From NCBI GenBank assembly GCA_036395115.1, contig DASWDU010000007.1:1-61202 (forward strand): 61,202 bases of DNA, in the 5' to 3' direction. Within the stretch, counting starts at the first letter, position 1; each line of letters begins with the position of its first letter. The notes beneath the pieces were generated by a model. That model was not told the DNA's origin, made no database searches, and worked only from the letters and a program-made list of their open reading frames with translations. The stretch comes from Thermoplasmata archaeon. GTDB lineage: Archaea > Thermoplasmatota > Thermoplasmata > RBG-16-68-12. Below are positions 1 through 61,202 of this stretch, one piece after another. The position numbers were made by a program, and so were the translations under genes.

Positions 1-1297
1 CCGTGATCTCGAGCGCCTTCCGCACCTCGATCACGCCGTCGGAGTTGAGGTCCGCGCGGCCGTACACGTAGATGCGGCCGTCGACTTCCTCCGCGAAGCC
101 GTTCGAGTTCGCGTCCGTGCGGGCGAACGAGAGCTCGAGTCCGTGGGCCAGCTCATCGTAGCCATCCATGTTGCGGTCGAGCGCCTCGTACGCGCTCACA
201 CCGACGGATGCGCTCTCGTTGTGGCCGTCGCTGTCCGCGTCGCGCGTGCTCGCGGCGAGGTCGAGCGCCCCGCGGTACTCCGCGGTGCCGTCGTCGCCGA
301 TGTCGTACGTCTGGAAGACGTGGATTTCGAGGTCCACGGCGTCCTGCGTGCCGTCGCTCGCGGCGTCCGTCATGCAGAAATCTCCGGAGACCGTGCGCAC
401 GAACTCCGCGTTGCCCGACTCGTTCCGGTCGAAGCGCTGCTCGCCCGCGAACGTCGCCATGAGGCTCTCCGGCTTCTGGTCCTCGTCCGCGTCCTTCACG
501 CTCAAGGTCCACAGCGCCTGCGCCGTGTACTCGTATACGCCGTTCTCGTCCGGATCGGCGAACGCCTCGACGCCTTGTCGGCCCTCGATCGCGTTGAACT
601 TCCCGTTCGAGTCGTTGTCCCACACTTGGAAGTCCCGGGCGACCATCAGGCCCGCCTCGGCCCTCCCGTCGTGGTCCTCATCGAGGACGCACGTGCCGAG
701 CATGCGGACGTGGACGTACTCCGGGTTTCCATCGTGGTTCCCGTCGGTCGCGGTGATCTCTCGGGTCCACGAGCAGCCATCGTCCCCTGCCTTCGGGGCG
801 ACGAACTGCTCGAGGTCCGGCGCGCCGCGCACGGCGTCCGCGTCGTGCGGCACCACGCCGAAACCGAGGGAGTCGAGCGAATCGTTGTTCAAGTCGTCCC
901 GCGTCTCGTTCAGTTCACGGAGTGCGGGCACGTCTGTCCCGACGGGGTCCGGGTTCCGTTCCGACTCGCTGGCCGGCGCGGCCGTCGAATCGGCGGGCGC
1001 GCCGGAAGGTTCCGTCGACGCGACGTACGCGGCGGGCGGAGCCGGCGTCGCAGCCGGAGCGGTCGAGGCCGACAGGATCCCGCGGCCTTGGCTCGCATCC
1101 TCCGCGCCGAGCGCGGTGAGGGTTGCGCCGCTATTCGAGGGCCGATAGCCCAGGAGGCGCAGGTACGTTCCGTCGCGCGCGAGGCCACCGCCCAGACTCG
1201 GGAGGACGACGGCGCTCACCGCGACCACTCCAAGCGCAGCCGCCAGCACGACGAGGAGGGCGCGTGGCGGGCGTTTCGAGACGCAATAAGCTTGCAT
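1..1297 (-). CDS. Secreted Asp-rich calcium-binding repeat protein, 3' end outside window
   Basis: The minus-strand frame from ATG 1297-1295 stays open to the window edge, so the C-terminus is missing (432 codons seen). The first ~30 residues (start MQAYCVSKR, then a run rich in L, V and A) look like a signal peptide or membrane anchor. A low-complexity Ala/Pro/Ser linker follows. From about residue 140 there are at least ten short Asp-rich motifs of the form D-x-D-x-D/N-G-x-x-E, such as DANSNGFAEE, DLNSDGVIEV, DRNMDGYDEL and DEDHDGRAEA, roughly 20-35 residues apart. These resemble EF-hand or thrombospondin type 3 calcium loops. A cell-surface or secreted calcium-stabilised protein is inferred; no catalytic domain is visible in this part. 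Confidence 0.75.
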   Translation of the reverse strand, partial: MQAYCVSKRPPRALLVVLAAALGVVAVSAVVLPSLGGGLARDGTYLRLLGYRPSNSGATLTALGAEDASQGRGILSASTAPAATPAPPAAYVASTEPSGAPADSTAAPASESERNPDPVGTDVPALRELNETRDDLNNDSLDSLGFGVVPHDADAVRGAPDLEQFVAPKAGDDGCSWTREITATDGNHDGNPEYVHVRMLGTCVLDEDHDGRAEAGLMVARDFQVWDNDSNGKFNAIEGRQGVEAFADPDENGVYEYTAQALWTLSVKDADEDQKPESLMATFAGEQRFDRNESGNAEFVRTVSGDFCMTDAASDGTQDAVDLEIHVFQTYDIGDDGTAEYRGALDLAASTRDADSDGHNESASVGVSAYEALDRNMDGYDELAHGLELSFARTDANSNGFAEEVDGRIYVYGRADLNSDGVIEVRKALEIT

Positions 1298-1564
1298 CGG
1301 GATTGCCACCTTTACCGATGCGTACGCGGGCGGGATGGCTTATCAAGGCCCGGAAGAGTCTTCCCGATGGCTTCATATAGGGCCGAGCGGCCCACCTCGC
1401 CGTCCGTCCCGCCGAACGAAGTTATCAGGAGTGATTTCGTCGACCGAGGGGGGAGGAACCGTTCGACGGGCGTCACACAAAGGTTATGAAGGCCGGCCCC
1501 GCCAAGATTCTGAACCGCATCCGAGGATCACGACGAGCGGGCGGTTTGGTTCGTGTGAGGAGCG

Positions 1565-4500
1565 ATGCAGCCCAAGCCCACGCCCTATCGAAGCGGACTC
1601 GCGCTCTCCCTACTCGCGGTCGTCTTCGCCGCGTCTTTGCTCGCCCCGATGGTCGCGGCGCCGACGGCCGCCCTTCCGCGCTTCGGCGTCGCGGTCAGCC
1701 CGAACCAGGAGCTCGATTGCGGCACCGCAGCGAACGTCACGATCCGTGTCGACGACGGCCGTCCGAACCTCGAGTACACGGTCCAGGTTACGGTCGAGAA
1801 ACCCGGCGGGGCCGGGATGGCGGTCGCCACCGCCGTGATTCCGGCCGACAGTCGGGGCAGCGGAGACGTGTCCCTCGCGTACCCGAGTGTCGCGTTCCTC
1901 CCGGCGAGCGGGACCGTCGCGACGGACACGGGAGGCGTGTACACGGTCGTCGTGCGGCAGACCGTGCCGACGGACCTCGGCACGGTGGCCACGGGGACGT
2001 TCACGGTCGCCTGCCTCACGGCGGCCGGCCCGTCCCGTGGAAACCCGTTCGTCGCGATCCCCAACGGCTCTCTCGCCGTAATCGTCGTCGTCCTCGTCGG
2101 GCTCCTCGCCGGTGCCGTCGGGGTGCGGCGATCCCTCGTCCTGCTCCACGCATCGCGCGCCGACGTCCTGCACGGCATCTTCGAGCGGCAGGTCGATGCG
2201 AACCCGAACGCGGTGGCGGTCGTCTTCGGCACGGATCAGCTGACGTACGCGGACCTGGAGGCCCGCGCGAATCGGTTCGCTCGGCACCTCCGCGGGAAAG
2301 GCGCCGGGCACGCGTCCATCGTCGCGCTCCTGCTCCCGCGGTCCCTGGACGCGTACGTCGCGATCCTCGGGACCCTGAAGGCGGGCGCGGCGTACGTCCC
2401 GATCGATCCCTCGTACCCGGCGGACCGCGTCGCGTACATCCTCCGCGATTCGGACGCGAAGGTGCTCGTGACGACGGAGGAACTCGGGCGCCACGTGCCG
2501 TTCGGCGGTCCGATCGTCCGCATCGACGCGGACCGCGATTCGATCGCGGCGGAGCGCCCGACCCGCGTCGCGCGCGAGGCCCGGGTGGGCCCACGGGACC
2601 TGTGCTACATCATCTACACGTCGGGGTCGACGGGCCGGCCGAAAGGCGTGATGGTCGAACATCGGAACGTCTGCCATCTCGTCGGCGCGGAAGCGCGCAT
2701 CTACCGGGTCCGGCCGGACGACCGCGTGTACCAGGGCGCCTCCCTCTCCTTCGACCTGTCCGTCGAGGAGATGTGGCTCGCGTTCAACGTCGGCGCGATG
2801 CTCGTCGCCGCGACGCCCGAGATGGTCCGCGCCGGGCCGGACCTCCCGGAACTCCTCGCCCGCGCCGGCGTGACGATCTTCTCGACGGTCCCGTCGCTCC
2901 TCTCCGTCCTCCCGTCCGACGTGCCGACGGTGCGCCTCCTGATTTCGGGCGGCGAGGCGTTCCCGCTGGAACTCGTCGGCCGCTGGGCGCGGCCCGGCCG
3001 GAAGGTCATCAACACGTACGGCCCGACGGAGACCACGGTCATCGCGACGTACGCGGAACTGGCTCCCGGCAAAAAGGTCACGATCGGGAAGCCCGCACCG
3101 GGATACCGCGTCCACCTCCTTGACGAGCAGCTGCATGCGGTCCCGCACAGCGAGGTCGGGGAGATTTGCATCGGAGGTCCCGGCGTCGCCCGTGGGTACG
3201 TTGGACTGCCGGAGCAGACCGCAGCGCGTTTCGTTTCCGATCCGTTCGCGCCGCCGGACGAGCCGGACGCCCGGCTCTACCGGACCGGGGACCTCGGTCG
3301 ACTCGATGAGAACGACGACATCGAGTTCCTCGGCCGCGGCGACGCGCAGGTCAAGCTCCGCGGTTTCCGCGTCGAGCTGCCCGAGATCGAAGCGGTGATG
3401 ATGCAGGCGGACGGCGTCCAGGCGGCGGCGTGCGCGGTCCTCGAGGACGGTCCGGGTCGGCAGCAACTCGTCGGGTACGTGGTCCCGAACAACGGAGGTC
3501 CGGTGGACGAGGAGCGGCTCCTCTCCCACCTGCGGAGCCGGCTGCCCGCTTACATGGTCCCCGCGTTGATCGAACCGATCGCTAAGCTTCCCATCCTCCC
3601 GAGCGGGAAGTTGGACCGTCGCGCCCTGCCGGCGCCGCGCGGGCGAGAAGGCGTCCGCGAGGCGAAAGGACGGCGTACTCGGAACGCGACGGAGCGGCGG
3701 GTCAAGGAGGTCTGGGAGGGCCTCTTCCATCTCCAGGACGTGTCGTTGGACGACGACTTCTTCCTCGACCTCGGCGGCCACTCGCTCTTGGCCGCGCAGA
3801 TGGTCTCCGAGCTTCGGAAGGACGCGCGGTTCGCGCGCGTCTCTGTCGGCGACGTGTACGAGCACCCGACGATCGCGAAGCTCTCGGCCGCCCTGGCAGC
3901 CGAGGAGCCAGGCCCGAAACGGGTGCGCCCGGCCGCGTCGCCGCACCCCGCGCGGGAGGGGCACCGCCAGGGGGAGCGCCGACGGCACATCGGCGCCGCG
4001 ATCGTCCAAGGGCTCAGCCTCATCCCCATTTTCGCGACCCGGTGCATCGCATGGGTTACGCCGTACATCGTCTTCTTCTACTTCTTCGAGGCCGGCAGCT
4101 CGCTGCTCGTCTCCACCGCGTGGGCGATCGTCAGCATCGCCTTGACGTTCCCTGCGCTGCTCGGGATCGCGGTCGCAACGAAGTGGATCGTGCTCGGCCG
4201 CGTGCGCCCGGGCAGCTACCCGCTCTGGGGCTCGTACTACTTGCGTTGGTGGTTCACCCACTCGATCGTCGGCGCGTTGCCGCTCCGGCGACTCACCGGC
4301 ACGCCGCTCCTGGCGGCCGTCTACCGGTTGCTCGGGGCGAAGATCGGGAAAGACGTCTTCCTCGGGACGGACCGACTCGGCGCGTACGATCTCATCTCGA
4401 TCGGCGACGGTTCGAGCATCAATGAACTCGTGAGCGCCGAAGGCCACTCCATCGAGGACGGGGAGCTCGTGATCGGGCCCGTCACCGTGGGCCGCGACTG

Positions 4501-6217
4501 TTTCGTCGGCACGTGGTCCGTCCTCGGCGAGGGCGCCGTGATGGAGGACGGCGCGCGGCTCGAGGAACTGTCGATGATGCCCCGCGCGGCGCGGGTCCCG
4601 CGCGGCGAGACGTGGGGCGGCTCCCCCGCGAGGAAGATGCGGGGACCGCACGCGCCGGTCGCCCCGCCGCCCCGCCCGAGCCGGGCCCGCCGGGCCGGCC
4701 TGTCCACGCTGTACGCCGTGCTCAACCCTCTCTTCCGGGTCGTGCTCTTCTTCGCAGTGCTGCCCTCGATGCTCCTGCTGGCGCCCGACCGGCTCCTGAT
4801 CGACCCGATCCCGTACCTCCTCGCGACGCCGGTCGCTGCCGGATTGTTCCTCGCGCTTGCTCTGACGCTCATGGTCTTCGTGAAGTGGGCGCTCCTGGGC
4901 CGGGTCCGGCCCGGGAAGTACTCCGTGTACAGCGGATTCGCCGTGCGGCATTGGTTCGTCGACCAATTGCTCAAACAGAGCCTCGAGTTCGTCGGCCAGA
5001 TCTACGCGACCCTGTACGTCGGGACGTGGTACCGCGCGCTCGGGGCGAAGATCGGCAAGAACGTCGAGCTGTCGACGGCGGCCGCGATGACGCCCGACCT
5101 CCTCGAACTCGAGGACGGCAGCACGATCGCCGACGAGAGTTCGCTCGGCGCGCCTCGCGTCGAAGGCGGGTGGGTCACGCTCGGACACACGCGGCTCGGC
5201 CGTCGCTGTTTCATTGGCAACAGTGGCGTCGTCCCGTCGGGGGCGAACCTCGGGGACGACTCCCTCGTCGGGGTCCTGTCGATCGCTCCCTCCGAAGGGC
5301 CTGAGGCCGAGCGGCCCGGCGCCGCGTGGCTCGGCTCGCCTCCGATTTCCCTGCCGCGGCGGCAGCCGAGCACCCCGTTCACGGACCACCGGACGTACAG
5401 TCCGCCGCGGCGGCTCCGGTTCGCCCGCGGCCTCTTTGAGATCCTTCGACTCACCGGGCCGTCCGCGGGGTTCTTCCTCGTCGCATCGTTCGTCACCGCA
5501 TTCGCACTCGAGGGCTTCGTCCGCCTCGGACTTCTCCTGACGCTCGCCCTCCTGCCCGCGCTCTACCTGGTCACGTGCCTTGTCGCGATCTTCGCGGTCG
5601 CCCTCGCGAAGTGGATCGCGATCGGGCGGTACAAACCGTTCGTCCGGCCGCTGTGGAGCAACCTCGTCTGGAGGCTCGAGTTTGTGAACGCGATGTACGA
5701 GTTCTTCGCGGTGCCAATCGGCCTCGAGGCCTTCGCGGGGACCCCGTTCCTGCCGGCGTACCTCCGTCTGCTCGGTGCGCGCATCGGACGGCGCGTGTTC
5801 CTCGACACGACGGGATTCCTCGAATGGGATCTCGTGGAGATCGGCGACGGAGCGGCGCTCGAGGAGGATTGCATCGTGCAAACGCACCTGTTCGAAGACC
5901 GCGTCCTGAAAGCGTCCCGCCTCCGGATCGGGAACGGCTGCACCGTCGGGGCGGCGTCCGTCGTCTTGTACGACTCGTTCATGGAGGACGGCTCGCGACT
6001 CGACGCGCTCTCCCTCGTGATGAAGGGCGAGACGCTTCCCGCCGCCACGGCGTGGGCCGGGATCCCGGCGGCGTGGCAGGGACCTGCGCAGGCCCCGATC
6101 GAAGCGGAGGAGGTCGAGGAAGCGCTCCTGGCGGCGGACCCAGAGGGCGGCGCGGTCGCCGCCGCGGCCGACGGAGGCGAACGGTCCGCGCGGGCCGCCG
6201 GAGGACGCATTAAGTAG
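1565..6217 (+). CDS. Membrane NRPS, epsilon-poly-lysine synthetase-like, with exported N-terminal domain
   Basis: A 1550-residue single-module non-ribosomal peptide synthetase. Order: signal-like segment (~1-37), beta-rich domain presumably outside the cell (~38-160), membrane helix (~168-188), adenylation domain (~200-690), carrier domain with phosphopantetheine Ser in DLGGHSLL (~740), then three units each made of two membrane helices plus a hexapeptide left-handed beta-helix (helices near 810-880, 1045-1110, 1295-1360). Adenylation motifs are clear: YTSGSTGRPKG, FDLSVEE, NTYGPTETT, YRTGDLGR, LPSGKLDRRAL. The A-T-(2TM-C)x3 layout is that of bacterial Pls enzymes, which polymerise one amino acid, typically lysine, and end in the NRPS terminal domain (TIGR02353). 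There is no condensation or thioesterase domain. Bacterial Pls is about 1300 residues; the excess is the N-terminal domain. No phosphopantetheinyl transferase is in the window. Confidence 0.85.
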   Translation: MQPKPTPYRSGLALSLLAVVFAASLLAPMVAAPTAALPRFGVAVSPNQELDCGTAANVTIRVDDGRPNLEYTVQVTVEKPGGAGMAVATAVIPADSRGSGDVSLAYPSVAFLPASGTVATDTGGVYTVVVRQTVPTDLGTVATGTFTVACLTAAGPSRGNPFVAIPNGSLAVIVVVLVGLLAGAVGVRRSLVLLHASRADVLHGIFERQVDANPNAVAVVFGTDQLTYADLEARANRFARHLRGKGAGHASIVALLLPRSLDAYVAILGTLKAGAAYVPIDPSYPADRVAYILRDSDAKVLVTTEELGRHVPFGGPIVRIDADRDSIAAERPTRVAREARVGPRDLCYIIYTSGSTGRPKGVMVEHRNVCHLVGAEARIYRVRPDDRVYQGASLSFDLSVEEMWLAFNVGAMLVAATPEMVRAGPDLPELLARAGVTIFSTVPSLLSVLPSDVPTVRLLISGGEAFPLELVGRWARPGRKVINTYGPTETTVIATYAELAPGKKVTIGKPAPGYRVHLLDEQLHAVPHSEVGEICIGGPGVARGYVGLPEQTAARFVSDPFAPPDEPDARLYRTGDLGRLDENDDIEFLGRGDAQVKLRGFRVELPEIEAVMMQADGVQAAACAVLEDGPGRQQLVGYVVPNNGGPVDEERLLSHLRSRLPAYMVPALIEPIAKLPILPSGKLDRRALPAPRGREGVREAKGRRTRNATERRVKEVWEGLFHLQDVSLDDDFFLDLGGHSLLAAQMVSELRKDARFARVSVGDVYEHPTIAKLSAALAAEEPGPKRVRPAASPHPAREGHRQGERRRHIGAAIVQGLSLIPIFATRCIAWVTPYIVFFYFFEAGSSLLVSTAWAIVSIALTFPALLGIAVATKWIVLGRVRPGSYPLWGSYYLRWWFTHSIVGALPLRRLTGTPLLAAVYRLLGAKIGKDVFLGTDRLGAYDLISIGDGSSINELVSAEGHSIEDGELVIGPVTVGRDCFVGTWSVLGEGAVMEDGARLEELSMMPRAARVPRGETWGGSPARKMRGPHAPVAPPPRPSRARRAGLSTLYAVLNPLFRVVLFFAVLPSMLLLAPDRLLIDPIPYLLATPVAAGLFLALALTLMVFVKWALLGRVRPGKYSVYSGFAVRHWFVDQLLKQSLEFVGQIYATLYVGTWYRALGAKIGKNVELSTAAAMTPDLLELEDGSTIADESSLGAPRVEGGWVTLGHTRLGRRCFIGNSGVVPSGANLGDDSLVGVLSIAPSEGPEAERPGAAWLGSPPISLPRRQPSTPFTDHRTYSPPRRLRFARGLFEILRLTGPSAGFFLVASFVTAFALEGFVRLGLLLTLALLPALYLVTCLVAIFAVALAKWIAIGRYKPFVRPLWSNLVWRLEFVNAMYEFFAVPIGLEAFAGTPFLPAYLRLLGARIGRRVFLDTTGFLEWDLVEIGDGAALEEDCIVQTHLFEDRVLKASRLRIGNGCTVGAASVVLYDSFMEDGSRLDALSLVMKGETLPAATAWAGIPAAWQGPAQAPIEAEEVEEALLAADPEGGAVAAAADGGERSARAAGGRIK

Positions 6218-6243
6218 CGGCCTCATCATCGGCGCGCCGCTCC

Positions 6244-6627
6244 ATGCCCTCCCGGCCGTACAAGGACCTCGTCATCTACGGATGCTTCGTCCTCAACCGG
6301 CTCGTGGCGGACATGGGGATCGACTTGTACCAGGACGGCCTCGAGATGAAACTGGACGTCGTGCTGCCCCGGCAGGAAGGCCTCTCGAAGGAGCAGGTGA
6401 AGCGGGAGATCAAGTCGAACCATTTCATGACGGACCGGGTGATCGAGGCGCTGCAGAAGGAGGGCCACGTCACCGTGGAGGTCGTCGACGGGCGGTACCG
6501 GATCCGCATCACGCGGGACGGAGTGCTCCACATCCGCCGCTACAACGAGTTCTACCGGAAGATCTACGACGAGCAGATCCGGGACCACTATCGCTTCACG
6601 AGAGCGCCGTTCTGGCTCCGCGACTAG
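6244..6627 (+). CDS. Small winged-helix-like protein
   Basis: A 127-residue protein, starting 26 bases after the NRPS stop and possibly co-transcribed with it. The middle (~45-75: SKEQVKREIKSNHFMTDRV, then IEALQKEGHVTVEVVDGRY) reads as helix-turn-helix plus wing, typical of archaeal winged-helix DNA-binding proteins. The C-terminal 40 residues are rich in Tyr, Arg and Phe. No ligand-binding domain is evident. A transcription regulator is the most likely role. Its stop codon shares a palindromic CTAG with the convergent downstream gene. Confidence 0.6.
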   Translation: MPSRPYKDLVIYGCFVLNRLVADMGIDLYQDGLEMKLDVVLPRQEGLSKEQVKREIKSNHFMTDRVIEALQKEGHVTVEVVDGRYRIRITRDGVLHIRRYNEFYRKIYDEQIRDHYRFTRAPFWLRD

Positions 6628-7286
6628 GCTTGGTGGGCCCCGCCCTCGGGGGGCTGCGCGAGCGTCTGTTCCGCTTCGGATCGCGGCCTCAGGGCATGCC
6701 GACCCTGGTAAACGCCGATGACCTCGATCGCTCCTTCGGCGAGGTGGACCTCCGTCGCCTGGAACGGATACGCGGCCAGCATGCCCGCGAGGAACTTTTC
6801 CCCGACCGCGGACGTCCCGAGCGTCAGGTCCGTCTCCACGCGGACGCGGATCCTCGAGGGGCCTTCGTCTTCGCTCGTCACCCGCCGCACGTCGATCACC
6901 CGCTCCGCGACGAGCGGCATGAGCTTCTCGGCCCCGATCTGCAAATCCTCAATCGTCGGATACTTCACTCGGAGGACGTCGCCCAGCTGCTTCCCGCCCT
7001 GGAACCACTCGCGCTCGAGCCATTCCGGGTCCGTCGCGTAGAGTCGATCGACCATCTTCCCGATGAGGGACCGGGGGAGGAGCGGCATTCCGCCGACGTC
7101 TTTCGACAGCCGCATCGTCTTCCATGCCGGCAAGATCTCCGCCGGGGTACCGCCTTCGGAGCACAAGCGGAGGGCGGCCTCCAGGAGTTCGGTCCCGAAC
7201 GCGTACGCGGTCTTACCGTGGCGGGAGGCCTCGGCCGTGAGGCTCTCGGCGGTCCACGACTCGACTTCGATAGGCTTCTTGGCCAT
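6624..7286 (-). CDS. Hypothetical protein with ribbon-helix-helix-like N-terminus
   Basis: 220 residues, ATG at 7286. Residues ~6-40 (ESWTAESLTAEASRHGK, then a helix) could be a ribbon-helix-helix or similar small DNA-binding fold. The remaining ~170 residues form an alpha/beta region ending in strands such as RIRVRVETDLTL and GAIEVIGVY, possibly a V4R/HNOB-like ligand-binding fold, but I do not recognise it with confidence. It converges on the winged-helix gene and shares the four bases CTAG (6624-6627) as overlapping stops. An AT-rich inverted repeat lies just upstream (7317-7340). Confidence 0.6.
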   Translation of the reverse strand: MAKKPIEVESWTAESLTAEASRHGKTAYAFGTELLEAALRLCSEGGTPAEILPAWKTMRLSKDVGGMPLLPRSLIGKMVDRLYATDPEWLEREWFQGGKQLGDVLRVKYPTIEDLQIGAEKLMPLVAERVIDVRRVTSEDEGPSRIRVRVETDLTLGTSAVGEKFLAGMLAAYPFQATEVHLAEGAIEVIGVYQGRHALRPRSEAEQTLAQPPEGGAHQA

Positions 7287-7316
7287 TCGGGGTAGCTCCG
7301 CTCGATTCTCAAATGT

Positions 7317-7340
7317 GATATTCTCATTCTCGGTAATATC
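7317..7340. promoter_or_regulatory. AT-rich inverted repeat upstream of the 7286 gene
   Basis: GATATT and AATATC form 6-bp arms separated by 12 bases, in a locally AT-rich patch within otherwise GC-rich DNA. The patch is 30-55 bases upstream of the minus-strand start at 7286, where a promoter or operator is expected. Function is inferred from position only. Confidence 0.35.
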
Positions 7341-7419
7341 CCCACCGATTCAGGGCGGTGCGGTTGGAGCACATTCGGACGGGTCGAATCACGAAGTCTC
7401 AGCCGTGCGCACCGAGACC

Positions 7420-8436
7420 TCAGGCGAGGGAAGGCCGGCCGGCCGTGAGCATCGCGGGCTCGACGACGACGGGGATGAAGTCGTATGTGCCGTCCTCGCG
7501 CTCCACCGCGAGCTCGATGGAACAGGCGAACGTAGCGCCACGGATCCGCACGCGTGCGGCCTCTCTGGTCAAGAATTCATATACGTCGCTCGTGACGCTC
7601 TCGTCTTTCTTCGCGCGCCAGAGGACGAGGATCCGAGCGGGAGGAATTCGGGTCGAGACGGCCACGTCTTCGACGGCGACCTTCAGGGACTGCAGGTCCG
7701 CGAGCGCCGGCGGGCGATCGAACGCTTTCATGAACACCGCGAAGCCCGGCTGCCCGACGTTCAGGATGCGCCAGATGGAGGAGGGCGGCTGTCGGATGTA
7801 CGCATCGAACGAGTACGTGAGGCCGGTCTTCCCAGTGAGCAAGGCGGGGACGGCCACGGAACCGGGGATTGCCAAGATGCCGCGGACGTCGGCGCTCGTC
7901 GCCCCTAGGTAGGCGAGGATGCGCTGAACCGCGTCCTTCCCCTCCGGGACGTACACGACGGGATCGGCCTGGCGCACGCGCTGGATGACGCGATGCCGCA
8001 GCGCGAAGTAGTCGAAGAACGAGCGGAGGTCCCGCATCAACTCCAGGATGAGGAAGCCGAGGATGAACAGGGCGACGAGGACGATCCCGAGGAACAGGAG
8101 GCCGCCCATCGAGACGACCTGCAGCGCGCCGAAGATCCCCGCGAACACCAGGAGGGCGAGCCTCCCGTTCCGGCCGGAGACGCGGCGCATCCCCAGGAGG
8201 ATCGCGGTGATCGGGATGAACAGGAGGAACGTGACCCCTGGGAAGCCGGTGAGGGCGGAGATCACGATGATCAGGAAGAAGTCGAGGAGGAGCCAGAGGG
8301 ACACGAACACGCGGACATAGCGGAGCGTCTTGCGGATCGTCGGCGTCTCGCGGTCGACGGACTCCGCGAGGTCGAAGATTGCCGCGATCGGGTCCTCGAC
8401 GGCACGCGCGTCCCGCTTCCCGTATTCAGGGTCCAC
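7420..8436 (-). CDS. Multi-pass membrane protein with cytosolic C-terminal domain
   Basis: 338 residues, ATG at 8436. A short soluble N-terminus is followed by about four membrane helices between residues ~45 and 155 (for example FVSLWLLLDFFLIIVIS and LLFLGIVLVALFILGFLIL). The remaining ~180 residues are soluble alpha/beta, beginning with a charged helix after LRDLRSFFDYFALRHR. No catalytic motif or known domain is recognised. A TATA-like box (8456-8468, CCTATTTAATGGG read on the plus strand) lies about 20-30 bases upstream of the start, suggesting a short leader. Confidence 0.65.
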   Translation of the reverse strand: MDPEYGKRDARAVEDPIAAIFDLAESVDRETPTIRKTLRYVRVFVSLWLLLDFFLIIVISALTGFPGVTFLLFIPITAILLGMRRVSGRNGRLALLVFAGIFGALQVVSMGGLLFLGIVLVALFILGFLILELMRDLRSFFDYFALRHRVIQRVRQADPVVYVPEGKDAVQRILAYLGATSADVRGILAIPGSVAVPALLTGKTGLTYSFDAYIRQPPSSIWRILNVGQPGFAVFMKAFDRPPALADLQSLKVAVEDVAVSTRIPPARILVLWRAKKDESVTSDVYEFLTREAARVRIRGATFACSIELAVEREDGTYDFIPVVVEPAMLTAGRPSLA

Positions 8437-8582
8437 GCCGGAACGACGATTCTCGGCCTATTTAATGGGCTCGGGAAGATTCGCGCGGTTCGACGTACGG
8501 CCACGGGACCCGCGGGAGATTCGGTGGGATTTCGGAGAGATTTCGGGAAACGGGCATGACGGATGCGATCCACGTGGAATCC

Positions 8583-8591
8583 AGGAGGTGA
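8583..8591 (+). promoter_or_regulatory. Strong Shine-Dalgarno site placing a CTG start
   Basis: AGGAGGTGA is an almost full complement of the archaeal 16S 3' end. Seven bases after GGAGG comes an in-frame CTG (8596) followed by codons for Lys-Ala-Thr-Lys and a hydrophobic run, an ordinary signal-peptide start. The nearest in-frame ATG (8563) lies upstream of the site. Confidence 0.6.
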
Positions 8592-8595
8592 CTAC

Positions 8596-8832
8596 CTGAA
8601 AGCTACGAAGGTTGTGGCGCTCGGCGCGATCGTTGCGCTCCTGGCCACGATGGTCTTCGCGTCAGCGGCTCTCGCAACGAGACAATCGACGAGCGCGACG
8701 CCGGAGGTCCCCGCCGGGAATACCCCACAGCCGAACGGCAATGGCGGCGGAGGCGGAGGTGTCAATTGCAACACCTCGACGTCGGCGTGCCCCGAGGTCC
8801 CGTCTGGTGCCAGGCCGCAGCCGAACCCATAG
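8596..8832 (+). CDS. Tiny secreted Pro/Gly-rich protein, probable CTG start
   Basis: 78 residues if initiated at CTG 8596, where the Shine-Dalgarno points. Residues 1-27 (Met-KATKVVALGAIV..., ending ASAALA) form a clean signal peptide. The mature ~50 residues contain two imperfect copies of a motif, PEVPAGNTPQPN and PEVPSGARPQPN, separated by a Gly/Asn stretch and a Cys-containing segment (NCNTSTSACPE). Two cysteines could form a disulphide. No family is recognised. A T-rich stretch that could terminate transcription follows within 35 bases. An upstream ATG at 8563 in the same frame would add 11 residues but has no ribosome-binding site. Confidence 0.6.
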   Translation: MKATKVVALGAIVALLATMVFASAALATRQSTSATPEVPAGNTPQPNGNGGGGGGVNCNTSTSACPEVPSGARPQPNP

Positions 8833-8861
8833 CCGGGTTCTTCCCATGCGGCTGACACCGC

Positions 8862-8886
8862 TCCTTTCCCTTTTTTCTTCTTTTGC
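8862..8886 (+). terminator. T-rich archaeal-type terminator
   Basis: A pyrimidine run with T5-6 tracts (CCTTTCCCTTTTTTCTTCTTTT) begins about 30 bases after the stop of the small secreted protein. Archaeal RNA polymerase terminates at such T tracts without needing a hairpin. Confidence 0.5.
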
Positions 8887-9004
8887 CCATGCCCCTCTCT
8901 GCGAGCGCTCCGCGGGAGGCGGGAATCTCGGGTCGATGTGGGAAGCTTCTCGGACAGTGCTTATCATGCCTCACAACACGGAAGGGAGGTCGAGGTAAAC
9001 CGAA

Positions 9005-9280
9005 ATGCGCGGATGGCAGATTGCGGTCCTCGCGGCCGTGGCCGTTGTGGGCCTCGTATTGGCCTCGATTCCACTTGGGGCGGGCCCGGCCCGGGGGACG
9101 GCACCCGCGGATTCGTCCGGGGTGCCTAGGGCGATCATGTGCCCGATGGAATCCGCGGACGGGCGACCGATCCGTGCGCCGCCGGTAATCCGATGCTCAC
9201 CGGATCCGTGGACGTGCTCGTCCCGGGGCGACGTTGTATGCCCCGTCGATGACGAGGTCGAGGCCGCCGGGACGGCGTAG
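9005..9280 (+). CDS. Small secreted Cys-containing protein
   Basis: 91 residues with an N-terminal signal peptide (MRGWQIAVLAAVAVVGLVLA). The mature part holds four cysteines (MCPM, IRCSPDPWTC, VVCPVD), enough for two disulphides. A TATA-like CTTATCA lies at ~8959-8966 and a purine-rich GGGAGG at 8984-8989 with a second GAGG nearer the start. No family is recognised. It lies two genes away from other short exported proteins. Whether it is expressed is uncertain, but the signal peptide and promoter position favour a real gene. Confidence 0.5.
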   Translation: MRGWQIAVLAAVAVVGLVLASIPLGAGPARGTAPADSSGVPRAIMCPMESADGRPIRAPPVIRCSPDPWTCSSRGDVVCPVDDEVEAAGTA

Positions 9281-9580
9281 TCTGTCCGTTCCGGGGCCCG
9301 CGCGCGCCCGCCACCCGCGGCTCGTTCGACCAACGTCCAATGACCCTTAAGTGCGATCGCCCGCTCGGCCGGAGTAGGGACCCATTCTCGAGGGAATACG
9401 TTTGCATGGCTTTTCTCGTATAGTGTGCCCCATCCCGCGGCGAGGGAGCCTTGTGCCGCGCGGTCGTCGTCTCCGGGACCGCGAGCCCACGGGGTGATGG
9501 GAATCTCTGCAGCGCGGACGGACGGAGTCCAGATTGTCGTCCTGCTGAGCCGGTCCCTGACTTCTTCTCCGAGACATCGC
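9281..9580. other. Intergenic region without a clear gene
   Basis: About 300 bases between the small secreted protein and the winged-helix gene. A TATA-like CCTTAAGT occurs near 9345. Open frames here have the composition of antisense shadows and carry no recognisable domain. No RNA gene was seen. Confidence 0.4.
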
Positions 9581-9868
9581 ATGTGGACGTACCTGTTCCT
9601 CGGGACGAAAGGCGGCCGGACGCGGTTCGAGATCGTCCGGGCGCTGTGGGACGGTCCGCGGAACACGAACCAGGTCGCCGGCGATCTCGCGATGCATTAC
9701 AAGACCGTCCAGCACCACCTGCGGCTCCTTGAGGCGCGCGGGGTCGTCGTGACGTCCCCTCGAGGGGCGTACGGCGCCCTGTTCTTCCTCGCGCCCGATC
9801 TGCGACGCGATGGCTCCTTCCTGCGGGAAGTGGGCGACCGGCTCGGCGCGCCGCTCTCCCTCCGGTGA
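9581..9868 (+). CDS. ArsR-like winged-helix regulator
   Basis: 95 residues from ATG 9581 (MWTYLFLGTKGG). The frame is open upstream, but those codons look like non-coding DNA. Residues ~18-65 form a winged helix: FEIVRALWDGPRNTNQVA, then LAMHYKTVQHHLRLLEARG as the recognition helix, then a wing ending in GALFFLAP. This arrangement is common in short archaeal ArsR/MarR-type repressors. There is no metal-binding cysteine set, so it is not a classical metal sensor. The target is unknown. Confidence 0.7.
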   Translation: MWTYLFLGTKGGRTRFEIVRALWDGPRNTNQVAGDLAMHYKTVQHHLRLLEARGVVVTSPRGAYGALFFLAPDLRRDGSFLREVGDRLGAPLSLR

Positions 9869-10030
9869 GCCGGCGGATTTCCGTTCTCCACCGCCGCGCG
9901 AGCTTCTTTGATGGTCTCCGGTTCGGTCGTTGCAGTTCCGAGCAGCCTCTATGGCGCCCTTGGTGTCCGCGGGATTCGGAGGCCCACCGCCGATGGTAGG
10001 ATGACGTCGGTCCCTTTGGTCCGGGACCGC

Positions 10031-10450
10031 CTAATGCGGGGCCGGTGGCGTTCGCTTCGCGAGGAAAAAGAGGAACGCTGCGAGGATGACGAGGACGGCG
10101 GAGAGCGCGTAGATCCCCGCGGCCCAATCGTGGGCCTGATTCGAAGAGAGTCCCCCCGCCACGATCGCAGCGATGATCGCGAGGACGACGAAGACGATCG
10201 CTCCCATGGCGATCGCGGGATTGCCTAGCCCCATGAAAATCGTCTGCGCGAGAGGGGACTGCGACCACAACGGAGCGGGCTGGGGCGATGGGGGTGCGCT
10301 GCCGCCCTGGGCCCGCGACCGCCACGCGGTCGGGGCGGCAACCGCTGGCGCGGCGGAAATTGCCGGGCTGGCCAAAAGCATCGGCGCACCGCATTTGACG
10401 CAGAACTTGTCTCTCTCTCCTGCGAAGGCACCGCAGTTTGGGCAATACAT
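10031..10450 (-). CDS. Zinc-ribbon membrane protein
   Basis: 139 residues, ATG at 10450. The N-terminus is a short zinc ribbon (CPNCG at 3-7, CVKCG near 17-21). A Pro/Ala-rich linker of ~40 residues follows, then two membrane helices (~75-98 and ~110-130) and a short basic tail. It lies head-to-head with another zinc-ribbon/two-helix protein at 10795, which carries its ribbon at the opposite end. The role is unknown; such ribbons at membranes are common and poorly studied in archaea. Confidence 0.7.
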   Translation of the reverse strand: MYCPNCGAFAGERDKFCVKCGAPMLLASPAISAAPAVAAPTAWRSRAQGGSAPPSPQPAPLWSQSPLAQTIFMGLGNPAIAMGAIVFVVLAIIAAIVAGGLSSNQAHDWAAGIYALSAVLVILAAFLFFLAKRTPPAPH

Positions 10451-10654
10451 CTTCCCCTCTCCAGCCGCGTAACCGACCCGGGTCTCATGTATTTTTCCGT
10501 GACTGACTTCTGGGCCCCGCGTTGGATAGCGCCAGCCCGCTGATCCATGTGACTTCCGTTCAACGGCAGCCTGCAGTCCTCCGCGAGATCCACAAGACGA
10601 ACAACGCCGCCAGGAGCCCGCATCCTTTATGCTTCGCTGGGTCTTCGGCGCGCC

Positions 10655-10766
10655 GTCGGGGTGGCTCAGCCTGGTGGAGCGTCGGACTCATAGGGTTTCG
10701 CCGTTCCGTCGACCGCGGCGCTCCTGAGGCATCCGGAGGTCCGGGGTTCGAATCCCCGCCCCGACA
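10655..10766 (+). tRNA. tRNA-Met (CAT), elongator type, with 38-base intron
   Basis: The acceptor stem pairs GTCGGGG (10655-10661) with CCCCGAC (10759-10765), with discriminator A at 10766. The D arm is GCTC/GAGC and the T arm CGGGG-TTCGAAT-CCCCG. The anticodon stem pairs TCGGA (10682-10686) with TCCGG (10732-10736). Anticodon CAT is 10689-10691. The intron is 10693-10730, after position 37. CCA is not encoded. The stem-loop sequence resembles archaeal elongator tRNA-Met rather than the initiator, which begins AGC. Confidence 0.9.
10693..10730 (+). other. tRNA intron with canonical bulge-helix-bulge
   Basis: CTCA (10687-10690) pairs with TGAG (10725-10728) as the 4-bp central helix. It is flanked by 3-base bulges TAG (10691-10693) and GCA (10729-10731). 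Cutting after the second bulge base on each side removes exactly 10693-10730 and leaves a 7-base anticodon loop CTCATAA, the standard product of the archaeal splicing endonuclease. Confidence 0.9.
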
Positions 10767-10794
10767 CTCGTCATCGGTTTCCCTGGAAACTTTG

Positions 10795-11307
10795 ATGGGA
10801 GGATCGGCCTTCGATGGGGCTGGGAACATGGCGGGGGGAACGGGTCCAGTGCCCCCGGGCGCCACGTTGTTCGGGCTGTCGGGCCCGCGGTTGCGACGGC
10901 TCGGCGTCGCGCTCTTGGCGGTCGGATTGGCTCTCTTCTTCCTGGCGATCTTGCCTGTACTGCTCGCCATCAACCAATTCGCCTCGGATCCGTGGGGGAC
11001 CGCTCCTGGCGTCGTCTTGGGTTCGTTCTTCTTATCGTTCGTCCTTTCTGGAATTGGCATGGTCCTGATGGGCATTGGCGGATATGCCCTCCGGTTCGGA
11101 CTCGTCCGGCCGGTGACGACGTACGTCGCCACCGAGGCGAGTCCCGGCATCGAAACCGCCGTGACCGCGATCGGACAGGGGTTGCGGCAGGCCGGTTTTG
11201 GTCCAAGCCCAACGGGCAGCAACGCAATCCGTGTGAAGTGCCGCAACTGCGGATACCTGGAGACGGAAGACGCGGATTTCTGCAGCAAGTGCGGTCAGCG
11301 GCTCTGA
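10795..11307 (+). CDS. Membrane protein with C-terminal zinc ribbon
   Basis: 170 residues from ATG 10795. The frame is open further upstream, but that stretch is the tRNA gene, so the start must lie after it. Two membrane helices occupy ~35-60 and ~75-100. A soluble stretch follows, and the protein ends in a zinc ribbon (CRNCGYLETEDADFCSKCG). It mirrors the zinc-ribbon/two-helix protein at 10031-10450. Function is unknown. Confidence 0.65.
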   Translation: MGGSAFDGAGNMAGGTGPVPPGATLFGLSGPRLRRLGVALLAVGLALFFLAILPVLLAINQFASDPWGTAPGVVLGSFFLSFVLSGIGMVLMGIGGYALRFGLVRPVTTYVATEASPGIETAVTAIGQGLRQAGFGPSPTGSNAIRVKCRNCGYLETEDADFCSKCGQRL

Positions 11308-11362
11308 TTCTTCGAGGGCCGTCGCCGCGATCGATGGTCGCTTCATCGACCCCGCGTACATC

Positions 11363-11381
11363 TGTAACACCCGATGTTACA
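11363..11381. promoter_or_regulatory. 19-bp palindromic operator upstream of Tat/DUF4331 operon
   Basis: TGTAACACCCGATGTTACA has perfect 7-bp arms around a 5-base centre. It ends about 5 bases before an AT-rich box (CAAAATACC, 11387-11395) that can serve as the TATA element. A site of the same length and consensus lies in front of the TrmB-like gene (13935-13953), at the same distance from its TATA-like box. Confidence 0.7.
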
Positions 11382-11468
11382 CACGACAAAATACCGATCG
11401 CGCGGTCCGCCCCCACGTAGGCGCGGGGGACGGGTTCCTCCTCCGCGCCAGGAACGGAGGGGATCACC

Positions 11469-11744
11469 ATGGAAGACGACGAGAAGGGAATGTCTCGACG
11501 CAGTTTCGTGAAGAAGAGCGCCGTGGGGGCGGCAGGCGTTGCGGCGGTGGCGGCCATGCCGACGCTCCTGACGATGACGGAGAACGCGCAAGCGGGCCTT
11601 CCCTCGGGGGACCCGACCGCGCCGCTCATGGCCTATGTGAGGGACGCGTCCTCGGGGACCGTCGTCGTGATGTGGGGCACGAAGGAGTTCGTCGCGAAGG
11701 ACACGGCGCTCGTCTCGCGCCTCGCGACGTACACGAGGGGGTGA
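11469..11744 (+). CDS. Short Tat-signal protein
   Basis: 91 residues, ATG preceded by a GGAGGGGATC ribosome-binding site. Residues 9-14 (SRRSFV) are a twin-arginine motif, followed by a hydrophobic Ala/Val-rich stretch, so the protein should be exported folded or with a cofactor through the Tat pathway. The mature part is only ~50 residues and includes VVVMWGTKEFV; no known domain. It ends 6 bases before the DUF4331 start, so the two are surely one operon. It may be a small subunit or an escort for the DUF4331 protein, which has no signal peptide of its own (inference). Confidence 0.75.
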   Translation: MEDDEKGMSRRSFVKKSAVGAAGVAAVAAMPTLLTMTENAQAGLPSGDPTAPLMAYVRDASSGTVVVMWGTKEFVAKDTALVSRLATYTRG

Positions 11745-11750
11745 GGGGCG

Positions 11751-13166
11751 ATGTCCTCTCACCGCGAAGCGCCGACGATTTCGAAGGATCCCGTCGCGGA
11801 CAATACGGACCTGTATGCGTTCGTCGACCCCTCCGATCCTTCGAAGGTGACGATCCTCGCGAACTTCATCCCGCTCGAGGAGCCCGCCGGGGGCCCGAAC
11901 TTTTTCCAGTTCGGGGACGACGTCCTCTATGAGATCCTGGCGGATAACGACGGCGACGGCGTCGAGGACGTCACGTACCAGTTCCGGTTCAAGACCCTGA
12001 CGACGAACCCGGATACGTTCCTGTACAACACGGGGCCGATCGACTCCCTCACGGACGCGGATTGGAACGTCCGCCAGCTGTATTCCGTGACGAAAGTCCT
12101 TGGGCCGCGACGGACCGGGACCGCCTCGCTGCTCGGCTCGGACCTGCCGACGCCGCCCGTGCGGATCGGGCCGCGGTCCACGCCGAATTACGAGGGCCTC
12201 GCGAGCGCCGCCATCCGGGACCTCGGCGGAGGCGTGAAGACGTTCGCCGGTCAGCGGGGCGAGGGGTTCTACGTCGACCTCGGCTCGGTCTTCGACCTCG
12301 GCGCCCTCCGGCCGTTCCAAAACCTCCATCTCATCCCGACCCCGGCCGCGCCCGGCGTGAACGGCACGAAAGGGTTCAACGTCCACACGATCGCGGTCCA
12401 AGTCCCGAAGACGGACCTCACGCGCGGCGGATTCAACCCGACGGATCCCGCGGACGCGCGATCCGTCATCGGCGTGTGGTCCGCCGCGAGCCGGCGGAAG
12501 GCGAGCGTCCGGGAGAGGAACGGCCAGATCGTGCAGACGGGCCCGTGGGTGCAGGTGTCCCGGCTCGGGGAACCGCTGATCAACGAGGTCGTCATCGAGC
12601 TGGGCGAGAAGGACCTGTGGAACAGCCTGGCGCCCTCCACGGACGCCCAATTCCTCGACGACTACGCGCATCCGCAGCTCCAGGCGCTCTTGCCGGTCCT
12701 CTATCCGGGCGTCTTCCCGAACCTCGCGGCGCTCTCGGCGTCGGGCGCCTCGCGCGCCGACCTGATCGCGATCCTGCTGACGGGGATCCCGCCGGGCGTG
12801 ATCCCAGGGTTCCAGAACTCGAACGGGCCCGCCCAGGCCGATGAGCTGCGCCTGAACCTCGCGTTCGCACCGAGCTACGACGCGACCGCGTCGGGCATCA
12901 ACCCGCCCGGGGACAGCGCGAAACGTTTCGGGCTCCTCGGAGGCGACCTCGACGGCTTCCCGAACGGACGTCGGGTGTTCGACAACATCACGGCGGTCGA
13001 GTTGCGGGCGATCGCGGGCGTCACGTACCCTCTGATCGACAAGGCCTTCACCCCGGACGGTGCAGCGGCCTTGCTGATGGACGGGACGAAGGAGGACCTG
13101 CCGTTCCTCGCCTCGTTCCCCTATCTCGCGACGCCGTACGAGGGGTACGAGCATTCTCACGATTGA
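11751..13166 (+). CDS. DUF4331 family protein
   Basis: 471 residues. The N-terminus SSHREAP, then DNTDLYAFVDPSDPSKVT, is the hallmark of DUF4331, a family of beta-rich proteins of unknown function found in bacteria and archaea. Other features are an Asp-rich loop (DNDGDGVED, ~65-73), which may bind calcium, and His-rich ends (SSHREAP; YEHSHD). It has no signal peptide although most relatives are thought to be exported. The preceding Tat-signal protein may solve that (inference). A palindromic operator shared with the TrmB-like gene lies upstream of the operon. Confidence 0.85.
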   Translation: MSSHREAPTISKDPVADNTDLYAFVDPSDPSKVTILANFIPLEEPAGGPNFFQFGDDVLYEILADNDGDGVEDVTYQFRFKTLTTNPDTFLYNTGPIDSLTDADWNVRQLYSVTKVLGPRRTGTASLLGSDLPTPPVRIGPRSTPNYEGLASAAIRDLGGGVKTFAGQRGEGFYVDLGSVFDLGALRPFQNLHLIPTPAAPGVNGTKGFNVHTIAVQVPKTDLTRGGFNPTDPADARSVIGVWSAASRRKASVRERNGQIVQTGPWVQVSRLGEPLINEVVIELGEKDLWNSLAPSTDAQFLDDYAHPQLQALLPVLYPGVFPNLAALSASGASRADLIAILLTGIPPGVIPGFQNSNGPAQADELRLNLAFAPSYDATASGINPPGDSAKRFGLLGGDLDGFPNGRRVFDNITAVELRAIAGVTYPLIDKAFTPDGAAALLMDGTKEDLPFLASFPYLATPYEGYEHSHD

Positions 13167-13411
13167 GAGTACGGACCCGACACACCGGCGTCGTGCGGCG
13201 CGCCGGATTCCCCTCTTTCGGGGGGTACCGTCGGGGATTGTCTCCTTATAAGGGACCTCTTGAAGGTACCGCCTAAAGCGAGGGGGTCTTCAAGCGATTG
13301 TCAGGGCCCGCGCCACGTCACGCTTATCACCCAAGACCGGCCGTTCGAAAACTGTCCCAATAGCGATAAGCCCCCCGATTCGTCGATGGCAGTCAAGGAG
13401 GTGAAAGCACC

Positions 13412-13786
13412 ATGGAAGCGACCCGCACGCGGTCAGCCACCGGGTTCGGCCAATCGTGGCGCGAACTCGCGCGCGCTCCGACGTACCAAGTGCCTGTTGT
13501 GCTTGGTTCGATCGTGGCGCTGCTCGTGGGCATCCTGACCTATGTCTTCGCCGCGGCCAACGCAGGCGCGATCGTGCCGGCGACGACGGAGATGGCCTAC
13601 CTCGTCATCTTCGGCCTCGTGGGCATGATCGGCTACGGCGTGGCGAAGCACAACGTGCAGAACGGCTCCATCGTGGCCGCCATCGCCGGACTGGCGCTGG
13701 TGGTCCTCGTGGCGACGCAGGTGGGCCTGTTTGCAGGCCTGCTCCTCCTCGCCGGAGCCGTCTGGAGCCTCGCGTCCACTCGATAG
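13412..13786 (+). CDS. Small multi-pass membrane protein
   Basis: 124 residues with an AAGGAGGTGA ribbon site 7 bases before ATG. After ~25 soluble residues come three to four membrane helices (VVLGSIVALLVGILTYVFA, YLVIFGLVGMIGYG, IVAAIAGLALVVLVATQV and GLFAGLLLLAGAVW). No charged or catalytic residues stand out within the helices. Two oppositely oriented GCTTATC boxes (13322-13328 and 13365-13371) lie upstream. Function is unknown. Confidence 0.7.
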   Translation: MEATRTRSATGFGQSWRELARAPTYQVPVVLGSIVALLVGILTYVFAAANAGAIVPATTEMAYLVIFGLVGMIGYGVAKHNVQNGSIVAAIAGLALVVLVATQVGLFAGLLLLAGAVWSLASTR

Positions 13787-13815
13787 GGACGCGGAGCTGA
13801 GCCGCAACCTCCAAC

Positions 13816-13837
13816 CCTTTTTCTTTTCTTTCTCCCC
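13816..13837 (+). terminator. T-rich archaeal-type terminator
   Basis: CCCTTTTTCTTTTCTTTCTCC begins about 30 bases after the stop of the 13412 gene and fits archaeal oligo-T termination. Confidence 0.5.
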
Positions 13838-13934
13838 ACGTCTTCGCCGTGCCGGACGAGCGCATTTTCCTTCCGTCGTTGAAACAGTTCGTGCGACACT
13901 CGTCGGGCGCTCAGATAGGGACGACTCGCGACAC

Positions 13935-13953
13935 TGTAACAGCCGTCGTTACA
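13935..13953. promoter_or_regulatory. 19-bp palindromic operator upstream of TrmB-like gene
   Basis: TGTAACAGCCGTCGTTACA has arms TGTAAC/GTTACA and matches the site at 11363-11381 at 15 of 19 positions. It ends about 5 bases before the TATA-like GTTAATAG (13959-13966), 37 bases before the ATG of the regulator. Autoregulation by the TrmB-like protein is the simplest reading. Confidence 0.7.
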
Positions 13954-13990
13954 CCGTAGTTAATAGACGCTCGACCGGATACCATCGCCG

Positions 13991-14803
13991 ATGAGGATCT
14001 CGGACGCGACGGATGCGCTCCAACAGGTTGGGCTGAGCCGCTACGAGGCCCTCGTGTTCGTGAACCTGGCGCGCGCGGGCGCGACGACCGCGGGCGAGGT
14101 TGCACGGGCGAGCGGCGTGAACCGGGTGCAGACGTACCGGGCGCTGGAGAGCCTCGAGTCGCGCGGGCTCGTCGAGGTCACGCTCGACCGCCCCCGGCGA
14201 TACGCGGCCCGGGCCATCAACGACGTCTTCGAGATGATCGCGGAAGAGAAGCGGGCCGAGCTCGAGAGGCTCGACGCGGTCCGGAAGGGCATCGCAGAAG
14301 CCTGGCCCCGAATCTCCGGCCGGGCCGGCGAGACCCCCTCCGTGCGGCTGCAGGTGATCAAGGGCCGCACGCAAATCTACCGCACCTTGCGACAGCTGAT
14401 CGGCTCGGCGAAACGAGAGGTCCTCGCCTTCACGACCGCGAAGGGCTTGCAGCGCTCGTACCGGGCGGGAATCAACGATGCTCTCGTGGAGGCGATGCGG
14501 CGCGGCGCGAAGCCGCGGCTCATCGCGGACATCGATGAAGGCAACGTCGCCCTGATGGCGCGCGTCGCGGCGCGCGTGCCCCTGCGCCACCTGGAGCGCC
14601 AGCGGGGGCGGTTCATCCTGCTGGACCGCGATTCGATGTTCGCCTTCCTGATCCAGGACGAGCGGACGATCCGCGGGGAGGCCGAGACCGCCCTATGGAC
14701 GAACAGCCCGGACTTCGTCAAGGCGCACCTCGATATCTTCGAGAAGGCGTGGGTGACGGCCGAGGGGGCCCGGACGCGCTTGAAGGCCTTGCGCCGAAAA
14801 TGA
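13991..14803 (+). CDS. TrmB-family transcriptional regulator
   Basis: 270 residues. Residues ~8-65 are the TrmB winged helix (GLSRYEALVFVNLARAG; ASGVNRVQTYRALESLESRG). A short coiled coil follows (~75-100), then a ~150-residue phospholipase D-like alpha/beta domain (residues ~110-265) that in TrmB proteins binds a ligand, often a sugar, or mediates dimerisation. The extra C-terminal sugar-binding domain of the longest TrmB members is absent. A palindrome sits directly upstream, with a near copy in front of the Tat/DUF4331 operon, so both are probably its targets. The effector is unknown. Confidence 0.85.
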   Translation: MRISDATDALQQVGLSRYEALVFVNLARAGATTAGEVARASGVNRVQTYRALESLESRGLVEVTLDRPRRYAARAINDVFEMIAEEKRAELERLDAVRKGIAEAWPRISGRAGETPSVRLQVIKGRTQIYRTLRQLIGSAKREVLAFTTAKGLQRSYRAGINDALVEAMRRGAKPRLIADIDEGNVALMARVAARVPLRHLERQRGRFILLDRDSMFAFLIQDERTIRGEAETALWTNSPDFVKAHLDIFEKAWVTAEGARTRLKALRRK

Positions 14804-14891
14804 ATGGTCGTCGTTATCAGTTTCCGAAACCTGTGGGAGTTGGGGAAAAGTTAACGCTCCCGAATGCTTTGCCACGTGAAGGAGGAGGAAG

Positions 14892-15341
14892 ATGAAGTCT
14901 CATGCGATTTTGGCTGCGTTGCTGATAAGCGTCATGGTTGCGGGCTGGGTGTCCGCGGCCGGTGGCGGCGCTCCGAGGACCACAACCCTGAGCGGGGCGG
15001 AGGAGACGGGCTCTGCGGATCCCGATGGCACCGGATTTGCGATGGTCACCCTGAACGTGGGCCTGGATCGCGTGTGCTGGTCGGTATCTTGGGCGGAGAT
15101 CGCCACCCCGACCGCGTATCACATCCACCACGCCCCCGCGGGGGTCGCGGGAGGCGTCGTGCTCCCGTTCACGGTCGAAGGATCCTTCGTTCCGACCGGC
15201 TGCAGGATCGGGTTGGACGACCCTGCGTTGCTCCAGGACATCATCGACTTCCCGGATCAGTACTATGTGAACGTCCACAACGCCGATTTCCCTGCCGGAG
15301 CGATTCGGGGCCAGCTGAGCGTCCCGGGGCTGTCGGACTAG
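14892..15341 (+). CDS. Secreted CHRD-domain protein
   Basis: 149 residues with a GAAGGAGGAGGAAG ribosome-binding stretch just before ATG. Residues 1-23 are a signal peptide. The rest is one CHRD domain: LSGAEET near the start, then YHIHHAPAGVAGGVV, and YVNVHNADFPAGAIRGQL at the end. These HIH and VNVH...GAIRGQL motifs define the family, named after chordin and widespread in secreted prokaryotic proteins of unknown function. Two cysteines (RVCWSV; TGCRIG) may pair. It follows the TrmB-like gene by about 90 bases with its own AT-rich box (GAAAAGTTAAC, ~14844). Confidence 0.85.
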   Translation: MKSHAILAALLISVMVAGWVSAAGGGAPRTTTLSGAEETGSADPDGTGFAMVTLNVGLDRVCWSVSWAEIATPTAYHIHHAPAGVAGGVVLPFTVEGSFVPTGCRIGLDDPALLQDIIDFPDQYYVNVHNADFPAGAIRGQLSVPGLSD

Positions 15342-15594
15342 GTACCGCTCGCGAGGGCCCGAGCGTCTCTACCCGTGCCGGCCTACAAAACGGCACTCCG
15401 CCTCAAGGATCTCCGCGTGCTCGCGGGCGAGCCGCTGCGTAAAAGGACCGGGTGCATCGCCCTGGAAGGCACCGCAGCGGTCCGCCTCGCCTCCGACCCT
15501 TCCGCTCGCGGATGGGAGCACCCGCGGCTTCCAGGATCGCGGGCAGTCGGGAAGCCTCTGCCCGGCCCGTGGAAGGGACGTTCGCGACGATCCT

Positions 15595-16776
15595 TCAACG
15601 AGGCGGTCTCGCGAAACGCCGGACGATGTAGACCAGGATCCCGACGAATGCAATCGAGCCGACGAGAGCCAACCCGAGGACGAGGTAGTTGTTCCCACCG
15701 GCGCCGCCAGGGAGGCCGCCATCGGCCCCGCCGGGGTTGCCGTCATCCGGTCCGCCTGGGGAGCTGCCACGCGGCCCGATCGAGAACGAATCAGTGAAAC
15801 CCGGCGCATCGTCGTTGACGAACACGCCCTCGATGGCCGACTCCGAGACTTGGTACTTGACGAAGCCGTGGCAGCACGCGGTGTAGGAATCGAAGTATCC
15901 CGCCTCGGGGTCGCTCGAGCTGACGGAATCCGTCCCCTGGCCCCCAGTGCCCTGGATCACGAGCACGGTCCCGTTTCCGCTCGGGTACGTCGGCCCGGAG
16001 GCCGCCACGCACGCCGCGTTGAAGGAATCCGGGGAGAGCGTCGGGCACGAGTCGGAATGGGCGAGCGACTTGCTCCGTTGGTAGTCGTGGTCGTGCCCGG
16101 CGAGGACGAGGTCCACCCGCTTCTCGAGGAAGAGATTGAGCACGTCCGGGCCAATCTGGCACGACTTCGATCCCGTGGTGATGCAGACTTTGTGCATGAC
16201 CAAGATGACCCACGGGATGCCGGCCGACCGAGCGCCGTCGATCGCCTCCGCTGTCCATGTGTAATCCGCGTCTCCGGCGGAGTACGAGCCGAAGATGTCT
16301 GGCGAGATGAGGATGAACCGGGCGAGCGGGTTCGGCTGCGGATAGTCGAAGTAGAACCGCTTCCCGTAGTCGCCCGTCATCTGCCCCAACGTGAAGGGGC
16401 AGGCCGCCGCGAACCCGTCGATCGAGCTCGCGTCGTGGTTCCCGCTGATGACCACGACGTTGGGAATATGGGATTTGAAGTTGGAGCACCAAGTGCCTGT
16501 GTCCGTCTCATCGTACGAGAAATCTCCGACTGCGAGCACGAAGTCCAGCCCGCCGTTCCCCATGGAGGTCCATGCCTCCCGCGTTTCGGGATCGCTATCC
16601 GTGACATGATATCCGAAATCCCCCGCTGCCCCGAAGACGAACTGCCGCTCCGCTCGAACGCTCGACAGAGGCCCCGGCTGGGCGACGGCCGCTGAGAGCA
16701 ACGCGAGTGCGATGCCCACGGCGATGACGATCCGGCGGCCGGTGCGGTTCGCGTAGTCGGCGGGCATCTCCATCAT
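15595..16776 (-). CDS. Exported, membrane-anchored metallophosphoesterase
   Basis: 393 residues from ATG 16776. The frame extends to another ATG at 16854, but a TATA-like box (CCTTATCC, minus strand, ~16811-16820) would then lie inside the gene, so the later start is preferred. A signal peptide comes first (RRIVIAVGIALALLSAAVA). The calcineurin-like metal site follows: GAAGDFG, VGDFSYDETD, ISGNHD and AGHDHDYQ, like purple acid phosphatases. A Gly/Pro-rich linker and a C-terminal membrane helix (LVLGLALVGSIAFVGILVYIV) with a basic tail anchor it outside the cell. Release of phosphate from external esters is the likely role. Confidence 0.8.
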   Translation of the reverse strand: MMEMPADYANRTGRRIVIAVGIALALLSAAVAQPGPLSSVRAERQFVFGAAGDFGYHVTDSDPETREAWTSMGNGGLDFVLAVGDFSYDETDTGTWCSNFKSHIPNVVVISGNHDASSIDGFAAACPFTLGQMTGDYGKRFYFDYPQPNPLARFILISPDIFGSYSAGDADYTWTAEAIDGARSAGIPWVILVMHKVCITTGSKSCQIGPDVLNLFLEKRVDLVLAGHDHDYQRSKSLAHSDSCPTLSPDSFNAACVAASGPTYPSGNGTVLVIQGTGGQGTDSVSSSDPEAGYFDSYTACCHGFVKYQVSESAIEGVFVNDDAPGFTDSFSIGPRGSSPGGPDDGNPGGADGGLPGGAGGNNYLVLGLALVGSIAFVGILVYIVRRFARPPR

Positions 16777-17006
16777 CTTCCGAGGTGAATCGAATCTGCG
16801 CCACGCCGAGGGGGATAAGGCCCGTTGGTCGCCGAGCGTCCCACGTTGTCGCACACCCGGTGTCGGTCGTGTTCCTCGTGCGGACTCGGTTGCAAGGTCC
16901 CACCTCCTGCCAATCGTCCTAGCGGCTCGGAGGCGGTCATCCTCTCTTAATCGTTACGGAGAACACTTGCGAGGCCGGGCCCCGGGACGCGCTTCGTCAG
17001 GGAGGG

Positions 17007-18395
17007 TCACGCGGCGACTGGTGCCTCGATCGCGGCGCAGATCGCATCGAAATCCCCGAGGCCCGTGGCCTTCGGCGGCTTCGGCTTGAGATGATCGAGC
17101 ACGCCGCTCTGCGCGAGGCGGTTGACGGTCCACGCCGCGTACGCGGGCGCGCCCGTCGCCCCGGGCGAGTTGTAGTTCGTGATGTGGTACGAGTGCGGGC
17201 CCGTGATCTCGATCGCCTCCTTCACGAACGCCCCGTGGCGGTCGATGACCTGCGCCCGAACGCCCGCCGTGCCGGGCCGCGTCAGGTACTCCTCCTTCAG
17301 AGCCGGAAGGAACTCCCGCACCCGCTCCGCCATGACGCGCTTCGAGAGGGACGACGCCCACTCTTCCGAGGCGAGCGTCACGAAGTCCGGGTTCACGATG
17401 GCGCGGAGCTTGTTCCGGAAGGGCCGTTCGAAGAGTTTCGCGACGGCCTCCTTCGGGTCGTCGATCCAGCCGCGGTACGTGTAGGGCCCGGGCACGGGCA
17501 CCGCGTTCGGGCCGATCTCCCGTCGCCCGTCCGCTCGGACGATCCAGTGCGGGTCGAGGAACGGGAGCTCCGGGTGCCTCGGCACCGCGTAGATGTTCCG
17601 GCTCGAGAGCGAGTGCCATTCGGGGTCGACCTCCCAGTACTCTCCGCGGAAGTGGAGGTCCGCGTACTCTCGGCCGACGCCGAGCTTGTGCGCGATGTCG
17701 ATCGAGTTGCCTCCGGCGCAGTTGATCAGGAGGCGCGTGCGGATCGGCTCGGAGCTCCGGCCGACGCGCACGCGGATCCGGGAGCGCGGGTCCACGTACG
17801 TCCCGCTACCCCCGACGTCGGTGAGGCGCACCTCCAGGACGTCCCCTGCGACGTCGATCGAATCGACCTCGGCTTGGAGGAGGAATCGCGCGCCGGCCTG
17901 CTCGGCCTCGTCGCGCATCGCCTGCGTGAACGCGGCGTAGTCCACGCCGGTGTCGGTCTTGGACCAGATCGCGCCGTGGGAACGGACGTTCGGCTCGAGC
18001 CGCCGCACCTCGGCAGGGGAGAGGACCTCCAACTCGTCGTCGCCCATCCCGTTCGCGACGCCCCACTGTCGGTACGTCTCGAGTCGCGGGACCGCTTCCT
18101 CCCGCGTCGCGACCTCGAACGTCCCGATGGGCGTCCATGGGAGTCCGCGCTGGACCGCGTACGCCTTCCACATGCCGTAGGCGACTTGGGCGGACCGCGC
18201 GAACACCTTGCGCCCGACGGGGTCGAGATAGAACGGCCGATGCACGACGCCGGTGTTCCGCCGGGACGTATGCTGCGCGACCTGCGCTTCTTTCTCGAGG
18301 ACCGCGATGCGGCCGTCGTAGCGATGCGCAAGCCAATACGCGAACGACGTGCCGAGGATCCCGCCCCCGACAACCGTGACGTCCCACGGCTCCAT
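17007..18395 (-). CDS. FAD-dependent oxidoreductase, L-2-hydroxyglutarate oxidase-like
   Basis: 462 residues. The N-terminus is a Rossmann FAD-binding motif (VTVVGGGILGTSFAYWL) ending in VLEKE. The next segment (QHTSRRNTGVVHRPFYL) closely follows the LhgO pattern HQSGHNSGVIHAG, part of the DAO/glycerol-3-phosphate oxidase superfamily. Later features are LLINCAGG and a C-terminal NYNSPGATGAPAYA. It probably oxidises a 2-hydroxyacid or related small acid and passes electrons to quinone or oxygen. The gene is followed 30 bases downstream by an amino-acid permease on the same strand (the permease is upstream in transcription), so the two may form an operon. Confidence 0.75.
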   Translation of the reverse strand: MEPWDVTVVGGGILGTSFAYWLAHRYDGRIAVLEKEAQVAQHTSRRNTGVVHRPFYLDPVGRKVFARSAQVAYGMWKAYAVQRGLPWTPIGTFEVATREEAVPRLETYRQWGVANGMGDDELEVLSPAEVRRLEPNVRSHGAIWSKTDTGVDYAAFTQAMRDEAEQAGARFLLQAEVDSIDVAGDVLEVRLTDVGGSGTYVDPRSRIRVRVGRSSEPIRTRLLINCAGGNSIDIAHKLGVGREYADLHFRGEYWEVDPEWHSLSSRNIYAVPRHPELPFLDPHWIVRADGRREIGPNAVPVPGPYTYRGWIDDPKEAVAKLFERPFRNKLRAIVNPDFVTLASEEWASSLSKRVMAERVREFLPALKEEYLTRPGTAGVRAQVIDRHGAFVKEAIEITGPHSYHITNYNSPGATGAPAYAAWTVNRLAQSGVLDHLKPKPPKATGLGDFDAICAAIEAPVAA

Positions 18396-18426
18396 GGTCC
18401 GCTGAAGCGGAAGAAGCCCCGGGTTA

Positions 18427-19827
18427 TTATCCCTGCGTACGGACGCGGCGGAGCGTCGACCTCAGGGCGTGCAACGGGTACGCCAGGAACCTGGTCGCCT
18501 GGCGGAGCGCCCGCTTACGGATCTCATCGGCCGAGAGGAACGCCTCCTTCAAATCCGCGAGCTCCACCTTCGGGGCGAAGAACACATACACGGGGATCCC
18601 GGCCGCAAGGAGCGCGAGGGAGACGGCGATCTGGAACGGATCCACGAGTACGATGAGGAGGACCGAGAACGCCGCCCCGAGGAGGGGGACGACGATCTTT
18701 CCGCGCAGCTCCGAAGCGATTCTCGGATGCCGCTTCGCCAGGCGCATCGCCGAGACGCACGTGGCCAGGTACGCGACCGCGAGGAGGAACACGGACGCAT
18801 TGATCAACGCGGCCAATCCGCCGACGAGGCTCGCCACGTACGCCGCGGAGCAGAGGACGATCAGTCCGACGTACGGCGTGCGGAACCTCCCGTGCCGCCG
18901 GCTGAACTCCCTCGGCAGGAAGCCGTCCAAGGACATCGCGTACGCCAGACGCGAGGTCCCGATCGTGCCGGATTCGTCCGCGCCGGTGATCGAGAGCAAC
19001 GCGCCGACCCCGACCACGCCGATCGCACCGGCCGTGAGGATCCCCGGCGACGCGAAGACCGCGGCCGTCGCGTCGATCAAGGGGCTGCTCGATGTCGCGA
19101 GCGTGGCCTGAGGGACCGCGGCGACGACGACGAAGTTCGTGAGCAAGTAGAAGGCGGTGACGATGAGCATGCCGAACACGATGGCCTTCGGGATCGTCCG
19201 AGCGGGCCGCTCGATCTCGTCCGCGGGAAGCGTGGACTGCTCGAAGCCCGCGTACGCCCAGAAGATCAGGACGAGCGCCTGCCCGAACGCGCGGAGGTCG
19301 CCCGTGACGAAGGGCGTGAGGTTCGACGCGACCGTGTCGGGCCGGAGGCCGACGAAGACGAGCCCTCCGAGGATGATCAGCACGAGGGGACTGAGCTTCG
19401 CGATCGTGAGGAGGTCGTTGACCCGGCCCGCCATCTTGACCCCGACGATGTTCGTCCCGAGGACGATCGCGATGAACGCCGCCTTGAGCAGCGCACGTCC
19501 GAGATCGTCGATACCCGGCACGAGGGCGACGAAATACTGCGTGAAGGCGACCGGGAACACCGCGAGTGAGAACCATTCCGCCAGCAAGAGGCCCCAGCCC
19601 ACCATGAATCCAGGGAACGGTCCGGAGACGGCCTTGACGTAGGCGTAGGGCCCACCGACCTTCGGGAGGAACATGACGCAGTACGCGAACGAGAGCGCGA
19701 TGACGCCCGCCATGACGCCGGCGAGGACCCAGACGAGGAGGGACGCGGGACCGATCAGCCGCGCGCCGATCGCCGTGGCCACGTAGACGTCCGCGCCGAT
19801 GATGGCCCCGACGACGAGGTTCGTCAC
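18427..19827 (-). CDS. APC-family amino-acid permease
   Basis: 466 residues from GTG 19827, about 12 membrane helices. The first helix carries the family signature (LVVGAIIGADVYVATAIG), and further motifs (FLPKVGGPYAYVKAV; FWAYAGFEQSTLPADEIERP) place it with APC amino-acid/polyamine transporters. The homologous N-terminus (RLNTFDVTN) begins before GTG, and no ATG, GTG or TTG exists between the upstream in-frame stop (19917-19915) and 19827. An ACG at 19863, eight bases after GGGGAG and ~45 bases after a TATA-like GGATAAATCC, is a candidate start that would add 12 residues. It is upstream of and possibly co-transcribed with the FAD oxidoreductase. Confidence 0.85.
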   Translation of the reverse strand: MTNLVVGAIIGADVYVATAIGARLIGPASLLVWVLAGVMAGVIALSFAYCVMFLPKVGGPYAYVKAVSGPFPGFMVGWGLLLAEWFSLAVFPVAFTQYFVALVPGIDDLGRALLKAAFIAIVLGTNIVGVKMAGRVNDLLTIAKLSPLVLIILGGLVFVGLRPDTVASNLTPFVTGDLRAFGQALVLIFWAYAGFEQSTLPADEIERPARTIPKAIVFGMLIVTAFYLLTNFVVVAAVPQATLATSSSPLIDATAAVFASPGILTAGAIGVVGVGALLSITGADESGTIGTSRLAYAMSLDGFLPREFSRRHGRFRTPYVGLIVLCSAAYVASLVGGLAALINASVFLLAVAYLATCVSAMRLAKRHPRIASELRGKIVVPLLGAAFSVLLIVLVDPFQIAVSLALLAAGIPVYVFFAPKVELADLKEAFLSADEIRKRALRQATRFLAYPLHALRSTLRRVRTQG

Positions 19828-20005
19828 ATCGAACGTGTTCAGCCGTCGCGTCGTATCGCCCGTACGGACTGCTCCCCGGCAAGCCGCCCGAACATGCGGG
19901 ATGGGATTTATCCTCTATTCGACACGGCGCGAAGTGCCCGCGTTCCTTTTTCGGCCCCTCACGGGAAAAGCGGACCCGCCCGGAATCCGGGCGTCCTTCG
20001 GTGGC

Positions 20006-20443
20006 CTACCTTTGAGCGAAGATCTTCGCTGCGAACTCGCCGGTCTGCGTGTTGTACGTGCCCTCGAACCGGCCTTTCGCGGTATTCAGCCACTTGAGCC
20101 TTTCCGATGTCGTCTGGTATGTGACCTCCCCTTCCGCGTGGATCGACGTCGGGCTGAGTTGACGTCCCGTTCCGTTCGCTCGAATCATCACGACGTCCCC
20201 GTCGTCAATCTGGTCCAGCGCCCGAGTTTCGAACTCGTACGTCCCGTCGGGCTTGAAGACCGCATCGACGGTCTCCATGTGCGCCGCTTCGTACTGGCCC
20301 TTTACGGTCCCTTGAAAATTGTAGGAGATCTTCACGCCATCCGGCGTGAACTCCCCGATCGTCACGGACGTCGTCCTCTCATTCAGCTCCCCGAGAAACT
20401 CCTCTTCGGGCATCTCCGCCAAGAACTCCCCTCGGCCGCGCAT
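20006..20443 (-). CDS. Hypothetical beta-rich protein
   Basis: 145 residues, ATG 20443, no signal peptide. After ~30 N-terminal residues the sequence alternates in a pattern expected for an antiparallel beta barrel (VKISYNFQGTVKGQYEAA; TYEFETRALDQIDDGDVV; GRFEGTYNTQTGEFAAKIFA). This resembles lipocalin-like or DUF3224-type folds, but the match is not firm. It follows the Ldh2-type gene (20483-21565) by 40 bases on the same strand and may be transcribed with it. Confidence 0.6.
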   Translation of the reverse strand: MRGRGEFLAEMPEEEFLGELNERTTSVTIGEFTPDGVKISYNFQGTVKGQYEAAHMETVDAVFKPDGTYEFETRALDQIDDGDVVMIRANGTGRQLSPTSIHAEGEVTYQTTSERLKWLNTAKGRFEGTYNTQTGEFAAKIFAQR

Positions 20444-20482
20444 GGCGTGGCGCGGCTAATAGACCTTTCGGCAGGCCGGGAT

Positions 20483-21565
20483 TCACGCGGGCCACGGCAC
20501 GCCGAGGTCCGTCCCGATCTTCTTCAGGCTCTCGACGACTTTCGGATCCAGCGCGATGCCTTCCTCCCGGAACTTCTCCATGCGCGCGAAGCTTTTCTCG
20601 CCGTGCACGTAGATCCGGTCCTGGCCATGCGCCTTCGGGCTGTCTTTCAGCTCCTTCGCGAGGCGGTCCATATCCCGTCGGAATTCGTCGAGCGACCGGA
20701 ACGCGGCCGGGTCGAGGGCCATGAAGAAATGACCGACATCGGGCCGCTTCTCATCCGCGTAGACCTGCAAGCCCGTGGCCGCGCCGCTAAGCACGCCGCA
20801 CAAGACGTCGACCATGAGCGCGAGGCCGTACCCCTTGTGGCCGCCGAGGTCCTCGCCCTCCCCGCCGAGAGGCAGGAGGCCGCCGCCGAGTCGCTTCGCC
20901 AGGGCGTTCAGGACGCGGGCCGGGTCCGTCGAACTCCGGCCCGTCTCGTCGACCGCCCATCCGTGCGGGATCGGTTGCCCGAGGCGGTTGAACACTTCGA
21001 CCTTGCCACGCGGAACCGTGGAGGTCGCCATGTCGAGGACGAAGGCCTTCTCCTTCATTGCGGGTGCGGCGAGGCTGATCGGGTTCGTGCCCAGCACCGA
21101 GGTCCGCCCGAACGTCGGCACGACGAGCGGGCCCGCGTTCGTCATGCTCACGCCGATCAAGTTGTGCTCGAGGGCCATGAGCGCGTAGTATCCCGCGATG
21201 CCGTAGTGGTTCGAGTTGCGCACCGCGACGACGCCGACCGCGGTGTCTTTCGCCTTGCGAATGGCAAGGTCCATCCCCTTCTTGCCCACGACCTGCCCGA
21301 GGCTCTGGCCGCCGTCGAGGAGGGCGGTCGCCTTCGTCTCCTTGAGGATGCGGCTCTCGTCTCGAGGCTTCATGTAGCCGGCCTTCAGGCCGCCGACATA
21401 GCGGCCGAGCCGCGCGACTCCGTGCGAGTCGATCCCGCGCAGGTCTGCGAGGACGAGGACGTCGGTCGTGATGCGCGCGTCTTCCGGCGGCACACCGAGC
21501 TTCATCAAGACTTGCTCGCAGAATCCGCGAAGTGCCTTCTCCTGAATCGTGGACGTCTCGGCCAT
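20483..21565 (-). CDS. Malate/L-lactate dehydrogenase, Ldh2 family
   Basis: 360 residues from ATG 21565; the much longer open frame upstream is antisense to two real genes. Family motifs: DLRGIDSHGVARLGRYV (substrate/NAD region), NSNHYGIAGYYALMALE, LGTNPISLAAP and DMATSTVPRGKVE, ending with the GGHKGYGLALMVD nucleotide loop. Members are NAD(P)-dependent, unrelated to Rossmann lactate dehydrogenases, and reduce 2-oxoacids such as malate, sulfolactate, ureidoglycolate or 2,3-diketogulonate. Substrate cannot be fixed from sequence alone. It is transcribed divergently from the SDR/QueA pair. Confidence 0.88.
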   Translation of the reverse strand: MAETSTIQEKALRGFCEQVLMKLGVPPEDARITTDVLVLADLRGIDSHGVARLGRYVGGLKAGYMKPRDESRILKETKATALLDGGQSLGQVVGKKGMDLAIRKAKDTAVGVVAVRNSNHYGIAGYYALMALEHNLIGVSMTNAGPLVVPTFGRTSVLGTNPISLAAPAMKEKAFVLDMATSTVPRGKVEVFNRLGQPIPHGWAVDETGRSSTDPARVLNALAKRLGGGLLPLGGEGEDLGGHKGYGLALMVDVLCGVLSGAATGLQVYADEKRPDVGHFFMALDPAAFRSLDEFRRDMDRLAKELKDSPKAHGQDRIYVHGEKSFARMEKFREEGIALDPKVVESLKKIGTDLGVPWPA

Positions 21566-21746
21566 CGATCCCGTCCCGTCGGCGGACCGAAGAATCGTCG
21601 TGCGTATAAGCCTGCGGTTCGGATCATCCGGACATCCTCGCGCACGTGAGTGGCGCTCTTTCCGGATCGGCGCTGCCCGAACCTCCCGGTTTTGTAGATT
21701 TTGTATACATGAAGTTAGATAAATCGCGGACGGCCTTGCTGGGGTC

Positions 21747-22475
21747 ATGTCGAGCACGGATCGTGTCGCGCTCATCACCGGAGCGAGCCGCGGGCTCGGA
21801 TATACGCTCGCCGAGTTCCTCGCGCGCCAGCGGTGGACCCTGATCCTCACGGGCCGTGACGAAACCGCCCTCAGGAAGGCCGCGGAACAGTTGCGGGAAA
21901 CCGGCGCGACCTTGACGATCGTGCCCGGCGACGTCTCGGACGCGGCGCATCGACGCGAGCTCGCACGTGTGGCGGCTCGAGCCGGCCGCCTGGACCTCCT
22001 CGTCAACAACGCGTCCGAACTGGGTGCCTCCCCGCTCCCACACCTCCTGGACCATCCGCTTCCGGCCCTGCGGCGCGTCTTCGAAGTGAATGTGTTCGCG
22101 CCCCTCGCGCTGATCGGCGAATGCGTTCCGCTCCTCAAGGCGTCCAGAGGCCTCGTCGTGAACATCACCAGCGACGCCGGCCGCGCCGGGTATCCTGGGT
22201 GGGGCGGGTACGGCAGCAGCAAGGCCGCCCTCGAGCTCGTCACGAAGACGCTCGCGAACGAACTCCGGGAGGCGGGCGTGGGCGTCGTCGCGGTCGACCC
22301 GGGAGACCTGCGCACGAAGATGCACCAGGACGCGTTCCCGGGGCAAGACATCGGCGACCGGCCCCTGCCGGACGTCACGCTCCCGTTCTGGGCGTGGCTC
22401 GAGGGACAGGACCCGTCGCGGATCACGGGCCAGCGCTTCGAAGCGCAAGGCGCCCTCTGGGAGGTGGCCGCGTGA
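21747..22475 (+). CDS. Short-chain dehydrogenase/reductase
   Basis: 242 residues. Classical SDR: NAD(P) motif TGASRGLG (11-18), NNAS (~89-92), catalytic Ser in NITSDAG and Tyr-x-x-x-Lys as YGSSK (~153-157). The Arg at TGRDE after strand 2 suggests NADP(H). Its stop overlaps the GTG start of the QueA-family gene in GTGA, implying translational coupling and a shared pathway. Substrate unknown. Confidence 0.85.
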   Translation: MSSTDRVALITGASRGLGYTLAEFLARQRWTLILTGRDETALRKAAEQLRETGATLTIVPGDVSDAAHRRELARVAARAGRLDLLVNNASELGASPLPHLLDHPLPALRRVFEVNVFAPLALIGECVPLLKASRGLVVNITSDAGRAGYPGWGGYGSSKAALELVTKTLANELREAGVGVVAVDPGDLRTKMHQDAFPGQDIGDRPLPDVTLPFWAWLEGQDPSRITGQRFEAQGALWEVAA

Positions 22476-23506
22476 AGCGGCAGGAACTTGCGTTCGAGCA
22501 GCCCCGCGAGCTGTTCGCCGCCACGCCCGTCGAAGTCGACCGCGGCTCGCGGGACCAGGTTCGCCTCCTCGTCACGATTCCGGCGGGAGACGTCCACGCC
22601 CGGTTCGAAGACTTGCCCCGATTCCTGGGGACGGGGGACCTCCTCGTGGCCAACGAGAGCAAGACCTTGGCCGCGAGCCTCGAGGCCCGCGGGCCCTCCG
22701 GGACGTACACGCTCGACCTGAGCACCCGATACGCCGACCGCCTCTGGCTCGCCGAGCCGCGATGGGATCCGGCCCACCCGGGCCCGATGCCGATCCACCC
22801 CGGAGACGAGGCGCAGGTCGGCGAGGCGACGGTCCGCTATGTCGTGCCGTATCCCGGGATCCCGCGGCTCTGGTTCATCGACGCGGATCGGCCGTTGGAG
22901 CCGATCCTCGAGCGCGTGGGGGTGCCGATCCACTACGGCTACGTTGGGAAGCCGTGGCCTCTGGATGCGTACCAGAGCCTCTTCTCCCGTGTGCCGGGCA
23001 GCGCCGAGATGCCGTCCGCCGCGCGGCCGATCACCCCGAGGATCCAGCGGGCCTTGGCGGAGGCGGGCGTCCGGTTCGCGTCGGTCCTGTTGCATTCCGG
23101 GGTCAGCAGCCTGGAGATCGAGGCGGAGACCGTCGAGCAACAGGCGGTCTACCCGGAGCCGTTCCACGTCTCCGAGGCCACGGCGGACCTCGTCAACCGC
23201 ACGCGCGACGCCGGCCACCGCGTCGTCGCGATTGGCACCACCGTCGTGCGCGCGCTCGAGTCCGCGTGGACGCCGGACGGGCTCAGACCTCGGCACGGAT
23301 TCACGCGTCTCTTCGTGCATCCGGGAAACCCGGTCCGGTCCGTCGACGGCCTCCTCACCGGGTTCCACGATCCCGTCACGAGCCACGTCGCGATGCTCGC
23401 CGCGTTCATCGGGGTGCCGCGCGTCATGGAGGCGTATCGCGAAGCGATCGCGAACGGCTACCGATGGCACGAGTTCGGAGACAGCCACCTGATCCTGAGG
23501 AAGTGA
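22472..23506 (+). CDS. QueA-family S-adenosylmethionine:tRNA ribosyltransferase-isomerase-like protein
   Basis: 344 residues from GTG 22472, the normal length of QueA. Family features: GTGDLLVANESKTLAA (QueA: DxLVxNxTRV), ALAEAGVRFASVLLHSGVSS, VVAIGTTVVRALES, and a C-terminal LLTGFHDPVTSHVAML with AYREAIANGYRWHEFGDSHLI (QueA: YGDAMLI). Bacterial QueA transfers and isomerises the ribosyl group of SAM onto preQ1-tRNA during queuosine synthesis. Archaea normally make archaeosine instead, and no Tgt or QueG is in the window, so this copy may act on another substrate. Key positions deviate (EFGDSHLI instead of SYGDAMLI). Overlaps the SDR by 4 bases. Confidence 0.8.
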   Translation: MKRQELAFEQPRELFAATPVEVDRGSRDQVRLLVTIPAGDVHARFEDLPRFLGTGDLLVANESKTLAASLEARGPSGTYTLDLSTRYADRLWLAEPRWDPAHPGPMPIHPGDEAQVGEATVRYVVPYPGIPRLWFIDADRPLEPILERVGVPIHYGYVGKPWPLDAYQSLFSRVPGSAEMPSAARPITPRIQRALAEAGVRFASVLLHSGVSSLEIEAETVEQQAVYPEPFHVSEATADLVNRTRDAGHRVVAIGTTVVRALESAWTPDGLRPRHGFTRLFVHPGNPVRSVDGLLTGFHDPVTSHVAMLAAFIGVPRVMEAYREAIANGYRWHEFGDSHLILRK

Positions 23507-23573
23507 CGAGCCTCCCGACCCGAGCCGACGGGACGTCCGGGCATCGGAGATTCCGCTTCAGGTGCCGTTCTCT

Positions 23574-25232
23574 TCAACACAGGCGGATGTCCGCCGTCAC
23601 GTATCCTTGGGCTCCTTCGAGGCGGTGCCCGTAGCAGGCGCCCGTGGAATCCGCGTACGCGTAGACTTCGCTGTCCCAACCGGTGGCCACCTGGTTCCGG
23701 CCCGTGCTCAGGCTCCGCTTGAGGACCGCAGACGCCGCGGTCGCGTCCGTCAGGGAACTCGTGAACACGGTCTCCCCGTTCCACATCCTCGTGACCGTGC
23801 GGGCGAACGTCTGGTCCACCTCGGCCGGCAGCTGGAAGAACCCCTCCGAACCCGGCGGGATGATGAAGCCCGACGCCAGCGCGATCGGATACGAGTCGAC
23901 GAGGGTCGTGACGCCCACGTTGCCTGCGGCGTCCGTGACCGTCGTCGTGGTCGTGATCGACTCCGTCTGCTCGACGTTCTCGATGAAGTTGATCAGGTTC
24001 AGCACCTGGTGGCTCGCGAACGCGAAGTCCTGGTGGACCGTCGTCGAGACGCGCCCCGCGGACGTGTCGACGTAGCCCGCGATCGTCAGGGATCGGCTCG
24101 CGGCGAAATCGAACGTGGCCCCGTTCGTCCCCGTCGTCTGCGCGACGGTTTGGTCCGCATCCGCGACGACGTCGTGCGCCGTGAGCGCCCCCGACGTCTG
24201 GGCGAGGGACGGGTCCTGGTAGACGAGCAGGTTGCCGCCGAGCTGCCAGTAGAACCCGTTGTTCACGACCGTGAAGGCGAACGTGTGCGGGCTCCCGTTC
24301 GCGAGCGTCCCGATGAACGGCGTCAGCTCGACGACGTACGGAGCCTCGTCGTACGCGGCGACCGCGGCGATCGGCCTCCACAGGAACGGGTTCACCCCAC
24401 CCGTGAAGATGTACGGGAACGGCCACACGACGCCCGCGAGGGTCCCGTCGAGGGTGATCTGGATCTCCCGGAAGGCGCCGCCGCTACACAGGCCGTTCGC
24501 GGCCGCGTACTCGTCCGGCTCGGCGCCGTACCAGAACTCGTCGCACGAGTTCCCTTTCGCGAAGAGCTCGAGGACGACGCGGTCCGGATTGGTCGGCAAG
24601 GTGACCGCGGCCGCAGAAACCGGCGCGCGTCCCGGGTCGAAGATCCAATCGTTCGACAACCCGACGATCGTGTCCGGGTGGGCCGCCTCGGGCGAGTCGG
24701 GGCCGACCGCGTAGTAGGTCAACGTCGCGGTCACGTAGATGATCCCCGTGTAGATGTTGTTCACGACGTTCGGCAGGTGGAGCGCGTACGGCTGCGAGGA
24801 CGTGAAGACGGGCGCATACTCGCTCACATCCTTTTCGACGTGCCACGTGATGCCCGCGGGCGTCGGCTCCGGCGTCGTGCCGTAGTAGATCATCACGCCC
24901 CCGACCCAGAGTTCCGTCTCGCGGTCGAACTGGCGGCCCGCGACGCTCCCCGTGTAGTCGAGGACGACCATCGACCACGGCGCGGGACAGCCGGCGGGGG
25001 GCGTCAGTGTGCCGGTCGCCGGTGCGTCGTAACCGTTCGGGCCGAACGCGAAGTTTTCGGCGAGCGTGACCAGGCAGCTCGCGGTGGCGGGGCGGACGAG
25101 CGGCGGGAGCGCGGTGACCGGATTCTGGTAATTCGTCTCGGTCGCCGCGGCCCGAACGGAGCTTGTGACCAAGGCCATCAATCCCAGGGTCGTAATCACC
25201 AGGCCGACCAGGAGGCGTTGTCGGAACCTCAT
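23574..25232 (-). CDS. Secreted PNGase A-like glycoamidase
   Basis: 552 residues from ATG 25232, chosen over GTG 25250 because a TATA-like GTAAATAG lies at ~25263-25271. Signal peptide 1-30. The body matches peptide-N4-(N-acetylglucosaminyl)asparagine amidase A: DRVVLELFAKGNSCDEFWY (family: A.LE...SGH..DEFWY), FREIQITLDGTLAGVVWPF, IFTGGVNPFLWRPI and VVELTPFIGTLANGSPHTF. Known members, from plants, fungi and some bacteria, remove whole N-glycans from glycopeptides. A C-terminal beta-rich half (~370-540) lacks a membrane anchor. It should act outside the cell, either on foreign glycoproteins as food or on the archaeon's own surface glycans. Confidence 0.8.
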   Translation of the reverse strand: MRFRQRLLVGLVITTLGLMALVTSSVRAAATETNYQNPVTALPPLVRPATASCLVTLAENFAFGPNGYDAPATGTLTPPAGCPAPWSMVVLDYTGSVAGRQFDRETELWVGGVMIYYGTTPEPTPAGITWHVEKDVSEYAPVFTSSQPYALHLPNVVNNIYTGIIYVTATLTYYAVGPDSPEAAHPDTIVGLSNDWIFDPGRAPVSAAAVTLPTNPDRVVLELFAKGNSCDEFWYGAEPDEYAAANGLCSGGAFREIQITLDGTLAGVVWPFPYIFTGGVNPFLWRPIAAVAAYDEAPYVVELTPFIGTLANGSPHTFAFTVVNNGFYWQLGGNLLVYQDPSLAQTSGALTAHDVVADADQTVAQTTGTNGATFDFAASRSLTIAGYVDTSAGRVSTTVHQDFAFASHQVLNLINFIENVEQTESITTTTTVTDAAGNVGVTTLVDSYPIALASGFIIPPGSEGFFQLPAEVDQTFARTVTRMWNGETVFTSSLTDATAASAVLKRSLSTGRNQVATGWDSEVYAYADSTGACYGHRLEGAQGYVTADIRLC

Positions 25233-25250
25233 CTCCGATCCCGGCTCCAC

Positions 25251-25478
25251 GACGCCGGACCGCTATTTACGTCCCTCGTGTTCGTTTCGCGTGGAGACCT
25301 CCGCGCGACTGTGGCTGACTTCGACCCCGGCCCGATGCATGATTCGGCGGTTCGCCGCGAGACAGGCGTGCGGGGATTCGAGACCCCTCAATTCGGGTGG
25401 CCCTCAGGTCACCATTCATAGGGGTCTCCACCTCACGAATTCCGCAATCGCGGTCCAGGAAAGCGGCGCCGTCGGTCT
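25251..25478. other. Intergenic region
   Basis: About 230 bases between the PNGase A-like gene promoter and the end of the YVTN propeller gene. It holds the TATA-like box for the former (~25263-25271) and no convincing gene or RNA. Confidence 0.4.
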
Positions 25479-27617
25479 TCACTCCGAACGCGGCGGCCGC
25501 TCCGATTGGGTCCGAAACCAACGGAGGACCAAGAACCCCGCGACGACCGCTACGACCGCTACGACGATCAGCAGGATCAGGTACGCCAGCCAAGCCGGGA
25601 GGCCAACGAATGCCGGACCTTGAGGGCCTTGCGAGCCCCCGATGATGGAGATGGTCCCTTGGTAGGGATTCGTCACATAAACGGAGCCCGTGACGGAGTC
25701 GCTCGCGACCCAAGCGGGTCCGGTGCCCACTTGGACCACGGCCACCACCGCGTGCGTCGCACCGGAGACGACGCTGACGTTGGCCGAGTCGTAATTGGTG
25801 ACGAACATGCGTCCCGTCCCCGCGTCGTGTGCGATGAATGTGGGATTCCTTCCGACCGAGACGGTCGCAACGACCGCATTCGTCGAATTGGAAATCACGC
25901 TGACGGTATTCGAGGATCCGTTCGCGACGTAGAGCTCGCCCGTCGTCCCATCGTAGCCGACGCCTTCTGGGTTGAACCCTACCGGGATGGAAGCCACGAC
26001 GACGTGCGTCGCAACCGAGATGACGCTGACGTTGTTCGAGAAACGATTGGCAACGAACACCTCTCCTCTCCGGCTATCGTAGGCGATTCCCCCGGGATTA
26101 CGCCCCACTGGGACGGTCGCGACGACCTTGTTCGTCGCATCGGAGATCACGCTCACGTTGTCGGAGAAGTAGTTCGCGACGAACAGCTCTCCCTTTGCAT
26201 CGGCGTACGCGATTGCGGCGGGGCGAGAACCGACCGGGATGGTTGCCACGATGGCGTGTGTCGCGGCGGAGATGACGGTGACCGTGTTCGCTCCTGGATT
26301 CGTCACGAAGAGCTCTGACTTGGGACGATCGTAGGCGAGGGCACCCGGGCGTACTACGGGAATCGTCGCGACGACCATGTCCGTCGCATCCGAGATCACG
26401 CCTACGCTGTTGGAGAAGGAGTCCGTGACGAAGATTTCCCTTCTACCCTCGTCGAAGGCGATCGCCGAAGGATAGCGGCCTACGGGCACATCCGCGACGA
26501 CGGTGTTTTGCGTGTCGGAAATCACCCCGATTACCGCTGAATATTGGTAGGAAACGAAGATTTCTCCCGTGCCAGCGTCGTACGCGACCGCTTCCGGTGC
26601 GTGTCCCACCGGGATCGTCGCGACGACCGTGTCCGTCGCATCCGAGATCACGCTGACCGTGTCCGAATCGTACGCCGCAACGAAGACCTCGCCCTTCGCA
26701 GCGTCGTAGGCGACGCCTTCCGGGTTGCTCGGATATCCCGGCACCGGGATGTTCGCCACGACGGTGTTCGTCGCATCGGAAATGACGCTTACGAAATCAG
26801 AGAACTTGTTCGCGACGAAAATCTCTCCCTTGGCCTCGTCGTAGGCGATGCCATATGGCCGATCCCCTACCGGGATCGTCGCCACGACCGTGTGCGTCGC
26901 ATCCGAGATCACGCCAACGTTCATGGAGTTGAAATTCGTCACGAACACCTCCCCCTTGCCCGCGTCGTACACGAGGCCGAGAGGATTGCTTCCCTCCGGA
27001 ATGCTGGTGACGACCGCGTGGGTCGCGTCCGAGATCACGCTAACCGTACTCGAGCCCTGGTTTGCGACGAACACCTCTCCCTTCCCCGCATCGTAGGCCA
27101 CTCCCCATGGCCGGGATCCCACGGGGATGGTCGCAATGACGGTGTTCGACGCATCGGAAATCACACTGACGGTATCCGAGTATCCGTTCGCGACGTAGAT
27201 TTCGCTCTTCCCGCCATCATACGCGATTCCCTGGGGACTGTTCCCCACGGGGATGATCGCCACGAGCGATTTCGTCTGGTCGGAGATCACGCTTACGCTG
27301 TTCGATTGCGTGTTTGCGACGAAGATTTCTCCCTTGCCCATGTCGTAGGCGATCGCCGCGGGCCCCAAACCGTTCGCGGCGAGGAAATTCCCGCGGACGA
27401 GCGTATTGTTCACCAGGACAAGCGTGTACGCAACGGATAGCCCGGTCATGTTCGATGCGACAACCTCCGCAGCCCAGGCGCTCGTCTGCGGCGGACCCCA
27501 TCGGTCGAGGAACCCGAATGGCACGTCCGCGGTGGGTCCGGAGGCCGCAAAAGCCGGTGCGAGCAAGACGAGCGCGAGCAGCCCGGCGCCGACATACGTG
27601 GTCAACCGATTCAGCAT
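25479..27617 (-). CDS. Surface protein with 14 YVTN beta-propeller repeats and C-terminal anchor
   Basis: 712 residues from ATG 27617, which has GGAGGGCGG just before it; an in-frame start at 27722 lacks this. Signal peptide 1-24, then a ~75-residue leader domain. There follow 14 consecutive repeats of ~42 residues with consensus AYDxxKGEIFVAN, xSxxVSVISDATxxVVATI and PVGxxPxG. Fourteen is exactly two seven-bladed propellers. The end is a membrane helix (AYLILLIVVAVVAVVAGFLV) and a basic tail, so the propellers face outward. Such YVTN proteins are common archaeal surface-layer or adhesion proteins. Genes on both sides on the same strand are also exported. Confidence 0.88.
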   Translation of the reverse strand: MLNRLTTYVGAGLLALVLLAPAFAASGPTADVPFGFLDRWGPPQTSAWAAEVVASNMTGLSVAYTLVLVNNTLVRGNFLAANGLGPAAIAYDMGKGEIFVANTQSNSVSVISDQTKSLVAIIPVGNSPQGIAYDGGKSEIYVANGYSDTVSVISDASNTVIATIPVGSRPWGVAYDAGKGEVFVANQGSSTVSVISDATHAVVTSIPEGSNPLGLVYDAGKGEVFVTNFNSMNVGVISDATHTVVATIPVGDRPYGIAYDEAKGEIFVANKFSDFVSVISDATNTVVANIPVPGYPSNPEGVAYDAAKGEVFVAAYDSDTVSVISDATDTVVATIPVGHAPEAVAYDAGTGEIFVSYQYSAVIGVISDTQNTVVADVPVGRYPSAIAFDEGRREIFVTDSFSNSVGVISDATDMVVATIPVVRPGALAYDRPKSELFVTNPGANTVTVISAATHAIVATIPVGSRPAAIAYADAKGELFVANYFSDNVSVISDATNKVVATVPVGRNPGGIAYDSRRGEVFVANRFSNNVSVISVATHVVVASIPVGFNPEGVGYDGTTGELYVANGSSNTVSVISNSTNAVVATVSVGRNPTFIAHDAGTGRMFVTNYDSANVSVVSGATHAVVAVVQVGTGPAWVASDSVTGSVYVTNPYQGTISIIGGSQGPQGPAFVGLPAWLAYLILLIVVAVVAVVAGFLVLRWFRTQSERPPRSE

Positions 27618-27728
27618 CCGCCCTCCAGGCTTCCCGCAGGAACGAAGAATCGCGGCGCCAATAAAGGTATCCATCTCGCGTCTGCCCGTTACGCCATTCT
27701 CCATTGCGGAGGTCCACGCCATCTGCGA

Positions 27729-29933
27729 CTAGCCGGGTCCGACCGGTGGCGATCCCCTCGCCCGTCGACGCCACAAGATGAAGAGCGCGACGGCCACGGC
27801 CGAGACGCCACCGGTCGATGCGCCGATCAGCAGGATGGACGGGGCCGCGGGGGATGGCTGGAGCGCCGCCGATCCGACGTGGAAGCTCTCGAGGATCCAG
27901 TCTTCGGTTTCGCGGTACTGCGACTGCATCCACGAGATGTTCATGGAAATCACGTACACGCGTCCCTGCGCCGCCGAGACGACGTATGTTTGGGTGAGGA
28001 TTGTCGCGCTCGTGTTCGTGCCAATGATGTTGCTGCCTACCATCGCCCGGATGCGAGCCGCAGGATAGCCATCGACCGTCGTGTTCTGCAGGAAGGCCGG
28101 TCGGTTCACGGCGTACTTGGCGACCTCCTGGAGCCCCTTGATCGCCTCCGCGTACGCGGCGGCCTGCGTCTCGTCGATGCCCGGCCGCGGCCGAGCCTCG
28201 ACCGTCGCGCTTGTGTTGTACACGTACGTTCCCTCCGGAGGAGCGAGGAGTATCGCGCCGAACTTGACACTGGATCGCGAGACGTCAGGGTACCCCCGCC
28301 ACTCAGGAGGGATGGAGACTTGGAAGCGATCCGCTTCGTCGACGATCCGATTCTCGAACGAAGGCCAGTAACGCACGACCACGCTGTTGCTGGCGGTATT
28401 CCCGACCGTATCTTCGGCGCCCACTCCCACCGTGTTGTTGCCGATCCACAGGCGGACCGCTACGGACCAATCGCGGCCAGAGACGGTCACCGGGACGTTG
28501 CCGGCGTACACGCGGAGGAGGTGAGGGTCGTCGACCGTGCCCGAGAGCGTGTAGGGGGACGTGGCCGTGGCGATCGCGGACGTGATGATGAGTTGGGGCG
28601 GCGTCCCATCGGTCTCAAACGATACGCTGTCGTCCAAGATTCGGCCGACCCGATCGAGGCCCGTGATCCGTCCGACGTGCGGGCCGTCCGCCGGCGGGAC
28701 CGGAGGATACCCGGGCGATCCAAAGCAGGCTTCGGTCATGCCAAACGTCCCTCCTCCGATTGCGACCTCGTCCCGGTACAGGACGATCGAGCTCTCATTC
28801 ACGCCGCCCGCCGTGACCAGCGGGTAGCAGATCGGATCCGTGCGTGAATTCAGGAGCTGCCCATCCGTGGCGTTGAGCCAGGGGTCCCCGTCCCAGAGAC
28901 CGATGACGTAGCCCGCGGTGGACCACGCGAGGGCGACCAGGGCGGTCCCGTCCGCCGTCCAGCCGACGGAACTCGCCTGCGCGGGCTCCGAGCCGACCGC
29001 CTGCACGTGGAACGTCCCGACGTCGCCCGCCTCGACGATGAACCGACCTGAACTCGCGAGGGCGAGGACGCCACTCCCCGGGTTCTCCGCGGGTGCCTCC
29101 GGGCACGAGACGCCCGAGCCCGCATACGTGTCGTTCGCCAGCCAGTACCACGAGAGCGCTCCCCATCCGCACAACCACACGCGCCGACCGTCTGCGGACA
29201 GTACGACATCATTCCCGCTCCCGAACCGCCCCGAGAGGCCCGTCGTCATGTCGACTCGGTAGATGTCGCCCACCAGGGGGGCGGTCAACACGACGAAGAA
29301 CCAGCGTCCCGCCGGGTCAACCGCGATCGAGGCGGCGTCGCCTTGTCCCGCCACGGTGTAGTTCCGCACGACGGCGCCGGTGGTGCCGGAGAGCCGCATC
29401 ACGCTCCCCCGCTGGCAGCATGGGCCGACGAACAGGTCTCCCCCTTGCACGGCAATCGCCGTGAGAGAGCTCCAGTAGGTCCAGGATTTCACGAGTTGTC
29501 CCGCACCCGGATCAACTCGGTCGATCGTCCCATTGCGCAGCGCGACGTAGGCGTCGCCGGTCGAGCGATCCACGTCGAAGTCGACGATGTCCACGCCGCT
29601 GGACGACAGAGAAAGGTTGTGAAGGAGATTCCCCGAAAGGTCGAAAACCATCAGGTTGGAACTCTCGGACGACCCGGACGCGTTCGGGTCCAGGCCCCAG
29701 TATCTCACGGCGACGACGATCCTCCCTCGTTCGCCATCGACTTCGAGATGCCAAGCCGCGCCACCCAAGCGGTAGATTGGATACCAACCTGCCAAGCGAG
29801 CGGCCGCGGCAACAGGAAGGTCGCCCTGTGCGATGGGGGCCGACGGTGCGGTCGCAGGCACCGGGCTCGGAATCGCGGATCCGGCAACGACGAGAACGAC
29901 GAATATCAACAGGGTGTCCTGGACACTCCACAC
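27729..29933 (-). CDS. Membrane-anchored surface protein, propeller-like with Ig-like domain
   Basis: 734 residues from GTG 29933, almost leaderless: a TATA-like CTTTAAG lies at ~29957-29964. Signal peptide 1-35. Residues ~50-400 are irregular beta repeats (DLSGNLLHNLSLSSSG, DVDRSTGDAYVALRNG, VDPAGRWFFVVL), probably a propeller. Near 440-530 is an Ig-like domain (PPQLIITSAIATA, YTLSGTVDDPHLLRV, NTVGVGAEDTVGNTASN) of the type found in surface glycosidases. A further alpha/beta domain precedes the C-terminal helix (ILLIGASTGGVSAVAVALFIL) and tail. It probably forms a surface cluster with the YVTN and PNGase A-like proteins downstream. Confidence 0.75.
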   Translation of the reverse strand: MWSVQDTLLIFVVLVVAGSAIPSPVPATAPSAPIAQGDLPVAAAARLAGWYPIYRLGGAAWHLEVDGERGRIVVAVRYWGLDPNASGSSESSNLMVFDLSGNLLHNLSLSSSGVDIVDFDVDRSTGDAYVALRNGTIDRVDPGAGQLVKSWTYWSSLTAIAVQGGDLFVGPCCQRGSVMRLSGTTGAVVRNYTVAGQGDAASIAVDPAGRWFFVVLTAPLVGDIYRVDMTTGLSGRFGSGNDVVLSADGRRVWLCGWGALSWYWLANDTYAGSGVSCPEAPAENPGSGVLALASSGRFIVEAGDVGTFHVQAVGSEPAQASSVGWTADGTALVALAWSTAGYVIGLWDGDPWLNATDGQLLNSRTDPICYPLVTAGGVNESSIVLYRDEVAIGGGTFGMTEACFGSPGYPPVPPADGPHVGRITGLDRVGRILDDSVSFETDGTPPQLIITSAIATATSPYTLSGTVDDPHLLRVYAGNVPVTVSGRDWSVAVRLWIGNNTVGVGAEDTVGNTASNSVVVRYWPSFENRIVDEADRFQVSIPPEWRGYPDVSRSSVKFGAILLAPPEGTYVYNTSATVEARPRPGIDETQAAAYAEAIKGLQEVAKYAVNRPAFLQNTTVDGYPAARIRAMVGSNIIGTNTSATILTQTYVVSAAQGRVYVISMNISWMQSQYRETEDWILESFHVGSAALQPSPAAPSILLIGASTGGVSAVAVALFILWRRRARGSPPVGPG

Positions 29934-30041
29934 ACCGCTCGAATCGTGTTCCGCCGGCTTAAAGGTGCCCGGAACGGCAAACCGGTGAGAAGAGCTCGCG
30001 AAAGCGGTCTGTTGGGTGCTTGAAGCCTGAACGAGGCCGCT

Positions 30042-30719
30042 CTACGGATTGCCGAGCACCTTCGCGAGGAAGTCCACGAGGTCCGTCGTCTGAATCACGG
30101 ACCCGCAGTACTCGCAGCTCCTCAGGTTCTCGAGGGTCGTTTCTCCGGAGATGTGGATACGGCCGCGGCACGCGGGACACGTGTAGTCCGTCACAATTCC
30201 CGCCCTCCTCACTTGGTCAACCAAGTCGTTCAAGTTCACGTGGACCTGGGTCACGACGCGCCGCCGCCCCGCCCTTCGTGTCTCGCCCGCCTCCTTCCAC
30301 ATCCGGAGCTGTTGGTAGATTCTGGCCGCGTCCTCGTGGTCCTCCGCTTCAACCAGGTGTCGAGCGTGTTCCAGCAGCTGGCGGCGCCGATAGTCCTCCG
30401 ACATCGCGACAGCACGTCGCGCCGCAGCGGGGTGAAGACGGATTCCGCCGAAGTTGTACTCACGCCCGAAACGCCTCGGCGGATGTCCTCGCGAGATGAA
30501 GCCCCAGGCCCACTGGTCGAAGCAATTCCACGAACAGACCGTATGGTGCGCGATCGCGAATTCTCCACTCCATGGGAGGTCGAAAAAGGCCTCCGGTTGG
30601 GGGACCTGCGTGAATCCGGCGACGATCTGGCAGTTCTCACAGACGGGGGCGCCGCAGACGAAGCACCGCGAGCGCGCAAGGCCTATCCGTCGGAACCCAC
30701 ATCGACCGCACCGGGCCAT
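30042..30719 (-). CDS. Multi-zinc-finger protein
   Basis: 225 residues. N-terminal zinc sites: CGRCG (4-8), CFVCG and CENC (19-30), then HHTVCSWNCFDQW (~60-70). The middle is helical and charged (residues ~100-160, including HEDAARIYQQLRMWKEAGE, which resembles a TPR helix pair). A C-terminal zinc ribbon follows (CPACRGRIHISGE ... CEYCGSVIQTTDLVDFL). Two zinc modules around a helical repeat suggest a scaffold or nucleic-acid binding protein. No specific family is recognised. Confidence 0.65.
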   Translation of the reverse strand: MARCGRCGFRRIGLARSRCFVCGAPVCENCQIVAGFTQVPQPEAFFDLPWSGEFAIAHHTVCSWNCFDQWAWGFISRGHPPRRFGREYNFGGIRLHPAAARRAVAMSEDYRRRQLLEHARHLVEAEDHEDAARIYQQLRMWKEAGETRRAGRRRVVTQVHVNLNDLVDQVRRAGIVTDYTCPACRGRIHISGETTLENLRSCEYCGSVIQTTDLVDFLAKVLGNP

Positions 30720-30760
30720 CTCGCCTCACTCCCTGCGTACGTAGTCGTCGTCTGGGGATT

Positions 30761-30770
30761 GAAACGTTTC
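30761..30770. promoter_or_regulatory. 10-bp palindrome upstream of the zinc-finger gene
   Basis: GAAACGTTTC is a perfect palindrome ~42 bases upstream of the minus-strand start at 30719. It may be an operator; evidence is position only. Confidence 0.25.
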
Positions 30771-30871
30771 GGTGGAATGCCCGCAGCGCGTGTACGATTC
30801 GGGCGATTCAGCCCGATGCCACGTCGACAAGACGATTCGACAGCCCTGATGTGCCCTCCGAGGCGCGCGTA

Positions 30872-30895
30872 GGACGGACCTGCGAGGATCCGTCC
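30872..30895. other. Hairpin-forming inverted repeat upstream of aldolase gene
   Basis: GGACGGA and TCCGTCC form a perfect 7-bp stem with a 10-base loop. It lies ~25 bases upstream of the TATA-like CTTTAAACC (~30920) of the aldolase gene and could be an operator or the terminator of something upstream. Confidence 0.3.
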
Positions 30896-30973
30896 CGCTC
30901 CAACCGCGGGGGGGAAAGACTTTAAACCGGCGGTCGAATTCGACGCGCCAGGAAGACGTCGCGGGGAACCTAC

Positions 30974-31768
30974 ATGCCCTGGGGACTTCAGAACCGGCTT
31001 TCGCGGATCATCCGGCCGACGGACGGCCGGACCGTCATGCTCGCCGCCGACCACGGATACTTCCTGGGCCCTACCCATAAGCTCGAGGTCCCGCGCAAGA
31101 CGCTGGAGCCGCTCCTCCCTCATGCGGATGCCGTCATGGTCACGCGCGGCGTCGTGCGCACGTCGATCGATCCCGGGGCGGACGTGCCGATCGTCCTCCG
31201 GGTCAGCGGCGGCGTGAGCATCCTCAACGAGGACCTGTCGAACGAGAAGATCACGACCTCGATGAAGGAGGCGCTGCGGCTGAACGCGTCGGCGGTCGCG
31301 CTGTCGATCTTCGTCGGCGCGGCGCACGAGCACGATTCCCTCGTGAACCTCGGCAAGCTCGTCGACGAGGGCGAGGAAACCGGTATGCCCGTCCTCGCCG
31401 TGACCGCCGTGGGAAAGGAACTCGAGAAACGGGACGCGCGGTACCTCGGCCTCGCGTGTCGCATCGCGTCCGAGTTCGGCGCCCACTTCGTCAAGACCTA
31501 TTATTGCGAGGACTTCTCCAAGGTCGTCGAGTCGTGTCCCGTGCCGCTCGTCGTCGCGGGCGGCCCGAAGCTCGAGACGGAACTCGACGCGCTCGAACTC
31601 GCCTACGACGCGATCCAGGACGGCGCGCGAGGCGTCGACATGGGCCGGAACATCTGGCAGTCCGCGAACCCGGTCGGCATGATTCGCGGGATCCGCGCGG
31701 TCGTCCACGAGCGCGCGACCCCGAAAGAGGCGCTCGAGCTCGTCAAGGGCCCGAGGTCGAAGAAGTAG
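30974..31768 (+). CDS. Class I aldolase, LsrF/FbaB (DeoC-fold) family
   Basis: 264 residues. The AADHGYFLGPT motif near residue 25 matches LsrF and archaeal class I aldolases (FDHGYFQGPT). The Schiff-base Lys is expected in HFVKTYY (~173-179), and the phosphate-binding strand-8 loop is GARGVDMGRNIWQS with VVAGGPK before it. Relatives include fructose-bisphosphate aldolase, ADH synthase of the archaeal aromatic pathway, and LsrF thiolase. A Zn-dehydrogenase follows 7 bases later, and no dehydroquinate synthase II is nearby, which favours catabolism of a sugar phosphate over aromatic amino-acid synthesis (inference). The TATA-like box is at ~30920. Confidence 0.82.
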   Translation: MPWGLQNRLSRIIRPTDGRTVMLAADHGYFLGPTHKLEVPRKTLEPLLPHADAVMVTRGVVRTSIDPGADVPIVLRVSGGVSILNEDLSNEKITTSMKEALRLNASAVALSIFVGAAHEHDSLVNLGKLVDEGEETGMPVLAVTAVGKELEKRDARYLGLACRIASEFGAHFVKTYYCEDFSKVVESCPVPLVVAGGPKLETELDALELAYDAIQDGARGVDMGRNIWQSANPVGMIRGIRAVVHERATPKEALELVKGPRSKK

Positions 31769-31775
31769 GCGGCCC

Positions 31776-32795
31776 ATGCGCGCCGCGATGTACTACGCGA
31801 ACGACGATGTGCGGATCGTGGACCTGCCGAAGCCCAAGATCGCCGCGGGGGAAATCCTCGTCCGGGTGAAGGCGAGCGGCATCTGCGGCTCCGATGTCAT
31901 GGAGTGGTACCGCAAGCCGAAGGCGCCGCTCGTCCTCGGCCATGAGATCGCCGCGGAGGTCACGGAAGTCGGCGCCGGCGTCGGCACGGCAAAGGTGGGG
32001 GATCGGGTGTTCGTGTCCCACCATGTCCCGTGCGGTTCCTGTCGGTACTGCGCCACGGGCCACGAGACCGTGTGCGACACCCTTCGCACGACGAACTTCG
32101 ATCCGGGTGGGTTCGCGGAGTTCGTCCGCGTCCCCGCGATCAACGTGAAACACGGGGTGTTCGCGCTGCCCCGCGAAATCTCGGATGACGAAGCGACGTT
32201 CGTCGAGCCCTTGGCGTGCGGGATCCGCGGGCAGCGGCTCGCGGGCTTCCGTCCCGGTGGGACCGTGCTGGTCATCGGCAGCGGCGTCGCGGGACTGCTG
32301 CACGCGAAGCTCGCGAAAGCCTCCGGAGCCGGAAAGGTCATTGCCACGGATGTCGTCGAATACCGCAAGGCGGCCGCACGCAAGGCGGGAGCCGATTTGG
32401 TGATCGACGGCCGCCACGACGTTCCGACGGAGGTGAAGCGAGCGAACGAAGGCAACCTATCGGACCTCGTCATCACGTGCACGGGTGCCCCGAAAGCGGT
32501 CGCGCAGGGATTCGCATCCGTAGACCGAGGGGGGACCGTCCTTCTCTTCGCTCCCACGGAGCCCGCGTCGAAGATCGAAATGCCCTTCAATGCGCTGTGG
32601 CGCGAGGAGATCACCGTCACGTCCTCGTACGGCGGAAGCCCCCGAGACATCTGCGACGCGATCGGACTCCTTGCGGGGAAACGGATCGCAGTCGTGGATT
32701 TGATCACGCACGTCCTCCCGCTCGCCGACGCCGCCGAGGGATTCCGGCTCGTCGCGCGGGCGCAAGACTCGATCAAGGTCATCCTGCGACCCTGA
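31776..32795 (+). CDS. Zinc-dependent medium-chain alcohol/sorbitol-type dehydrogenase
   Basis: 339 residues. Catalytic zinc ligands are in ASGICGSDVM (Cys ~38) and LGHEIAAEV (His-Glu ~59-60). The structural zinc site is CGSCRYCATGHETVC. The cofactor Rossmann loop is VLVIGSGVAGLLHAKLAK, followed by ATDVVEYR with Asp, favouring NAD(H). This is the sorbitol/threonine dehydrogenase branch of the MDR superfamily. It starts 7 bases after the aldolase stop, so both are likely steps of one sugar or polyol pathway. The exact substrate is not determinable. Confidence 0.88.
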   Translation: MRAAMYYANDDVRIVDLPKPKIAAGEILVRVKASGICGSDVMEWYRKPKAPLVLGHEIAAEVTEVGAGVGTAKVGDRVFVSHHVPCGSCRYCATGHETVCDTLRTTNFDPGGFAEFVRVPAINVKHGVFALPREISDDEATFVEPLACGIRGQRLAGFRPGGTVLVIGSGVAGLLHAKLAKASGAGKVIATDVVEYRKAAARKAGADLVIDGRHDVPTEVKRANEGNLSDLVITCTGAPKAVAQGFASVDRGGTVLLFAPTEPASKIEMPFNALWREEITVTSSYGGSPRDICDAIGLLAGKRIAVVDLITHVLPLADAAEGFRLVARAQDSIKVILRP

Positions 32796-32848
32796 GCTGG
32801 AAGCCGGTCCCGCAGACGGTTCTCGGCGGTAATGCCCGGATTCTCACT

Positions 32849-34252
32849 TCATCGGCGTGCCGACTCGGTTGCTGCGCCCGTTGGCCTTGGGGCTCCGACA
32901 CCCGCCGGGGCCGGGGTGACCTCTTCCCAGATCTTGGTGTCCTTCGTCTCGGGCAAGTATTTCATCCCGATGAGGAGGGTCATCACCGGAATTGAAATGC
33001 ACCAGATCAGGAAGAAGAAGATGTTTCCCGTCGCGACGACGATGGCCGTTGCGATGACCGGTGTGAAGCCACCGAACTCTCCGTTTCCGAGGTGGTAGGG
33101 GACCGAGAGACACGTGTATCGAATCCGCGCAGGGAAGAACTCAACGAGGAAGGCGGCGATTGGAGCGTACACCATCGTGACGTAGAATACCAAAACGAAG
33201 TTCAGCGCAATAAGGACGGGAACATTCGGCGGGTTCGCGAACGCCGCGATCCCGGCAAAGATTGGGTAATACGTCACGGCCGCGAGGAGGCATCCCGCCA
33301 TGATGATTTTCTTTCGTCCGATCCGGTCCGACAGTCGACCGAAAACGATGAAGAACGGCGTGGCAAGGGCCAAGGCGACTAGAATGATGAGGGAGGCAAG
33401 CGTGGCATCCATCTTCAGCGACGTTTGCATGAAGAACAGGGCGTAGAACTGGCCGGTGTACCAGACGACCGCTTGGCCTGCAGTGGCCCCGAAGAGCGCA
33501 AGCAGGATGAGCTTCCAGTTCGCCCAATGGGCGAGGGCTTCCCGCAACGGCGCCTTCGATGTACGGCCCTCCGCCTTGAGCCGCGCGAACAGCGGGGTCT
33601 CTCGAAGTTTCCAGCGGATGTAAAGGGACGCCGCTACGAGCACCGAGGAGAGCAGGAAGGGGATTCTCCATCCCCATTCGTTGAACGCCGCGAGGCCCAT
33701 GACTGCCTTGAGGATGAGAACGACTCCAAGGGCGAGAAACAATCCGAGCGTGGCCGTGGTTTGGATGAAACTCGTCCAATATCCTCGCTTCGCATCCGGC
33801 GCGTGCTCGGCGACGTAGACGACTGCGCCGCCGTATTCGCCTCCGAGCGCGAGTCCCTGGATCACCCGCAGTCCTAGGAGCGTTATCGGAACGATGACCC
33901 CGACTTGTGCGTACGTCGGCAGGAGCCCGATCAGGGTTGTCCCGATGCCCATGATTGTAATCGTGAGGAGGAAGGCGTATTTTCGACCGACGAAGTCACC
34001 GATTCGTCCGAAGACGACCGCCCCGAACGGCCGGACCGCGAAGCCAGCCGCGAACGTCGCAAGGGTTAGGAGAAACGCTCCGGAACCGGGCGCAAAGAAT
34101 ATCCCCGCCATCAATGTGGCCAGAGACCCGAAGATGTAGAAGTCGTACCACTCGATGAGCGTCCCGGTGCCGGACGCCGCGACGATAAACGGCATGCTGA
34201 ACGTTTTTGTGACAGCTTGAGGACCCGCAACCTGCCCGACCGCCGTCGCCAT
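32849..34252 (-). CDS. MFS transporter, metabolite:H+ symporter (MHS) family
   Basis: 467 residues, 12 membrane helices. Family signatures are EWYDFYIFGSLATLMAGIFF in helix 1, FGRIGDFVGRKYAFLLTI (MFS loop 2-3), and GLALGGEYGGAVVYVAEHAP in helix 5. These are typical of KgtP/ShiA/ProP-like carriers for dicarboxylates, shikimate, betaine or propionate-type acids. It is divergent from acetyl-CoA synthetase across a ~210-base region holding a 15-bp palindrome, so an organic acid such as acetate or a dicarboxylate is a reasonable guess. Confidence 0.85.
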   Translation of the reverse strand: MATAVGQVAGPQAVTKTFSMPFIVAASGTGTLIEWYDFYIFGSLATLMAGIFFAPGSGAFLLTLATFAAGFAVRPFGAVVFGRIGDFVGRKYAFLLTITIMGIGTTLIGLLPTYAQVGVIVPITLLGLRVIQGLALGGEYGGAVVYVAEHAPDAKRGYWTSFIQTTATLGLFLALGVVLILKAVMGLAAFNEWGWRIPFLLSSVLVAASLYIRWKLRETPLFARLKAEGRTSKAPLREALAHWANWKLILLALFGATAGQAVVWYTGQFYALFFMQTSLKMDATLASLIILVALALATPFFIVFGRLSDRIGRKKIIMAGCLLAAVTYYPIFAGIAAFANPPNVPVLIALNFVLVFYVTMVYAPIAAFLVEFFPARIRYTCLSVPYHLGNGEFGGFTPVIATAIVVATGNIFFFLIWCISIPVMTLLIGMKYLPETKDTKIWEEVTPAPAGVGAPRPTGAATESARR

Positions 34253-34373
34253 GCCGCGCCAGGAATTAGCACGTCGGTAAGAGCGGGGTGTTTACATACG
34301 ATATCATGTGTGTTCGTCGCACGTTCTAAGGCCGAGCGAATCGGCCGGCGGCGTGCCATCCGGGTTGTGGACA

Positions 34374-34401
34374 GAGTCACGGTGACTCATACCCTATTTA
34401 A
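34374..34401 (+). promoter_or_regulatory. Palindromic operator next to the acs TATA box
   Basis: GAGTCACGGTGACTC (34374-34388) has perfect 7-bp arms around one base. Five bases later comes CTATTTAA (34394-34401), a good archaeal TATA box, 60 bases before the acs ATG. A repressor or activator of acs, and perhaps of the divergent transporter, is likely to bind here. Confidence 0.55.
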
Positions 34402-34461
34402 CGGGAAACGGCTCTACCGGCTGCATCGGCCGGATGGGCATCGGTCCTCGGGGGATCGAAC

Positions 34462-36423
34462 ATGGTCGTCCCGAACACAACCATCGACAGCCTGCTGAAG
34501 GAGAAGGAACAGTACCCGCCACCTGCGTCGTTCCGCAAGGTCGCCTGGGTCCACGACAATCAGTTTGCGCGGGACGCCGCAAAGGACACGGAGCGGTTCT
34601 GGAGCGAGCGCGCGAAGGAATTTGATTGGTCGAGGCCGTGGTCGACCCTTCTCGAGTGGAAGCTGCCGTTCGCGCGGTGGTTCGTCGGCGGGACGATCAA
34701 CGTGTCGCAGAACTGCGTCGATCGCCACGCAGTCTCGGCCCGGCGGAACAAGGCCGCGATCGTGTGGGAGGGCGAACCGGGGGAGAAGCGCGTCCTCACG
34801 TACGCGATGCTGTCGCGCGAGGTGAACCGCTTCGCGAACGTCCTGAAAGGCCTCGACGTCAAGCGCGGGGACCGGGTGACGATCTACATGCCGATGATCC
34901 CCGAGCTCCCGATTGCGATGTTGGCGTGCGCGAGGATCGGCGCGATTCACAGCGTGATCTTCGGCGGGTTCAGCGCGAAGGCGATCCACGACCGCGTCGA
35001 GGACGCGGAGAGCGAGGTCGTCGTGACGGCGGACGGCGGCTATCGACGGGGCAAGATCGTGCCGCTGAAGCGGACGGTGGACGAGGCGGTCGCCGACCTC
35101 CCGGTCGTGCGCCACGTGGTCGTCTACGCGCGGACGAAGGAGGCGGTCCCCATGCAGGCGGGCCGGGACATCGGGTGGGAGGAGGCGGTCGCGAAGGCGG
35201 ACCCACGGTGCGACCCCGAGCCGATGGAGGCGACGGACCCGCTCTTCGTCCTCTACACGTCCGGCACGACGGGCAAGCCGAAAGGAGTGTTGCACTCGAC
35301 CGGCGGGTACCTCGTCGGCGTCGCCACGACGCACCGGCTGATCTTCGACATCAAGGAGGACGATTTGTACTGGTGCACCGCCGACATCGGGTGGGTGACC
35401 GGTCACTCGTACATCGTCTACGGGCCCCTCGCGAACGGCGCCACGACGTTCATGTACGAAGGGGCTCCCGACTGGCCCCATCCCGACCGCTTGTGGTCCC
35501 TCATCCAGGAGTACGGGATCACCATCCTCTACACCGCGCCGACCGCGATCCGCGCGTTCATGCGCTGGGGCGACGAGTGGCCGAAGAAGCACGACCTCTC
35601 GAGCCTCCGCCTCCTCGGGACCGTCGGGGAGCCGATCAACCCGGAGGCGTGGCGCTGGTACCACAAGGCGATCGGCGGCGGCCGCTGTCCGATCGTCGAC
35701 ACGTGGTGGCAGACGGAGACCGGCATGATCCTCATCACGCCGCTTCCCGGCGTCACGACGACGAAGCCCGGGTCCGCGACGTTCCCGTTCCCCGGGATCG
35801 AGGCGGAGGTCGTCGACGACAAGGGCCAGCCCGTCGGGGTGAACAAGGGCGGGTACCTGGTCATCTCGAAACCTTGGCCCGCGATGCTCATGACGCTGTA
35901 CAAGGACCCGGAACGGTATCGCCAGGTCTACTGGTCCCAGATCCCCGGGAAGTACTTCACGGGGGACGGCGCGCGGATCGACGAGGACGGGTACTTCTGG
36001 CTGATGGGCCGCATCGACGACGTGATCAACGTCGCGGGGCACCGGATCGGGACGATGGAGGTCGAATCCGCCCTCGTGAGCCACGCGAAGGTCGCCGAGG
36101 CGGCGGTCGTCGGGAAGCCGCATCCGCTGAAAGGCCAAGCGCTCGTCGCGTACGTCGTGCTGAAGTCCGGATACAAGCGATCCGATGCGTTGCGCGAGGA
36201 CCTGCGAAGGCACGTCCGCTCCGCGATTGGCTCGATCGCGGTCCCGGACGAGATCTACATCACGGAGAAGCTCCCGAAGACTCGGAGCGGGAAGATCATG
36301 CGCCGCGTCATCCGGTCCGTGGTGTCGGGCCAGGAGATCGGCGACACGACGACGCTCGAGGACCCCGGAGCCGTCGACGAAGTCCGGAAGTGGCTCGAAG
36401 CGGTCGAGGGCAAGGTCGCCTGA
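34462..36423 (+). CDS. acs: Acetyl-CoA synthetase (AMP-forming)
   Basis: 653 residues, normal for Acs. It makes acetyl-CoA from acetate, ATP and CoA through acetyl-AMP. Motifs: N-terminal [16 protein letters not shown]-loop [19 protein letters not shown] (~265-283), [25 protein letters not shown], and the C-terminal hinge/lysine [12 protein letters not shown] (~610), where acetylation of the catalytic Lys regulates bacterial Acs. The Trp in WWQTETG is typical of acetate-specific enzymes. A palindrome adjoins its TATA box. Divergent to an organic-acid transporter. Confidence 0.95.
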
Positions 36424-36429
36424 GCCGAT

Positions 36430-36876
36430 TCAGCGTTTCCGGCGCTTCCCGGTCCGCTTCGGACGCTTTCGCTTGGCCTGTTTCGGCGCATCGACGTGGT
36501 ATACGTCGAGCCAGATCCCTTCGACGACCGGCACGAACGCGATATGCCAGACGCCTTCATGGAACGGGCCGAGGGCCGGCTTGTAGCCGGCGGCCTCCAA
36601 CCGCCGCAAGGCCGCGTCGAAATCGTCGACCCCGAATCCGAGATGGTCGAGTTCGTCGCCTTCGCGGAAGGGACCCGCCACGGGACTGTCCGCCTCGTAC
36701 CGGCTCAACTCGAGTTTGTGCCTGCGGTCCGGGCTCCAGAGGTTCGCGAATTCCCCCTTGTTCCAGTCCGCCTTGACCCGCGCTTCCAGCTTCATCTCGA
36801 GGACCTTCGTGAAGAAGTCGATCGCTGCGTCGAGGTCCCGGACGCGCAGGCCGGTGTACTCGAACTCGAAACGCAT
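36430..36876 (-). CDS. Glyoxalase/VOC-superfamily protein with basic tail
   Basis: 148 residues with two beta-alpha-beta-beta-beta halves: FEYTGLRVRDLDAAIDFFTK at the start and LDHLGFGVDDFDAALRRLEA in the second half. Potential metal ligands are in the strands (EFEYTGLRV, HKLELSRY, LDHLGFGV, IWLDVYHV), as in glyoxalase I-type enzymes. The last ~15 residues are almost all Lys/Arg, unusual for the family and possibly a nucleic-acid or membrane contact. It converges on acs with a 6-base gap. Confidence 0.8.
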   Translation of the reverse strand: MRFEFEYTGLRVRDLDAAIDFFTKVLEMKLEARVKADWNKGEFANLWSPDRRHKLELSRYEADSPVAGPFREGDELDHLGFGVDDFDAALRRLEAAGYKPALGPFHEGVWHIAFVPVVEGIWLDVYHVDAPKQAKRKRPKRTGKRRKR

Positions 36877-36918
36877 CCGACGCGGATGCGACGGCCGCTG
36901 GATAAAGACTGAGCCGTC

Positions 36919-37662
36919 CTACGGGTCGACCCAGTGCGCGCGACGCGAAGCGAAGACGCCCATCAGCGCCGCGAAGCCGAGGAGGTACGCCCACCCAACC
37001 CCGACTTGCCACCCGGGCATCGAGATGAGCCCCAGGTAGTACTTCGAGAGTTGCGCGGCGTGGGTCGTCGGGATGAGCATCGCGAGGGCCTGTGCGATGG
37101 GAAACGACTGCAACCGGTCGAGCGGATAGTACACCGGAGGGAGGAAGCCGAGAGCGATGCTGAGCACCTGGGGGATCGAGTTCGCCCGGCGCGCGTTCTT
37201 CGTGGTGGCGCCGATCGCGAAGCCGACGAAGACGAGTCCGATCCACAGGATGGCGGACGTCGCGATGACCAAGAGGATCCCGACGACGCTGGCGACTCCC
37301 GACAGGATCAGGATGCTGAGCGCGACGACGACGGATGGCAAGGCAACGACGAGTCCGCTCACGGACAGCCCGAGCGCATAGGACGCCGGCGACACTCTCG
37401 ACGCGACGAACATGTCCTGGAAGCGGAACCATTGCTTGTTGAAGTACACGCTCTGCGAGGCGAAGAGCCCGGTGAAGGAGAAGGTGAGGACGATCGCCCC
37501 GATGAGCGACTGCACGGCGGACGCCTGGTTCGCGAATACGAAGATGAAGATGACCGGCAGGAAGGAGAAGAGGCTGATCACGACGAGAAGCATCGGGTCC
37601 CGCAGGAGCGGCAGCGCGTCGAACAGCCCGATGTACAACGCCTCACGTATCTTCGCTCTCAA
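36919..37662 (-). CDS. ABC-2 type transporter permease
   Basis: 247 residues with six membrane helices (for example PMLLVVISLFSFLPVIFIFVF, ALPSVVVALSILILSG and ILLVIATSAILWIGLVFVGF). This is the ABC-2 permease pattern of drug/lipid exporters such as DrrB. The start lies inside the 3' end of the ATPase gene (20-base overlap), so the two are translationally coupled. Confidence 0.85.
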   Translation of the reverse strand: MRAKIREALYIGLFDALPLLRDPMLLVVISLFSFLPVIFIFVFANQASAVQSLIGAIVLTFSFTGLFASQSVYFNKQWFRFQDMFVASRVSPASYALGLSVSGLVVALPSVVVALSILILSGVASVVGILLVIATSAILWIGLVFVGFAIGATTKNARRANSIPQVLSIALGFLPPVYYPLDRLQSFPIAQALAMLIPTTHAAQLSKYYLGLISMPGWQVGVGWAYLLGFAALMGVFASRRAHWVDP

Positions 37663-38524
37663 TCGATCCCCCCACGATCTTGATGAACGCCTCCTCGAGG
37701 CTCGCCGGCTTGAACGTCACCCTGCGCTTCTCGCGCAGCCCGCGCTCGACGATGGCCAGGATCTCTTCGTCCGATCGTGGGACGAGGATCTCCCGCTCGG
37801 CCCCGTTGCCCGAGGTTGGCTCCACGATGACGCGCATGCCGATCCCCGTGTCTCCCTTCGCCGCCTCGACCGTCCCGAGGAACGCGGTGCGTCCCTTGTC
37901 GACGATCAGCAGATGGTCCGCGAGCATCTCGGCCTCGTCGAGGTAGTGGGTCGTCAGGAGGATCGTGGTGCCCCGCTTCGTCAGGTCGCGGAGCATGGCC
38001 CACACGGACCGCCGGCCGAGGGGATCGAGTCCGATCGTCGGCTCGTCCAGGAAGAACACCTCGGGGTCGGCGACCATCGCCATCGCGATGATCACGCGTT
38101 GCCGGAGTCCGCCGGACAGCTCGGCGTTGAGCGTGTCGCGGTTCTCCCACAACCCGAGGTCGTCCATGACCTTCCGCGTCCGTGCGCGGGCGTCCTCGCG
38201 GGACCGGCCCCGGATGAGGCACATGTAGTAGATGTGGTCGTACGCCGAGAGGAGCATCTGGGGCCGCGCCTCCTGCGGGACGACGGCGATGTGCGGCCGG
38301 ATCGCCTTCGGCTCCGACAGGACGTCGTGGCCGAGGACGGACGCACGGCCGAGCGTCGGCTTGAGTTGCGTCGCCAGGATCCGCAGCAGCGTCGTCTTGC
38401 CGGCGCCGTTCCGACCGAGGAGGCAGAAGATCTCGCCCTTCTGGATTGAGAACGAGACGTCTTCGAGGGCTTTCGTTCCGCCCGGGTACGTCTTCCCGAG
38501 CCCTTCGACCTCGATGACCGCCAT
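37643..38524 (-). CDS. ABC transporter ATP-binding protein, DrrA-like
   Basis: 293 residues from ATG 38524 (MAVIEVEGLGKTYPGG); the longer frame upstream is unsupported. Walker A LGRNGAGKTT, signature LSGGLRQR, Walker B VFFLDEPTIGLDP and switch His in LTTHYLDEAEML are all intact. The C-terminal ~75 residues (beyond ~215) match the regulatory extension of DrrA-type exporters. Forms an exporter with the overlapping ABC-2 permease. Substrate unknown: drugs, lipids or peptides are typical. Confidence 0.9.
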   Translation of the reverse strand: MAVIEVEGLGKTYPGGTKALEDVSFSIQKGEIFCLLGRNGAGKTTLLRILATQLKPTLGRASVLGHDVLSEPKAIRPHIAVVPQEARPQMLLSAYDHIYYMCLIRGRSREDARARTRKVMDDLGLWENRDTLNAELSGGLRQRVIIAMAMVADPEVFFLDEPTIGLDPLGRRSVWAMLRDLTKRGTTILLTTHYLDEAEMLADHLLIVDKGRTAFLGTVEAAKGDTGIGMRVIVEPTSGNGAEREILVPRSDEEILAIVERGLREKRRVTFKPASLEEAFIKIVGGSIESEDT

Positions 38525-38730
38525 GCCTCGCGGCGTACGGGCGCGTCCTACTTGAGACTTCTGCGCGGAGCCGTGCGACTCACTCCGCTCGGAGGGAGAC
38601 GAAGCCGCTTGCCGAACCGTCAAGCGCGGGTGTGTGCGTCACAATCACCGGGCACCGTGACGTGCCGTTCCGCCGGCTGGACCGATCGTGGGCGGACGGG
38701 TCCCGAAACGCTTCGGTCCGTATGTGCCAA

Positions 38731-38740
38731 AAGCTTATTC
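38731..38740 (+). promoter_or_regulatory. TATA-like box of the fumarate reductase operon
   Basis: AAGCTTATTC lies 23-32 bases before GTG 38763, the distance expected for a leaderless archaeal transcript starting at that codon. Confidence 0.5.
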
Positions 38741-38762
38741 TCCCGACTCGGTTCCGCGGGCC

Positions 38763-40475
38763 GTGGAACGGGCCACGTACGACATCGTCGTGGTCGGTGG
38801 CGGGGCCGCGGGATTGCGGGCGGCGATCGCCGCGGCCGAGGAGAACCCCGACCTGTCGATCGGCCTCGTCTCGAAGGTCTACCCGATGCGGAGCCACACC
38901 GTATCCGCCGAGGGAGGCACGGCGGCCGTCCTGCGGGACTACGACTCCTTCGACCTCCACGCCCTCGACACGATCAAAGGCTCCGACTTCCTCGCGGACC
39001 AGGACGCGGTCGAGTTCTTCGTCGCGAAGTGTCCCGAGGAGGTCATCCGGCTCGAGCACTGGGGTTGCCCGTGGTCTCGGGATCCCGACGGCCGCGTGAG
39101 CCAGCGGGCGTTCGGCGGCATGTCCGTCAAGCGGACCGTGTTCGCGGCGGACAAGGTGGGATTCCACATCCTCCACACGCTCTTCCAGACGTCGATGAAG
39201 TACCCGCAGATCGAGCGGTTCGACGAGTACTTCGTCACGTCGCTGATCGTCGACGGCGGCGCATGCGTCGGCGTGACGGCGATCGATCTCCGAGGCGGGC
39301 GGATGGTCGCGATCGGCGCGAAGGCGACCGTCCTCGCGACGGGCGGGTGCGGCCGCGTCTACGAATTCACGACGAACGGGTTCATCAAGACGGGGGACGG
39401 CATGGCGCTCGCCTACCGGGTCGGGGTGCCGCTGAAGGACATGGAGATGGTCCAGTTCCATCCGACGTGCCTCCCGGGCACGGGCATCCTGATCACCGAG
39501 GCGGCGCGGGGCGAGGGCGGCTACCTCATCAACAAGGAGGGCGAGCGATACATGCAGCGCTACCTCCCGGGGAAGATGGAGCTCGGGCCGCGGGACATCC
39601 TCTCGCGCGCGATGATCCAGGAGATGAAGGCGGGCCGGGCGTTCGACGGCCCGTACGGCCAGTACCTGGGCCTCGATCTGCGGCACCTGGGGGAGGAGAC
39701 GATCAACACCAACCTCCCGATGGTCCGCGAGCTCGCGGAGAAGTACATGGGCCTCGATCCGATCCACGAGCCCATCCCGGTCCGGCCGGGCCAGCACTAC
39801 ATGATGGGGGGCGTGTCGGCGAACACGCGAGGCGAGACGAACGTCCCCGGCCTCTATGCGGTCGGCGAGACGGCGTGCGTGTCGATCAACGGGGCGAACC
39901 GGCTCGGCTCGAACAGCCTCAGCGAGTGCCTCGTCTTCGGCGCATGGACCGGGCGGGCGGTCGCCGAGTACACGAAGCAACGCACCCGCTATCCGAGCAC
40001 CTCGGCCGCGCGCACGGCGCTAAAGGTGGAAGAGGCGCGGGTCTTCGATGGCCTCCTGGGCCGGGAGCGCGGGAAGGAGACCGTCGCCGGGATCCGCGTG
40101 GAGATGCAGCAGCTCATGGACCGGGACGTCGGGATCTTCCGGGAGGACGCCCGCTTGAGCGACGCCTGCGGAAAGCTCGCGAAACTGCGCGAACGCTTCG
40201 CCCTCGTCGGCCTCGCGGACAAAGACCGCGTGTTCAACACGGAACTCACGGCGGTCCTGGAGCTCGACTTCATGCTCGACGTCGCGGCGACGATCGCGCA
40301 CAGCGCGCTGGGCCGGCGGGAGTCGCGGGGCGCACACAGCCGTTCGGACCACCCGAACCGCGACGATGCGAACTACCTCAAGCACACGCTCGCCTTCCGC
40401 ACGGACGGCGCGCCGCGGATCGACTACGCGCCCGTCACGATCACGAAGTGGCAGCCCGTCGAGAGGAAGTACTGA
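38763..40475 (+). CDS. frdA: Fumarate reductase/succinate dehydrogenase flavoprotein subunit
   Basis: 570 residues from GTG 38763. The frame is open to GTG 38688, but the TATA-like box lies between, and 38763 leaves only six residues before TYDIVVVGGGAAGLRAA. His in MRSHTVSAEGGTAAV is the covalent FAD attachment site. Catalytic regions are HPTCLPGTGILITEAARGEG and HYMMGGVSANTRGET. The sequence follows E. coli FrdA (RFDE, GVPLKDMEMVQ, GANRLGSNSLSE) rather than mitochondrial SdhA. It catalyses interconversion of succinate and fumarate at the membrane; direction depends on the quinone. First gene of a four-gene operon. Confidence 0.92.
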   Translation: MERATYDIVVVGGGAAGLRAAIAAAEENPDLSIGLVSKVYPMRSHTVSAEGGTAAVLRDYDSFDLHALDTIKGSDFLADQDAVEFFVAKCPEEVIRLEHWGCPWSRDPDGRVSQRAFGGMSVKRTVFAADKVGFHILHTLFQTSMKYPQIERFDEYFVTSLIVDGGACVGVTAIDLRGGRMVAIGAKATVLATGGCGRVYEFTTNGFIKTGDGMALAYRVGVPLKDMEMVQFHPTCLPGTGILITEAARGEGGYLINKEGERYMQRYLPGKMELGPRDILSRAMIQEMKAGRAFDGPYGQYLGLDLRHLGEETINTNLPMVRELAEKYMGLDPIHEPIPVRPGQHYMMGGVSANTRGETNVPGLYAVGETACVSINGANRLGSNSLSECLVFGAWTGRAVAEYTKQRTRYPSTSAARTALKVEEARVFDGLLGRERGKETVAGIRVEMQQLMDRDVGIFREDARLSDACGKLAKLRERFALVGLADKDRVFNTELTAVLELDFMLDVAATIAHSALGRRESRGAHSRSDHPNRDDANYLKHTLAFRTDGAPRIDYAPVTITKWQPVERKY

Positions 40476-40476
40476 C

Positions 40477-41223
40477 ATGCCCGACGCCGACGTCGTGTTC
40501 CGCGTGAAGCGGTATCGGCCGGCCTCGGATTCCCGGCCGAGGTACCAGGAGTACCGCATCCCGTATCGGGACGACATGGTCGTCTTGGACGGGCTGAACT
40601 ACATCAAGGACCACGTCGACCCGACCCTCGCGTTCCGGTGGTCGTGCCGCATGGGGATCTGCGGCTCCTGCGGCGCGGACGTGAACGGTCACCCCAAGCT
40701 GACGTGCGGCACCTACGTGCGGGAGTACCGCCGCGGCGTCGTGACGGTCGACCCGCTCGCGAACTTCCCGATCATCAAGGACCTCGTCGTCGACTTCGAC
40801 GACTTCCTCAACAAGCTCGCCTCCGTCACGCCGTACATCGTCCGCGAGGAGGAGGGCGACCTCAAGCACGAATACGTCCAGTATCCGGAGGACGTGGAGG
40901 CGTATCGCCAGCAGAGCCTGTGCATCAACTGCATGCTCTGCTACGCTGCGTGCCCGGTCTTCGGCGCGAGCCCCGGATTCGTCGGACCCGCCGCGTCGGC
41001 GCTCGCCCTGCGGTACATCCGGGACACGCGGGACGAAGGGGCGGACGCCCGCCTTGCACGTCTGAACACGAAGTCGGGCGTGTGGGAGTGCACCTTCGTC
41101 GGCGAGTGCTCCGTCGCTTGCCCGAAGGGCGTCGACCCCGCGGCCGCGATCCAGACGCTCAAGTTCCTCGCGACGACGCGGCACATGCGGCGGCTGCTCA
41201 TGCCCAAGTCCGTTCCGAGGTGA
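40477..41223 (+). CDS. frdB: Fumarate reductase/succinate dehydrogenase iron-sulfur subunit
   Basis: 248 residues; the start is one base after the frdA stop. The [2Fe-2S] ligands are CRMGICGSCG and LTC (~48-70). The [4Fe-4S] motif is CINCMLCYAACP, and the [3Fe-4S]-containing motif is CTFVGECSVACPKGVDP. All cluster cysteines are present. It carries electrons between FrdA and the FrdC/FrdD anchor. The stop overlaps the GAGGTGA ribosome-binding site used by the next gene. Confidence 0.93.
   Translation: MPDADVVFRVKRYRPASDSRPRYQEYRIPYRDDMVVLDGLNYIKDHVDPTLAFRWSCRMGICGSCGADVNGHPKLTCGTYVREYRRGVVTVDPLANFPIIKDLVVDFDDFLNKLASVTPYIVREEEGDLKHEYVQYPEDVEAYRQQSLCINCMLCYAACPVFGASPGFVGPAASALALRYIRDTRDEGADARLARLNTKSGVWECTFVGECSVACPKGVDPAAAIQTLKFLATTRHMRRLLMPKSVPR
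41217..41223 (+). promoter_or_regulatory. Shine-Dalgarno pointing at a non-AUG frdC start
   Basis: GAGGTGA at the frdB stop precedes ACG 41228 by seven bases counted from GAGG. That is the same spacing as the CTG gene at 8596. The frdC reading frame has no ATG, GTG or TTG before codon 31 of this model. Confidence 0.5.
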
Positions 41224-41227
41224 TGCG

Positions 41228-41617
41228 ACGGCCCACGCGTACCCGGCGAAGCGGCGTGCGGGATGGTGGCTGCGGAATCCGCGGTACCTCGGCTTCCAGC
41301 TGCGGGAGTTCGGCGGCGTGATCAGCGCCCTCTACGGCCTCATCTTGCTGAACCTGCTCCGCGAGCTCCGCGCCGGCGAATCCGCGTACACGGCGTTCCT
41401 GGACGTCCTGCGCACGCCGCCGATCCTCTACGTGAACCTCGTGTTGTTCGCCCTCGTGATGTGGCACGCGATCACGTGGTTCATGCTGATCGGCAAGGCG
41501 CAGCCGATCCAGTTCACCGCGAAGCCCGTGCCATGGAAGACGGCGTTCGCGATCAACGTGCTCCTGTGGCTCGGGGTCAGCGGGGCGGTCGTCTATCTGA
41601 TCTTCGGGGGTTTCTGA
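41228..41617 (+). CDS. frdC: Fumarate reductase membrane anchor, FrdC-type, uncertain start
   Basis: 129 residues if begun at ACG 41228. Conserved FrdC features start early: KRRAGWWLRNPRYLGFQLRE (E. coli: TWWKKLPFYRFYMLRE). Three membrane helices follow (VISALYGLILLNLL; LYVNLVLFALVMWHAITWFML; AFAINVLLWLGVSGAVVYLIF). FrdC and FrdD bind quinone and hold the complex in the membrane. The frame offers only GTG 41318, which would remove the conserved Trp-Trp segment and part of helix 1. Either ACG 41228 initiates, helped by GAGGTGA, or a small indel separates the ATG at 41223 from the gene. Confidence 0.75.
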   Translation, partial: TAHAYPAKRRAGWWLRNPRYLGFQLREFGGVISALYGLILLNLLRELRAGESAYTAFLDVLRTPPILYVNLVLFALVMWHAITWFMLIGKAQPIQFTAKPVPWKTAFAINVLLWLGVSGAVVYLIFGGF

Positions 41618-41618
41618 G

Positions 41619-42071
41619 ATGGCCGAGGAGGTCTCGGCGGTCCGAGACACGACGGCATGGAGTCCCGGCCGCGAGACCGTCCACGCGGACATGCCCGAAG
41701 CGGAGCCCGAGGTCGTCGTAGAGCCGCTGTTCTGGGGCCTCTTCTCCCTCGGCGGCTTCATCACCGCGTTCCTCTTCCCCGTGACCCTCTTCCTGCTGTT
41801 CTTCGCCGCACCGTTCGGTTTGTGGCCGACCGATTCGGCCTCGTACGCCGCGTTCTCGGCGCTGTGGCAGGGCCCGTTGGTCCGGGTGTACTTCTTCGTC
41901 CTGATCGGCGGCTCCCTGTTCCACGGGACCCACCGGCTCAAGTTCATGCTCGTCGACGCCGGCGTGAGGAGCCCCGGCGCGGAGGCGGCCCTGGACGTCA
42001 TCTTGAACGCGGTCGCGATCCTCGGGAGCCTCGGCGCCCTCTACTACGCGGTGCGCGGCTGGCTTTTCTAG
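41619..42071 (+). CDS. frdD: Fumarate reductase membrane anchor, FrdD-type
   Basis: 150 residues starting one base after the frdC stop. After ~30 soluble residues comes EPLFWGLFSLGGFITAFLFP, the FrdD signature (E. coli: EPVFWGLFGAGGM). Three membrane helices follow, and the middle one ends in GGSLFHGTHRLKFMLVDAG, like LPLWCGLHRMHHAMHDL. Completes an FrdABCD complex of the haem-less two-subunit anchor type. The last 74 bases overlap the convergent gene at 41998-42444. Confidence 0.85.
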   Translation: MAEEVSAVRDTTAWSPGRETVHADMPEAEPEVVVEPLFWGLFSLGGFITAFLFPVTLFLLFFAAPFGLWPTDSASYAAFSALWQGPLVRVYFFVLIGGSLFHGTHRLKFMLVDAGVRSPGAEAALDVILNAVAILGSLGALYYAVRGWLF

Positions 42072-42444
42072 CCGCCACCTTCTTCGCCGAGCTCTTCTTG
42101 GCGGGCCTCTTCTTGGCCGCCTTCGCCTTCGAGGGGGCCGCTTTGGCGGGTGCGACCGGAGCCGGTGCCGCCTCGATCGCCGTCTTCGGTGAGACGAGCT
42201 TGTACACGAAGTCCCTCTCGCGCACGCGCTCGTGGACCTTCATACCGACCTCCTGCCCGATTTCCGCTCGCGACACGACCGCGTGCTCGATCTGCAACGT
42301 GTCGACCGTCTGCTCGAGGTTCGTCGTCGGTCCCTGGATTTGCACGGTATCGCCGATCGCCAGCGTGCTGTCCGTCAGCCGGATCGCCGCGACGCCAATC
42401 TTCCCGTAGAAGTGGAAGACTTCGCCCACCTTCTTGCGCTCCAT
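41998..42444 (-). CDS. EF-Tu domain 2-like protein with histone H1-like tail
   Basis: 148 residues from ATG 42444. Residues ~1-85 (KKVGEVFHFYGKIGVAAIRL, LAIGDTVQIQG, VVSRAEIGQEVGMKV) form the small beta barrel seen in translation GTPase domain 2; free-standing archaeal versions are of unknown function. The C-terminal ~60 residues are Ala/Lys/Pro- then Arg/Ser/Gly-rich (KAAKKRPAKKSSAKK; SRGRRGSRG), like histone H1 or ribosomal-protein tails, which suggests RNA or DNA binding. The tail is antisense to the end of frdD. The tail length could be shorter in vivo, but the frame has no earlier stop. Confidence 0.65.
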   Translation of the reverse strand: MERKKVGEVFHFYGKIGVAAIRLTDSTLAIGDTVQIQGPTTNLEQTVDTLQIEHAVVSRAEIGQEVGMKVHERVRERDFVYKLVSPKTAIEAAPAPVAPAKAAPSKAKAAKKRPAKKSSAKKVAARKASRAPRSRGRRGSRGSRPRSR

Positions 42445-42530
42445 CGGGACCGCCGAGGAATGCGCGCGACGCGGTAAAAAGATTCGCAAGAGTGCCCGTG
42501 CACGCAGGTCCGATCGCGCAATGTCGGAAA

Positions 42531-42540
42531 GTCTTAAGTG
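42531..42540 (+). promoter_or_regulatory. TATA-like box of LSm gene
   Basis: GTCTTAAGTG is the only AT-rich box upstream of the LSm start, ~45-55 bases before ATG 42585, leaving a short leader containing GGAAGGGGGG. Confidence 0.4.
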
Positions 42541-42584
42541 GGGCCACACGATACCGCGGCATCGGAAGGGGGGAACGTCCTTCT

Positions 42585-42800
42585 ATGGTGATGCCTCTCA
42601 ACGTTCTTGAAAAATCCATCAACAAGCGCGTTCAGCTTCTCCTCAAGGACAACCGAATTCTCGAAGGCAAGCTCGTCGGCTACGACGACTACATGAACAT
42701 GGTCCTCGAGGACACCGAGGAGACGAAAGAAGACAACGTCCGGCGGGTCGGGACCGTCGTGCTGCGCGGGAACAACGTCGTCACGATCGTGCCGAAGTGA
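42585..42800 (+). CDS. LSm (Sm-like) RNA-binding protein
   Basis: 71 residues; ATG 42585 or 42591 are both possible after the purine-rich GGAAGGGGGGAA. Sm1 motif: RVQLLLKDNRILEGKLVGYD, then DDYMNMVLEDTEE. Sm2 motif: RRVGTVVLRGNNVVTIVPK. This is a typical archaeal Lsm that assembles as a heptamer ring binding U-rich RNA, with roles in tRNA and other RNA metabolism. Confidence 0.95.
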   Translation: MVMPLNVLEKSINKRVQLLLKDNRILEGKLVGYDDYMNMVLEDTEETKEDNVRRVGTVVLRGNNVVTIVPK

Positions 42801-42849
42801 CGCCCGGGGCCAGAAAATAGATATTGAGCGGTCCGCATCGGACCGCCCG

Positions 42850-43860
42850 ATGCAGCTCGTGATTATCGCCGGAGGCCTCGGGACCCGGCTCCGTCCGCTC
42901 ACCCTGTATCGGCCGAAGGCGCTGATCCCGCTCGTCGACCGCCCGCAGATCGCGCACATCCTGGAGGCGTTGCCGGCCTCGTGCGACGAGGTGATCGTCG
43001 CGGTCAACTACATGTTCGAACAAGTGCGGGACTTCTTCCGGATGCGGCAGTTCGGCGTGGACGTTCGCGTCGTCGACGAGCCGATGCCGCTCGGCACCGC
43101 CGGGGCGATCAAGAACGTGCAACGACACCTCCACGGTCCCTTCGCCGTCTACAACGGCGACGTCGTCGACACGATCGATTTCGATCGGCTCGTCAAGGCC
43201 CACGAGACGGGCGGCGGCATCGGGACGATCGCCGTGTGGCCCACGGCCGACGTGTCCGCGTACGGCGTCGTCGCGATCGAGAAAGGCCGCGTCGTTCAGT
43301 TCGTCGAGAAACCCGCGAAGGGCGAGGCGCCGAGCAATCTGGTGAACGCGGGACGATACGTGTTCGAGCCCGACGTGTTCGATTTCATCGAGGGGGGCCG
43401 CGCCGTTTCCTTGGAGCGAGAGGTGTTCCCCCGGCTCATTCCGCGCGGGCTCACGGCGTTCCGGTACGAGGGGTTCTGGTCCGACGCGGGCACCCTGCCG
43501 AGTTACCTGAACGCGCAGCGCCTCCTGCTCGAGGCGGGCCGCGCGAAGATCTCCGGGGATGCGGACGTCGCATCGGGGAAACTGCTTCCGCCCGTGTATG
43601 CGGGCCCGGGGACCTTCGTCGAGGGGCGCGTCGGGCCGTACGTCGTCATGGGCAAGGCGTGCCGGATCGGGCGAGCGACCGTCCGGAACGCGACGCTCTT
43701 GGAAGGCGTGAGCGTGGACGACAAGGCGGACGTCGTCGACTCGATCGCCGGAGCGGGCGCGGCGATCGGCGAGGGCGCCCACGTGCGCGACTCGATCCTC
43801 GCCGACGGGGCCCAGGTGCCGCCCTACGCGACGGTCGTGGACGAACGGGTGACCGCGTGA
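42850..43860 (+). CDS. Sugar-1-phosphate nucleotidyltransferase
   Basis: 336 residues. N-terminal pyrophosphorylase domain: IIAGGLGTRLRPLTLYRPKA (nucleotide loop), YNGDVVDTIDF (metal Asp) and FVEKPAKGE. The C-terminal ~100 residues are a left-handed beta-helix region (YAGPGTFVEGRVGPYVVMG, ATVRNATLLEGVSVDDKA, GAGAAIGEGAHVRDSIL). The next gene, overlapping by 4 bases, is a GlmM-type mutase, so formation of UDP-GlcNAc or a related NDP-sugar is likely. Glucose-1-phosphate or mannose-1-phosphate substrates are also possible. Whether the short beta helix has acetyltransferase activity, as in some archaeal GlmU-like enzymes, is unclear. Confidence 0.85.
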   Translation: MQLVIIAGGLGTRLRPLTLYRPKALIPLVDRPQIAHILEALPASCDEVIVAVNYMFEQVRDFFRMRQFGVDVRVVDEPMPLGTAGAIKNVQRHLHGPFAVYNGDVVDTIDFDRLVKAHETGGGIGTIAVWPTADVSAYGVVAIEKGRVVQFVEKPAKGEAPSNLVNAGRYVFEPDVFDFIEGGRAVSLEREVFPRLIPRGLTAFRYEGFWSDAGTLPSYLNAQRLLLEAGRAKISGDADVASGKLLPPVYAGPGTFVEGRVGPYVVMGKACRIGRATVRNATLLEGVSVDDKADVVDSIAGAGAAIGEGAHVRDSILADGAQVPPYATVVDERVTA

Positions 43861-45227
43861 CCCGGCTGTTCGGCACGAACGGGATCCGGGGCGTCGTCGG
43901 ACAGGAAATGACGGCGGACCTCGCAGTCAAGGTCGGTCACGCCGCCGGCACGTTCTTTGAGGGGGGTCCCGTCGCCCTCGCGCGCGACCCCCGCCTCTCC
44001 GGGCCGATGCTCGCCCGCGCCGGTGCGTCCGGGCTGATGTCCGCGGGCTGCGACGTGATCGACCTCGGCGTCGTCCCGACGCCCTGCGCACAGTATTACG
44101 TCGCGAAGTCGGGTCGCCTCAAGGGGGCACTCGTCGTCACCGCGTCCCACAACCCCCGGGAGTTCAACGGCCTGAAAGCGATCGATGCACGCGGGATGGA
44201 GATGCGGCGCGAGGACGAGGAGTCGATCGAGTCGATCCTGTCGGAGGGTCGCTACCGGATCGCGGCGTGGTCCGACGTCGGCTCGATCCGGCCGGACGAC
44301 TCGGCGCCGGAGCGCTACCTCGACGGGATCCGCGCGATGGTCGACGTCGAATCGATCCGCGAGCGCGGCCCGACGGTCGTGGTGGACCCGGGGAACGGCG
44401 CGGGGTGCATCACGACCCCGTACCTCGCGCGCGACCTAGGATGCCGCGTGATCTCCCTGAACGGCCAGGCGGACGGCGCATTCCCGGGTCGGATGCCCGA
44501 GCCGACCGCGGAGCATTTGGACCACCTCTTGCGCGTCGTGTCCGAGACGCACGCGGACCTCGGCGTGGCCCATGACGGCGACGCGGACCGAGCGGTGTTC
44601 GTCGACGATCGCGGAGCGTTCGTCGAGGGAGACAAGAGCCTCGCGCTCCTCGCGCGGGCCGCGATTCGCGCGCACGGCGGGACCGTGGTGACGCCCGTCA
44701 GCACGTCGAGCCTGATCGACGACGTCGTCAAGGGAGAGGGCGGCACGGTCGTGCGGACGCGGGTCGGTTCGCCGATCGTCGCGCGGACGATGTTCGAGAC
44801 CGGCGCGGCGTTCGGCGGCGAGGAGAACGGCGGGGTGATCTTCCCCGAGCACCAGTTCTGTCGGGACGGCGCGATGGCGCTGGCGAAGATGCTTGAGCTC
44901 CTGGCGAAAGAGGGCAAACCCCTCTCGGAGCTCGTGGCGGCGTTGCCGCGATATCACATCAAGAAGGCGAACGTCCCCGTGCCGGTCGAGGAGCGCGACG
45001 CGGTCCTGACGGCGCTCGTCGGGCTCGCGAAAGGCCGATCCGTCGACACGACGGATGGTGTGAAGATCCGCGAGGCGGACGGCTCGGTCCTCGTCCGGCC
45101 TTCGGGGACGGAGCCGATCTTCCGCGTGTACGCGGAGGCCCGCACGCTGGCTCGGGCGGACGCGCTCGCCGCGGAAGGCGTTGAGCTCATCCGGAACGCG
45201 CTAGGCCAGGGGAAGCGGACCCAGTGA
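43857..45227 (+). CDS. glmM: Phosphoglucosamine mutase/phosphomannomutase family
   Basis: 456 residues from GTG 43857 in GTGA shared with the preceding stop. Active-site phosphoserine TASHNPREFNG (~98-108), metal loop AHDGDADRAVFVDD (~240), sugar-specificity loop FGGEENGGVIFPE (~320), phosphate-binding RPSGTEPIFRVY (~425). Start FGTNGIRG is typical of archaeal GlmM. Likely interconverts glucosamine-6-P and glucosamine-1-P for UDP-GlcNAc; mannose or glucose phosphates remain possible. Translationally coupled to the nucleotidyltransferase. Confidence 0.88.
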   Translation: MTRLFGTNGIRGVVGQEMTADLAVKVGHAAGTFFEGGPVALARDPRLSGPMLARAGASGLMSAGCDVIDLGVVPTPCAQYYVAKSGRLKGALVVTASHNPREFNGLKAIDARGMEMRREDEESIESILSEGRYRIAAWSDVGSIRPDDSAPERYLDGIRAMVDVESIRERGPTVVVDPGNGAGCITTPYLARDLGCRVISLNGQADGAFPGRMPEPTAEHLDHLLRVVSETHADLGVAHDGDADRAVFVDDRGAFVEGDKSLALLARAAIRAHGGTVVTPVSTSSLIDDVVKGEGGTVVRTRVGSPIVARTMFETGAAFGGEENGGVIFPEHQFCRDGAMALAKMLELLAKEGKPLSELVAALPRYHIKKANVPVPVEERDAVLTALVGLAKGRSVDTTDGVKIREADGSVLVRPSGTEPIFRVYAEARTLARADALAAEGVELIRNALGQGKRTQ

Positions 45228-45989
45228 GATCAGCACGGCGTACGCGACGATCGCGCCCGTGCTGGTCGAGATGAAGTTGTTGATCTTCTTGTTCACGAGG
45301 CCTCGTTGCTCGAGCGTCGCACCGATCACGCTATCGAGCTGACAGCCGAGGAACCCGATGACCGCCGGGATGACGAGGTACGCCGGATTGGCGGGCATCG
45401 TCGCCTCGACTCCGTACATGCGCGCGAGGACGGAGAGCACGACCCATCCGACGGCGGAGGTGTACGCGGCGGCGCCGATCGCGCACAGTTGCCCGAGGCG
45501 CGATACGCCGCCGTCCGTCCCCGCGGGCACGGGCTTCCGATTCGTGATCAGGTACGCGCGATTCGACAGGACGCCGATCTCGCTCGCGAGCGTATCCGCC
45601 CCCGCCACGGACAGCGCCGAGAGGAAGATGACACCGCTGATGACCTTCGGGAGGTTATCCGGCATGACGAGGGACACCGCGGCGACGGACATCGGTGCGA
45701 TGCCGTTCGCCAGGACGTTCGTCGCCCGTCGCTCGCCGCGCGATCCCTCCTGGACGCCGAGCGCCTCCTTCAGCGCGAATCGATAGCGGGTCGCTAGGAA
45801 GCTCGAGAGGAGGAAGAACACCAGCAGGAGGAGCCACGTGACATCGCCGAAGACACCGATGACCATGCCGATGAAGAACCCCGCGACGCTGCCGTCCCAC
45901 GTCAGGACGCGCTTCCAGTACGCGAGGGAACTGAGGACCCCGGTCAGCAGGGTGCTGATTGCGACGGAGGACGCGAAGTCCATCGGCAT
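45201..45989 (-). CDS. DUF92 family integral membrane protein
   Basis: 262 residues from ATG 45989, nearly leaderless: a TATA-like CTTTATCG lies at 46016-46023. Six or seven membrane helices. Family features: LTWDGSVAGFFIGMVIG near the N-terminus, SLSVAGADTLASEIG and GTDGGVSRLGQL in the middle, FLGCQLDSVIGATLEQRGL and KKINNFISTSTGAI at the end. DUF92 includes plant VTE6, a phytyl-phosphate kinase, so an archaeal role with isoprenoid phosphates is plausible. Overlaps the 3' end of glmM by 27 bases, convergently. Confidence 0.88.
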   Translation of the reverse strand: MPMDFASSVAISTLLTGVLSSLAYWKRVLTWDGSVAGFFIGMVIGVFGDVTWLLLLVFFLLSSFLATRYRFALKEALGVQEGSRGERRATNVLANGIAPMSVAAVSLVMPDNLPKVISGVIFLSALSVAGADTLASEIGVLSNRAYLITNRKPVPAGTDGGVSRLGQLCAIGAAAYTSAVGWVVLSVLARMYGVEATMPANPAYLVIPAVIGFLGCQLDSVIGATLEQRGLVNKKINNFISTSTGAIVAYAVLISLGPLPLA

Positions 45990-46080
45990 CGGCGCGCGGG
46001 CAAAATGGGGGACCCGATAAAGCCTTTCCTGAGCGATTCTCACCGGAAGAGAAAGGGGAGTTCGGGCGGCACCCTCGCCG

Positions 46081-47103
46081 TCAGCCGAACCAGGAGTCGA
46101 GCGACCGCTGCTTCTGCTCCGACCGCGCGCTGCCGAATTTCTCGAGGGCGGCGTCGATCCGGTCGCGGGAGAAATCGTGTTCGTCGCACAGCATGCGCCG
46201 CACGCCTTCGGTATCGAGATCGCGGAACCCAATCTCGACGTCCTCGATGACCTTCGGGTGAAGGAAGATCTCGCGGACCTCCTCTTTCGATTCGATGTCG
46301 ACGCCGAGTTCCCCGAGAGCAGGCTCGAGAGAGCCGTGTTTCTTGATCAGGCCGAGCGCCTTCTTCGGGCCGATCCCTTTCACGCCGTCGTTGAAGTCCG
46401 TTCCGATGAGCAGCCCGACGTCCACCAGCTGCTCCCGTGCGATCCCGAGCGCGGCGAGGGTGGCCTCGAGGGAGATTTCCTCCGGCTGGACATCGACGTA
46501 AACGTCCTTGCGGGGAAGTTTCCGGCGGCCGGAGATCGCGAGGTTCTTCACGAGGCGCGGAGAGCCGAAGAGGAGGGAGTCAAAGTCCTGCGACGCCGCT
46601 GCGTAGGCGACCCGGGCGCGCGCCATCGCGCTCGCCTGGGCCTCCCCCTCCGCGGGCGCCTGCACCCACGGTAGGCCGAGGAACTCGAGGAGCTTCTTTG
46701 ACTGCTCGACCATCTCGTCCGTGAGCCGCGAGGTCTGCATCGCCTTCGTCCGCGCCGTTGCGAAGTCGCCGATCTCGACGGCTTCCCTCCACTCCCGTTC
46801 CGCGCGTTGCTTGACCTCCCCGCGGGCCACGAGCGTCCGTGCCTTCAGCCGCGGCGGCTCCCCGTCGAACACGAACACGGGCCGGATTCCCGCGGCGACG
46901 AAGTTCGAGAGGCGGTAGATGAGGCCGGACAGGTGGGACGTCACGCGGCCCTGCCGGTCCATGAGCGGCGTGCCGTCGGGCTGGCGGATGATCGCGAGGA
47001 ACTGGTAGAGCGTGTTGAACGCGTCGATCGCGAGGATCTTCCCGGAGAAGTCCTCGAGGGTCCGAGGCTCGGACGCGACGAGGTCCGCGAGATTCAGCCC
47101 CAT
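46081..47103 (-). CDS. fen: Flap endonuclease 1
   Basis: 340 residues, the normal archaeal FEN1 length. N and I nuclease regions: FSGKILAIDAFNTLYQFL (metal Asp), FVFDGEPPRLK, QAPAEGEAQASAMA, SQDFDSLLFG and LLIGTDFNDGVKGIGPKKAL (helix-hairpin-helix). The extreme C-terminus QKQRSLDSWFG is a PCNA-interacting PIP box. Removes 5' flaps in Okazaki fragment maturation and repair. A TnpB element has inserted just upstream, within ~45 bases of the start codon, close to its probable TATA-like box (GGCTTTACC, minus strand ~47125-47135). Confidence 0.96.
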   Translation of the reverse strand: MGLNLADLVASEPRTLEDFSGKILAIDAFNTLYQFLAIIRQPDGTPLMDRQGRVTSHLSGLIYRLSNFVAAGIRPVFVFDGEPPRLKARTLVARGEVKQRAEREWREAVEIGDFATARTKAMQTSRLTDEMVEQSKKLLEFLGLPWVQAPAEGEAQASAMARARVAYAAASQDFDSLLFGSPRLVKNLAISGRRKLPRKDVYVDVQPEEISLEATLAALGIAREQLVDVGLLIGTDFNDGVKGIGPKKALGLIKKHGSLEPALGELGVDIESKEEVREIFLHPKVIEDVEIGFRDLDTEGVRRMLCDEHDFSRDRIDAALEKFGSARSEQKQRSLDSWFG

Positions 47104-47145
47104 CTCCGGGGCGATGCGGGGCGCGGCGGTAAAGCCTTTGCCTCT

Positions 47146-47158
47146 ACGGTTCTGTGAC
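47146..47158 (+). repeat. Left terminal inverted repeat of TnpB element
   Basis: ACGGTTCTGTGAC, exact reverse complement of 48495-48507. Confidence 0.7.
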
Positions 47159-47219
47159 TCATCCGGGAGATCGTCACTTTCACCCCCCTCCCCCTTGGAG
47201 CTTCAAGCCACGAAAGGCC

Positions 47220-48476
47220 ATGACAACCTCGATGGCCGTCCCGCGCGTCGTCCGCAGCCTCTCCTTCCCCGCAGGGGATCTGCCGCCCTCCCTCCTTGGC
47301 CTGCTCGCTGAGTTCCGGCTCATCGTCAACAAGTCGATCCGGATCGCGCTCCGAGACGACATCCGGTCCCGGGTCCGCCTCGCGAGGACTGCGTACCGAC
47401 GATTGTCCGAGGAACATCGTGTGTACAAGCAGTACATCCCGAGTGCGTTCGAAGTTGCCTTGGCCGCCCTAAAAGTATATCGGCGTCGGGTGAGGAAGGG
47501 AAAGCGGACCGCGGCCCCGTTCATGCGCCGCCTACTCCTGAAGGCGGAGAACCAGTCTTACCGTCTTGATCGCACCACCGGCCAGCTACGGATCCCAATC
47601 CGCCGCGGAGAATGCGTCGAGGTCAGCCTACCCGTTTCGGAATGGCATCGATCGTTCCTGTCGGACCTCGCATGGGGACTAGGCTCCCTAACCGTGACAC
47701 CCGGAAAGATCGTCGTGGCCGTCCGGAAGGATGCGCCCGAGCCGTACGAACCGACAGCTGTCGTCGCCCTCGATACGAACGAGGATTCTTTGGACGGCGT
47801 CGAGGCGGACGGCGAAACGAATCGTCTTTTGAGCCTGCCGTTCGGCGGCGTTCGCCAGCTTCAGGCAACTCACTTCCGTCGACGGCGGCTCTTAGCGAAG
47901 AAGAAGGCCCACGACCGCCGCGTCAAACGGCGTCTGCTCGCCAGGGAGGGAAAGCGCGAGCGAAATCGCGTGAGTCAGCGGCTCCACCGGGTCAGCAAGG
48001 CCCTCATCGCAGCGGCCAAAGTCAAGAAGGCGGCGATCGTCCTCGAGGACCTCACCCTCCACGGCGCGGGCGGCCGCTCCCGTCGAATGAACCGCCGCCT
48101 GTCCTCCTGGCCTCGTTCCGAGATCCACCGTCAGATCGAGTACAAGGCCCCCCTCGCCGGCGTGCCGGTCATCAAGGTCAACCCTCATTGGACCAGCAAG
48201 ACCTGCCCAGTGTGTGGCGCCCGGCGCCGAGATAGGGTGGGCCAGGATTTCGTGTGCCTTGCGTGCGACTGGGAGATGGACCGGCAGATCAACGCAGGCA
48301 TGAACATCCTGAAGACCGCCGTGGCCTCGAACGAGGCCTTGGCAAGGGCCGTACGGTTCCGGCCCGGTGCCCTCCGCGATGATGTCGTGAGTCCCCTCTA
48401 CGACTTGTCCCGAGGAGGGACGGGCGCACGGGACGAGCCGAGCGGAGTCGAGTGCCTTGCGGATGTGGTCCGATAG
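47220..48476 (+). CDS. tnpB: TnpB-family RNA-guided nuclease-like protein
   Basis: 418 residues from ATG 47220; an earlier GTG at 47154 lies inside the inverted repeat. N-terminal wedge/REC-like half, then a RuvC-like nuclease: motif I VVALDTNEDSL with Asp, motif II AAIVLEDLTLHG with Glu, zinc finger CPVCG...CLACDW, and motif III MDRQINAGMNIL. In most TnpB and Cas12 proteins motif III is DRDxNAAxN, with the second Asp catalytic; here that position is Gln. Either the element uses a variant active site, as some archaeal homologues with DRQLNA seem to, or the nuclease is dead. No tnpA is adjacent. Confidence 0.88.
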   Translation: MTTSMAVPRVVRSLSFPAGDLPPSLLGLLAEFRLIVNKSIRIALRDDIRSRVRLARTAYRRLSEEHRVYKQYIPSAFEVALAALKVYRRRVRKGKRTAAPFMRRLLLKAENQSYRLDRTTGQLRIPIRRGECVEVSLPVSEWHRSFLSDLAWGLGSLTVTPGKIVVAVRKDAPEPYEPTAVVALDTNEDSLDGVEADGETNRLLSLPFGGVRQLQATHFRRRRLLAKKKAHDRRVKRRLLAREGKRERNRVSQRLHRVSKALIAAAKVKKAAIVLEDLTLHGAGGRSRRMNRRLSSWPRSEIHRQIEYKAPLAGVPVIKVNPHWTSKTCPVCGARRRDRVGQDFVCLACDWEMDRQINAGMNILKTAVASNEALARAVRFRPGALRDDVVSPLYDLSRGGTGARDEPSGVECLADVVR

Positions 48477-48494
48477 ACGCCACTACCCGCAAAC

Positions 48495-48507
48495 GTCACA
48501 GAACCGT
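48495..48507 (-). repeat. Right terminal inverted repeat of TnpB element
   Basis: GTCACAGAACCGT, exact reverse complement of 47146-47158. It begins 18 bases after the tnpB stop and ends two bases outside the stop codon of the giant gene. Confidence 0.7.
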
Positions 48508-48509
48508 CT

Positions 48510-51500
48510 CTACATCTCTGCGGCGCGCACGCCGAGGAGGAACGTCTCCTCGCCCAAGCCCGCCTCGATGACGTACGCGTCGTCCGCCGGCTCCTGCACG
48601 AACGTCACCTCGAGCGCGTTCGCCTCCCGGAGGACCATGTCTTTCCAAGGTTGCAACATGGCGCGCAGCCCCTGCGCCGCGACCAGCTCGATCTCGACGA
48701 CGCGGTCCTCCGCGATGTGCATGTCTTTGCGGGCTTCTTTGACGAGCGTCACGATTTCCTTCGCGTAGCCTTCCGCGATCAGCTCCTTCGTCATGCGCGT
48801 GTCGAGGTACACGACGCCGCCTTCGAACGGCTCCTCGACGACGTGATCGGGGACCGACTCGACGAACGACACCATCGACGGATCGATCCGGACCTTCTGT
48901 CCCTCGATCCCGACCGAGTATTCGCCTCGCTCGAGGCCCGCCTTGATCTTCCAGGCGTCCTGCGAGCGCAGCAGGATCTCGATCTTCCTCGCCCAGAGCT
49001 TGTAGGACGCGCTCACGGAGTCCATGTGCACCTGCACGTCGATTTTCATCCCGCGCCACGTGTCGTCCGGGAGGACGAGGTCGAGTTCCTTCGCGCCGCT
49101 CTGGCCGACGATGACCTTCCGGAACGCGCTCACGGCATCGTAGCCGGCCTGATCCGCCGTCTTGACAGCGATCCGGGCGACGGGCCAATACCGCTCGATT
49201 CCCGCGCGGCGCTTCGCCTGGAACGTGGCCTCGAGCGTGAGCCGCAGGAACTCGACGTAGGAGTTCACCTGTTCGTCCGAGATCTGGAGGGTGCCCGCCT
49301 CCTTCGAGGCGGTGATCGCCTGCCGGATCTGCTTCGCGATCTCCTCCGTCGGGCCCACGGTCGCGTTCGAGATCTGTTGCAGAACCGCCACCCCCTGCTC
49401 GTACCCTCTCGACTCGATCGCGGCCCTCGCCCAGCCCACGAAGTCCTGATTTCCTTCGCCGGCGAGTAGCCCGCGCTCCATCATCATCGGGATCTTGCTG
49501 ACGGCGGTGTCCTCGAGCGGCCCGAGGGAGACGCCGTCCACATCGGTCGCGAAGAGCGCCTTCCGCACGAGGTCGCGGATGCCGACAAGTTCGGCGGGGT
49601 CGCCGGTCCACGCCTCGAGGCGCGGTCCGTAGACGTCGTGGATCTCGCGCAGGATGTGCATGAGGTAGAGCAGGAGGATCGACGGCTCGCGTCCCTGGAT
49701 CGAGACGACGAGGATCGCCTGCGGCGCGCGCAGGGCGACGATCGGCACGCCGGCGATCGTCGTGCGCTTCACCGGCTTCGCGCCCGCCGGGAACGCCTTC
49801 GCGACGAACGCCTTGATCTGCTCCTCGAACGCCGCTGCCTTCGAGAGGTCTTCCACCGGGAGGTACGCGCGCGCCTCATGGCACACGATCGCCCCGGTCG
49901 AATGGAACAGGAGGGCGTCCTCGATGACGTAGCCGCCTTCCGGTTCGACGCGCACGATCGCGGTGTCCGTCGTCTGGTGCTTCCCCTCGTCGAGCGGGCG
50001 CGTGTAATGGACCTCGAAGTCGAGGTCCATCGTGCCCGCCTCCTTCGGCTTGAGTCCGAACTCGAGCGTCGTCTTTTCGTTCGGCTCGAGCTTCTCGATG
50101 ACCTTGAGTCCCTGCACGTCGACGGGCCCGGTGACGATCGGAGTGACGTGCTCGGCGGGCCAGTTCCCTTTGTTCGTGATCGCCATCTCGAACCGGCTCC
50201 AGCGGTTCGCCTGAAGGCCCGGGCCCTTCGTCTCGAGGAAGAGCCGCGGGTAGCGGTCTTTCAGGATTTGCTCGACGCGTGCCTTTGCGGTCTGTCCGGC
50301 GCGATCGATGAGCGGTTCGAGCCCCGTCAAGTCCTCGGTCCGCAGGGCGTCCTCGGCTTTCTGGAGCAGGGCCTCGACGTCGCTGACGTCCACGTGGACG
50401 GCTTTCGCGTGGGCGACGATCGCCTGGACCTTGGCGAGGTCGGCCCGGCCCTTCTCGAGCATGGTCCGCCGGCGTTGGCGCGCGAGCGACTCTTTCGCCC
50501 GCCGGAGGAAGTCCTCCATCTGGCGGGGATTTTTCTTCTGGATCGCCCCCTCGATCTTCGTGAGGTACGATTCCGCCTCGCGGACGTCGAGGTTCTGGCT
50601 CTTCGCGATCTGGATGTCGTTGATCAGGGACGCGAGCTCGACTTCGACTTTCTTCGACGCGACCTCCCCCTTCTGGCGCTCGAGGGACTCGTGGAGGCCC
50701 TGCTGGATCTCCCGCACCCGCTCGTATTTGCCCTCGGCGAACGCCTCCTCCGCCTCGCGGAGCAGGAGCTCCGCCTGGCTCGTGTCCGCGCCGATCCCTT
50801 TCATCTCCGCGACGGTGTCGCGCGCGGCCGCAAGGATGTCCGCCATGCGGTCCCGGAGTTGCGCCTGGATCGAGTCCGCCTGGGATTTCGCCTTCTCAAT
50901 GAACTGCCATGCGAGCTGGATGTCGCTCTCGAGCGTGGACTGCGCCTGGCGCAGGAGTTCGTTCGCCGCCATCGCCTGCTCCGCACCGAGCGCCTCGATG
51001 ACCCTCGCGGTCAGCGTCACGGGGCTGTCCGACAGCGCTCCCATGTCCGCCGAGGGATCTTTCGCGACCAACAGGAGCTTCTTGATGACCTCCTCGACGC
51101 CCTCGAGCTGGTGCAGGAGGCCGGTCCACTTCTCGAGGACATTCCCGTACCGGTCCTCGACCTCCTTGAGGATCTGGAGCATGTAGAGCGGAAGGAGCTT
51201 CGGCTCCTGGCCGATGAGGACCGTCGCGAGGAACGTGTGCGGCGACCGCTCGATCAGGATTTTCGAATCCCCGAAGTCGAGCCGCTTCATACCGACCCGC
51301 GTCCGCGCCTTGAACGAGTCCTTGACGAAATCCTGGACGACCGTCAGCATCCCGGAGAAGATGTCCTCGTCGATCTCCTCACGGAACTTCCGGCTGTGGT
51401 GCGCGATGAGCCGGCCGTCCGAGTGAATCAAGAAGACGTCCTCGACGAGGTACGTGGCTTCGGGCTCGACGCGGACCTCCTTCGTATCGCGGACCTCGTA

Positions 51501-54500
51501 GCGGTTCTCGTCGAACAGCCGCTGGTACGAGATGCCGACCGCGATGGGCACGGAGCCGGTGCCCTTCGGCTTCAGGCCCACCCGCACCGGCACGGACTCT
51601 CCCACCCCGATCTCGGGGATCGTCTGGACGCCCTTCGACTCGATGTCCCCGGAGAACTCGATGTGCACGTTCCGGGCCGGCAGCTTCCCGCGGTTCTCGA
51701 CCTCGAGCAGGTACTGGTTCCACTCGCCCGCCTGCAGGCCCGCGGTCGGGAGGCGGAGCGCCAGGTTCGGATAGCGGTTCTTGATGAAGTTCTGGATCTG
51801 GATGCCGATCGAGACCTCGGCCTGCTTGATCAGGATGTCCGCCATGGCCATGTCGCTCGCGCGGAGCGCGGCTTCCGCCTGGTCGAGCGAGCTCTCCGCG
51901 TCTCCGAGTTCCGCGCCGAGGCGCTTCGCGTTCGCGATCATCGTCGAGACAGCGTGGACCCGGGACTCGTACTTGTCGAGGAAGTGGCGGCCGCGCGATT
52001 CGTCGAGCGCCGCGCGCGCTTCCGAAAGGCCTGCCTGGAACCGCTCGATGTCCCCCTGGGCGATCGCGGTCCTCGCTTCCTCGAGGTGGGCCCGCGCGTC
52101 GCCTGCCGGGATCCCGAGTCGCTCCGACTGCGTCACGACCTCTTCGAGGGACTGGATCTCGCCCATCGACCGCTTCCTGAGGGAATGTCGTCTCGCGTCG
52201 AGGAGTCGTCCCTGGAGCTCCTCCCGAAGGCGACACACCGCTTCGAGGTCGTCCGCCTGCGCGGCGTCCGCGGCGTGTGTCCGGTACTCGTCCAGCTCTT
52301 CCGGGCGCAGGCCGAGGGAAGTGCCCTCCTCAACCAAGGGCGCGAACGAGTCCACGAGGGAGCCGAGGTGGGCCTTGCGCGCCATGTCGATCTCTTCGGC
52401 GACCCGCTTCGAGAAGGCGCCGACCTCGTCGAGTGTGCCGGCGTCGATATCCGCCTGCGCTTTCGACAGGAGCTCGGACGCCATGCGGACGTCGGCCCCG
52501 AGCCTCGCGGTGGCCTCCACCCTCGCGCGGAGTTCGGTAAGTCCCTCCCGGGCCGCGTCGGCCTCTTTCGCGCGGCGCGTCTCTTCGAGGATGTCCTCGA
52601 TGACCTTCTTGTATTCGATCGCCTCGACGAACCGGCCGTCGTTGATTGCCTCGCGCGCGTTCTGCAGGACGGAATCCGCTCGACCCGGATCCAAGCCGCC
52701 GGCGCGCACCTCCTCGATCTCGGTCTGCGCGAACCCCACGAGGTCTTTCGCTGCCGCCTCGAGGCCGACCGTGAGGCCGGCGGCCATGTCGCGCGTCTCC
52801 GCGAGGGCGGGCCCGATCTCCTGGTAGCGAGCCGCCTCGAACGCGGCCTCGGCCCGGGCGAGCGCCCGTTCCGACCCGAGGATCGAGATGTCCGCGCGGG
52901 CCAAGTCCAACATCGTCTTCCGGATCGCGGCGAGTTCGGCGCGGGCGGCTTCTTGGGCGTTCCGGAGCCCTTCCGCCTTCGCGTCCGTCTGCGCCCGGAG
53001 CGCCTCCGCCAATTTCTGTTCGGCGGCCCGCGCGTGTTCCACCGCATCCGCGTACTCGCCTCGCTCGAAGTGTCCTTCGGCCTTGTCGAGCAGGCCGACG
53101 GCCTCCGCGAGTTCGATCCCGGCTTCGCGGCCATCGTGGATCTTCCGTTCCGCGCGTCCGATCAGGTTCCGCGAGGCCGCGACGAGCTCGTCCATCAGCT
53201 CCTTCGCGGTGCGGTCGAGGCTCGCCAAGATCGCGTCGACGTCGTCGAAGTCCCGTTTCTCGAGCGCCCGCTCGGCGGCCCGCAGGCCCTCCTCGGCCCC
53301 GGCGATGTCGATGTCCGCCTTCCGGAGGTCCTCGATCAGCTTCTTGACCGTGATGAACTTCGTCGCGGCGCCGCGTGCCTTGTCGAGCACGCGCCGCTGC
53401 TCCTCCAGGTACCGCTCCCTCCGTCGCTCCGCGACCTTCCGTTCGAGTTCCCCGAGCGCATCGAGGACCGCCGCGTGCCGGCCTTCGTTCACGGCCGTCT
53501 CCATCGTCGCGAGGATCGGATCCAGATCGTCCGGAGGAACGCCCTCTTTCTTCGCCTCGTCAGCGAGACGCCAGGCGCGCTCGGACGCCTCCCGTGCCTG
53601 CCACTGCAAGGTGACTTTGACGCCCTCAACGATCCCTTCCGCGGAGGCGACGAGGTGCTCCGCCTCGTCCATCGCCCCGCCCTCGATCGCCCGTTCCGCC
53701 GCGTCGAGGACCTCCGTGGCCTTCTCGAGGTCGAGGTGGTTCGCGACGAGGTCCGCCATCTGCGCGCGGACCGCCTCCGTGCGGCGATGGATCGCCTCCG
53801 TGCGCTCCTGCTTCGCCCGGACCTCCTCCTTCACCGTCTTCTGTTTCGTGTCGTTCGCGGTCCGCGTGATTTCCTCGATCTCGGAGATGCAGGCCTTGCC
53901 GATGTAGAGCGTGTCGCCGTATCGCGCCTCCGCGTACGCGGTCCCCGCCTGCGAGAGCATCAGTTCTGCCCCCTCGATCGGGACTCCGTCCGACCGTGCG
54001 CCCACGACGACGCCGCGCGCCTCTCCGAGCACCTCCGCGGCGGCGCTGCGCAACAGCTCGCGCGTCGCGTGGATGTCGTGCTCGATGCCGTCGAGGAGAG
54101 CGTCCGCGTTGAGGAACCGGTGTTCCTCGACCGCGATCGCGACGTCCGCGAGCTTGCCTTCGAGGGCCACCGTGTCGGTCTGGCCCGCCTGGCGCAATCC
54201 GACGATGTCGTCGCGGGCGCGGAGCACGTGTTCGCTCAGGCGGGCCTCCGTCTGGGCGTCGGCGTCCGCCATCCGACTGTCGATGATCGCCTGCATGTCG
54301 ATTTGTCGTCCCAGCGAAATCGCGTCGTCGACCTCCCGGAGGAGCTGCCGCGCCACCGCGGGGTCGAGGCCCCGGGCCGCGTTCGCCAGGATGATCTGCA
54401 AGGACCGCTCCATGATCGAGCGGTGGTGCGCGTCGCGCGCCGATTCCGCGGTGCGACGCGCCCGGGCCACGAGACGTCGTGCGTTCGGCAGGTCGTGGTC

Positions 54501-55667
54501 TTCGAGCGCACGCGTCAGGTCGACCAAGGTCGTCTCGAACTCGCCTGCCTCCGCACCGAGCTTCCGCAGGTCTTCCGCGTCGAGCCGGAGGCTCGCGAAC
54601 GCGTCTTGGACGGACTTCAGGAGGGCGGCCTCACGCACCGCCTCGTGAGCGTCCCGCGCGAGGGCCCGCACCTTCGCATACTCTTTCGATGCGAGGGCCG
54701 TCGAGGCCTGTCCGAACATCGCTTCCGCGTGGCTCACGTCGGCGCCCTTCCGCCGTTCGCGCGACGACTCGCGTTCCGACTCTCGGAGGGACGATTCGGC
54801 CGCAGCGTACCGCCGCGCCTCCCGAAGGCTGTTCCGCGCCCGCTGGGCGAGGAGCGGGATGTCCGCGAACACGCCGCGCCGGAGCGCATCCCGCGCCTGG
54901 GTGAGGACCTTCCGGGCGTCGGTGATGTTGACGCCGTCCTTCCGGGCCGCATCGACGTCCGCCGCCGCGCGGTCCAGGATGTCCTCCGCCCGGGCGTACT
55001 TCCGCTGCTGCTCCGCCTTCTCGATCGCCTTCGCGGTGAGCGTCCGGATCTTGCCGTATTCCCGGCGCGCGAGCGCCTTCCGGCCGTCTGCGACGAGCGC
55101 CTCCGCGTCCTCGACGTGGCCCCCGCGCTCTTTCGCGTACCGGACCTGCGAGGCCGCCTTGTCGAGCAGGCCTTGGAGCGCCCTCTCGCGGCGTTGGTCC
55201 AGCGTCCGGGTCGAGACGCGCCGCAGGAGCTTCTCGGCGGTGACGAAGTCCCCGCGGGCACTGATCGCCCGAGCCTGTTCGATATTCCGTTGGAACGCGA
55301 GGGTTTCGATGCCCGCTTCCTTCGCTTCCTCTAGGATCGTATCCGACCGGGCGAGCACCTCGACGACCCGCGCCTTGCGTTTCGCGATTTCGAGCGTGCG
55401 TCGCGAGGCACGGGCCAGATCCAGGGCCTTGCCGAGGTCGCCCGCGGCTTCCGTCTGCTCCGCCCGCTCTGTCAGCCGTCGCGCGAACGAGGCGTCCACC
55501 GAGTCCGGGGTCGACGCGACGAGGTCCTTCCGCGCCGCATCGATCGCCTTTCGCACGACGTCGGGCGCGGCACGCGCCGTCGGCGCGCGGTCGAACGGCT
55601 GCCCGCAGACGTCGCACGTGGTGCGTCCATCCGAGACCTCCGATTCGCAGAGTGGGCAGTGGGCCAT
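48510..55667 (-). CDS. Giant helical-repeat protein with zinc ribbon, longin-like domains and IleRS-type C-terminus
   Basis: 2385 residues from ATG 55667 (TTG 55676 adds three). Order: zinc ribbon (CPLCE...CDVCGQPF), then about 20 helical repeats of 60-90 residues with a core GxDxxxAxxLLxxAExALxxG, then xFxxAxxLxxxA. Twice comes a beta sandwich (LRLPTAGLQAGEWNQYLLEV; LETKGPGLQANRWSRFEMAI) followed by a roadblock/longin-like domain (VFLIHSDGRLIAHHSRKF; ALLFHSTGAIVCHEARAY). The last ~250 residues (48513-49262) resemble the anticodon-binding end of archaeal IleRS (DUF5915): AKRRAGIERYWPVARIAV and LDTRMTKELIAEGYAKEIV. No membrane helix or ATPase motif is seen, so a cytosolic scaffold or filament is inferred. 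A TATA box TATAAAT lies near 55735-55741. Confidence 0.85.
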   Translation of the reverse strand: MAHCPLCESEVSDGRTTCDVCGQPFDRAPTARAAPDVVRKAIDAARKDLVASTPDSVDASFARRLTERAEQTEAAGDLGKALDLARASRRTLEIAKRKARVVEVLARSDTILEEAKEAGIETLAFQRNIEQARAISARGDFVTAEKLLRRVSTRTLDQRRERALQGLLDKAASQVRYAKERGGHVEDAEALVADGRKALARREYGKIRTLTAKAIEKAEQQRKYARAEDILDRAAADVDAARKDGVNITDARKVLTQARDALRRGVFADIPLLAQRARNSLREARRYAAAESSLRESERESSRERRKGADVSHAEAMFGQASTALASKEYAKVRALARDAHEAVREAALLKSVQDAFASLRLDAEDLRKLGAEAGEFETTLVDLTRALEDHDLPNARRLVARARRTAESARDAHHRSIMERSLQIILANAARGLDPAVARQLLREVDDAISLGRQIDMQAIIDSRMADADAQTEARLSEHVLRARDDIVGLRQAGQTDTVALEGKLADVAIAVEEHRFLNADALLDGIEHDIHATRELLRSAAAEVLGEARGVVVGARSDGVPIEGAELMLSQAGTAYAEARYGDTLYIGKACISEIEEITRTANDTKQKTVKEEVRAKQERTEAIHRRTEAVRAQMADLVANHLDLEKATEVLDAAERAIEGGAMDEAEHLVASAEGIVEGVKVTLQWQAREASERAWRLADEAKKEGVPPDDLDPILATMETAVNEGRHAAVLDALGELERKVAERRRERYLEEQRRVLDKARGAATKFITVKKLIEDLRKADIDIAGAEEGLRAAERALEKRDFDDVDAILASLDRTAKELMDELVAASRNLIGRAERKIHDGREAGIELAEAVGLLDKAEGHFERGEYADAVEHARAAEQKLAEALRAQTDAKAEGLRNAQEAARAELAAIRKTMLDLARADISILGSERALARAEAAFEAARYQEIGPALAETRDMAAGLTVGLEAAAKDLVGFAQTEIEEVRAGGLDPGRADSVLQNAREAINDGRFVEAIEYKKVIEDILEETRRAKEADAAREGLTELRARVEATARLGADVRMASELLSKAQADIDAGTLDEVGAFSKRVAEEIDMARKAHLGSLVDSFAPLVEEGTSLGLRPEELDEYRTHAADAAQADDLEAVCRLREELQGRLLDARRHSLRKRSMGEIQSLEEVVTQSERLGIPAGDARAHLEEARTAIAQGDIERFQAGLSEARAALDESRGRHFLDKYESRVHAVSTMIANAKRLGAELGDAESSLDQAEAALRASDMAMADILIKQAEVSIGIQIQNFIKNRYPNLALRLPTAGLQAGEWNQYLLEVENRGKLPARNVHIEFSGDIESKGVQTIPEIGVGESVPVRVGLKPKGTGSVPIAVGISYQRLFDENRYEVRDTKEVRVEPEATYLVEDVFLIHSDGRLIAHHSRKFREEIDEDIFSGMLTVVQDFVKDSFKARTRVGMKRLDFGDSKILIERSPHTFLATVLIGQEPKLLPLYMLQILKEVEDRYGNVLEKWTGLLHQLEGVEEVIKKLLLVAKDPSADMGALSDSPVTLTARVIEALGAEQAMAANELLRQAQSTLESDIQLAWQFIEKAKSQADSIQAQLRDRMADILAAARDTVAEMKGIGADTSQAELLLREAEEAFAEGKYERVREIQQGLHESLERQKGEVASKKVEVELASLINDIQIAKSQNLDVREAESYLTKIEGAIQKKNPRQMEDFLRRAKESLARQRRRTMLEKGRADLAKVQAIVAHAKAVHVDVSDVEALLQKAEDALRTEDLTGLEPLIDRAGQTAKARVEQILKDRYPRLFLETKGPGLQANRWSRFEMAITNKGNWPAEHVTPIVTGPVDVQGLKVIEKLEPNEKTTLEFGLKPKEAGTMDLDFEVHYTRPLDEGKHQTTDTAIVRVEPEGGYVIEDALLFHSTGAIVCHEARAYLPVEDLSKAAAFEEQIKAFVAKAFPAGAKPVKRTTIAGVPIVALRAPQAILVVSIQGREPSILLLYLMHILREIHDVYGPRLEAWTGDPAELVGIRDLVRKALFATDVDGVSLGPLEDTAVSKIPMMMERGLLAGEGNQDFVGWARAAIESRGYEQGVAVLQQISNATVGPTEEIAKQIRQAITASKEAGTLQISDEQVNSYVEFLRLTLEATFQAKRRAGIERYWPVARIAVKTADQAGYDAVSAFRKVIVGQSGAKELDLVLPDDTWRGMKIDVQVHMDSVSASYKLWARKIEILLRSQDAWKIKAGLERGEYSVGIEGQKVRIDPSMVSFVESVPDHVVEEPFEGGVVYLDTRMTKELIAEGYAKEIVTLVKEARKDMHIAEDRVVEIELVAAQGLRAMLQPWKDMVLREANALEVTFVQEPADDAYVIEAGLGEETFLLGVRAAEM

Positions 55668-55731
55668 GGCCTCCAACCGAGGGGATACCCTCCGCGACGG
55701 GAGGGCAGACGGCGTCGGATGCCCGCTTGGC

Positions 55732-55744
55732 GGGTATAAATCGC
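55732..55744 (-). promoter_or_regulatory. TATA box of the giant helical-repeat gene
   Basis: The plus strand reads GGTATAAATCG here; the minus strand TTTATACC is a consensus archaeal TATA box ~70 bases before ATG 55667. Confidence 0.55.
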
Positions 55745-55877
55745 GCGCTTTCGATATCCTGCATGATAACCATATGGCCCGGACGCGCGTCCCCCCGACA
55801 CCCGAAAAGCTTCAGTAGCCGGCAGGCCTTCGACGGCCCGGCCGGACGTCCCGCCGGGGCGCTCCGGGGGTGCTCGG

Positions 55878-56279
55878 TTGGCGGCGCGGCGCGGGCGGTC
55901 CCTCGTCGGCATGGCGGTCGTCGACAGCGAAGGCGTCGAGGTCGGGTACGTGTCCGTCGAGGAGCCGAACGCCCTCCTCCTGGGCGAGGGTTCGTCCGGG
56001 CGGATGCGGCTCGGCCGGCGGTTCGTCGCGGAGATCCTAGATCGCGTCACGCTGAAAGGGCCTGCGGCGGAGATTTTCACCGGCTTGAACGTGGTCGACT
56101 CGGAAGGCGAGTTCGTCGGCGTCGTGAAGGACACGATGGAGGCCGAAGACGTCCTCGATTCGTTCATCGTCGAAGACGAGCAGGGCGAGATGGTCACGGT
56201 CCTCCTCGAGGATGTCCGGTCGATCGACGAGTGGGTCGAACTCTCCGTGTCCGGCGAATCCCTCTATGACGGCGGCTAG
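55878..56279 (+). CDS. PRC-barrel-like protein
   Basis: 133 residues from TTG 55878, with GGGGGTG six bases upstream; starting at ATG 55911 would cut into the first barrel strand. Two PRC-type half repeats: RSLVGMAVVDSEGVEVGYVS near the start and GLNVVDSEGEFVGVVKD at ~68-84, followed by an acidic C-terminal half. PRC barrels occur in ribosome maturation factor RimM, photosynthetic reaction centre H subunits and many small archaeal proteins linked to RNA or cell division. The role here is unknown. Its stop shares CTAG with the convergent 52-residue gene. Confidence 0.7.
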   Translation: MAARRGRSLVGMAVVDSEGVEVGYVSVEEPNALLLGEGSSGRMRLGRRFVAEILDRVTLKGPAAEIFTGLNVVDSEGEFVGVVKDTMEAEDVLDSFIVEDEQGEMVTVLLEDVRSIDEWVELSVSGESLYDGG

Positions 56280-56434
56280 GTTTCCTCGTCCGAACCGGGC
56301 GAGAGGGACACGCCGAGTCCGATCCAGATGATCAAGGCGATGGTCCCGACGATGCCGCCGTATCCCAGGACGACGTTCACACCGAGCAGGATGACCGGGA
56401 GGACTAAACCGACGAAGAAGCCGACCCGGGCCAT
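56276..56434 (-). CDS. 52-residue membrane protein
   Basis: ATG 56434 to TAG 56276. The sequence begins MARVGFFVGLVLPVILLGVN and continues VVLGYGGIVGTIALIIWIGL, then an acidic tail ending SDEET: two closely packed membrane helices and a soluble C-terminus. A TATA-like ATTTAAGG (minus strand, ~56457-56466) is placed 25-30 bases upstream, giving an almost leaderless transcript. Codon use is like its neighbours. Function unknown. Confidence 0.65.
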   Translation of the reverse strand: MARVGFFVGLVLPVILLGVNVVLGYGGIVGTIALIIWIGLGVSLSPGSDEET

Positions 56435-56515
56435 GGTGGGCGTCGCGATGGACTCACGGCCTTAAATGTTTGCGAACTGGCCGCAGGAACCCATTCGCGG
56501 GCGGGTCCGCCGGTC

Positions 56516-56980
56516 TCATTTCGACGTCGAAAATAGGCTGCGGAAGAACCCCCTCAGTTTGCCGATCCGAAGGACCTTGCCCAAGAACGAGAGGAGTTCC
56601 CGATCCCGTCTCGCGAGAGCCGCCTCGTACATCGCTTGGACCAACGGGATGACGTGACGCTGGTAGTCGATGAGATTGCGCCACTGGAATCCTGCGATGG
56701 CGAGGGAGGCGGCGATCGTCCAGATCGCCGGGACACCCTGGAGGAGCGGGTGGAGCCAGGCCGGGATGTACGGCTTCAGGCCGATCATCAGGATCCAGAA
56801 GACAGGGATCGCGGTCGCGATCGTGCACTTGATCCAATCCCACGTGTGGCGTTTCTTGATCCGCGTCAGGAGGAATTGGAGCGTCTCGATTTCGGTCTCC
56901 TGGGTGGCGGAACGGCGCGCGTATCCGCGCAGCATTCCCCGCTCCGCGTCTTGGGCAGCCCGGCGCCTCCAGATTCGCAT
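56516..56980 (-). CDS. Membrane protein following truncated cassette C
   Basis: 154 residues from ATG 56980, starting ~24 bases after the end of the truncated cassette. An N-terminal Arg-rich region and a short coiled coil (QETEIETLQFLLTRIKKR) precede two or three membrane helices (WIKCTIATAIPVFWILMIGL; GVPAIWTIAASLAIAGFQW). The C-terminal ~45 residues are helical and basic. No family is recognised. Its position, immediately after a copy of the conserved block, is the same as that of the PH-like membrane proteins after copies A and B. It may be the partner or immunity protein of that cassette (inference). Confidence 0.6.
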   Translation of the reverse strand: MRIWRRRAAQDAERGMLRGYARRSATQETEIETLQFLLTRIKKRHTWDWIKCTIATAIPVFWILMIGLKPYIPAWLHPLLQGVPAIWTIAASLAIAGFQWRNLIDYQRHVIPLVQAMYEAALARRDRELLSFLGKVLRIGKLRGFFRSLFSTSK

Positions 56981-57004
56981 CGACGACCGCTCGGTTCGTC
57001 GCCA

Positions 57005-57490
57005 TTAGGTCCGAGCCGCGGCATAAAACGTTTGGAGCAAGCCAGGCCTCTGCATCTTCTGGCCGACGCACAGGACGGAGTTGACGACCGTCGAGGCGGC
57101 GGCCCCGATCTTCTGCCAGAAGTCCTGCGGCATCGCGCCGGTCGGGCCGATCGTCACGGAGGCCCAGGGGAGGATCTTCACGACGTCGGATGGGAGGTTC
57201 ATCAGGACGACGTACGACGTGACGTCGACGTACGCATACACGACGACGTTCGTCGTGTTCCGCAGGAGCCGGCTCAGGACGTCATAGGCGTCGGCGCCGG
57301 AGAGCGACGTCGCGATCGTCCCCGCGACGCTCTCCGAGACCTTCGACTGGCTCAGATTCTCCCCGTACAATGGCGCGTACGTCAGTGGCGAGAACGTCCC
57401 GCCGTCGAAGTCCTTCCGCAACTTCGAGTCGAGGAAGATCGAGCGTGGGACGACGACCGCGTTCACGCCGACGACCGTGGCCCCGTAGCA
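57005..57490 (-). pseudogene. Cassette C: truncated copy of the conserved block
   Basis: The frame is open from a TGA at ~57507 and has no convincing start; only an internal GTG at 57466 is available. It encodes KCYGATVVGVNAVVVPRSIF..., then YGENLSQSKVSESVAG and VDVTSYVVLMNLPSDVVKIL, nearly identical to cassette A at 59910-61202. It ends early in a short unrelated tail (CVGQKMQRPGLLQTFYAA). Nucleotides 57061-57358 align without gaps to 60905-61202. Since cassette A runs off the window, C also shows what lies just upstream in A. It reads as a leftover or silent donor copy lacking both 5' end and full tail. Confidence 0.65.
57061..57358 (-). repeat. Conserved-block repeat, copy in cassette C
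   Basis: Aligns with a constant offset of 3844 to 60905-61202 (window end) with only scattered mismatches and no gaps. Long stretches are identical, for example around 57081-57140. The high nucleotide identity implies recent duplication or gene conversion. Confidence 0.85.
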
Positions 57491-57492
57491 TT

Positions 57493-57909
57493 TCAGGATC
57501 CCTCTTCACCGACCCGACGCCTCAGCTCATCGAAGAATGCCGACTGTGAGGCGATTCGGACCTTGGACAGGTAGATCTTTCTCCCGTTCGTTAGCATCAA
57601 CTGAAACACCCAAGAATCTTCTCTGGGATCGAAGTTCGCAATCTTCGAATAAGGGATTTGTCGCGACCCTGCCCGAATCGAGTTGCTTTCCAAGCTGACG
57701 GGCATCATCGCACGACGGAAGGCGAACGCAGCCATGATCTCTCCCAATGTCCACGTGACAAGAATCAGTCCCAGCTCAAGGGTTCTCAACGGTTCCGGAC
57801 TCGGGAAGGTCACGAAAATAGAGAGGGGAACACCACACACTATCGACAGGAGCGCGGCCCCTCCCAGATAGTACCAAACCGCTTGACGGCGCGCAGTTCC
57901 GCTCTCCGT
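57493..57909 (-). CDS. Membrane protein with PH-like domain following cassette B
   Basis: Immediately after the cassette B stop, in the same frame, begins ACG-GAG-AGC..., encoding ESGTARRQAVWYYLGGAALL and a first membrane helix. The only standard start, GTG 57840, would cut that helix. ACG 57909 preceded by a G-rich stretch is a candidate start (138 residues). A second helix (LELGLILVTWTLGEIMAAF) is followed by a PH-like domain: SNSIRAGSRQIPYSKIANFD, WVFQLMLTNGRKIYLSKV. Base composition is AT-richer than the rest of the window. The same two-helix plus PH layout follows cassette A, so it may protect against or partner with the cassette product (inference). Confidence 0.55.
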   Translation of the reverse strand, partial: TESGTARRQAVWYYLGGAALLSIVCGVPLSIFVTFPSPEPLRTLELGLILVTWTLGEIMAAFAFRRAMMPVSLESNSIRAGSRQIPYSKIANFDPREDSWVFQLMLTNGRKIYLSKVRIASQSAFFDELRRRVGEEGS

Positions 57910-57912
57910 GCT

Positions 57913-58986
57913 TCAACACCCCCGCCCGGCGAGGCACTGGCCAACCGCAATCCCGGTCTGCGCTGCATCGAAGCCGAGAGTCGCAGCCTCAAGGAACTCG
58001 TCCACCTGACCGAACCACCCGGGTCCGAAATCCTTTCCACCCAAAGCCAGCATCAATCCGATATAGCTCAACGCAGTACCCGCAACTGCCACCGGGACAG
58101 CCGCGCCGAGGCTTGCAGCCACCGGCCCAATGACGAAGACCATGAGCGCACCCAGGAGATTTAGCATGAGGGCCACAACGTCCACAATGAAATCCTTGAA
58201 CGGTACCTCGGCGATTAGCGCATATACCACCATGATTGCATTCCAAACGACCTCGATCGAGGCAAGTATCTCTCCCGGAAGTGCGCCCGTTCCCGCAATC
58301 TCGGCGAGCATCCATCCGGTTGCGGCGCTGAGCACGATTGTCGTGATGACCCAATTCAAGATGGCAGTCCGGACAATCCCCTTTAGCACCCCCTGCACAA
58401 CCGCAACTACCGCGCCGGCCGGCGTCGCGATTGCAATGAAGCCGATGACGGACATGGCAACGACGAAAGCTCCCGCCAAGGCAATGATGAGGTTCGGAAA
58501 CGGACCGCGGAGGAGGACATTCGCAAGGTCTGCCGCCTCGGCGTGCGACGGACTGCCCGTGATTGCATAGGCTAATAGGACGCGGGAGAAGCCCGATGCC
58601 ACCTGGCTTGCCCATGTGTTCATCATATCGAGGATTGGACGAAGGAAAACATCAACGGCCGCTTGGAGTACCTGCCTGATGAAATCCAGGACCCAACTTG
58701 CGAACTGGTTGAGCACCGTCGTCGCTGCCTGCGCGACCGCCACGACCGTGTTCCACACGGCCCCGAGCGCCTTCATCCCCCAGTCCACGATCGCCTCCGC
58801 CAGGTTCACGAGGAACGTCCCGAGGGCGACGAGTCCGTCGTAGAACATCTGGCCGAGCTGCACGAGGACGTTCACGAAGCCCGGCATGCCGTCGGGCGCC
58901 GCGCCCGTCGCGCCGTTCGTCACCTTCGCCCACGGCAGGATGCGCACGACGTCGGTCGGCAGGTTCGCGAGGAGGACACACAACAT
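57913..58986 (-). CDS. Cassette B: conserved block joined to a polytopic membrane tail
   Basis: 357 residues from ATG 58986. Homology to cassette A starts abruptly at LLANLPTDVVRILPWA, so the upstream part present in A and C is missing and the ATG was created at or near a junction. Then come GLVALGTFLVNLAEAI and DWGMKALGAVWNTVVAV, shared with A. After this the sequence diverges into ~200 residues with repeated hydrophobic segments (IIALAGAFVVAMSVIGFIAI; GALMVFVIGPVAASLGAAV) and a Cys-containing end (GQCLAGRGC). It resembles a pore- or membrane-inserting protein; no family is recognised. AT content rises in the divergent part, as in a foreign segment. Confidence 0.65.
   Translation of the reverse strand: MLCVLLANLPTDVVRILPWAKVTNGATGAAPDGMPGFVNVLVQLGQMFYDGLVALGTFLVNLAEAIVDWGMKALGAVWNTVVAVAQAATTVLNQFASWVLDFIRQVLQAAVDVFLRPILDMMNTWASQVASGFSRVLLAYAITGSPSHAEAADLANVLLRGPFPNLIIALAGAFVVAMSVIGFIAIATPAGAVVAVVQGVLKGIVRTAILNWVITTIVLSAATGWMLAEIAGTGALPGEILASIEVVWNAIMVVYALIAEVPFKDFIVDVVALMLNLLGALMVFVIGPVAASLGAAVPVAVAGTALSYIGLMLALGGKDFGPGWFGQVDEFLEAATLGFDAAQTGIAVGQCLAGRGC
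58734..58880 (-). repeat. Second conserved-block repeat, copy in cassette B
   Basis: Aligns at offset 2054 with 60788-60934 in cassette A; near-identical at the nucleotide level from ~58734 to 58800, then slightly diverged. Confidence 0.8.
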
Positions 58987-59085
58987 ATGGCGTCCGCGAC
59001 TGGCAACCTGATGAGAAAAGACCGTCCGCCTCGCTTTGAGGAGCCCAAGTGCTTGGACGAATCGCGACCTCGGAAGGGCTGCATC

Positions 59086-59880
59086 TCAGGAGACGGCACC
59101 ACCGTCCCGCGAGTGTCCGGGACCGAACCGAGCGTACCAAGAACGGGAGGTCGGGAGTCCGAACCGTTCGACATCCTCCGCCTTCATCAGGAACAAGGTC
59201 CCGTCAGCGAGTTCGAATTCGTAAGAATTCGGAGCGCCTTCTGTATGCAACTTTCGCACTCGTGAGACATCTGTCGGCGATACAGTTTGGATCAATGAAT
59301 CGGAGTACGTCAGAACGGGACGGGAGAGAAGGATTGAATCCCCTTTCATCCGCCGCAGCTCCACGAAGAGCAACACGTTGCCACGATTGGCATGCGCTTG
59401 CAGGACCTCCCGGTAGGATTTGCCGAATGCCGCGCTCAGATCTTCCAGCACCTTCATACCAGAGCGGACGAACATCGATCGAGGCAGGAAGAACTCTGTG
59501 CCGTCAATGAGCGTGACCTCGACCCCATCGGTACGATCTGTGCCGAAAGATGGTTCAACCTCGGTTATCTCCGTGAGAAGGACGGACTTAGAGAATATCC
59601 CGTTAGTTCGCTTGATCGGAAACGCCAGACGCAAGACTCCGTTCTCAATAGAAGGGATTCGTTCCAACGAGGTGATTCTGACAAGAGCTACCAAGATCCC
59701 GAGGACGATCGTGACCAGACCAGCCCCCACAAGGGTGAAGACGCTTAGGGAGCCCTCCTCGATGATTGCCGAGCCGACGATATAGAGTAGTGCAATTGCT
59801 GCGGAGGCGTAGAGGATCATCTGGAGGGCCTTCGACGAGCGACGGATGACGCGCGCTCGGCGTGGAGGAGAATAGTTCAA
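59086..59880 (-). CDS. Membrane protein with PH-like domains following cassette A
   Basis: 264 residues from TTG 59880, or 244 from ATG 59820; the frame is open further but would overlap cassette A. Two membrane helices come first (MILYASAAIALLYIVGSAII; TLVGAGLVTIVLGILVALVR). Then a PH-like unit: SIENGVLRLAFPIKRTNG, LLTEITEVEPSFGTD, VEVTLIDGTEFFLPRSMF. A second, similar stretch comes near the end (ANRGNVLLFVELRRMKGD; SYEFELADGTLFLMKAEDVE). It has the same layout as the protein after cassette B but is duplicated in length. The DNA is clearly less GC-rich than the flanking housekeeping genes. A partner or immunity role is inferred from position. Confidence 0.6.
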   Translation of the reverse strand: MNYSPPRRARVIRRSSKALQMILYASAAIALLYIVGSAIIEEGSLSVFTLVGAGLVTIVLGILVALVRITSLERIPSIENGVLRLAFPIKRTNGIFSKSVLLTEITEVEPSFGTDRTDGVEVTLIDGTEFFLPRSMFVRSGMKVLEDLSAAFGKSYREVLQAHANRGNVLLFVELRRMKGDSILLSRPVLTYSDSLIQTVSPTDVSRVRKLHTEGAPNSYEFELADGTLFLMKAEDVERFGLPTSRSWYARFGPGHSRDGGAVS

Positions 59881-59909
59881 CTTGGCGAGAGAAGACCTCG
59901 ATTGCGGAC

Positions 59910-61202
59910 TTATCCTGCCCCACCTCCGCCTTCGGTTTGCTGGTATCCCCCCGTTGCGGCGGTTGCGGCGATTTTTAGTCCGACGATGGTAGGTGAAAGT
60001 AGTGTTACCCACTTGACGATGGCGGATGACAATGGACTTACGAACTCGGTGATTTCCAAGATGATATCATGCTTAGCCTTCGTAGATAGGTAGAGAAAGA
60101 AGCCGTACGTGGAAAGCAGAAACCCGAGGACATCTACGGCTAACCTGGCAAGACCCTTTCTCGCGTACAGGATACCGGCCCCGACGAGGAGCAGGCCCAC
60201 CACTGCCAAGCCAAATCCTTTCCAGCGTTGCAAGGACGTGATGTCCCTCGAAGTCTTAACAAAGAGCGTTTCATAGAGGCGGAATTCAACCTTCGCGACT
60301 GCCGAGAATGTGGCCGCCGCGCCTGCAATCGTGGCAAAGAACGCGGCCGTCTGATCTTCGACCCAAGACATCGCCTCGAGAATCCTTGTGAACAAGGCTC
60401 CGACGGCTAACGAGAATGCGGTCAGGACGAGCGTGCTAATAATGAAGTCGACGACTCCTTCGGATACAGCGGTCTCGATGAGCCAAGATACGCCAAGGGT
60501 AAGCGCTTTGAACGCGAGGAAGGCGACAGTCACCGCGACAGGAACCAATGCAATGATCAAAAGTATGGTTTCGAGAGTAGACAAGAAGGCGTTCAAGCTG
60601 CTCTCCGCCGCAGCCGAATCGGGATTCGCTACCGCTCCCTCCAAGTCGAACACCATCGATCCAAGCGTCCGTGCAAGAAGGCTGCTCACCATAGCGAGCA
60701 ACCCCGCTAGAGCACTATTGACGCCGTTGATTACGGCTTGGATTATCGCGTCCAAGAATTGCCCGAGCACCTCCCCCGCTTTCTGCACGACCGCCACGAC
60801 CGTGTTCCACACGGCCCCGAGCGCCTTCATCCCCCAGTCCGCGATCGCCTCCGCCAGGTTGACGAGGAACGTGCCTAGCGCCACGAGTCCCTTGTAGATC
60901 ATCTGGCCGACGACCAGGAGGGAGTTGACGACCGTCGAGGCGGCGGCCCCGATCTTCTGCCAGAAGTCCTGCGGCATCGCGCCCGAGGGCCCGATCGTCA
61001 CGGAGGCCCAGGGGAGGATCTTCACGACGTCGGCTGGGAGATTCATCAAGACGACGTACGACGTGACGTCGACGTACGTGTACACGAGGACGTTCGTCGC
61101 GTTCCGCAGGAGGCGGTACAGGACGTTGACCGCGTCGACGCCGGACAGCGAGAGGGCGACGACTCCCGAGACGCTCTCCGAGACGCTGGTCTGACTCAGG
61201 TT
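59910..61202 (-). CDS. Cassette A: conserved block joined to a different polytopic tail, 5' end outside window
   Basis: The frame is open to the right edge, so the N-terminus is missing (430 codons seen). Conserved block: NLSQTSVSESVSGVVALSLS, VDVTSYVVLMNLPADVVKIL, GAMPQDFWQKIGAAASTVV, GLVALGTFLVNLAEAIADWG. After KAGEVLGQFLDAIIQAV the sequence is unique: ~300 residues with 6-7 hydrophobic segments (TILLIIALVPVAVTVAFLAF; GFGLAVVGLLLVGAGILYA) and a Gly-rich end. The tail is AT-richer than the block. Homologous blocks B and C carry different tails. Function unknown. A long secreted or membrane protein with exchangeable C-terminal modules is inferred. Confidence 0.7.
   Translation of the reverse strand, partial: NLSQTSVSESVSGVVALSLSGVDAVNVLYRLLRNATNVLVYTYVDVTSYVVLMNLPADVVKILPWASVTIGPSGAMPQDFWQKIGAAASTVVNSLLVVGQMIYKGLVALGTFLVNLAEAIADWGMKALGAVWNTVVAVVQKAGEVLGQFLDAIIQAVINGVNSALAGLLAMVSSLLARTLGSMVFDLEGAVANPDSAAAESSLNAFLSTLETILLIIALVPVAVTVAFLAFKALTLGVSWLIETAVSEGVVDFIISTLVLTAFSLAVGALFTRILEAMSWVEDQTAAFFATIAGAAATFSAVAKVEFRLYETLFVKTSRDITSLQRWKGFGLAVVGLLLVGAGILYARKGLARLAVDVLGFLLSTYGFFLYLSTKAKHDIILEITEFVSPLSSAIVKWVTLLSPTIVGLKIAATAATGGYQQTEGGGGAG
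60788..60934 (-). repeat. Second conserved-block repeat, copy in cassette A
   Basis: Partner of 58734-58880. It encodes the LGTFLVNLAEAI and GMKALGAVWNTVVAV part of the block. Confidence 0.8.
60905..61202 (-). repeat. Conserved-block repeat, copy in cassette A
   Basis: Partner of 57061-57358. The homology continues to the window edge and presumably beyond. Confidence 0.85.

Follow-up and report, generated by a model that had tools for sequence, protein, structure and literature searches.

The element at positions 47148-48505 is read here, with a probability of about 80%, as a non-autonomous transposon of the DDE type that carries tnpB as its sole gene, is moved by an IS6-like transposase and has a TnpB that would keep its usual role. 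Positions refer to the window, the whole 61-kb stretch of DNA that was analysed, which belongs to a genome of 2.40 Mb. TnpB, from which Cas12 descends, has as its known prokaryotic partners the HUH recombinases of IS605 and the serine recombinases of IS607. In these uncultured archaea, it seems to have changed to another type of vehicle, as its eukaryotic relatives, the Fanzors, did, because the element ends, the 9-bp duplications and the insertion sites match those of an IS6-like DDE family. Genome comparison establishes a family of such elements, with conserved terminal inverted repeats (TIRs), 9-bp target site duplications (TSDs), multiple copies, sites that are empty in relatives, an intact-looking TnpB and a covarying predicted scaffold. 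The original prediction, which had suggested a DDE-type transposon as the carrier of this TnpB, was largely right, as the copies, the empty sites and the IS6-like partners all favour it.

The element spans 1358 bp on the forward strand, in the orientation of tnpB, and its ends are common to copies in its own and in related genomes. The left TIR (47148-47171, forward strand) starts with 11 perfectly matched bases, GGTTCTGTGAC, and the right TIR (48482-48505) reads GGTTCTGTGACGTTTGCGGG... on the reverse strand, the consensus of the family being about 24 bp long (GGTTCTGTnACAARTCGGGTGRTG). The perfect 13-bp inverted repeats that had been predicted were located exactly, at 47146-47158 and 48495-48507. 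The predicted 1362-bp unit proved to be a TIR-bounded element, its extent being corrected to the 1358 bp given above. Between the TIRs, tnpB (47220-48476, forward strand, 418 aa, open) is the only gene, as had been claimed, and a putative guide-RNA scaffold also lies inside the element. Since no DDE transposase is encoded and tnpB stands alone between the TIRs, the element is a non-autonomous rider and not a full IS6-like member.

Further copies, about 76% identical, are present in the same genome on contigs C30, C16 and C10, together with remnants of the guide RNA and right end. Where their ends can be read, the right one is ...CAGAACC and the left one mostly GGTT..., and homologous copies terminate at GG; the element proper thus runs from 47148 to 48505, and the AC/GT on the outside of the 13-mer belongs to the flank, where it matches by chance. 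The TIRs of the C16 copy match at 22/24 positions, and its 9-bp duplication, CGGTGGCGG, is perfect. A search of the entire genome (2.40 Mb) for GGTTCTGTGAC gave three occurrences and no more, one at each end of the unit and one at the right-hand end of the tnpB copy on C30. Contigs C10, C40, C42 and C19 terminate near element copies. The idea of a solitary tnpB gene between chance repeats is already refuted and of practically negligible weight: finding two matches to the 11-mer, one mismatch being allowed, is not unusual by itself in a 61-kb window, but chance does not account for copies with the same ends, 9-bp duplications and sites that are empty in relatives.

The C16 element was used to search the relatives, and the TIR pattern to search the class; controls with the reversed pattern gave zero matches. 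Copies in the own genome and in relatives stop at the same inverted repeats, as the original prediction implied, and none whose ends miss them was seen. TIR ends are present in several Thermoplasmatota families (f1, f5 and f8, with a variant form in f23). Matches in family f12 (G125 and G147) and at locus L060 were discarded as ordinary coding sequence, and a planctomycete match (L089) as probably due to chance. When 84,980 species were scanned GTDB-wide with the exact TIR pattern, 21 stretches were obtained, 19 of them from Thermoplasmatota/Euryarchaeota metagenome-assembled genomes, and most contained either a TnpB, with amino acid identity as low as about 46%, or derivatives of 350-460 bp in which both ends are present. 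In genome G069, a more distantly related copy (L034) has a perfect 24-bp TIR, GGTTCTGTTGCGTTAACGGGTCTT, surrounding an intact-looking tnpB. The TIR pattern matched no viral contig and the element DNA no phage record, and plasmids held only distant TnpBs of less than 60% identity.

Regarding the target duplication, a direct repeat does flank the element, as predicted, but CTCT or CTCTAC had to be rejected as the duplicated sequence, because other copies favour 9 bp. In the window, the duplication is eroded, with GCCTCTAC at 47140-47147 and GTCTCTAC at 48506-48513 identical at 7/8 positions, the right copy overlapping the stop codon of a large ORF. Pairing the ends of elements with no preset length repeatedly yielded a 9-bp duplication. 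The flanking 9-mers are at least 8/9 identical in half of the 24 curated elements (12/24), compared with 0.001 for random positions in the same loci; the duplication is perfect in L003, L019, L056, L063, L067, L069 and L102 and has 8/9 matches in L024, L031, L040, L070 and L112. The orthologous insertion in genome G017 has the duplication GCCATCTAC / GCCGTCTAC (8/9), and, being one insertion with the window copy, is counted twice among the 24 elements. The duplicated bases are not conserved across the curated elements.

The neighbour on the target side is a FEN1/XPG-like nuclease gene (46081-47103, reverse strand; Pfam XPG_I 1.6e-23 and XPG_N 1e-18), which is intact despite the insertion of the tnpB element and has a counterpart in each of the 18 further genomes searched within the genus. 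Its BRE/TATA core promoter, AAAGGCTTTA, lies at 47130-47139 on the reverse strand. Among genomes that keep the neighbouring large ORF in place, the predicted empty sites were recovered in four members of the same genus (G003, G010, G004 and G012), each with a single copy of the target, while G017 is filled. The site reads TAAAGCCCTT / GCCCTCTAC / ATCTGG in G010 and TAAAACCCT / GCCGTCTAC / ATCTGA in G003, and those of G004 and G012 are shorter by one base. None of the empty sites has TIRs, so that repeats conserved there without tnpB were not seen, and the BRE/TATA motif beside the window duplication is present in them as well.

Those features differ from the known carriers of tnpB. As the original prediction had stated, IS605 and IS607 carriers have neither TIRs nor target duplications (PMC3119063, PMC6188088), and the same was described for archaeal IS605-type elements (PMC3119063). 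The element resembles IS200/IS605, IS607 and IS1341-type elements in its type of nuclease and in the scaffold at the 3' end of tnpB, and shares with IS200/IS605 and IS607 the expectation that the right end defines the guide, as well as short non-coding derivatives that retain the ends. Unlike these families, which use an HUH or serine TnpA, it has 24-bp TIRs and 9-bp TSDs and resides in a genome without Y1 TnpA. It is very unlikely, then, that it is an ordinary orphan of IS200/IS605, IS607 or IS1341 type with fortuitous repeats, moved in trans by an HUH or serine TnpA, even though its protein is a clear TnpB and archaea often carry orphan tnpB elements (PMC3119063). The same TIRs accompany TnpBs that are merely about 46% identical, 9-bp TSDs are not made by the IS605 and IS607 families, and a search for Y1 TnpA (PF01797) gave nothing in the own genome and in 14/17 TIR-bearing genomes.

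The full-length DDE transposon that the original prediction called for has counterparts in the same class, where IS6-like (IS240-type DDE) elements form a family with, as judged from their sequences, the same kind of ends, a 9-bp duplication and the same type of target, immediately upstream of a BRE/TATA promoter. Complete elements with such TIRs and exact 9-bp TSDs are L147, L156, L157, L160, L171, L175, L176, L178 and L191, and in G105, a genome that carries the tnpB-type elements, the C-terminus of a PF13610 IS6-like transposase ends inside GGTTCTGTCTAGCCATCGGGTGTT. The TIRs of IS6-like elements and of tnpB or short elements reach 21/24 identity (L156 against L054 or L069), compared with a maximum of 16 after shuffling, and L156 has 16-mers such as TGTATAGTTATCGGGT in common with a short element from G061; the window copy's own TIRs match IS6-like ends at 16-17/24 positions. 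Three of the IS6-like proteins exceed the NCBIfam IS6 cut-off; the rest score lower than the cut-off, although IS6 remains their best family. In several, a SWIM-type zinc finger precedes the DDE domain.

An IS6-like transposase is therefore the probable mobiliser of the tnpB elements, which, together with their short derivatives, would be moved in trans. Mobilisation by a DDE transposase of another family, for instance one like IS5/IS903, which also makes 9-bp duplications, with convergent ends, is improbable. In its favour, the own genome has no matching intact transposase: none of IS6-like type with GGTTCTGT ends was found there, perhaps because the repeats break the assembly, and the only clear IS6-like gene (L123) lacks such ends. 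Other tnpB-bearing genomes likewise gave no intact matching IS6-like transposase, in assemblies that are fragmented, often at these repeats. In addition, G038 has IS5-type ends such as GGCCTTGTTGCGAAACT. Against another family, IS256 (PF00872) was found in 0/15 TIR-bearing genomes, and IS4/IS5 (PF01609) is absent from 12/15, including the own genome; it was rejected as the mobiliser, being found in three genomes only and with different TIRs. The IS6-like group combines ends of up to 21/24 identity, common 16-mers, the 9-bp TSD and the promoter target.

The elements resemble archaeal IS6 members (IS240-type) and their MITEs, many of which have GG-ended TIRs, a PF13610 transposase and 8-9 bp duplications; according to PMC6807381, ISH15 and ISPfu5 have duplications of 9 bp. 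The IS6-like elements of this class are, however, longer (1.6-2.9 kb compared with about 700-850 bp), as are their transposases (350-500 aa, several of them of SWIM type, compared with about 211-237 aa). The review of the IS6 family mentions one unrelated passenger gene, coding for a hypothetical protein, and no tnpB (PMC7986276). In the open-access papers that were searched, no DDE transposon carrying a prokaryotic TnpB was found, and an earlier mention is possible.

Switching of vehicle to TIR transposons has been described for eukaryotic Fanzors, and this would be an instance from prokaryotes in which the DDE partner can be named. Fanzor1 and Fanzor2* elements are DNA transposons with TIRs and TSDs, some copies of which hold the nuclease gene only (PMC3627910, PMC10711439). 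The present family is similar, as a TnpB-type nuclease seems to have been captured by a cut-and-paste transposon, but it differs in its archaeal host, its IS6-like partner and its duplication of nine variable bases.

The TnpB protein itself scores 115.1 bits with the NCBIfam model guided_TnpB (NF040570; cut-off 100) and 70.1 bits with PF07282 (cut-off 26.3; Pfam TNB 1.8e-19). It bears the RuvC-type motifs LDTNE, VLEDL and MDRQINA and a zinc ribbon of the form CxxC...CxxC (CPVC...CLAC). Its matches in the PDB are TnpB and Cas12f, and a solved TnpB aligns over the E and over the region of the zinc ribbon and last D. The omega/reRNA scaffold was predicted at 48336-48505 on the forward strand; it overlaps tnpB at the 3' end of the gene and terminates in the right TIR. 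These last 170 nt or so can be aligned over 26 divergent copies, giving a fold of 24 pairs in which 98.2% of cells are paired and 11 pairs have double changes. The covariation was 0.408, compared with 0.174 after shuffling, and the pairing signal was lost when partners were slid by one to three columns. The guide RNA and target regions matched no Rfam family.

The insertion sites also have a common structure. Nine IS6-like elements and two half-elements directly abut TATTTAAnCGTT[G/T], read towards the element, being inserted against a BRE/TATA promoter that points away from them; the family is one whose insertion point is fixed, directly upstream of core promoters in archaea. The start codons of many neighbouring genes are about 35 nt away, in agreement with the expectation for leaderless transcription, and that of the FEN1-like gene is 36 nt from the window duplication. 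In the tnpB and short elements, a T occupies position -2 of the TSD on the left side in 24/24 and on the right in 7/24, the left-side value having p ~7e-18 from base composition with shared ancestry ignored; on that side, T is at -3 in 18 of the 24 and the bases farther out are A/T-rich, with nothing comparable on the right. The guide-RNA elements have TT[T/G] directly 5' of the duplication, and a motif derived solely from the IS6-like target sites fits the left side better in 20/24 of them (p 0.0015). The first bases of the promoter AAAGGCTTTA give CTTT on the forward strand, a candidate target-adjacent motif of TnpB.

A mechanism can be tentatively suggested from these patterns, at not far short of even odds: the transposase would pick core promoters, and TnpB would read the BRE edge CTT[T/G] with guides made of the TSD plus flank. 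As the scaffold terminates at the right end, the duplication would form the start of the guide, at 48506, with the right flank following, and the TT[T/G] immediately 5' of the duplication may serve the empty site as target-adjacent motif. With such a motif and guide, TnpB could cut the empty allele, and repair would copy the element back, while the filled allele would be spared because the guide pairs with only 9 nt before the left TIR. The TSD bases are not conserved, which speaks against their containing the target-adjacent motif, and a duplication this variable is hardly likely to be part of the scaffold either. For Fanzors, PMC10711439 reports that the RNA scaffold has taken up the TSD; a TSD within the guide would be a different solution, if the mechanism holds. 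Under this scheme, short elements that lack tnpB but retain the guide RNA would be homing-type MITEs, with the transposase and the RNA-guided nuclease both supplied in trans. The DDE partner, the empty sites and the guide-RNA record make a long-standing question testable: whether RNA-guided cutting of empty sites aids transposons irrespective of the transposase they use, and in what way a guide copes with the target duplication.

The TnpB step has a rival that leaves the DDE vehicle untouched: TnpB could be mere cargo that no longer helps the element, with the motif and orientation coming from transposase targeting and from selection on neighbouring genes, a real possibility, if well short of even odds. 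In keeping with it, TT[T/G] is the transposase's own target signature; being also part of the transposase target (BRE), it is not independent evidence for a target-adjacent motif. Many tnpB copies are also decayed or cut down. The guide-RNA elements are, however, one-sided in orientation, 20:4 compared with 6:5 for autonomous elements (n=11), a difference that is not significant (Fisher p 0.10) and rests on small counts, in which two of the autonomous sites, L122 and L164, may be a single site and related copies are not fully independent. Moreover, the RuvC motifs are intact in several copies, and the scaffold is kept with compensatory changes in divergent copies and in most of the 350-460 bp derivatives without tnpB.

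The position just upstream of the smc promoter is occupied by IS6-like DDE transposons at five loci from different species (L147, L156, L157, L160 and L176), with both orientations represented, and the 9-bp duplications flanking them are each exact and each differ from the others. This suggests that the site is one hot spot, hit repeatedly by independent insertions. Regarding the transposases of L147, L156, L157 and L160, they possess an N-terminal SWIM-type zinc finger (Pfam scores weak to moderate) followed by a zinc ribbon, and the SWIM finger is possibly the reader of the promoter target. Another promoter, that of a ribbon-helix-helix-like gene adjoining ftsZ, is abutted by the IS6-like transposase ends L122 and L164 in genomes G105 and G123, which possibly represent a single shared insertion.

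At the FEN1 locus, where the tnpB element of the window is inserted, genome G018 (L128) has approximately 50 bp of unrelated sequence at the same target, flanked by TTTGCCGTC and GACTACATCTCC, which may be the scar left by a lost insertion. One terminal inverted repeat of the tnpB element family and a second end, separated by about 130 bp, were also found on a 4.8-kb contig labelled Bathyarchaeota, another phylum (L082), reflecting either transfer or mis-binning.

In the window, the right target duplication of the tnpB element is overlapped by the stop codon of a 2388-aa ORF (48510-55676, minus strand), an unusual giant protein that ends in a DUF5915 domain at its C-terminus and also has CARDB-like domains and long, charged repetitive stretches. 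Antisense to it runs an open frame of 1898 aa (49638-55334, plus strand), which is probably a by-product of high G+C content rather than a gene.

Follow-up and report, generated by a model that had tools for sequence, protein, structure and literature searches.

A single open reading frame in a 61,202-nucleotide stretch of Thermoplasmata DNA (hereafter, the window) encodes a giant protein whose last 253 residues show full-length homology to the C-terminal junction and tRNA-binding subdomains of isoleucyl-tRNA synthetase (IleRS) of the archaeal/eukaryotic type. The fusion has been conserved in at least eight archaeal families, purifying selection on its C-terminal module is strong (dN/dS about 0.1), and phylogeny indicates that the module was captured once, from an ileS gene of the class to which these archaea belong. 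The remainder of the giant is made up of a zinc ribbon, helical repeats and two units of paired Ig-like and longin domains, and on balance we favour the view that the giant is a scaffold of the longin/Ras-GTPase kind whose IleRS tail has been repurposed.

Architecture of the giant protein

The reading frame (48510..55676, minus strand, as are all features of the giant) encodes 2,388 residues from its opening TTG, or 2,385 from the ATG at residue 4 (gene 48510..55667). The latter start is in line with the orthologues, which are 2,385–2,386 residues long, begin M-A-R-C-P-L-C and have the same N-terminal zinc ribbon. This ribbon (CPLC...CDVC, residues 6–27, 55596..55661) matches PF13240 under the cut-off (E 0.048), and its four cysteines are also present in the giants of families f1 and f5. 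It is followed by a stretch of about 1,270 residues whose sequence pattern is that of long helical-hairpin repeats (residues 28–1295, 51792..55595), in which no Pfam family was found above cut-off.

Two Ig-longin units (residues 1296–1560 and 1803–2060) flank a second helical-repeat region recognized from sequence (residues 1561–1802, 50271..50996). The first unit consists of a CARDB/adaptin-appendage-like Ig domain (residues 1296–1405, 51462..51791; PF07705 E 1.3e-7, AlphaFold model, Foldseek/VIA matches) and a longin domain (residues 1410–1538, 51063..51449). The second, homologous to the first (32% identity, E 1.5e-45), repeats the Ig-like domain (residues 1803–1912, 49941..50270) and, by the same homology, the longin domain (residues about 1913–2040, 49557..49940). 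After a short linker, the IleRS-like module runs from residue 2136 to the end. It comprises an SD2-like junction subdomain (residues 2136–2297, 48786..49271), assigned by profile, structure and conservation, and an SD3-like terminal subdomain, tRNA-interacting in IleRS (residues 2298–2388, 48513..48785), assigned by profile and structure. No credible transmembrane segment was found in the giants, and we infer that the protein is probably cytosolic.

The downstream neighbour is a FEN1/XPG nuclease gene (46081..47103, minus strand; Pfam XPG_I/XPG_N), a synteny shared by f1, f2, f3 and f5, in all of which FEN1 comes directly after the giant. Between the two genes in the window sits a TnpB/IS605 OrfB-like gene (47154-48476, plus strand), convergent with the giant; the nearest relative (L033) has such an insertion at the same place.

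The C-terminal module is an IleRS tail

A preliminary description, made from the sequence of the window, proposed that the C-terminal ~250 residues follow the archaeal IleRS tail (DUF5915), and our searches bear this out. The motifs it quoted are all present, namely AKRRAGIERYWP (residues 2154–2165), VARIAV (2166–2171), SVGIEGQKVRIDPSMVSF and LDTRMTKELIAEGYAKEIVTLVKEARKD, and the profile search it called for gave a significant match to PF19302 (DUF5915; 45.9 bits, cut-off 27; E 6e-12). The NCBIfam MupA IleRS model also matches weakly, at profile positions 795–989 of 1024. Homology begins at residue 2136 (window position 49271), slightly earlier than had been claimed. When 22 giant modules were aligned by hhalign with the tails of 23 IleRS from the same class, the two profiles matched over 254 columns (probability 100, E 2.6e-72). 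Moreover, a profile built from the giants alone and searched against the PDB with hmmsearch gave significant matches only to IleRS, including the yeast enzyme (8wnd, E 1.8e-14) and PmIleRS2 (8c8u, E 2e-8).

Structure prediction, likewise proposed in the preliminary description, returned an IleRS-type fold: the AlphaFold model of the module (pLDDT 94.6) finds its best match in residues 787–1032 of PmIleRS2 (8c8w; Z 20.3, 245 residues), with a lower match to yeast IleRS bound to tRNA-Ile (8WND, Z 16.7). Chance resemblance of motifs is rejected by the profile, profile-profile and structure matches together. The corresponding region of IleRS is named in the literature as the junction domain and the C-terminal tRNA-interacting domain; in PmIleRS2 the C-terminal domain is divided into subdomains SD1–SD3 (PMC10485003). 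Yeast IleRS truncated at 984, and so lacking the C-terminal tRNA-interacting domain, no longer charges tRNA (PMC7955072).

The giant had been said to lack a synthetase core, and the class I catalytic core with its HIGH/KMSKS motifs (PF00133) is indeed absent from it at E 0.1. The classical anticodon-binding domain (Anticodon_1, PF08264) is absent as well, so that the earlier label of an anticodon-binding-like module is apt for an IleRS junction plus terminal subdomain but not for that domain. With neither core nor PF08264, the giant is not a degraded IleRS. Both domains are present in the genome's own ileS, which encodes the core, PF08264 and DUF5915, followed by an added HhH-zinc ribbon-DUF835 tail. 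An extra tail of this kind, with HhH_5, zinc ribbons and DUF835, is a feature of IleRS in this class (as at G000:C18, which is L086 1150-5499, and at L062 7813-12303), and many of the class's IleRS frames are about 1390–1540 residues long.

The fusion is conserved across families

A query spanning the joint matches without interruption in 30 of the 37 genomes of the order, over six families. Four of the others are broken at contig ends, and three, 75–86% complete, gave no spanning match. The same joint occurs in two further families of the class, f17 and f20 (genomes G060, G075, G109, G127 and G133). Where other classes of the phylum were sampled, the module was found only in frames of IleRS size among the matches listed. 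The named relatives are metagenome-assembled genomes of Thermoplasmata/Euryarchaeota from soil and the subsurface, and those that bear the joint come from separate studies, one of them being a single contig.

The preliminary description had asked whether a normal ileS exists in the same genome, and a complete copy is present on another contig. Because the joint is intact in so many genomes of the order and this ileS lies elsewhere, the fusion is not an assembly join. Metagenome-derived genomes could in principle contain an unrelated frame welded to an ileS 3′ end by assembly or binning, but with the same joint recurring across separate studies and in a single-contig genome, with GC3 homogeneous across it, and with only about 31% identity between the giant's module and the tail of the genome's own IleRS, the chance of such an artefact is negligible. 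Of the two outcomes named at the outset as fatal to the proposal, a missing profile match and an assembly join, neither was found, and the described fusion to helical repeats and longin-like domains stands. Our literature search found no mention of DUF5915, nor of IleRS, Thermoplasmatota and fusion together.

A single capture from ileS

In a tree rooted with IleRS of other classes, the 22 giant modules form one clade (support 95/94), nested within the IleRS of the class and placed beside those of f7 and f20. The single clade points to one capture; repeated capture in separate lineages is unsupported by this topology. The host type of protein is probably older than the capture, since another class of the phylum has a 2720-residue helical-repeat protein with one Ig-longin unit and without the IleRS module (L120, 8199-16361).

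The neighbourhood of the giant suggests how the capture might have happened. Relatives without the giant (L084, L085 and L088) have FEN1 directly upstream of ileS, a conserved locus. In f4 and f6 the giant precedes ileS on the same strand, at a distance of 49–256 nt, and in f1, f2, f3 and f5 it lies, as in the window, next to FEN1. Given this placement at the FEN1-ileS locus, a local duplication that took in only the 3′ end of ileS would be the simplest route. It stays a proposal because the giants of f17 and f20 are not next to ileS; nor are the two genes adjacent in f1, f2, f3 and f5. Steps around the capture are nonetheless visible, in the module-less giant and in the FEN1-ileS locus where the giant sits.

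Longin domains and small GTPases

The description of longin-like domains holds at the level of the fold. In the AlphaFold model of the Ig-longin unit (pLDDT 84), the longin half best matches the Sec22b longin (1ifq_B; Z 14.3, 125 of 128 residues aligned, 2.4 A), then VAMP7, AP sigma subunits and zeta-COP, and its elements follow the longin order beta-beta-alpha-beta-beta-beta-alpha-alpha. The Ig half is similar to adaptin appendages, to the TRAP complex and to complement/A2M domains. On the predicted structure, then, longin identity is confirmed at fold level. By sequence, no longin family in Pfam or NCBIfam matched at E 0.01, and a search of the unit against the PDB found no relative beyond two marginal YcnI chains (E 0.015). 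Relatives gave two weak Robl_LC7 matches below cut-off; a roadblock domain in place of a longin was rejected, the order of strands and helices fitting the latter.

The same longin also ends other proteins in these genomes, both surface proteins with DUF11/CARDB and a single TM segment and multi-TM proteins with DUF835. In the paralogues L092, L093, L094 and L096, DUF11/CARDB repeats and a TM segment precede a longin at the cytosolic C-terminus; L091 and L097 have multi-TM regions and then a longin, and L097 also has DUF835.

At all four f17 loci the giant is next to a Ras-family GTPase gene (PF00071, E about 1e-30), as at L068 6514-7383 and L069 3-824. Neither in the window nor in the other families examined was such a gene found beside the giant, and the GTPase link of the window's giant consequently rests on the f17 relatives and on paralogues. 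Of the 17 GTPase genes in the window's genome, four have a longin gene immediately before them, where 0.05 would be expected under simple uniform placement, which is not operon-aware; this count was never reached in 20,000 random placements. The longin genes directly upstream of Ras/Roc-like GTPase genes are at G000 C32:16100-16955, C36:47100-48314, C1:7335-8249 and C43:1450-2328. Taken together, this looks like a longin-GTPase system in Thermoplasmata.

The module is conserved but has lost IleRS-invariant residues

Between congeneric genomes, the junction part of the module has a dN/dS of 0.06–0.09 and a mean identity of 87%, tying with longin 1 as the best-conserved portion of the giant; for the terminal part the dN/dS is 0.12–0.21. 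We compared the 22 giant modules with 25 IleRS tails, in which 21 positions are invariant. The glycines, M2268 and other core positions are retained in the giants. The apparently functional residues have for the most part disappeared: R2163 and Q2313 are kept in none of the 22 giants, R2310 and W2372 in two, R2311 in three and N2194 in five, and R2353 too is mostly lost. Alignments read by eye show N2194, Q2313 and a basic residue at 2163 in the bacterial and yeast enzymes as well. Conversely, K2243 is invariant in the giants and present in 1/25 IleRS tails. Basic character persists at two positions, with R or K at 2316 and at 2155 in all 22 giants.

Since the residues invariant in IleRS are mostly lost, canonical recognition of tRNA-Ile by the module is doubtful. 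Purifying selection combined with this loss suggests that the module is maintained for something other than its role in IleRS. The idea of a tRNA-binding module put to new use thus survives as regards descent from IleRS, and is weakened as regards the tRNA.

Possible functions of the giant

Our preferred reading, which we think somewhat better than an even bet, is that the giant would act as a cytosolic scaffold or docking platform for Ras-type switches. Its two Ig-longin units would bind Ras-like small GTPases, and the IleRS module would now serve for docking, with a protein partner most likely, rather than for reading tRNA-Ile in the manner of a synthetase. Genomic context points to small-GTPase/longin signalling or trafficking; we found no support for the cytoskeletal role first suggested as one option.

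RNA is a possible ligand, and the module may bind it in another way, even if the pattern of substitutions argues against synthetase-like tRNA binding. It is conceivable, if rather unlikely, that the module has kept an affinity for tRNA or other RNA and anchors tRNA, IleRS-tRNA complexes or ribosomes on the longin/GTPase scaffold, making of it a translation-linked GTPase platform. The parent domain is an RNA binder without which, as noted above, yeast IleRS cannot charge; the fold is conserved over the length of the module, basic positions 2155 and 2316 persist, and in f4 and f6 ileS directly follows the giant. Set against this are the losses at R2163, N2194, R2310, R2311, Q2313 and R2353, and locus history is enough to explain the ileS/FEN1 neighbourhood. 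The terminal subdomain is also often strongly acidic (net charge -10 to -21 in many giants), although as a sign of RNA binding net charge is uninformative, IleRS tails being acidic too.

Less likely again is that the module binds IleRS itself, or occupies the surface that the IleRS tail contacts (for example on the core of the enzyme or on its class-specific DUF835 tail), so that the giant recruits or regulates the synthetase. Common ancestry of module and tail, adjacency to ileS in f4 and f6, the extra HhH-zinc ribbon-DUF835 tail of the class's IleRS and the presence of DUF835 and longin on one polypeptide elsewhere would all suit this arrangement, but some of the lost residues may be ones turned towards the rest of IleRS, and the genes are apart in the six families named above.

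As a still more speculative possibility, a Ras/longin platform might employ the tail derived from IleRS as a sensor of tRNA, IleRS or isoleucine status. LeuRS signals amino-acid supply to the Rag GTPases, and such a platform, if real, would be a prokaryotic counterpart of that pathway in logic. That the tail is instead a passive, functionless leftover of duplication at the FEN1-ileS locus, for which partial duplication is a natural route, is very improbable given its dN/dS, a junction part as conserved as longin 1, and its retention in at least eight families.

Comparison with known systems

The closest known relative of the module is its parent family, the C-terminal region of IleRS (SD2-SD3 of PmIleRS2; yeast 8WND/8Z1P), with which it shares sequence and fold homology over its full length. 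Unlike IleRS, the giant has no catalytic core, editing domain or PF08264, has lost IleRS-invariant residues, and is joined to longin units. Domains derived from aminoacyl-tRNA synthetases are found outside synthetases in the HisRS-like domain of GCN2 and the anticodon-binding domain of POLG2, where, likewise, a synthetase appendage is reused in a non-synthetase protein. The giant differs from these cases in its synthetase, its domain, its longin/GTPase-type partner and its archaeal setting, and it offers a clear single-origin capture of a tRNA-binding synthetase appendage by a non-synthetase giant. Synthetase-like proteins have been reviewed (PMC9437257).

For the host protein, the nearest parallel is a group of Asgard multidomain proteins that combine an adaptin appendage region with a longin and are proposed to act on small GTPases (mBio 2024, PMC10936438). 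The pairing of Ig/appendage-like and longin domains is the same, whereas the Asgard proteins carry Vps28-C and the Thermoplasmata giants carry helical repeats and the IleRS tail instead. With the eukaryotic longins (Sec22b, VAMP7, AP sigma and zeta-COP) the giant has a predicted fold in common (Z 9–14) but no detectable sequence family match, so that membership is by fold only. Longins of the Sec22/AP-sigma type, appendage-like Ig domains and Ras-family GTPases thus occur together in Thermoplasmata, outside the Asgard archaea, a grouping relevant to dating the origin of the components from which eukaryotic trafficking and GTPase platforms were built.

What the first reader, a model, noticed from the sequence alone, without database searches (positions are those of the whole stretch)
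56516..61202. Tandem cassettes with a shared GC-rich block and exchangeable membrane tails
Three partial copies of one gene lie head to tail on the minus strand. They share nearly identical DNA in the block (57061-57358 vs 60905-61202; 58734-58880 vs 60788-60934) but switch abruptly to unrelated, AT-richer tails. Each is followed by a small membrane protein. B and C lack the 5' part. This is how polymorphic effector loci store alternative C-terminal modules with immunity genes, or how surface proteins vary by recombination. I know of no archaeal family with this block.
Basis: partly seen in the sequence, partly recalled or inferred. Interest (0 to 1): 0.9.

Follow-up and report, generated by a model that had tools for sequence, protein, structure and literature searches.

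The report
Archaeal toxin-like array with swappable tails
The right end of this archaeal contig holds part of a store of interchangeable membrane-seeking protein tails, most of them with their own small membrane partner gene, behind a shared connector found at the end of giant surface proteins across the archaeal phylum Thermoplasmatota; it looks like a weapon-and-antidote system for fighting neighbouring cells, of a kind well known in bacteria, and this family matched none of the databases searched.

Summary
Three partial copies (A, C, B) of one GC-rich block lie head to tail on the minus strand at 57045-61202 (84-88% DNA identity where they overlap). A and C switch sharply to unrelated multi-helix membrane tails. 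The step is large: third-position GC falls from 95-98% (block) to 64-68% (tail), and each partner gene matches its tail. A runs off the contig end; B lost its tail and abuts a conserved flanking gene. Two more copies lie on contig C20. Profile searches found the block in 39 Thermoplasmatota genomes, including MCR-bearing (methanogen) ones. There it ends giant secreted proteins (1,133-3,622 aa; signal peptide, PKD/Ig/TSP3 stalk, block, ~200-310 aa membrane tail), and several genomes hold orphan arrays of truncated block, new tail and partner gene. A small partner gene with two or more membrane helices follows 25 of 31 cassettes (control 16/116). Same-genome copies share up to 99% of block DNA but often have unrelated tails. 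Best reading: a polymorphic toxin-immunity system with membrane-active warheads; the cassettes are displaced modules that can recombine back. Toxicity is inferred, not shown. New variant of a known kind.

The parts
60768..61202 (-). Copy A: shared block (C-terminal ~145 aa of it), in frame to the contig end; probably the 3' part of a full-length gene
   Evidence: 66% GC, GC3 95%; dN/dS 0.29 against copy E
59910..60767 (-). Tail A: ~285 aa hydrophobic tail, about 4 predicted membrane helices
   Evidence: GC3 64%; no hit outside itself by blastp among the collected ORFs
59086..59877 (-). Partner (immunity-like) gene A: two membrane helices then a soluble domain, 263 aa or somewhat longer (ORF to 60012; start uncertain)
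   Evidence: GC3 65%; a weak relative in L021:9555-10142
58702..58977 (-). Copy C: 5'-truncated block (from LANLPTDVVRILPW), 94.7% DNA identity over 226 bp to copy D on contig C20
57913..58701 (-). Tail C: ~262 aa hydrophobic tail, about 6 predicted membrane helices
   Evidence: a 40 aa stretch near its end is 70% identical to a relic in G012
57493..57912 (-). Partner (immunity-like) gene C: two membrane helices and a soluble domain with weak bPH_6 similarity, 139 aa, 4 nt after tail C
   Evidence: (bPH_6 E 0.033); homologue beside the tail C relic in G012
57045..57505 (-). Copy B: block fragment without tail; breaks off at about 57054 and joins the promoter region of the flanking gene
56516..56980 (-). 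Flanking gene (154 aa), conserved in the genus; NOT part of the system, marks its left boundary

Best explanation
This is the 3' end and part of the orphan array of a polymorphic toxin-immunity-like locus of a soil Thermoplasmatota archaeon. Shown by sequence: a giant secreted protein family (signal peptide, repeat stalk, conserved block, variable hydrophobic tail); a small membrane protein gene directly behind most tails; displaced partial copies (truncated block + other tail + partner gene) in tandem; near-identical block DNA within a genome with unrelated tails. Inferred: the giant protein is displayed on or shed from the cell, touches a neighbour, and its tail inserts into the neighbour's membrane, probably as a pore or depolarising channel; the producer is protected by the partner protein in its own membrane; recombination in the block lets a stored tail + partner pair replace the current one, and the old pair is pushed downstream, where toxin parts decay and partner genes can persist.
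For: Full-length proteins with the block just before a C-terminal membrane tail: L058, L059, L060, L061, L068 and G183:C29 (3,622 aa frame). Orphan cassettes in tandem: L065, L066, L109, L110, L119, L064, L063. 25 of 31 cassettes have a 100-340 aa ORF with >=2 predicted membrane helices within 300 nt, many overlapping the tail or starting 4 nt after it, against 16 of 116 control genes in the same loci (Fisher p 3e-12). 15 cassette pairs are alike in both tail and partner, 2.6 expected, 0 of 20,000 permutations reach it. Same-genome pairs share blocks (29-98% identical protein; 99.5% DNA over 221 bp in L119, 98.8% over 169 bp in L110), yet 8 of 15 pairs have unrelated tails. In the window, tails and partners share GC3 (64-68%) while all blocks have 91-98%. 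Tail C plus partner C, and tail F plus its partner, recur as linked relics in other species. Koskiniemi 2014 (PMC3967940) showed that such orphans are deployed by recombination in bacteria.
Against: No toxicity or protection has been measured. The pairing statistic is partly confounded by relatedness of genomes. Membrane helices come from hydropathy only; both AlphaFold models are of low confidence (mean pLDDT 43 and 46), so neither a pore fold nor a PH fold is supported. PH similarity by sequence is weak (bPH_6 in 2 of 29 members, best 6e-5). The full-length gene of this genome is not assembled. Copies B, D and E look like decaying fragments, so the array may be partly dead.
Confidence: 0.75

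Rival explanations
1. A variable surface protein or self/non-self recognition system without killing (like VARTIG of Thermococcales): tails are alternative membrane anchors or signalling parts and the small membrane protein is a matched partner subunit.
For: Ig/PKD/TSP3 stalks are typical of adhesins; tails are membrane helices rather than known enzymes; VARTIG has a similar layout with membrane proteins following particular variants (PMC8416519).
Against: Plain anchors need no diversity, no cognate partner and no stored orphans; relic partner genes are kept where the toxin part is lost (L022:1694-2260; several such ORFs on C20), as expected of immunity genes.
Confidence: 0.17
2. Decayed duplicate genes with no present function in this genome: fragments left after duplication and recombination.
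For: B, D and E lack tails; C lacks its start; the block is absent from most genomes of the genus (3 of 19 positive).
Against: A is open through block, tail and partner; dN/dS 0.29-0.33 for A-E and C-D; intact giants and arrays in many genera.
Confidence: 0.06
3. Assembly artefact: repeats collapsed or chimeric at a contig end.
For: The contig ends inside copy A, as expected at a repeat.
Against: The same block-tail-partner order is contiguous in independent genomes and many genera; copies differ by 12-16%, too much for collapse; the left junction is bracketed by synteny with G005.
Confidence: 0.02

Closest known systems
Bacterial polymorphic toxin systems, especially Rhs main/orphan loci (Zhang 2012 PMC3482391; Koskiniemi 2014 PMC3967940)
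   Same: Long conserved N-terminal part, variable C-terminal module, small gene directly behind it, orphan fragments downstream with part of the conserved sequence, recombination in the shared block
   Different: No YD repeats or filamentous haemagglutinin found in the full-length relatives scanned; a block without database match; hydrophobic tails instead of the usual nucleases and other enzymes; archaeal
Archaeal polymorphic toxins (Makarova 2019, mBio e00715-19; known here only through PMC8416519)
   Same: Archaeal, presumably intermicrobial conflict
   Different: PMC8416519 says their commonest warheads are DNases and RNases; no such domain was found here. The paper itself could not be read, so overlap is not excluded
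VARTIG modules of Thermococcales (PMC8416519)
   Same: Large Ig-type surface protein with variable C-terminus, downstream membrane proteins, recombination
   Different: There the variable part is itself an Ig domain; here it is a membrane tail behind a conserved block. The authors found no VARTIG counterpart outside Thermococcales
Rhs pore-forming toxin Tse5 (PMC10684867)
   Same: C-terminal module that inserts into the target membrane and depolarises it, with a cognate immunity protein
   Different: Rhs shell and T6SS delivery; no sequence relation was tested
Small 2-TM bPH_2 (YdbT-like) membrane proteins of leaderless bacteriocin clusters such as enterocin DD14 (PMC7332713)
   Same: Small protein with two membrane helices and a PH-type domain encoded beside a membrane-active toxin
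   Different: PH fold only weakly indicated here; toxin is a giant protein, not a peptide; the role of the bacterial PH proteins is itself open (a cited title in PMC11580447 proposes transport)

Membership tests
Polymorphic toxin system (general) | Conserved N-terminal delivery part joined to variable C-terminal modules | tested here: met
   Full-length relatives; same-genome copies share the block, 8 of 15 pairs have unrelated tails
Polymorphic toxin system (general) | Small immunity-type gene directly downstream of the variable module | tested here: met
   25 of 31 vs 16 of 116 controls; both A and C in the window
Polymorphic toxin system (general) | Orphan toxin/immunity cassettes downstream carrying part of the conserved sequence | tested here: met
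   Window C; L063, L064, L065, L066, L109, L110, L119
Polymorphic toxin system (general) | Export signal on the full-length protein | tested here: met
   By eye: N-terminal hydrophobic signal in L059, L060, L061; the start of this genome's own gene is not assembled
Polymorphic toxin system (general) | C-terminal module is toxic and the neighbour protects | not testable with these tools
   Needs expression assays
Rhs / CDI | YD repeats, or filamentous haemagglutinin repeats with a CdiB partner | tested here: not met
   Pfam and NCBIfam scans of full-length relatives give PKD, TSP3 and other Ig-like/FN3-like domains only; CdiB was not sought
VARTIG | Variable C-terminal immunoglobulin domain | tested here: not met
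   C-terminus is a hydrophobic tail with several predicted membrane helices; no Ig hit in it
bPH_2-type membrane immunity proteins | Two membrane helices plus PH-fold domain | tested here: inconclusive
   Two helices by hydropathy; bPH_6 in 2 of 29 members, best E 6e-5, bPH_10 in one at 0.021; AlphaFold model unreliable

The most novel reading that the evidence does not exclude
A phylum-wide archaeal weapon class in Thermoplasmatota, from soil lineages to methanogens, with its own delivery block and stalk types, whose warheads are all membrane-inserting and whose immunity proteins are all small membrane proteins with a PH-like domain, diversified by archaeal orphan cassette arrays that recombine into a main gene.
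Probability: 0.5. Interest if true: 0.82.

Novelty: new variant of a known kind. Interest (0 to 1): 0.68.

Why it matters
Antagonism between archaea is poorly known and polymorphic toxins were described as rare in archaea (PMC3482391). A family with a recognisable block, present in methanogens and soil archaea, with full-length genes, orphan stores and matched partner genes, would give a direct handle on archaeal competition, on how toxins enter archaeal membranes, and on how archaea generate variation by recombination. The block profile makes such loci easy to find, and the tail-partner pairs can be tested one by one.

Tried and rejected
Search for a full-length gene in this genome with the stalk of L021: only distant proteins on C37 and C42. 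Viral contigs: no relative; the wide alignment was too divergent to scan them. Plasmids: none. Weak hits of relatives' tails to phage tape-measure proteins are taken as shared helical composition. The ORF after B as a third partner gene: rejected by conservation and synteny. Integration at a tRNA: none in the window; one tRNA-Arg lies near the C20 cluster, not followed.

Full report
Observation. The window is contig C7 of a 2.4 Mb genome (98% complete, 50 contigs) and ends with it. On the minus strand from 61202 down lie: block A (60768-61202, open to the contig end), tail A (59910-60767), partner gene A (59086-59877, start uncertain), truncated block C (58702-58977), tail C (57913-58701), partner gene C (57493-57912) and block fragment B (57045-57505). 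A and B share 300 bp at 87%, A and C 176 bp at 84%, and C matches copy D on contig C20 at 94.7% over 226 bp. A further copy E lies on C20. Tails A and C are unrelated. Blocks have GC3 of 91-98%; tails and partner genes have 64-68%; the rest of the window is 66.7% GC. So the joint is a real compositional step, and tail and partner appear to travel together.

Boundaries. The ORF after B (56516-56980) is a conserved gene found in four other genomes of the genus at 69-73% identity. Genome G005 is colinear with the window from 57044 leftwards (84-90% DNA); B ends at about 57054 and joins the promoter region of that gene. B is therefore a remnant at the edge of the array.

Relatives. A protein search found the block in 3 of 19 genomes of the genus including this one; one of them, G008, corresponds to VBMB01000002.1, a Euryarchaeota MAG whose record name points to soil. 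A profile (A3) found it in 17 of 400 genomes of the class; a wider profile (A7) in 7 of 117 and 15 of 147 genomes of two orders and 19 of 390 of the phylum, one of them outside the class. The lists overlap; together 39 different genomes are positive. Members of two families carry MCR alpha and so are methanogens, by inference Methanomassiliicoccales. The block has no convincing match in Pfam, NCBIfam, PHROGs, PADLOC or the PDB.

Full-length anatomy. L059 (1,821 aa), L058 (1,949 aa, cut), L060 (2,390 aa), L061 (1,133 aa), L068 (1,026 aa frame) and a 3,622 aa frame in G183:C29 carry, in order, a hydrophobic N-terminal signal where the start is present, PKD, FN3-like or TSP3 repeats where found by Pfam, the block, and a hydrophobic tail of about 200-310 aa. 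The most conserved block motif is NLPxDVLxxIPxxxVxNSxTGxxP. In L021 an ORF with Ig and TSP3 domains runs into a masked stretch; what is in it is unknown.

Partner genes. Of 31 cassettes with a tail of at least 120 aa, 25 have a 100-340 aa ORF with two or more predicted membrane helices within 300 nt downstream; 16 of 116 other genes in the same loci do (p 3e-12). A profile of partner genes from the first set of loci also finds several of the second set (L114, L119 twice, weaker in L109, L110). PH-type similarity is weak. Pairs of cassettes alike in both tail and partner number 15, against 2.6 in permutations, none of 20,000 as high; shared ancestry of genomes contributes to this.

Exchange. 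Within single genomes, block copies are 29-98% identical in protein and up to 99.5% in DNA, while 8 of 15 pairs have tails without detectable similarity. The end of tail C with a partner C homologue, and tail F with its partner, occur as relics in other species. This is the layout of Rhs loci, where recombination between main gene and orphan was shown experimentally (PMC3967940).

Mechanism. Most likely the giant protein presents its tail to a neighbouring cell, the tail inserts into the membrane, and the small membrane protein protects the producer; block-mediated recombination swaps stored pairs in and out. Secretion, diversity, pairing and storage are supported by sequence; contact, insertion, killing and protection are inferred. 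The closest functional analogues are pore-forming Rhs modules such as Tse5 and membrane PH-type proteins beside leaderless bacteriocins, neither shown to be homologous.

Novelty. General polymorphic toxin criteria that could be tested are met; Rhs, CDI and VARTIG criteria are not. The archaeal survey of 2019 could not be read, so the claim is limited to a new variant of a known kind.

Noticed in passing
L021:1648-6381 and L022:4938-9000 (same kind of stretch in L023:8802-13535): Long N runs (stretches masked or withheld) just upstream of the partner-gene arrays, where a full-length gene would be expected; left alone.
   Followed up: no
L031:9177-14888 (contig C37 of the same genome): A 1,904 aa Rhs/YD-repeat protein with a hydrophobic C-terminal tail in an archaeon (by eye).
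   Followed up: no
L031:3040-7689 (contig C37): A 1,550 aa secreted TSP3-repeat-like protein with a hydrophobic C-terminal region but without the block; 29% identical to the stalk of L021.
   Followed up: partly
L012:7598-8284: A nucleotidyltransferase/HEPN-like gene pair (by motif) directly after truncated block copy D.
   Followed up: no
L012:10467-13043 and L021:10401-13031: A conserved 858/876 aa secreted protein gene lies right beside the cassette cluster in two species (shared neighbour).
   Followed up: no
L012:5355-9671: Several small membrane ORFs without tails on C20, possibly orphan partner genes kept after toxin loss.
   Followed up: partly
window 48510-55676: A 2,388 aa very long coiled-coil-like ORF next to the array, conserved in G005.
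   Followed up: no
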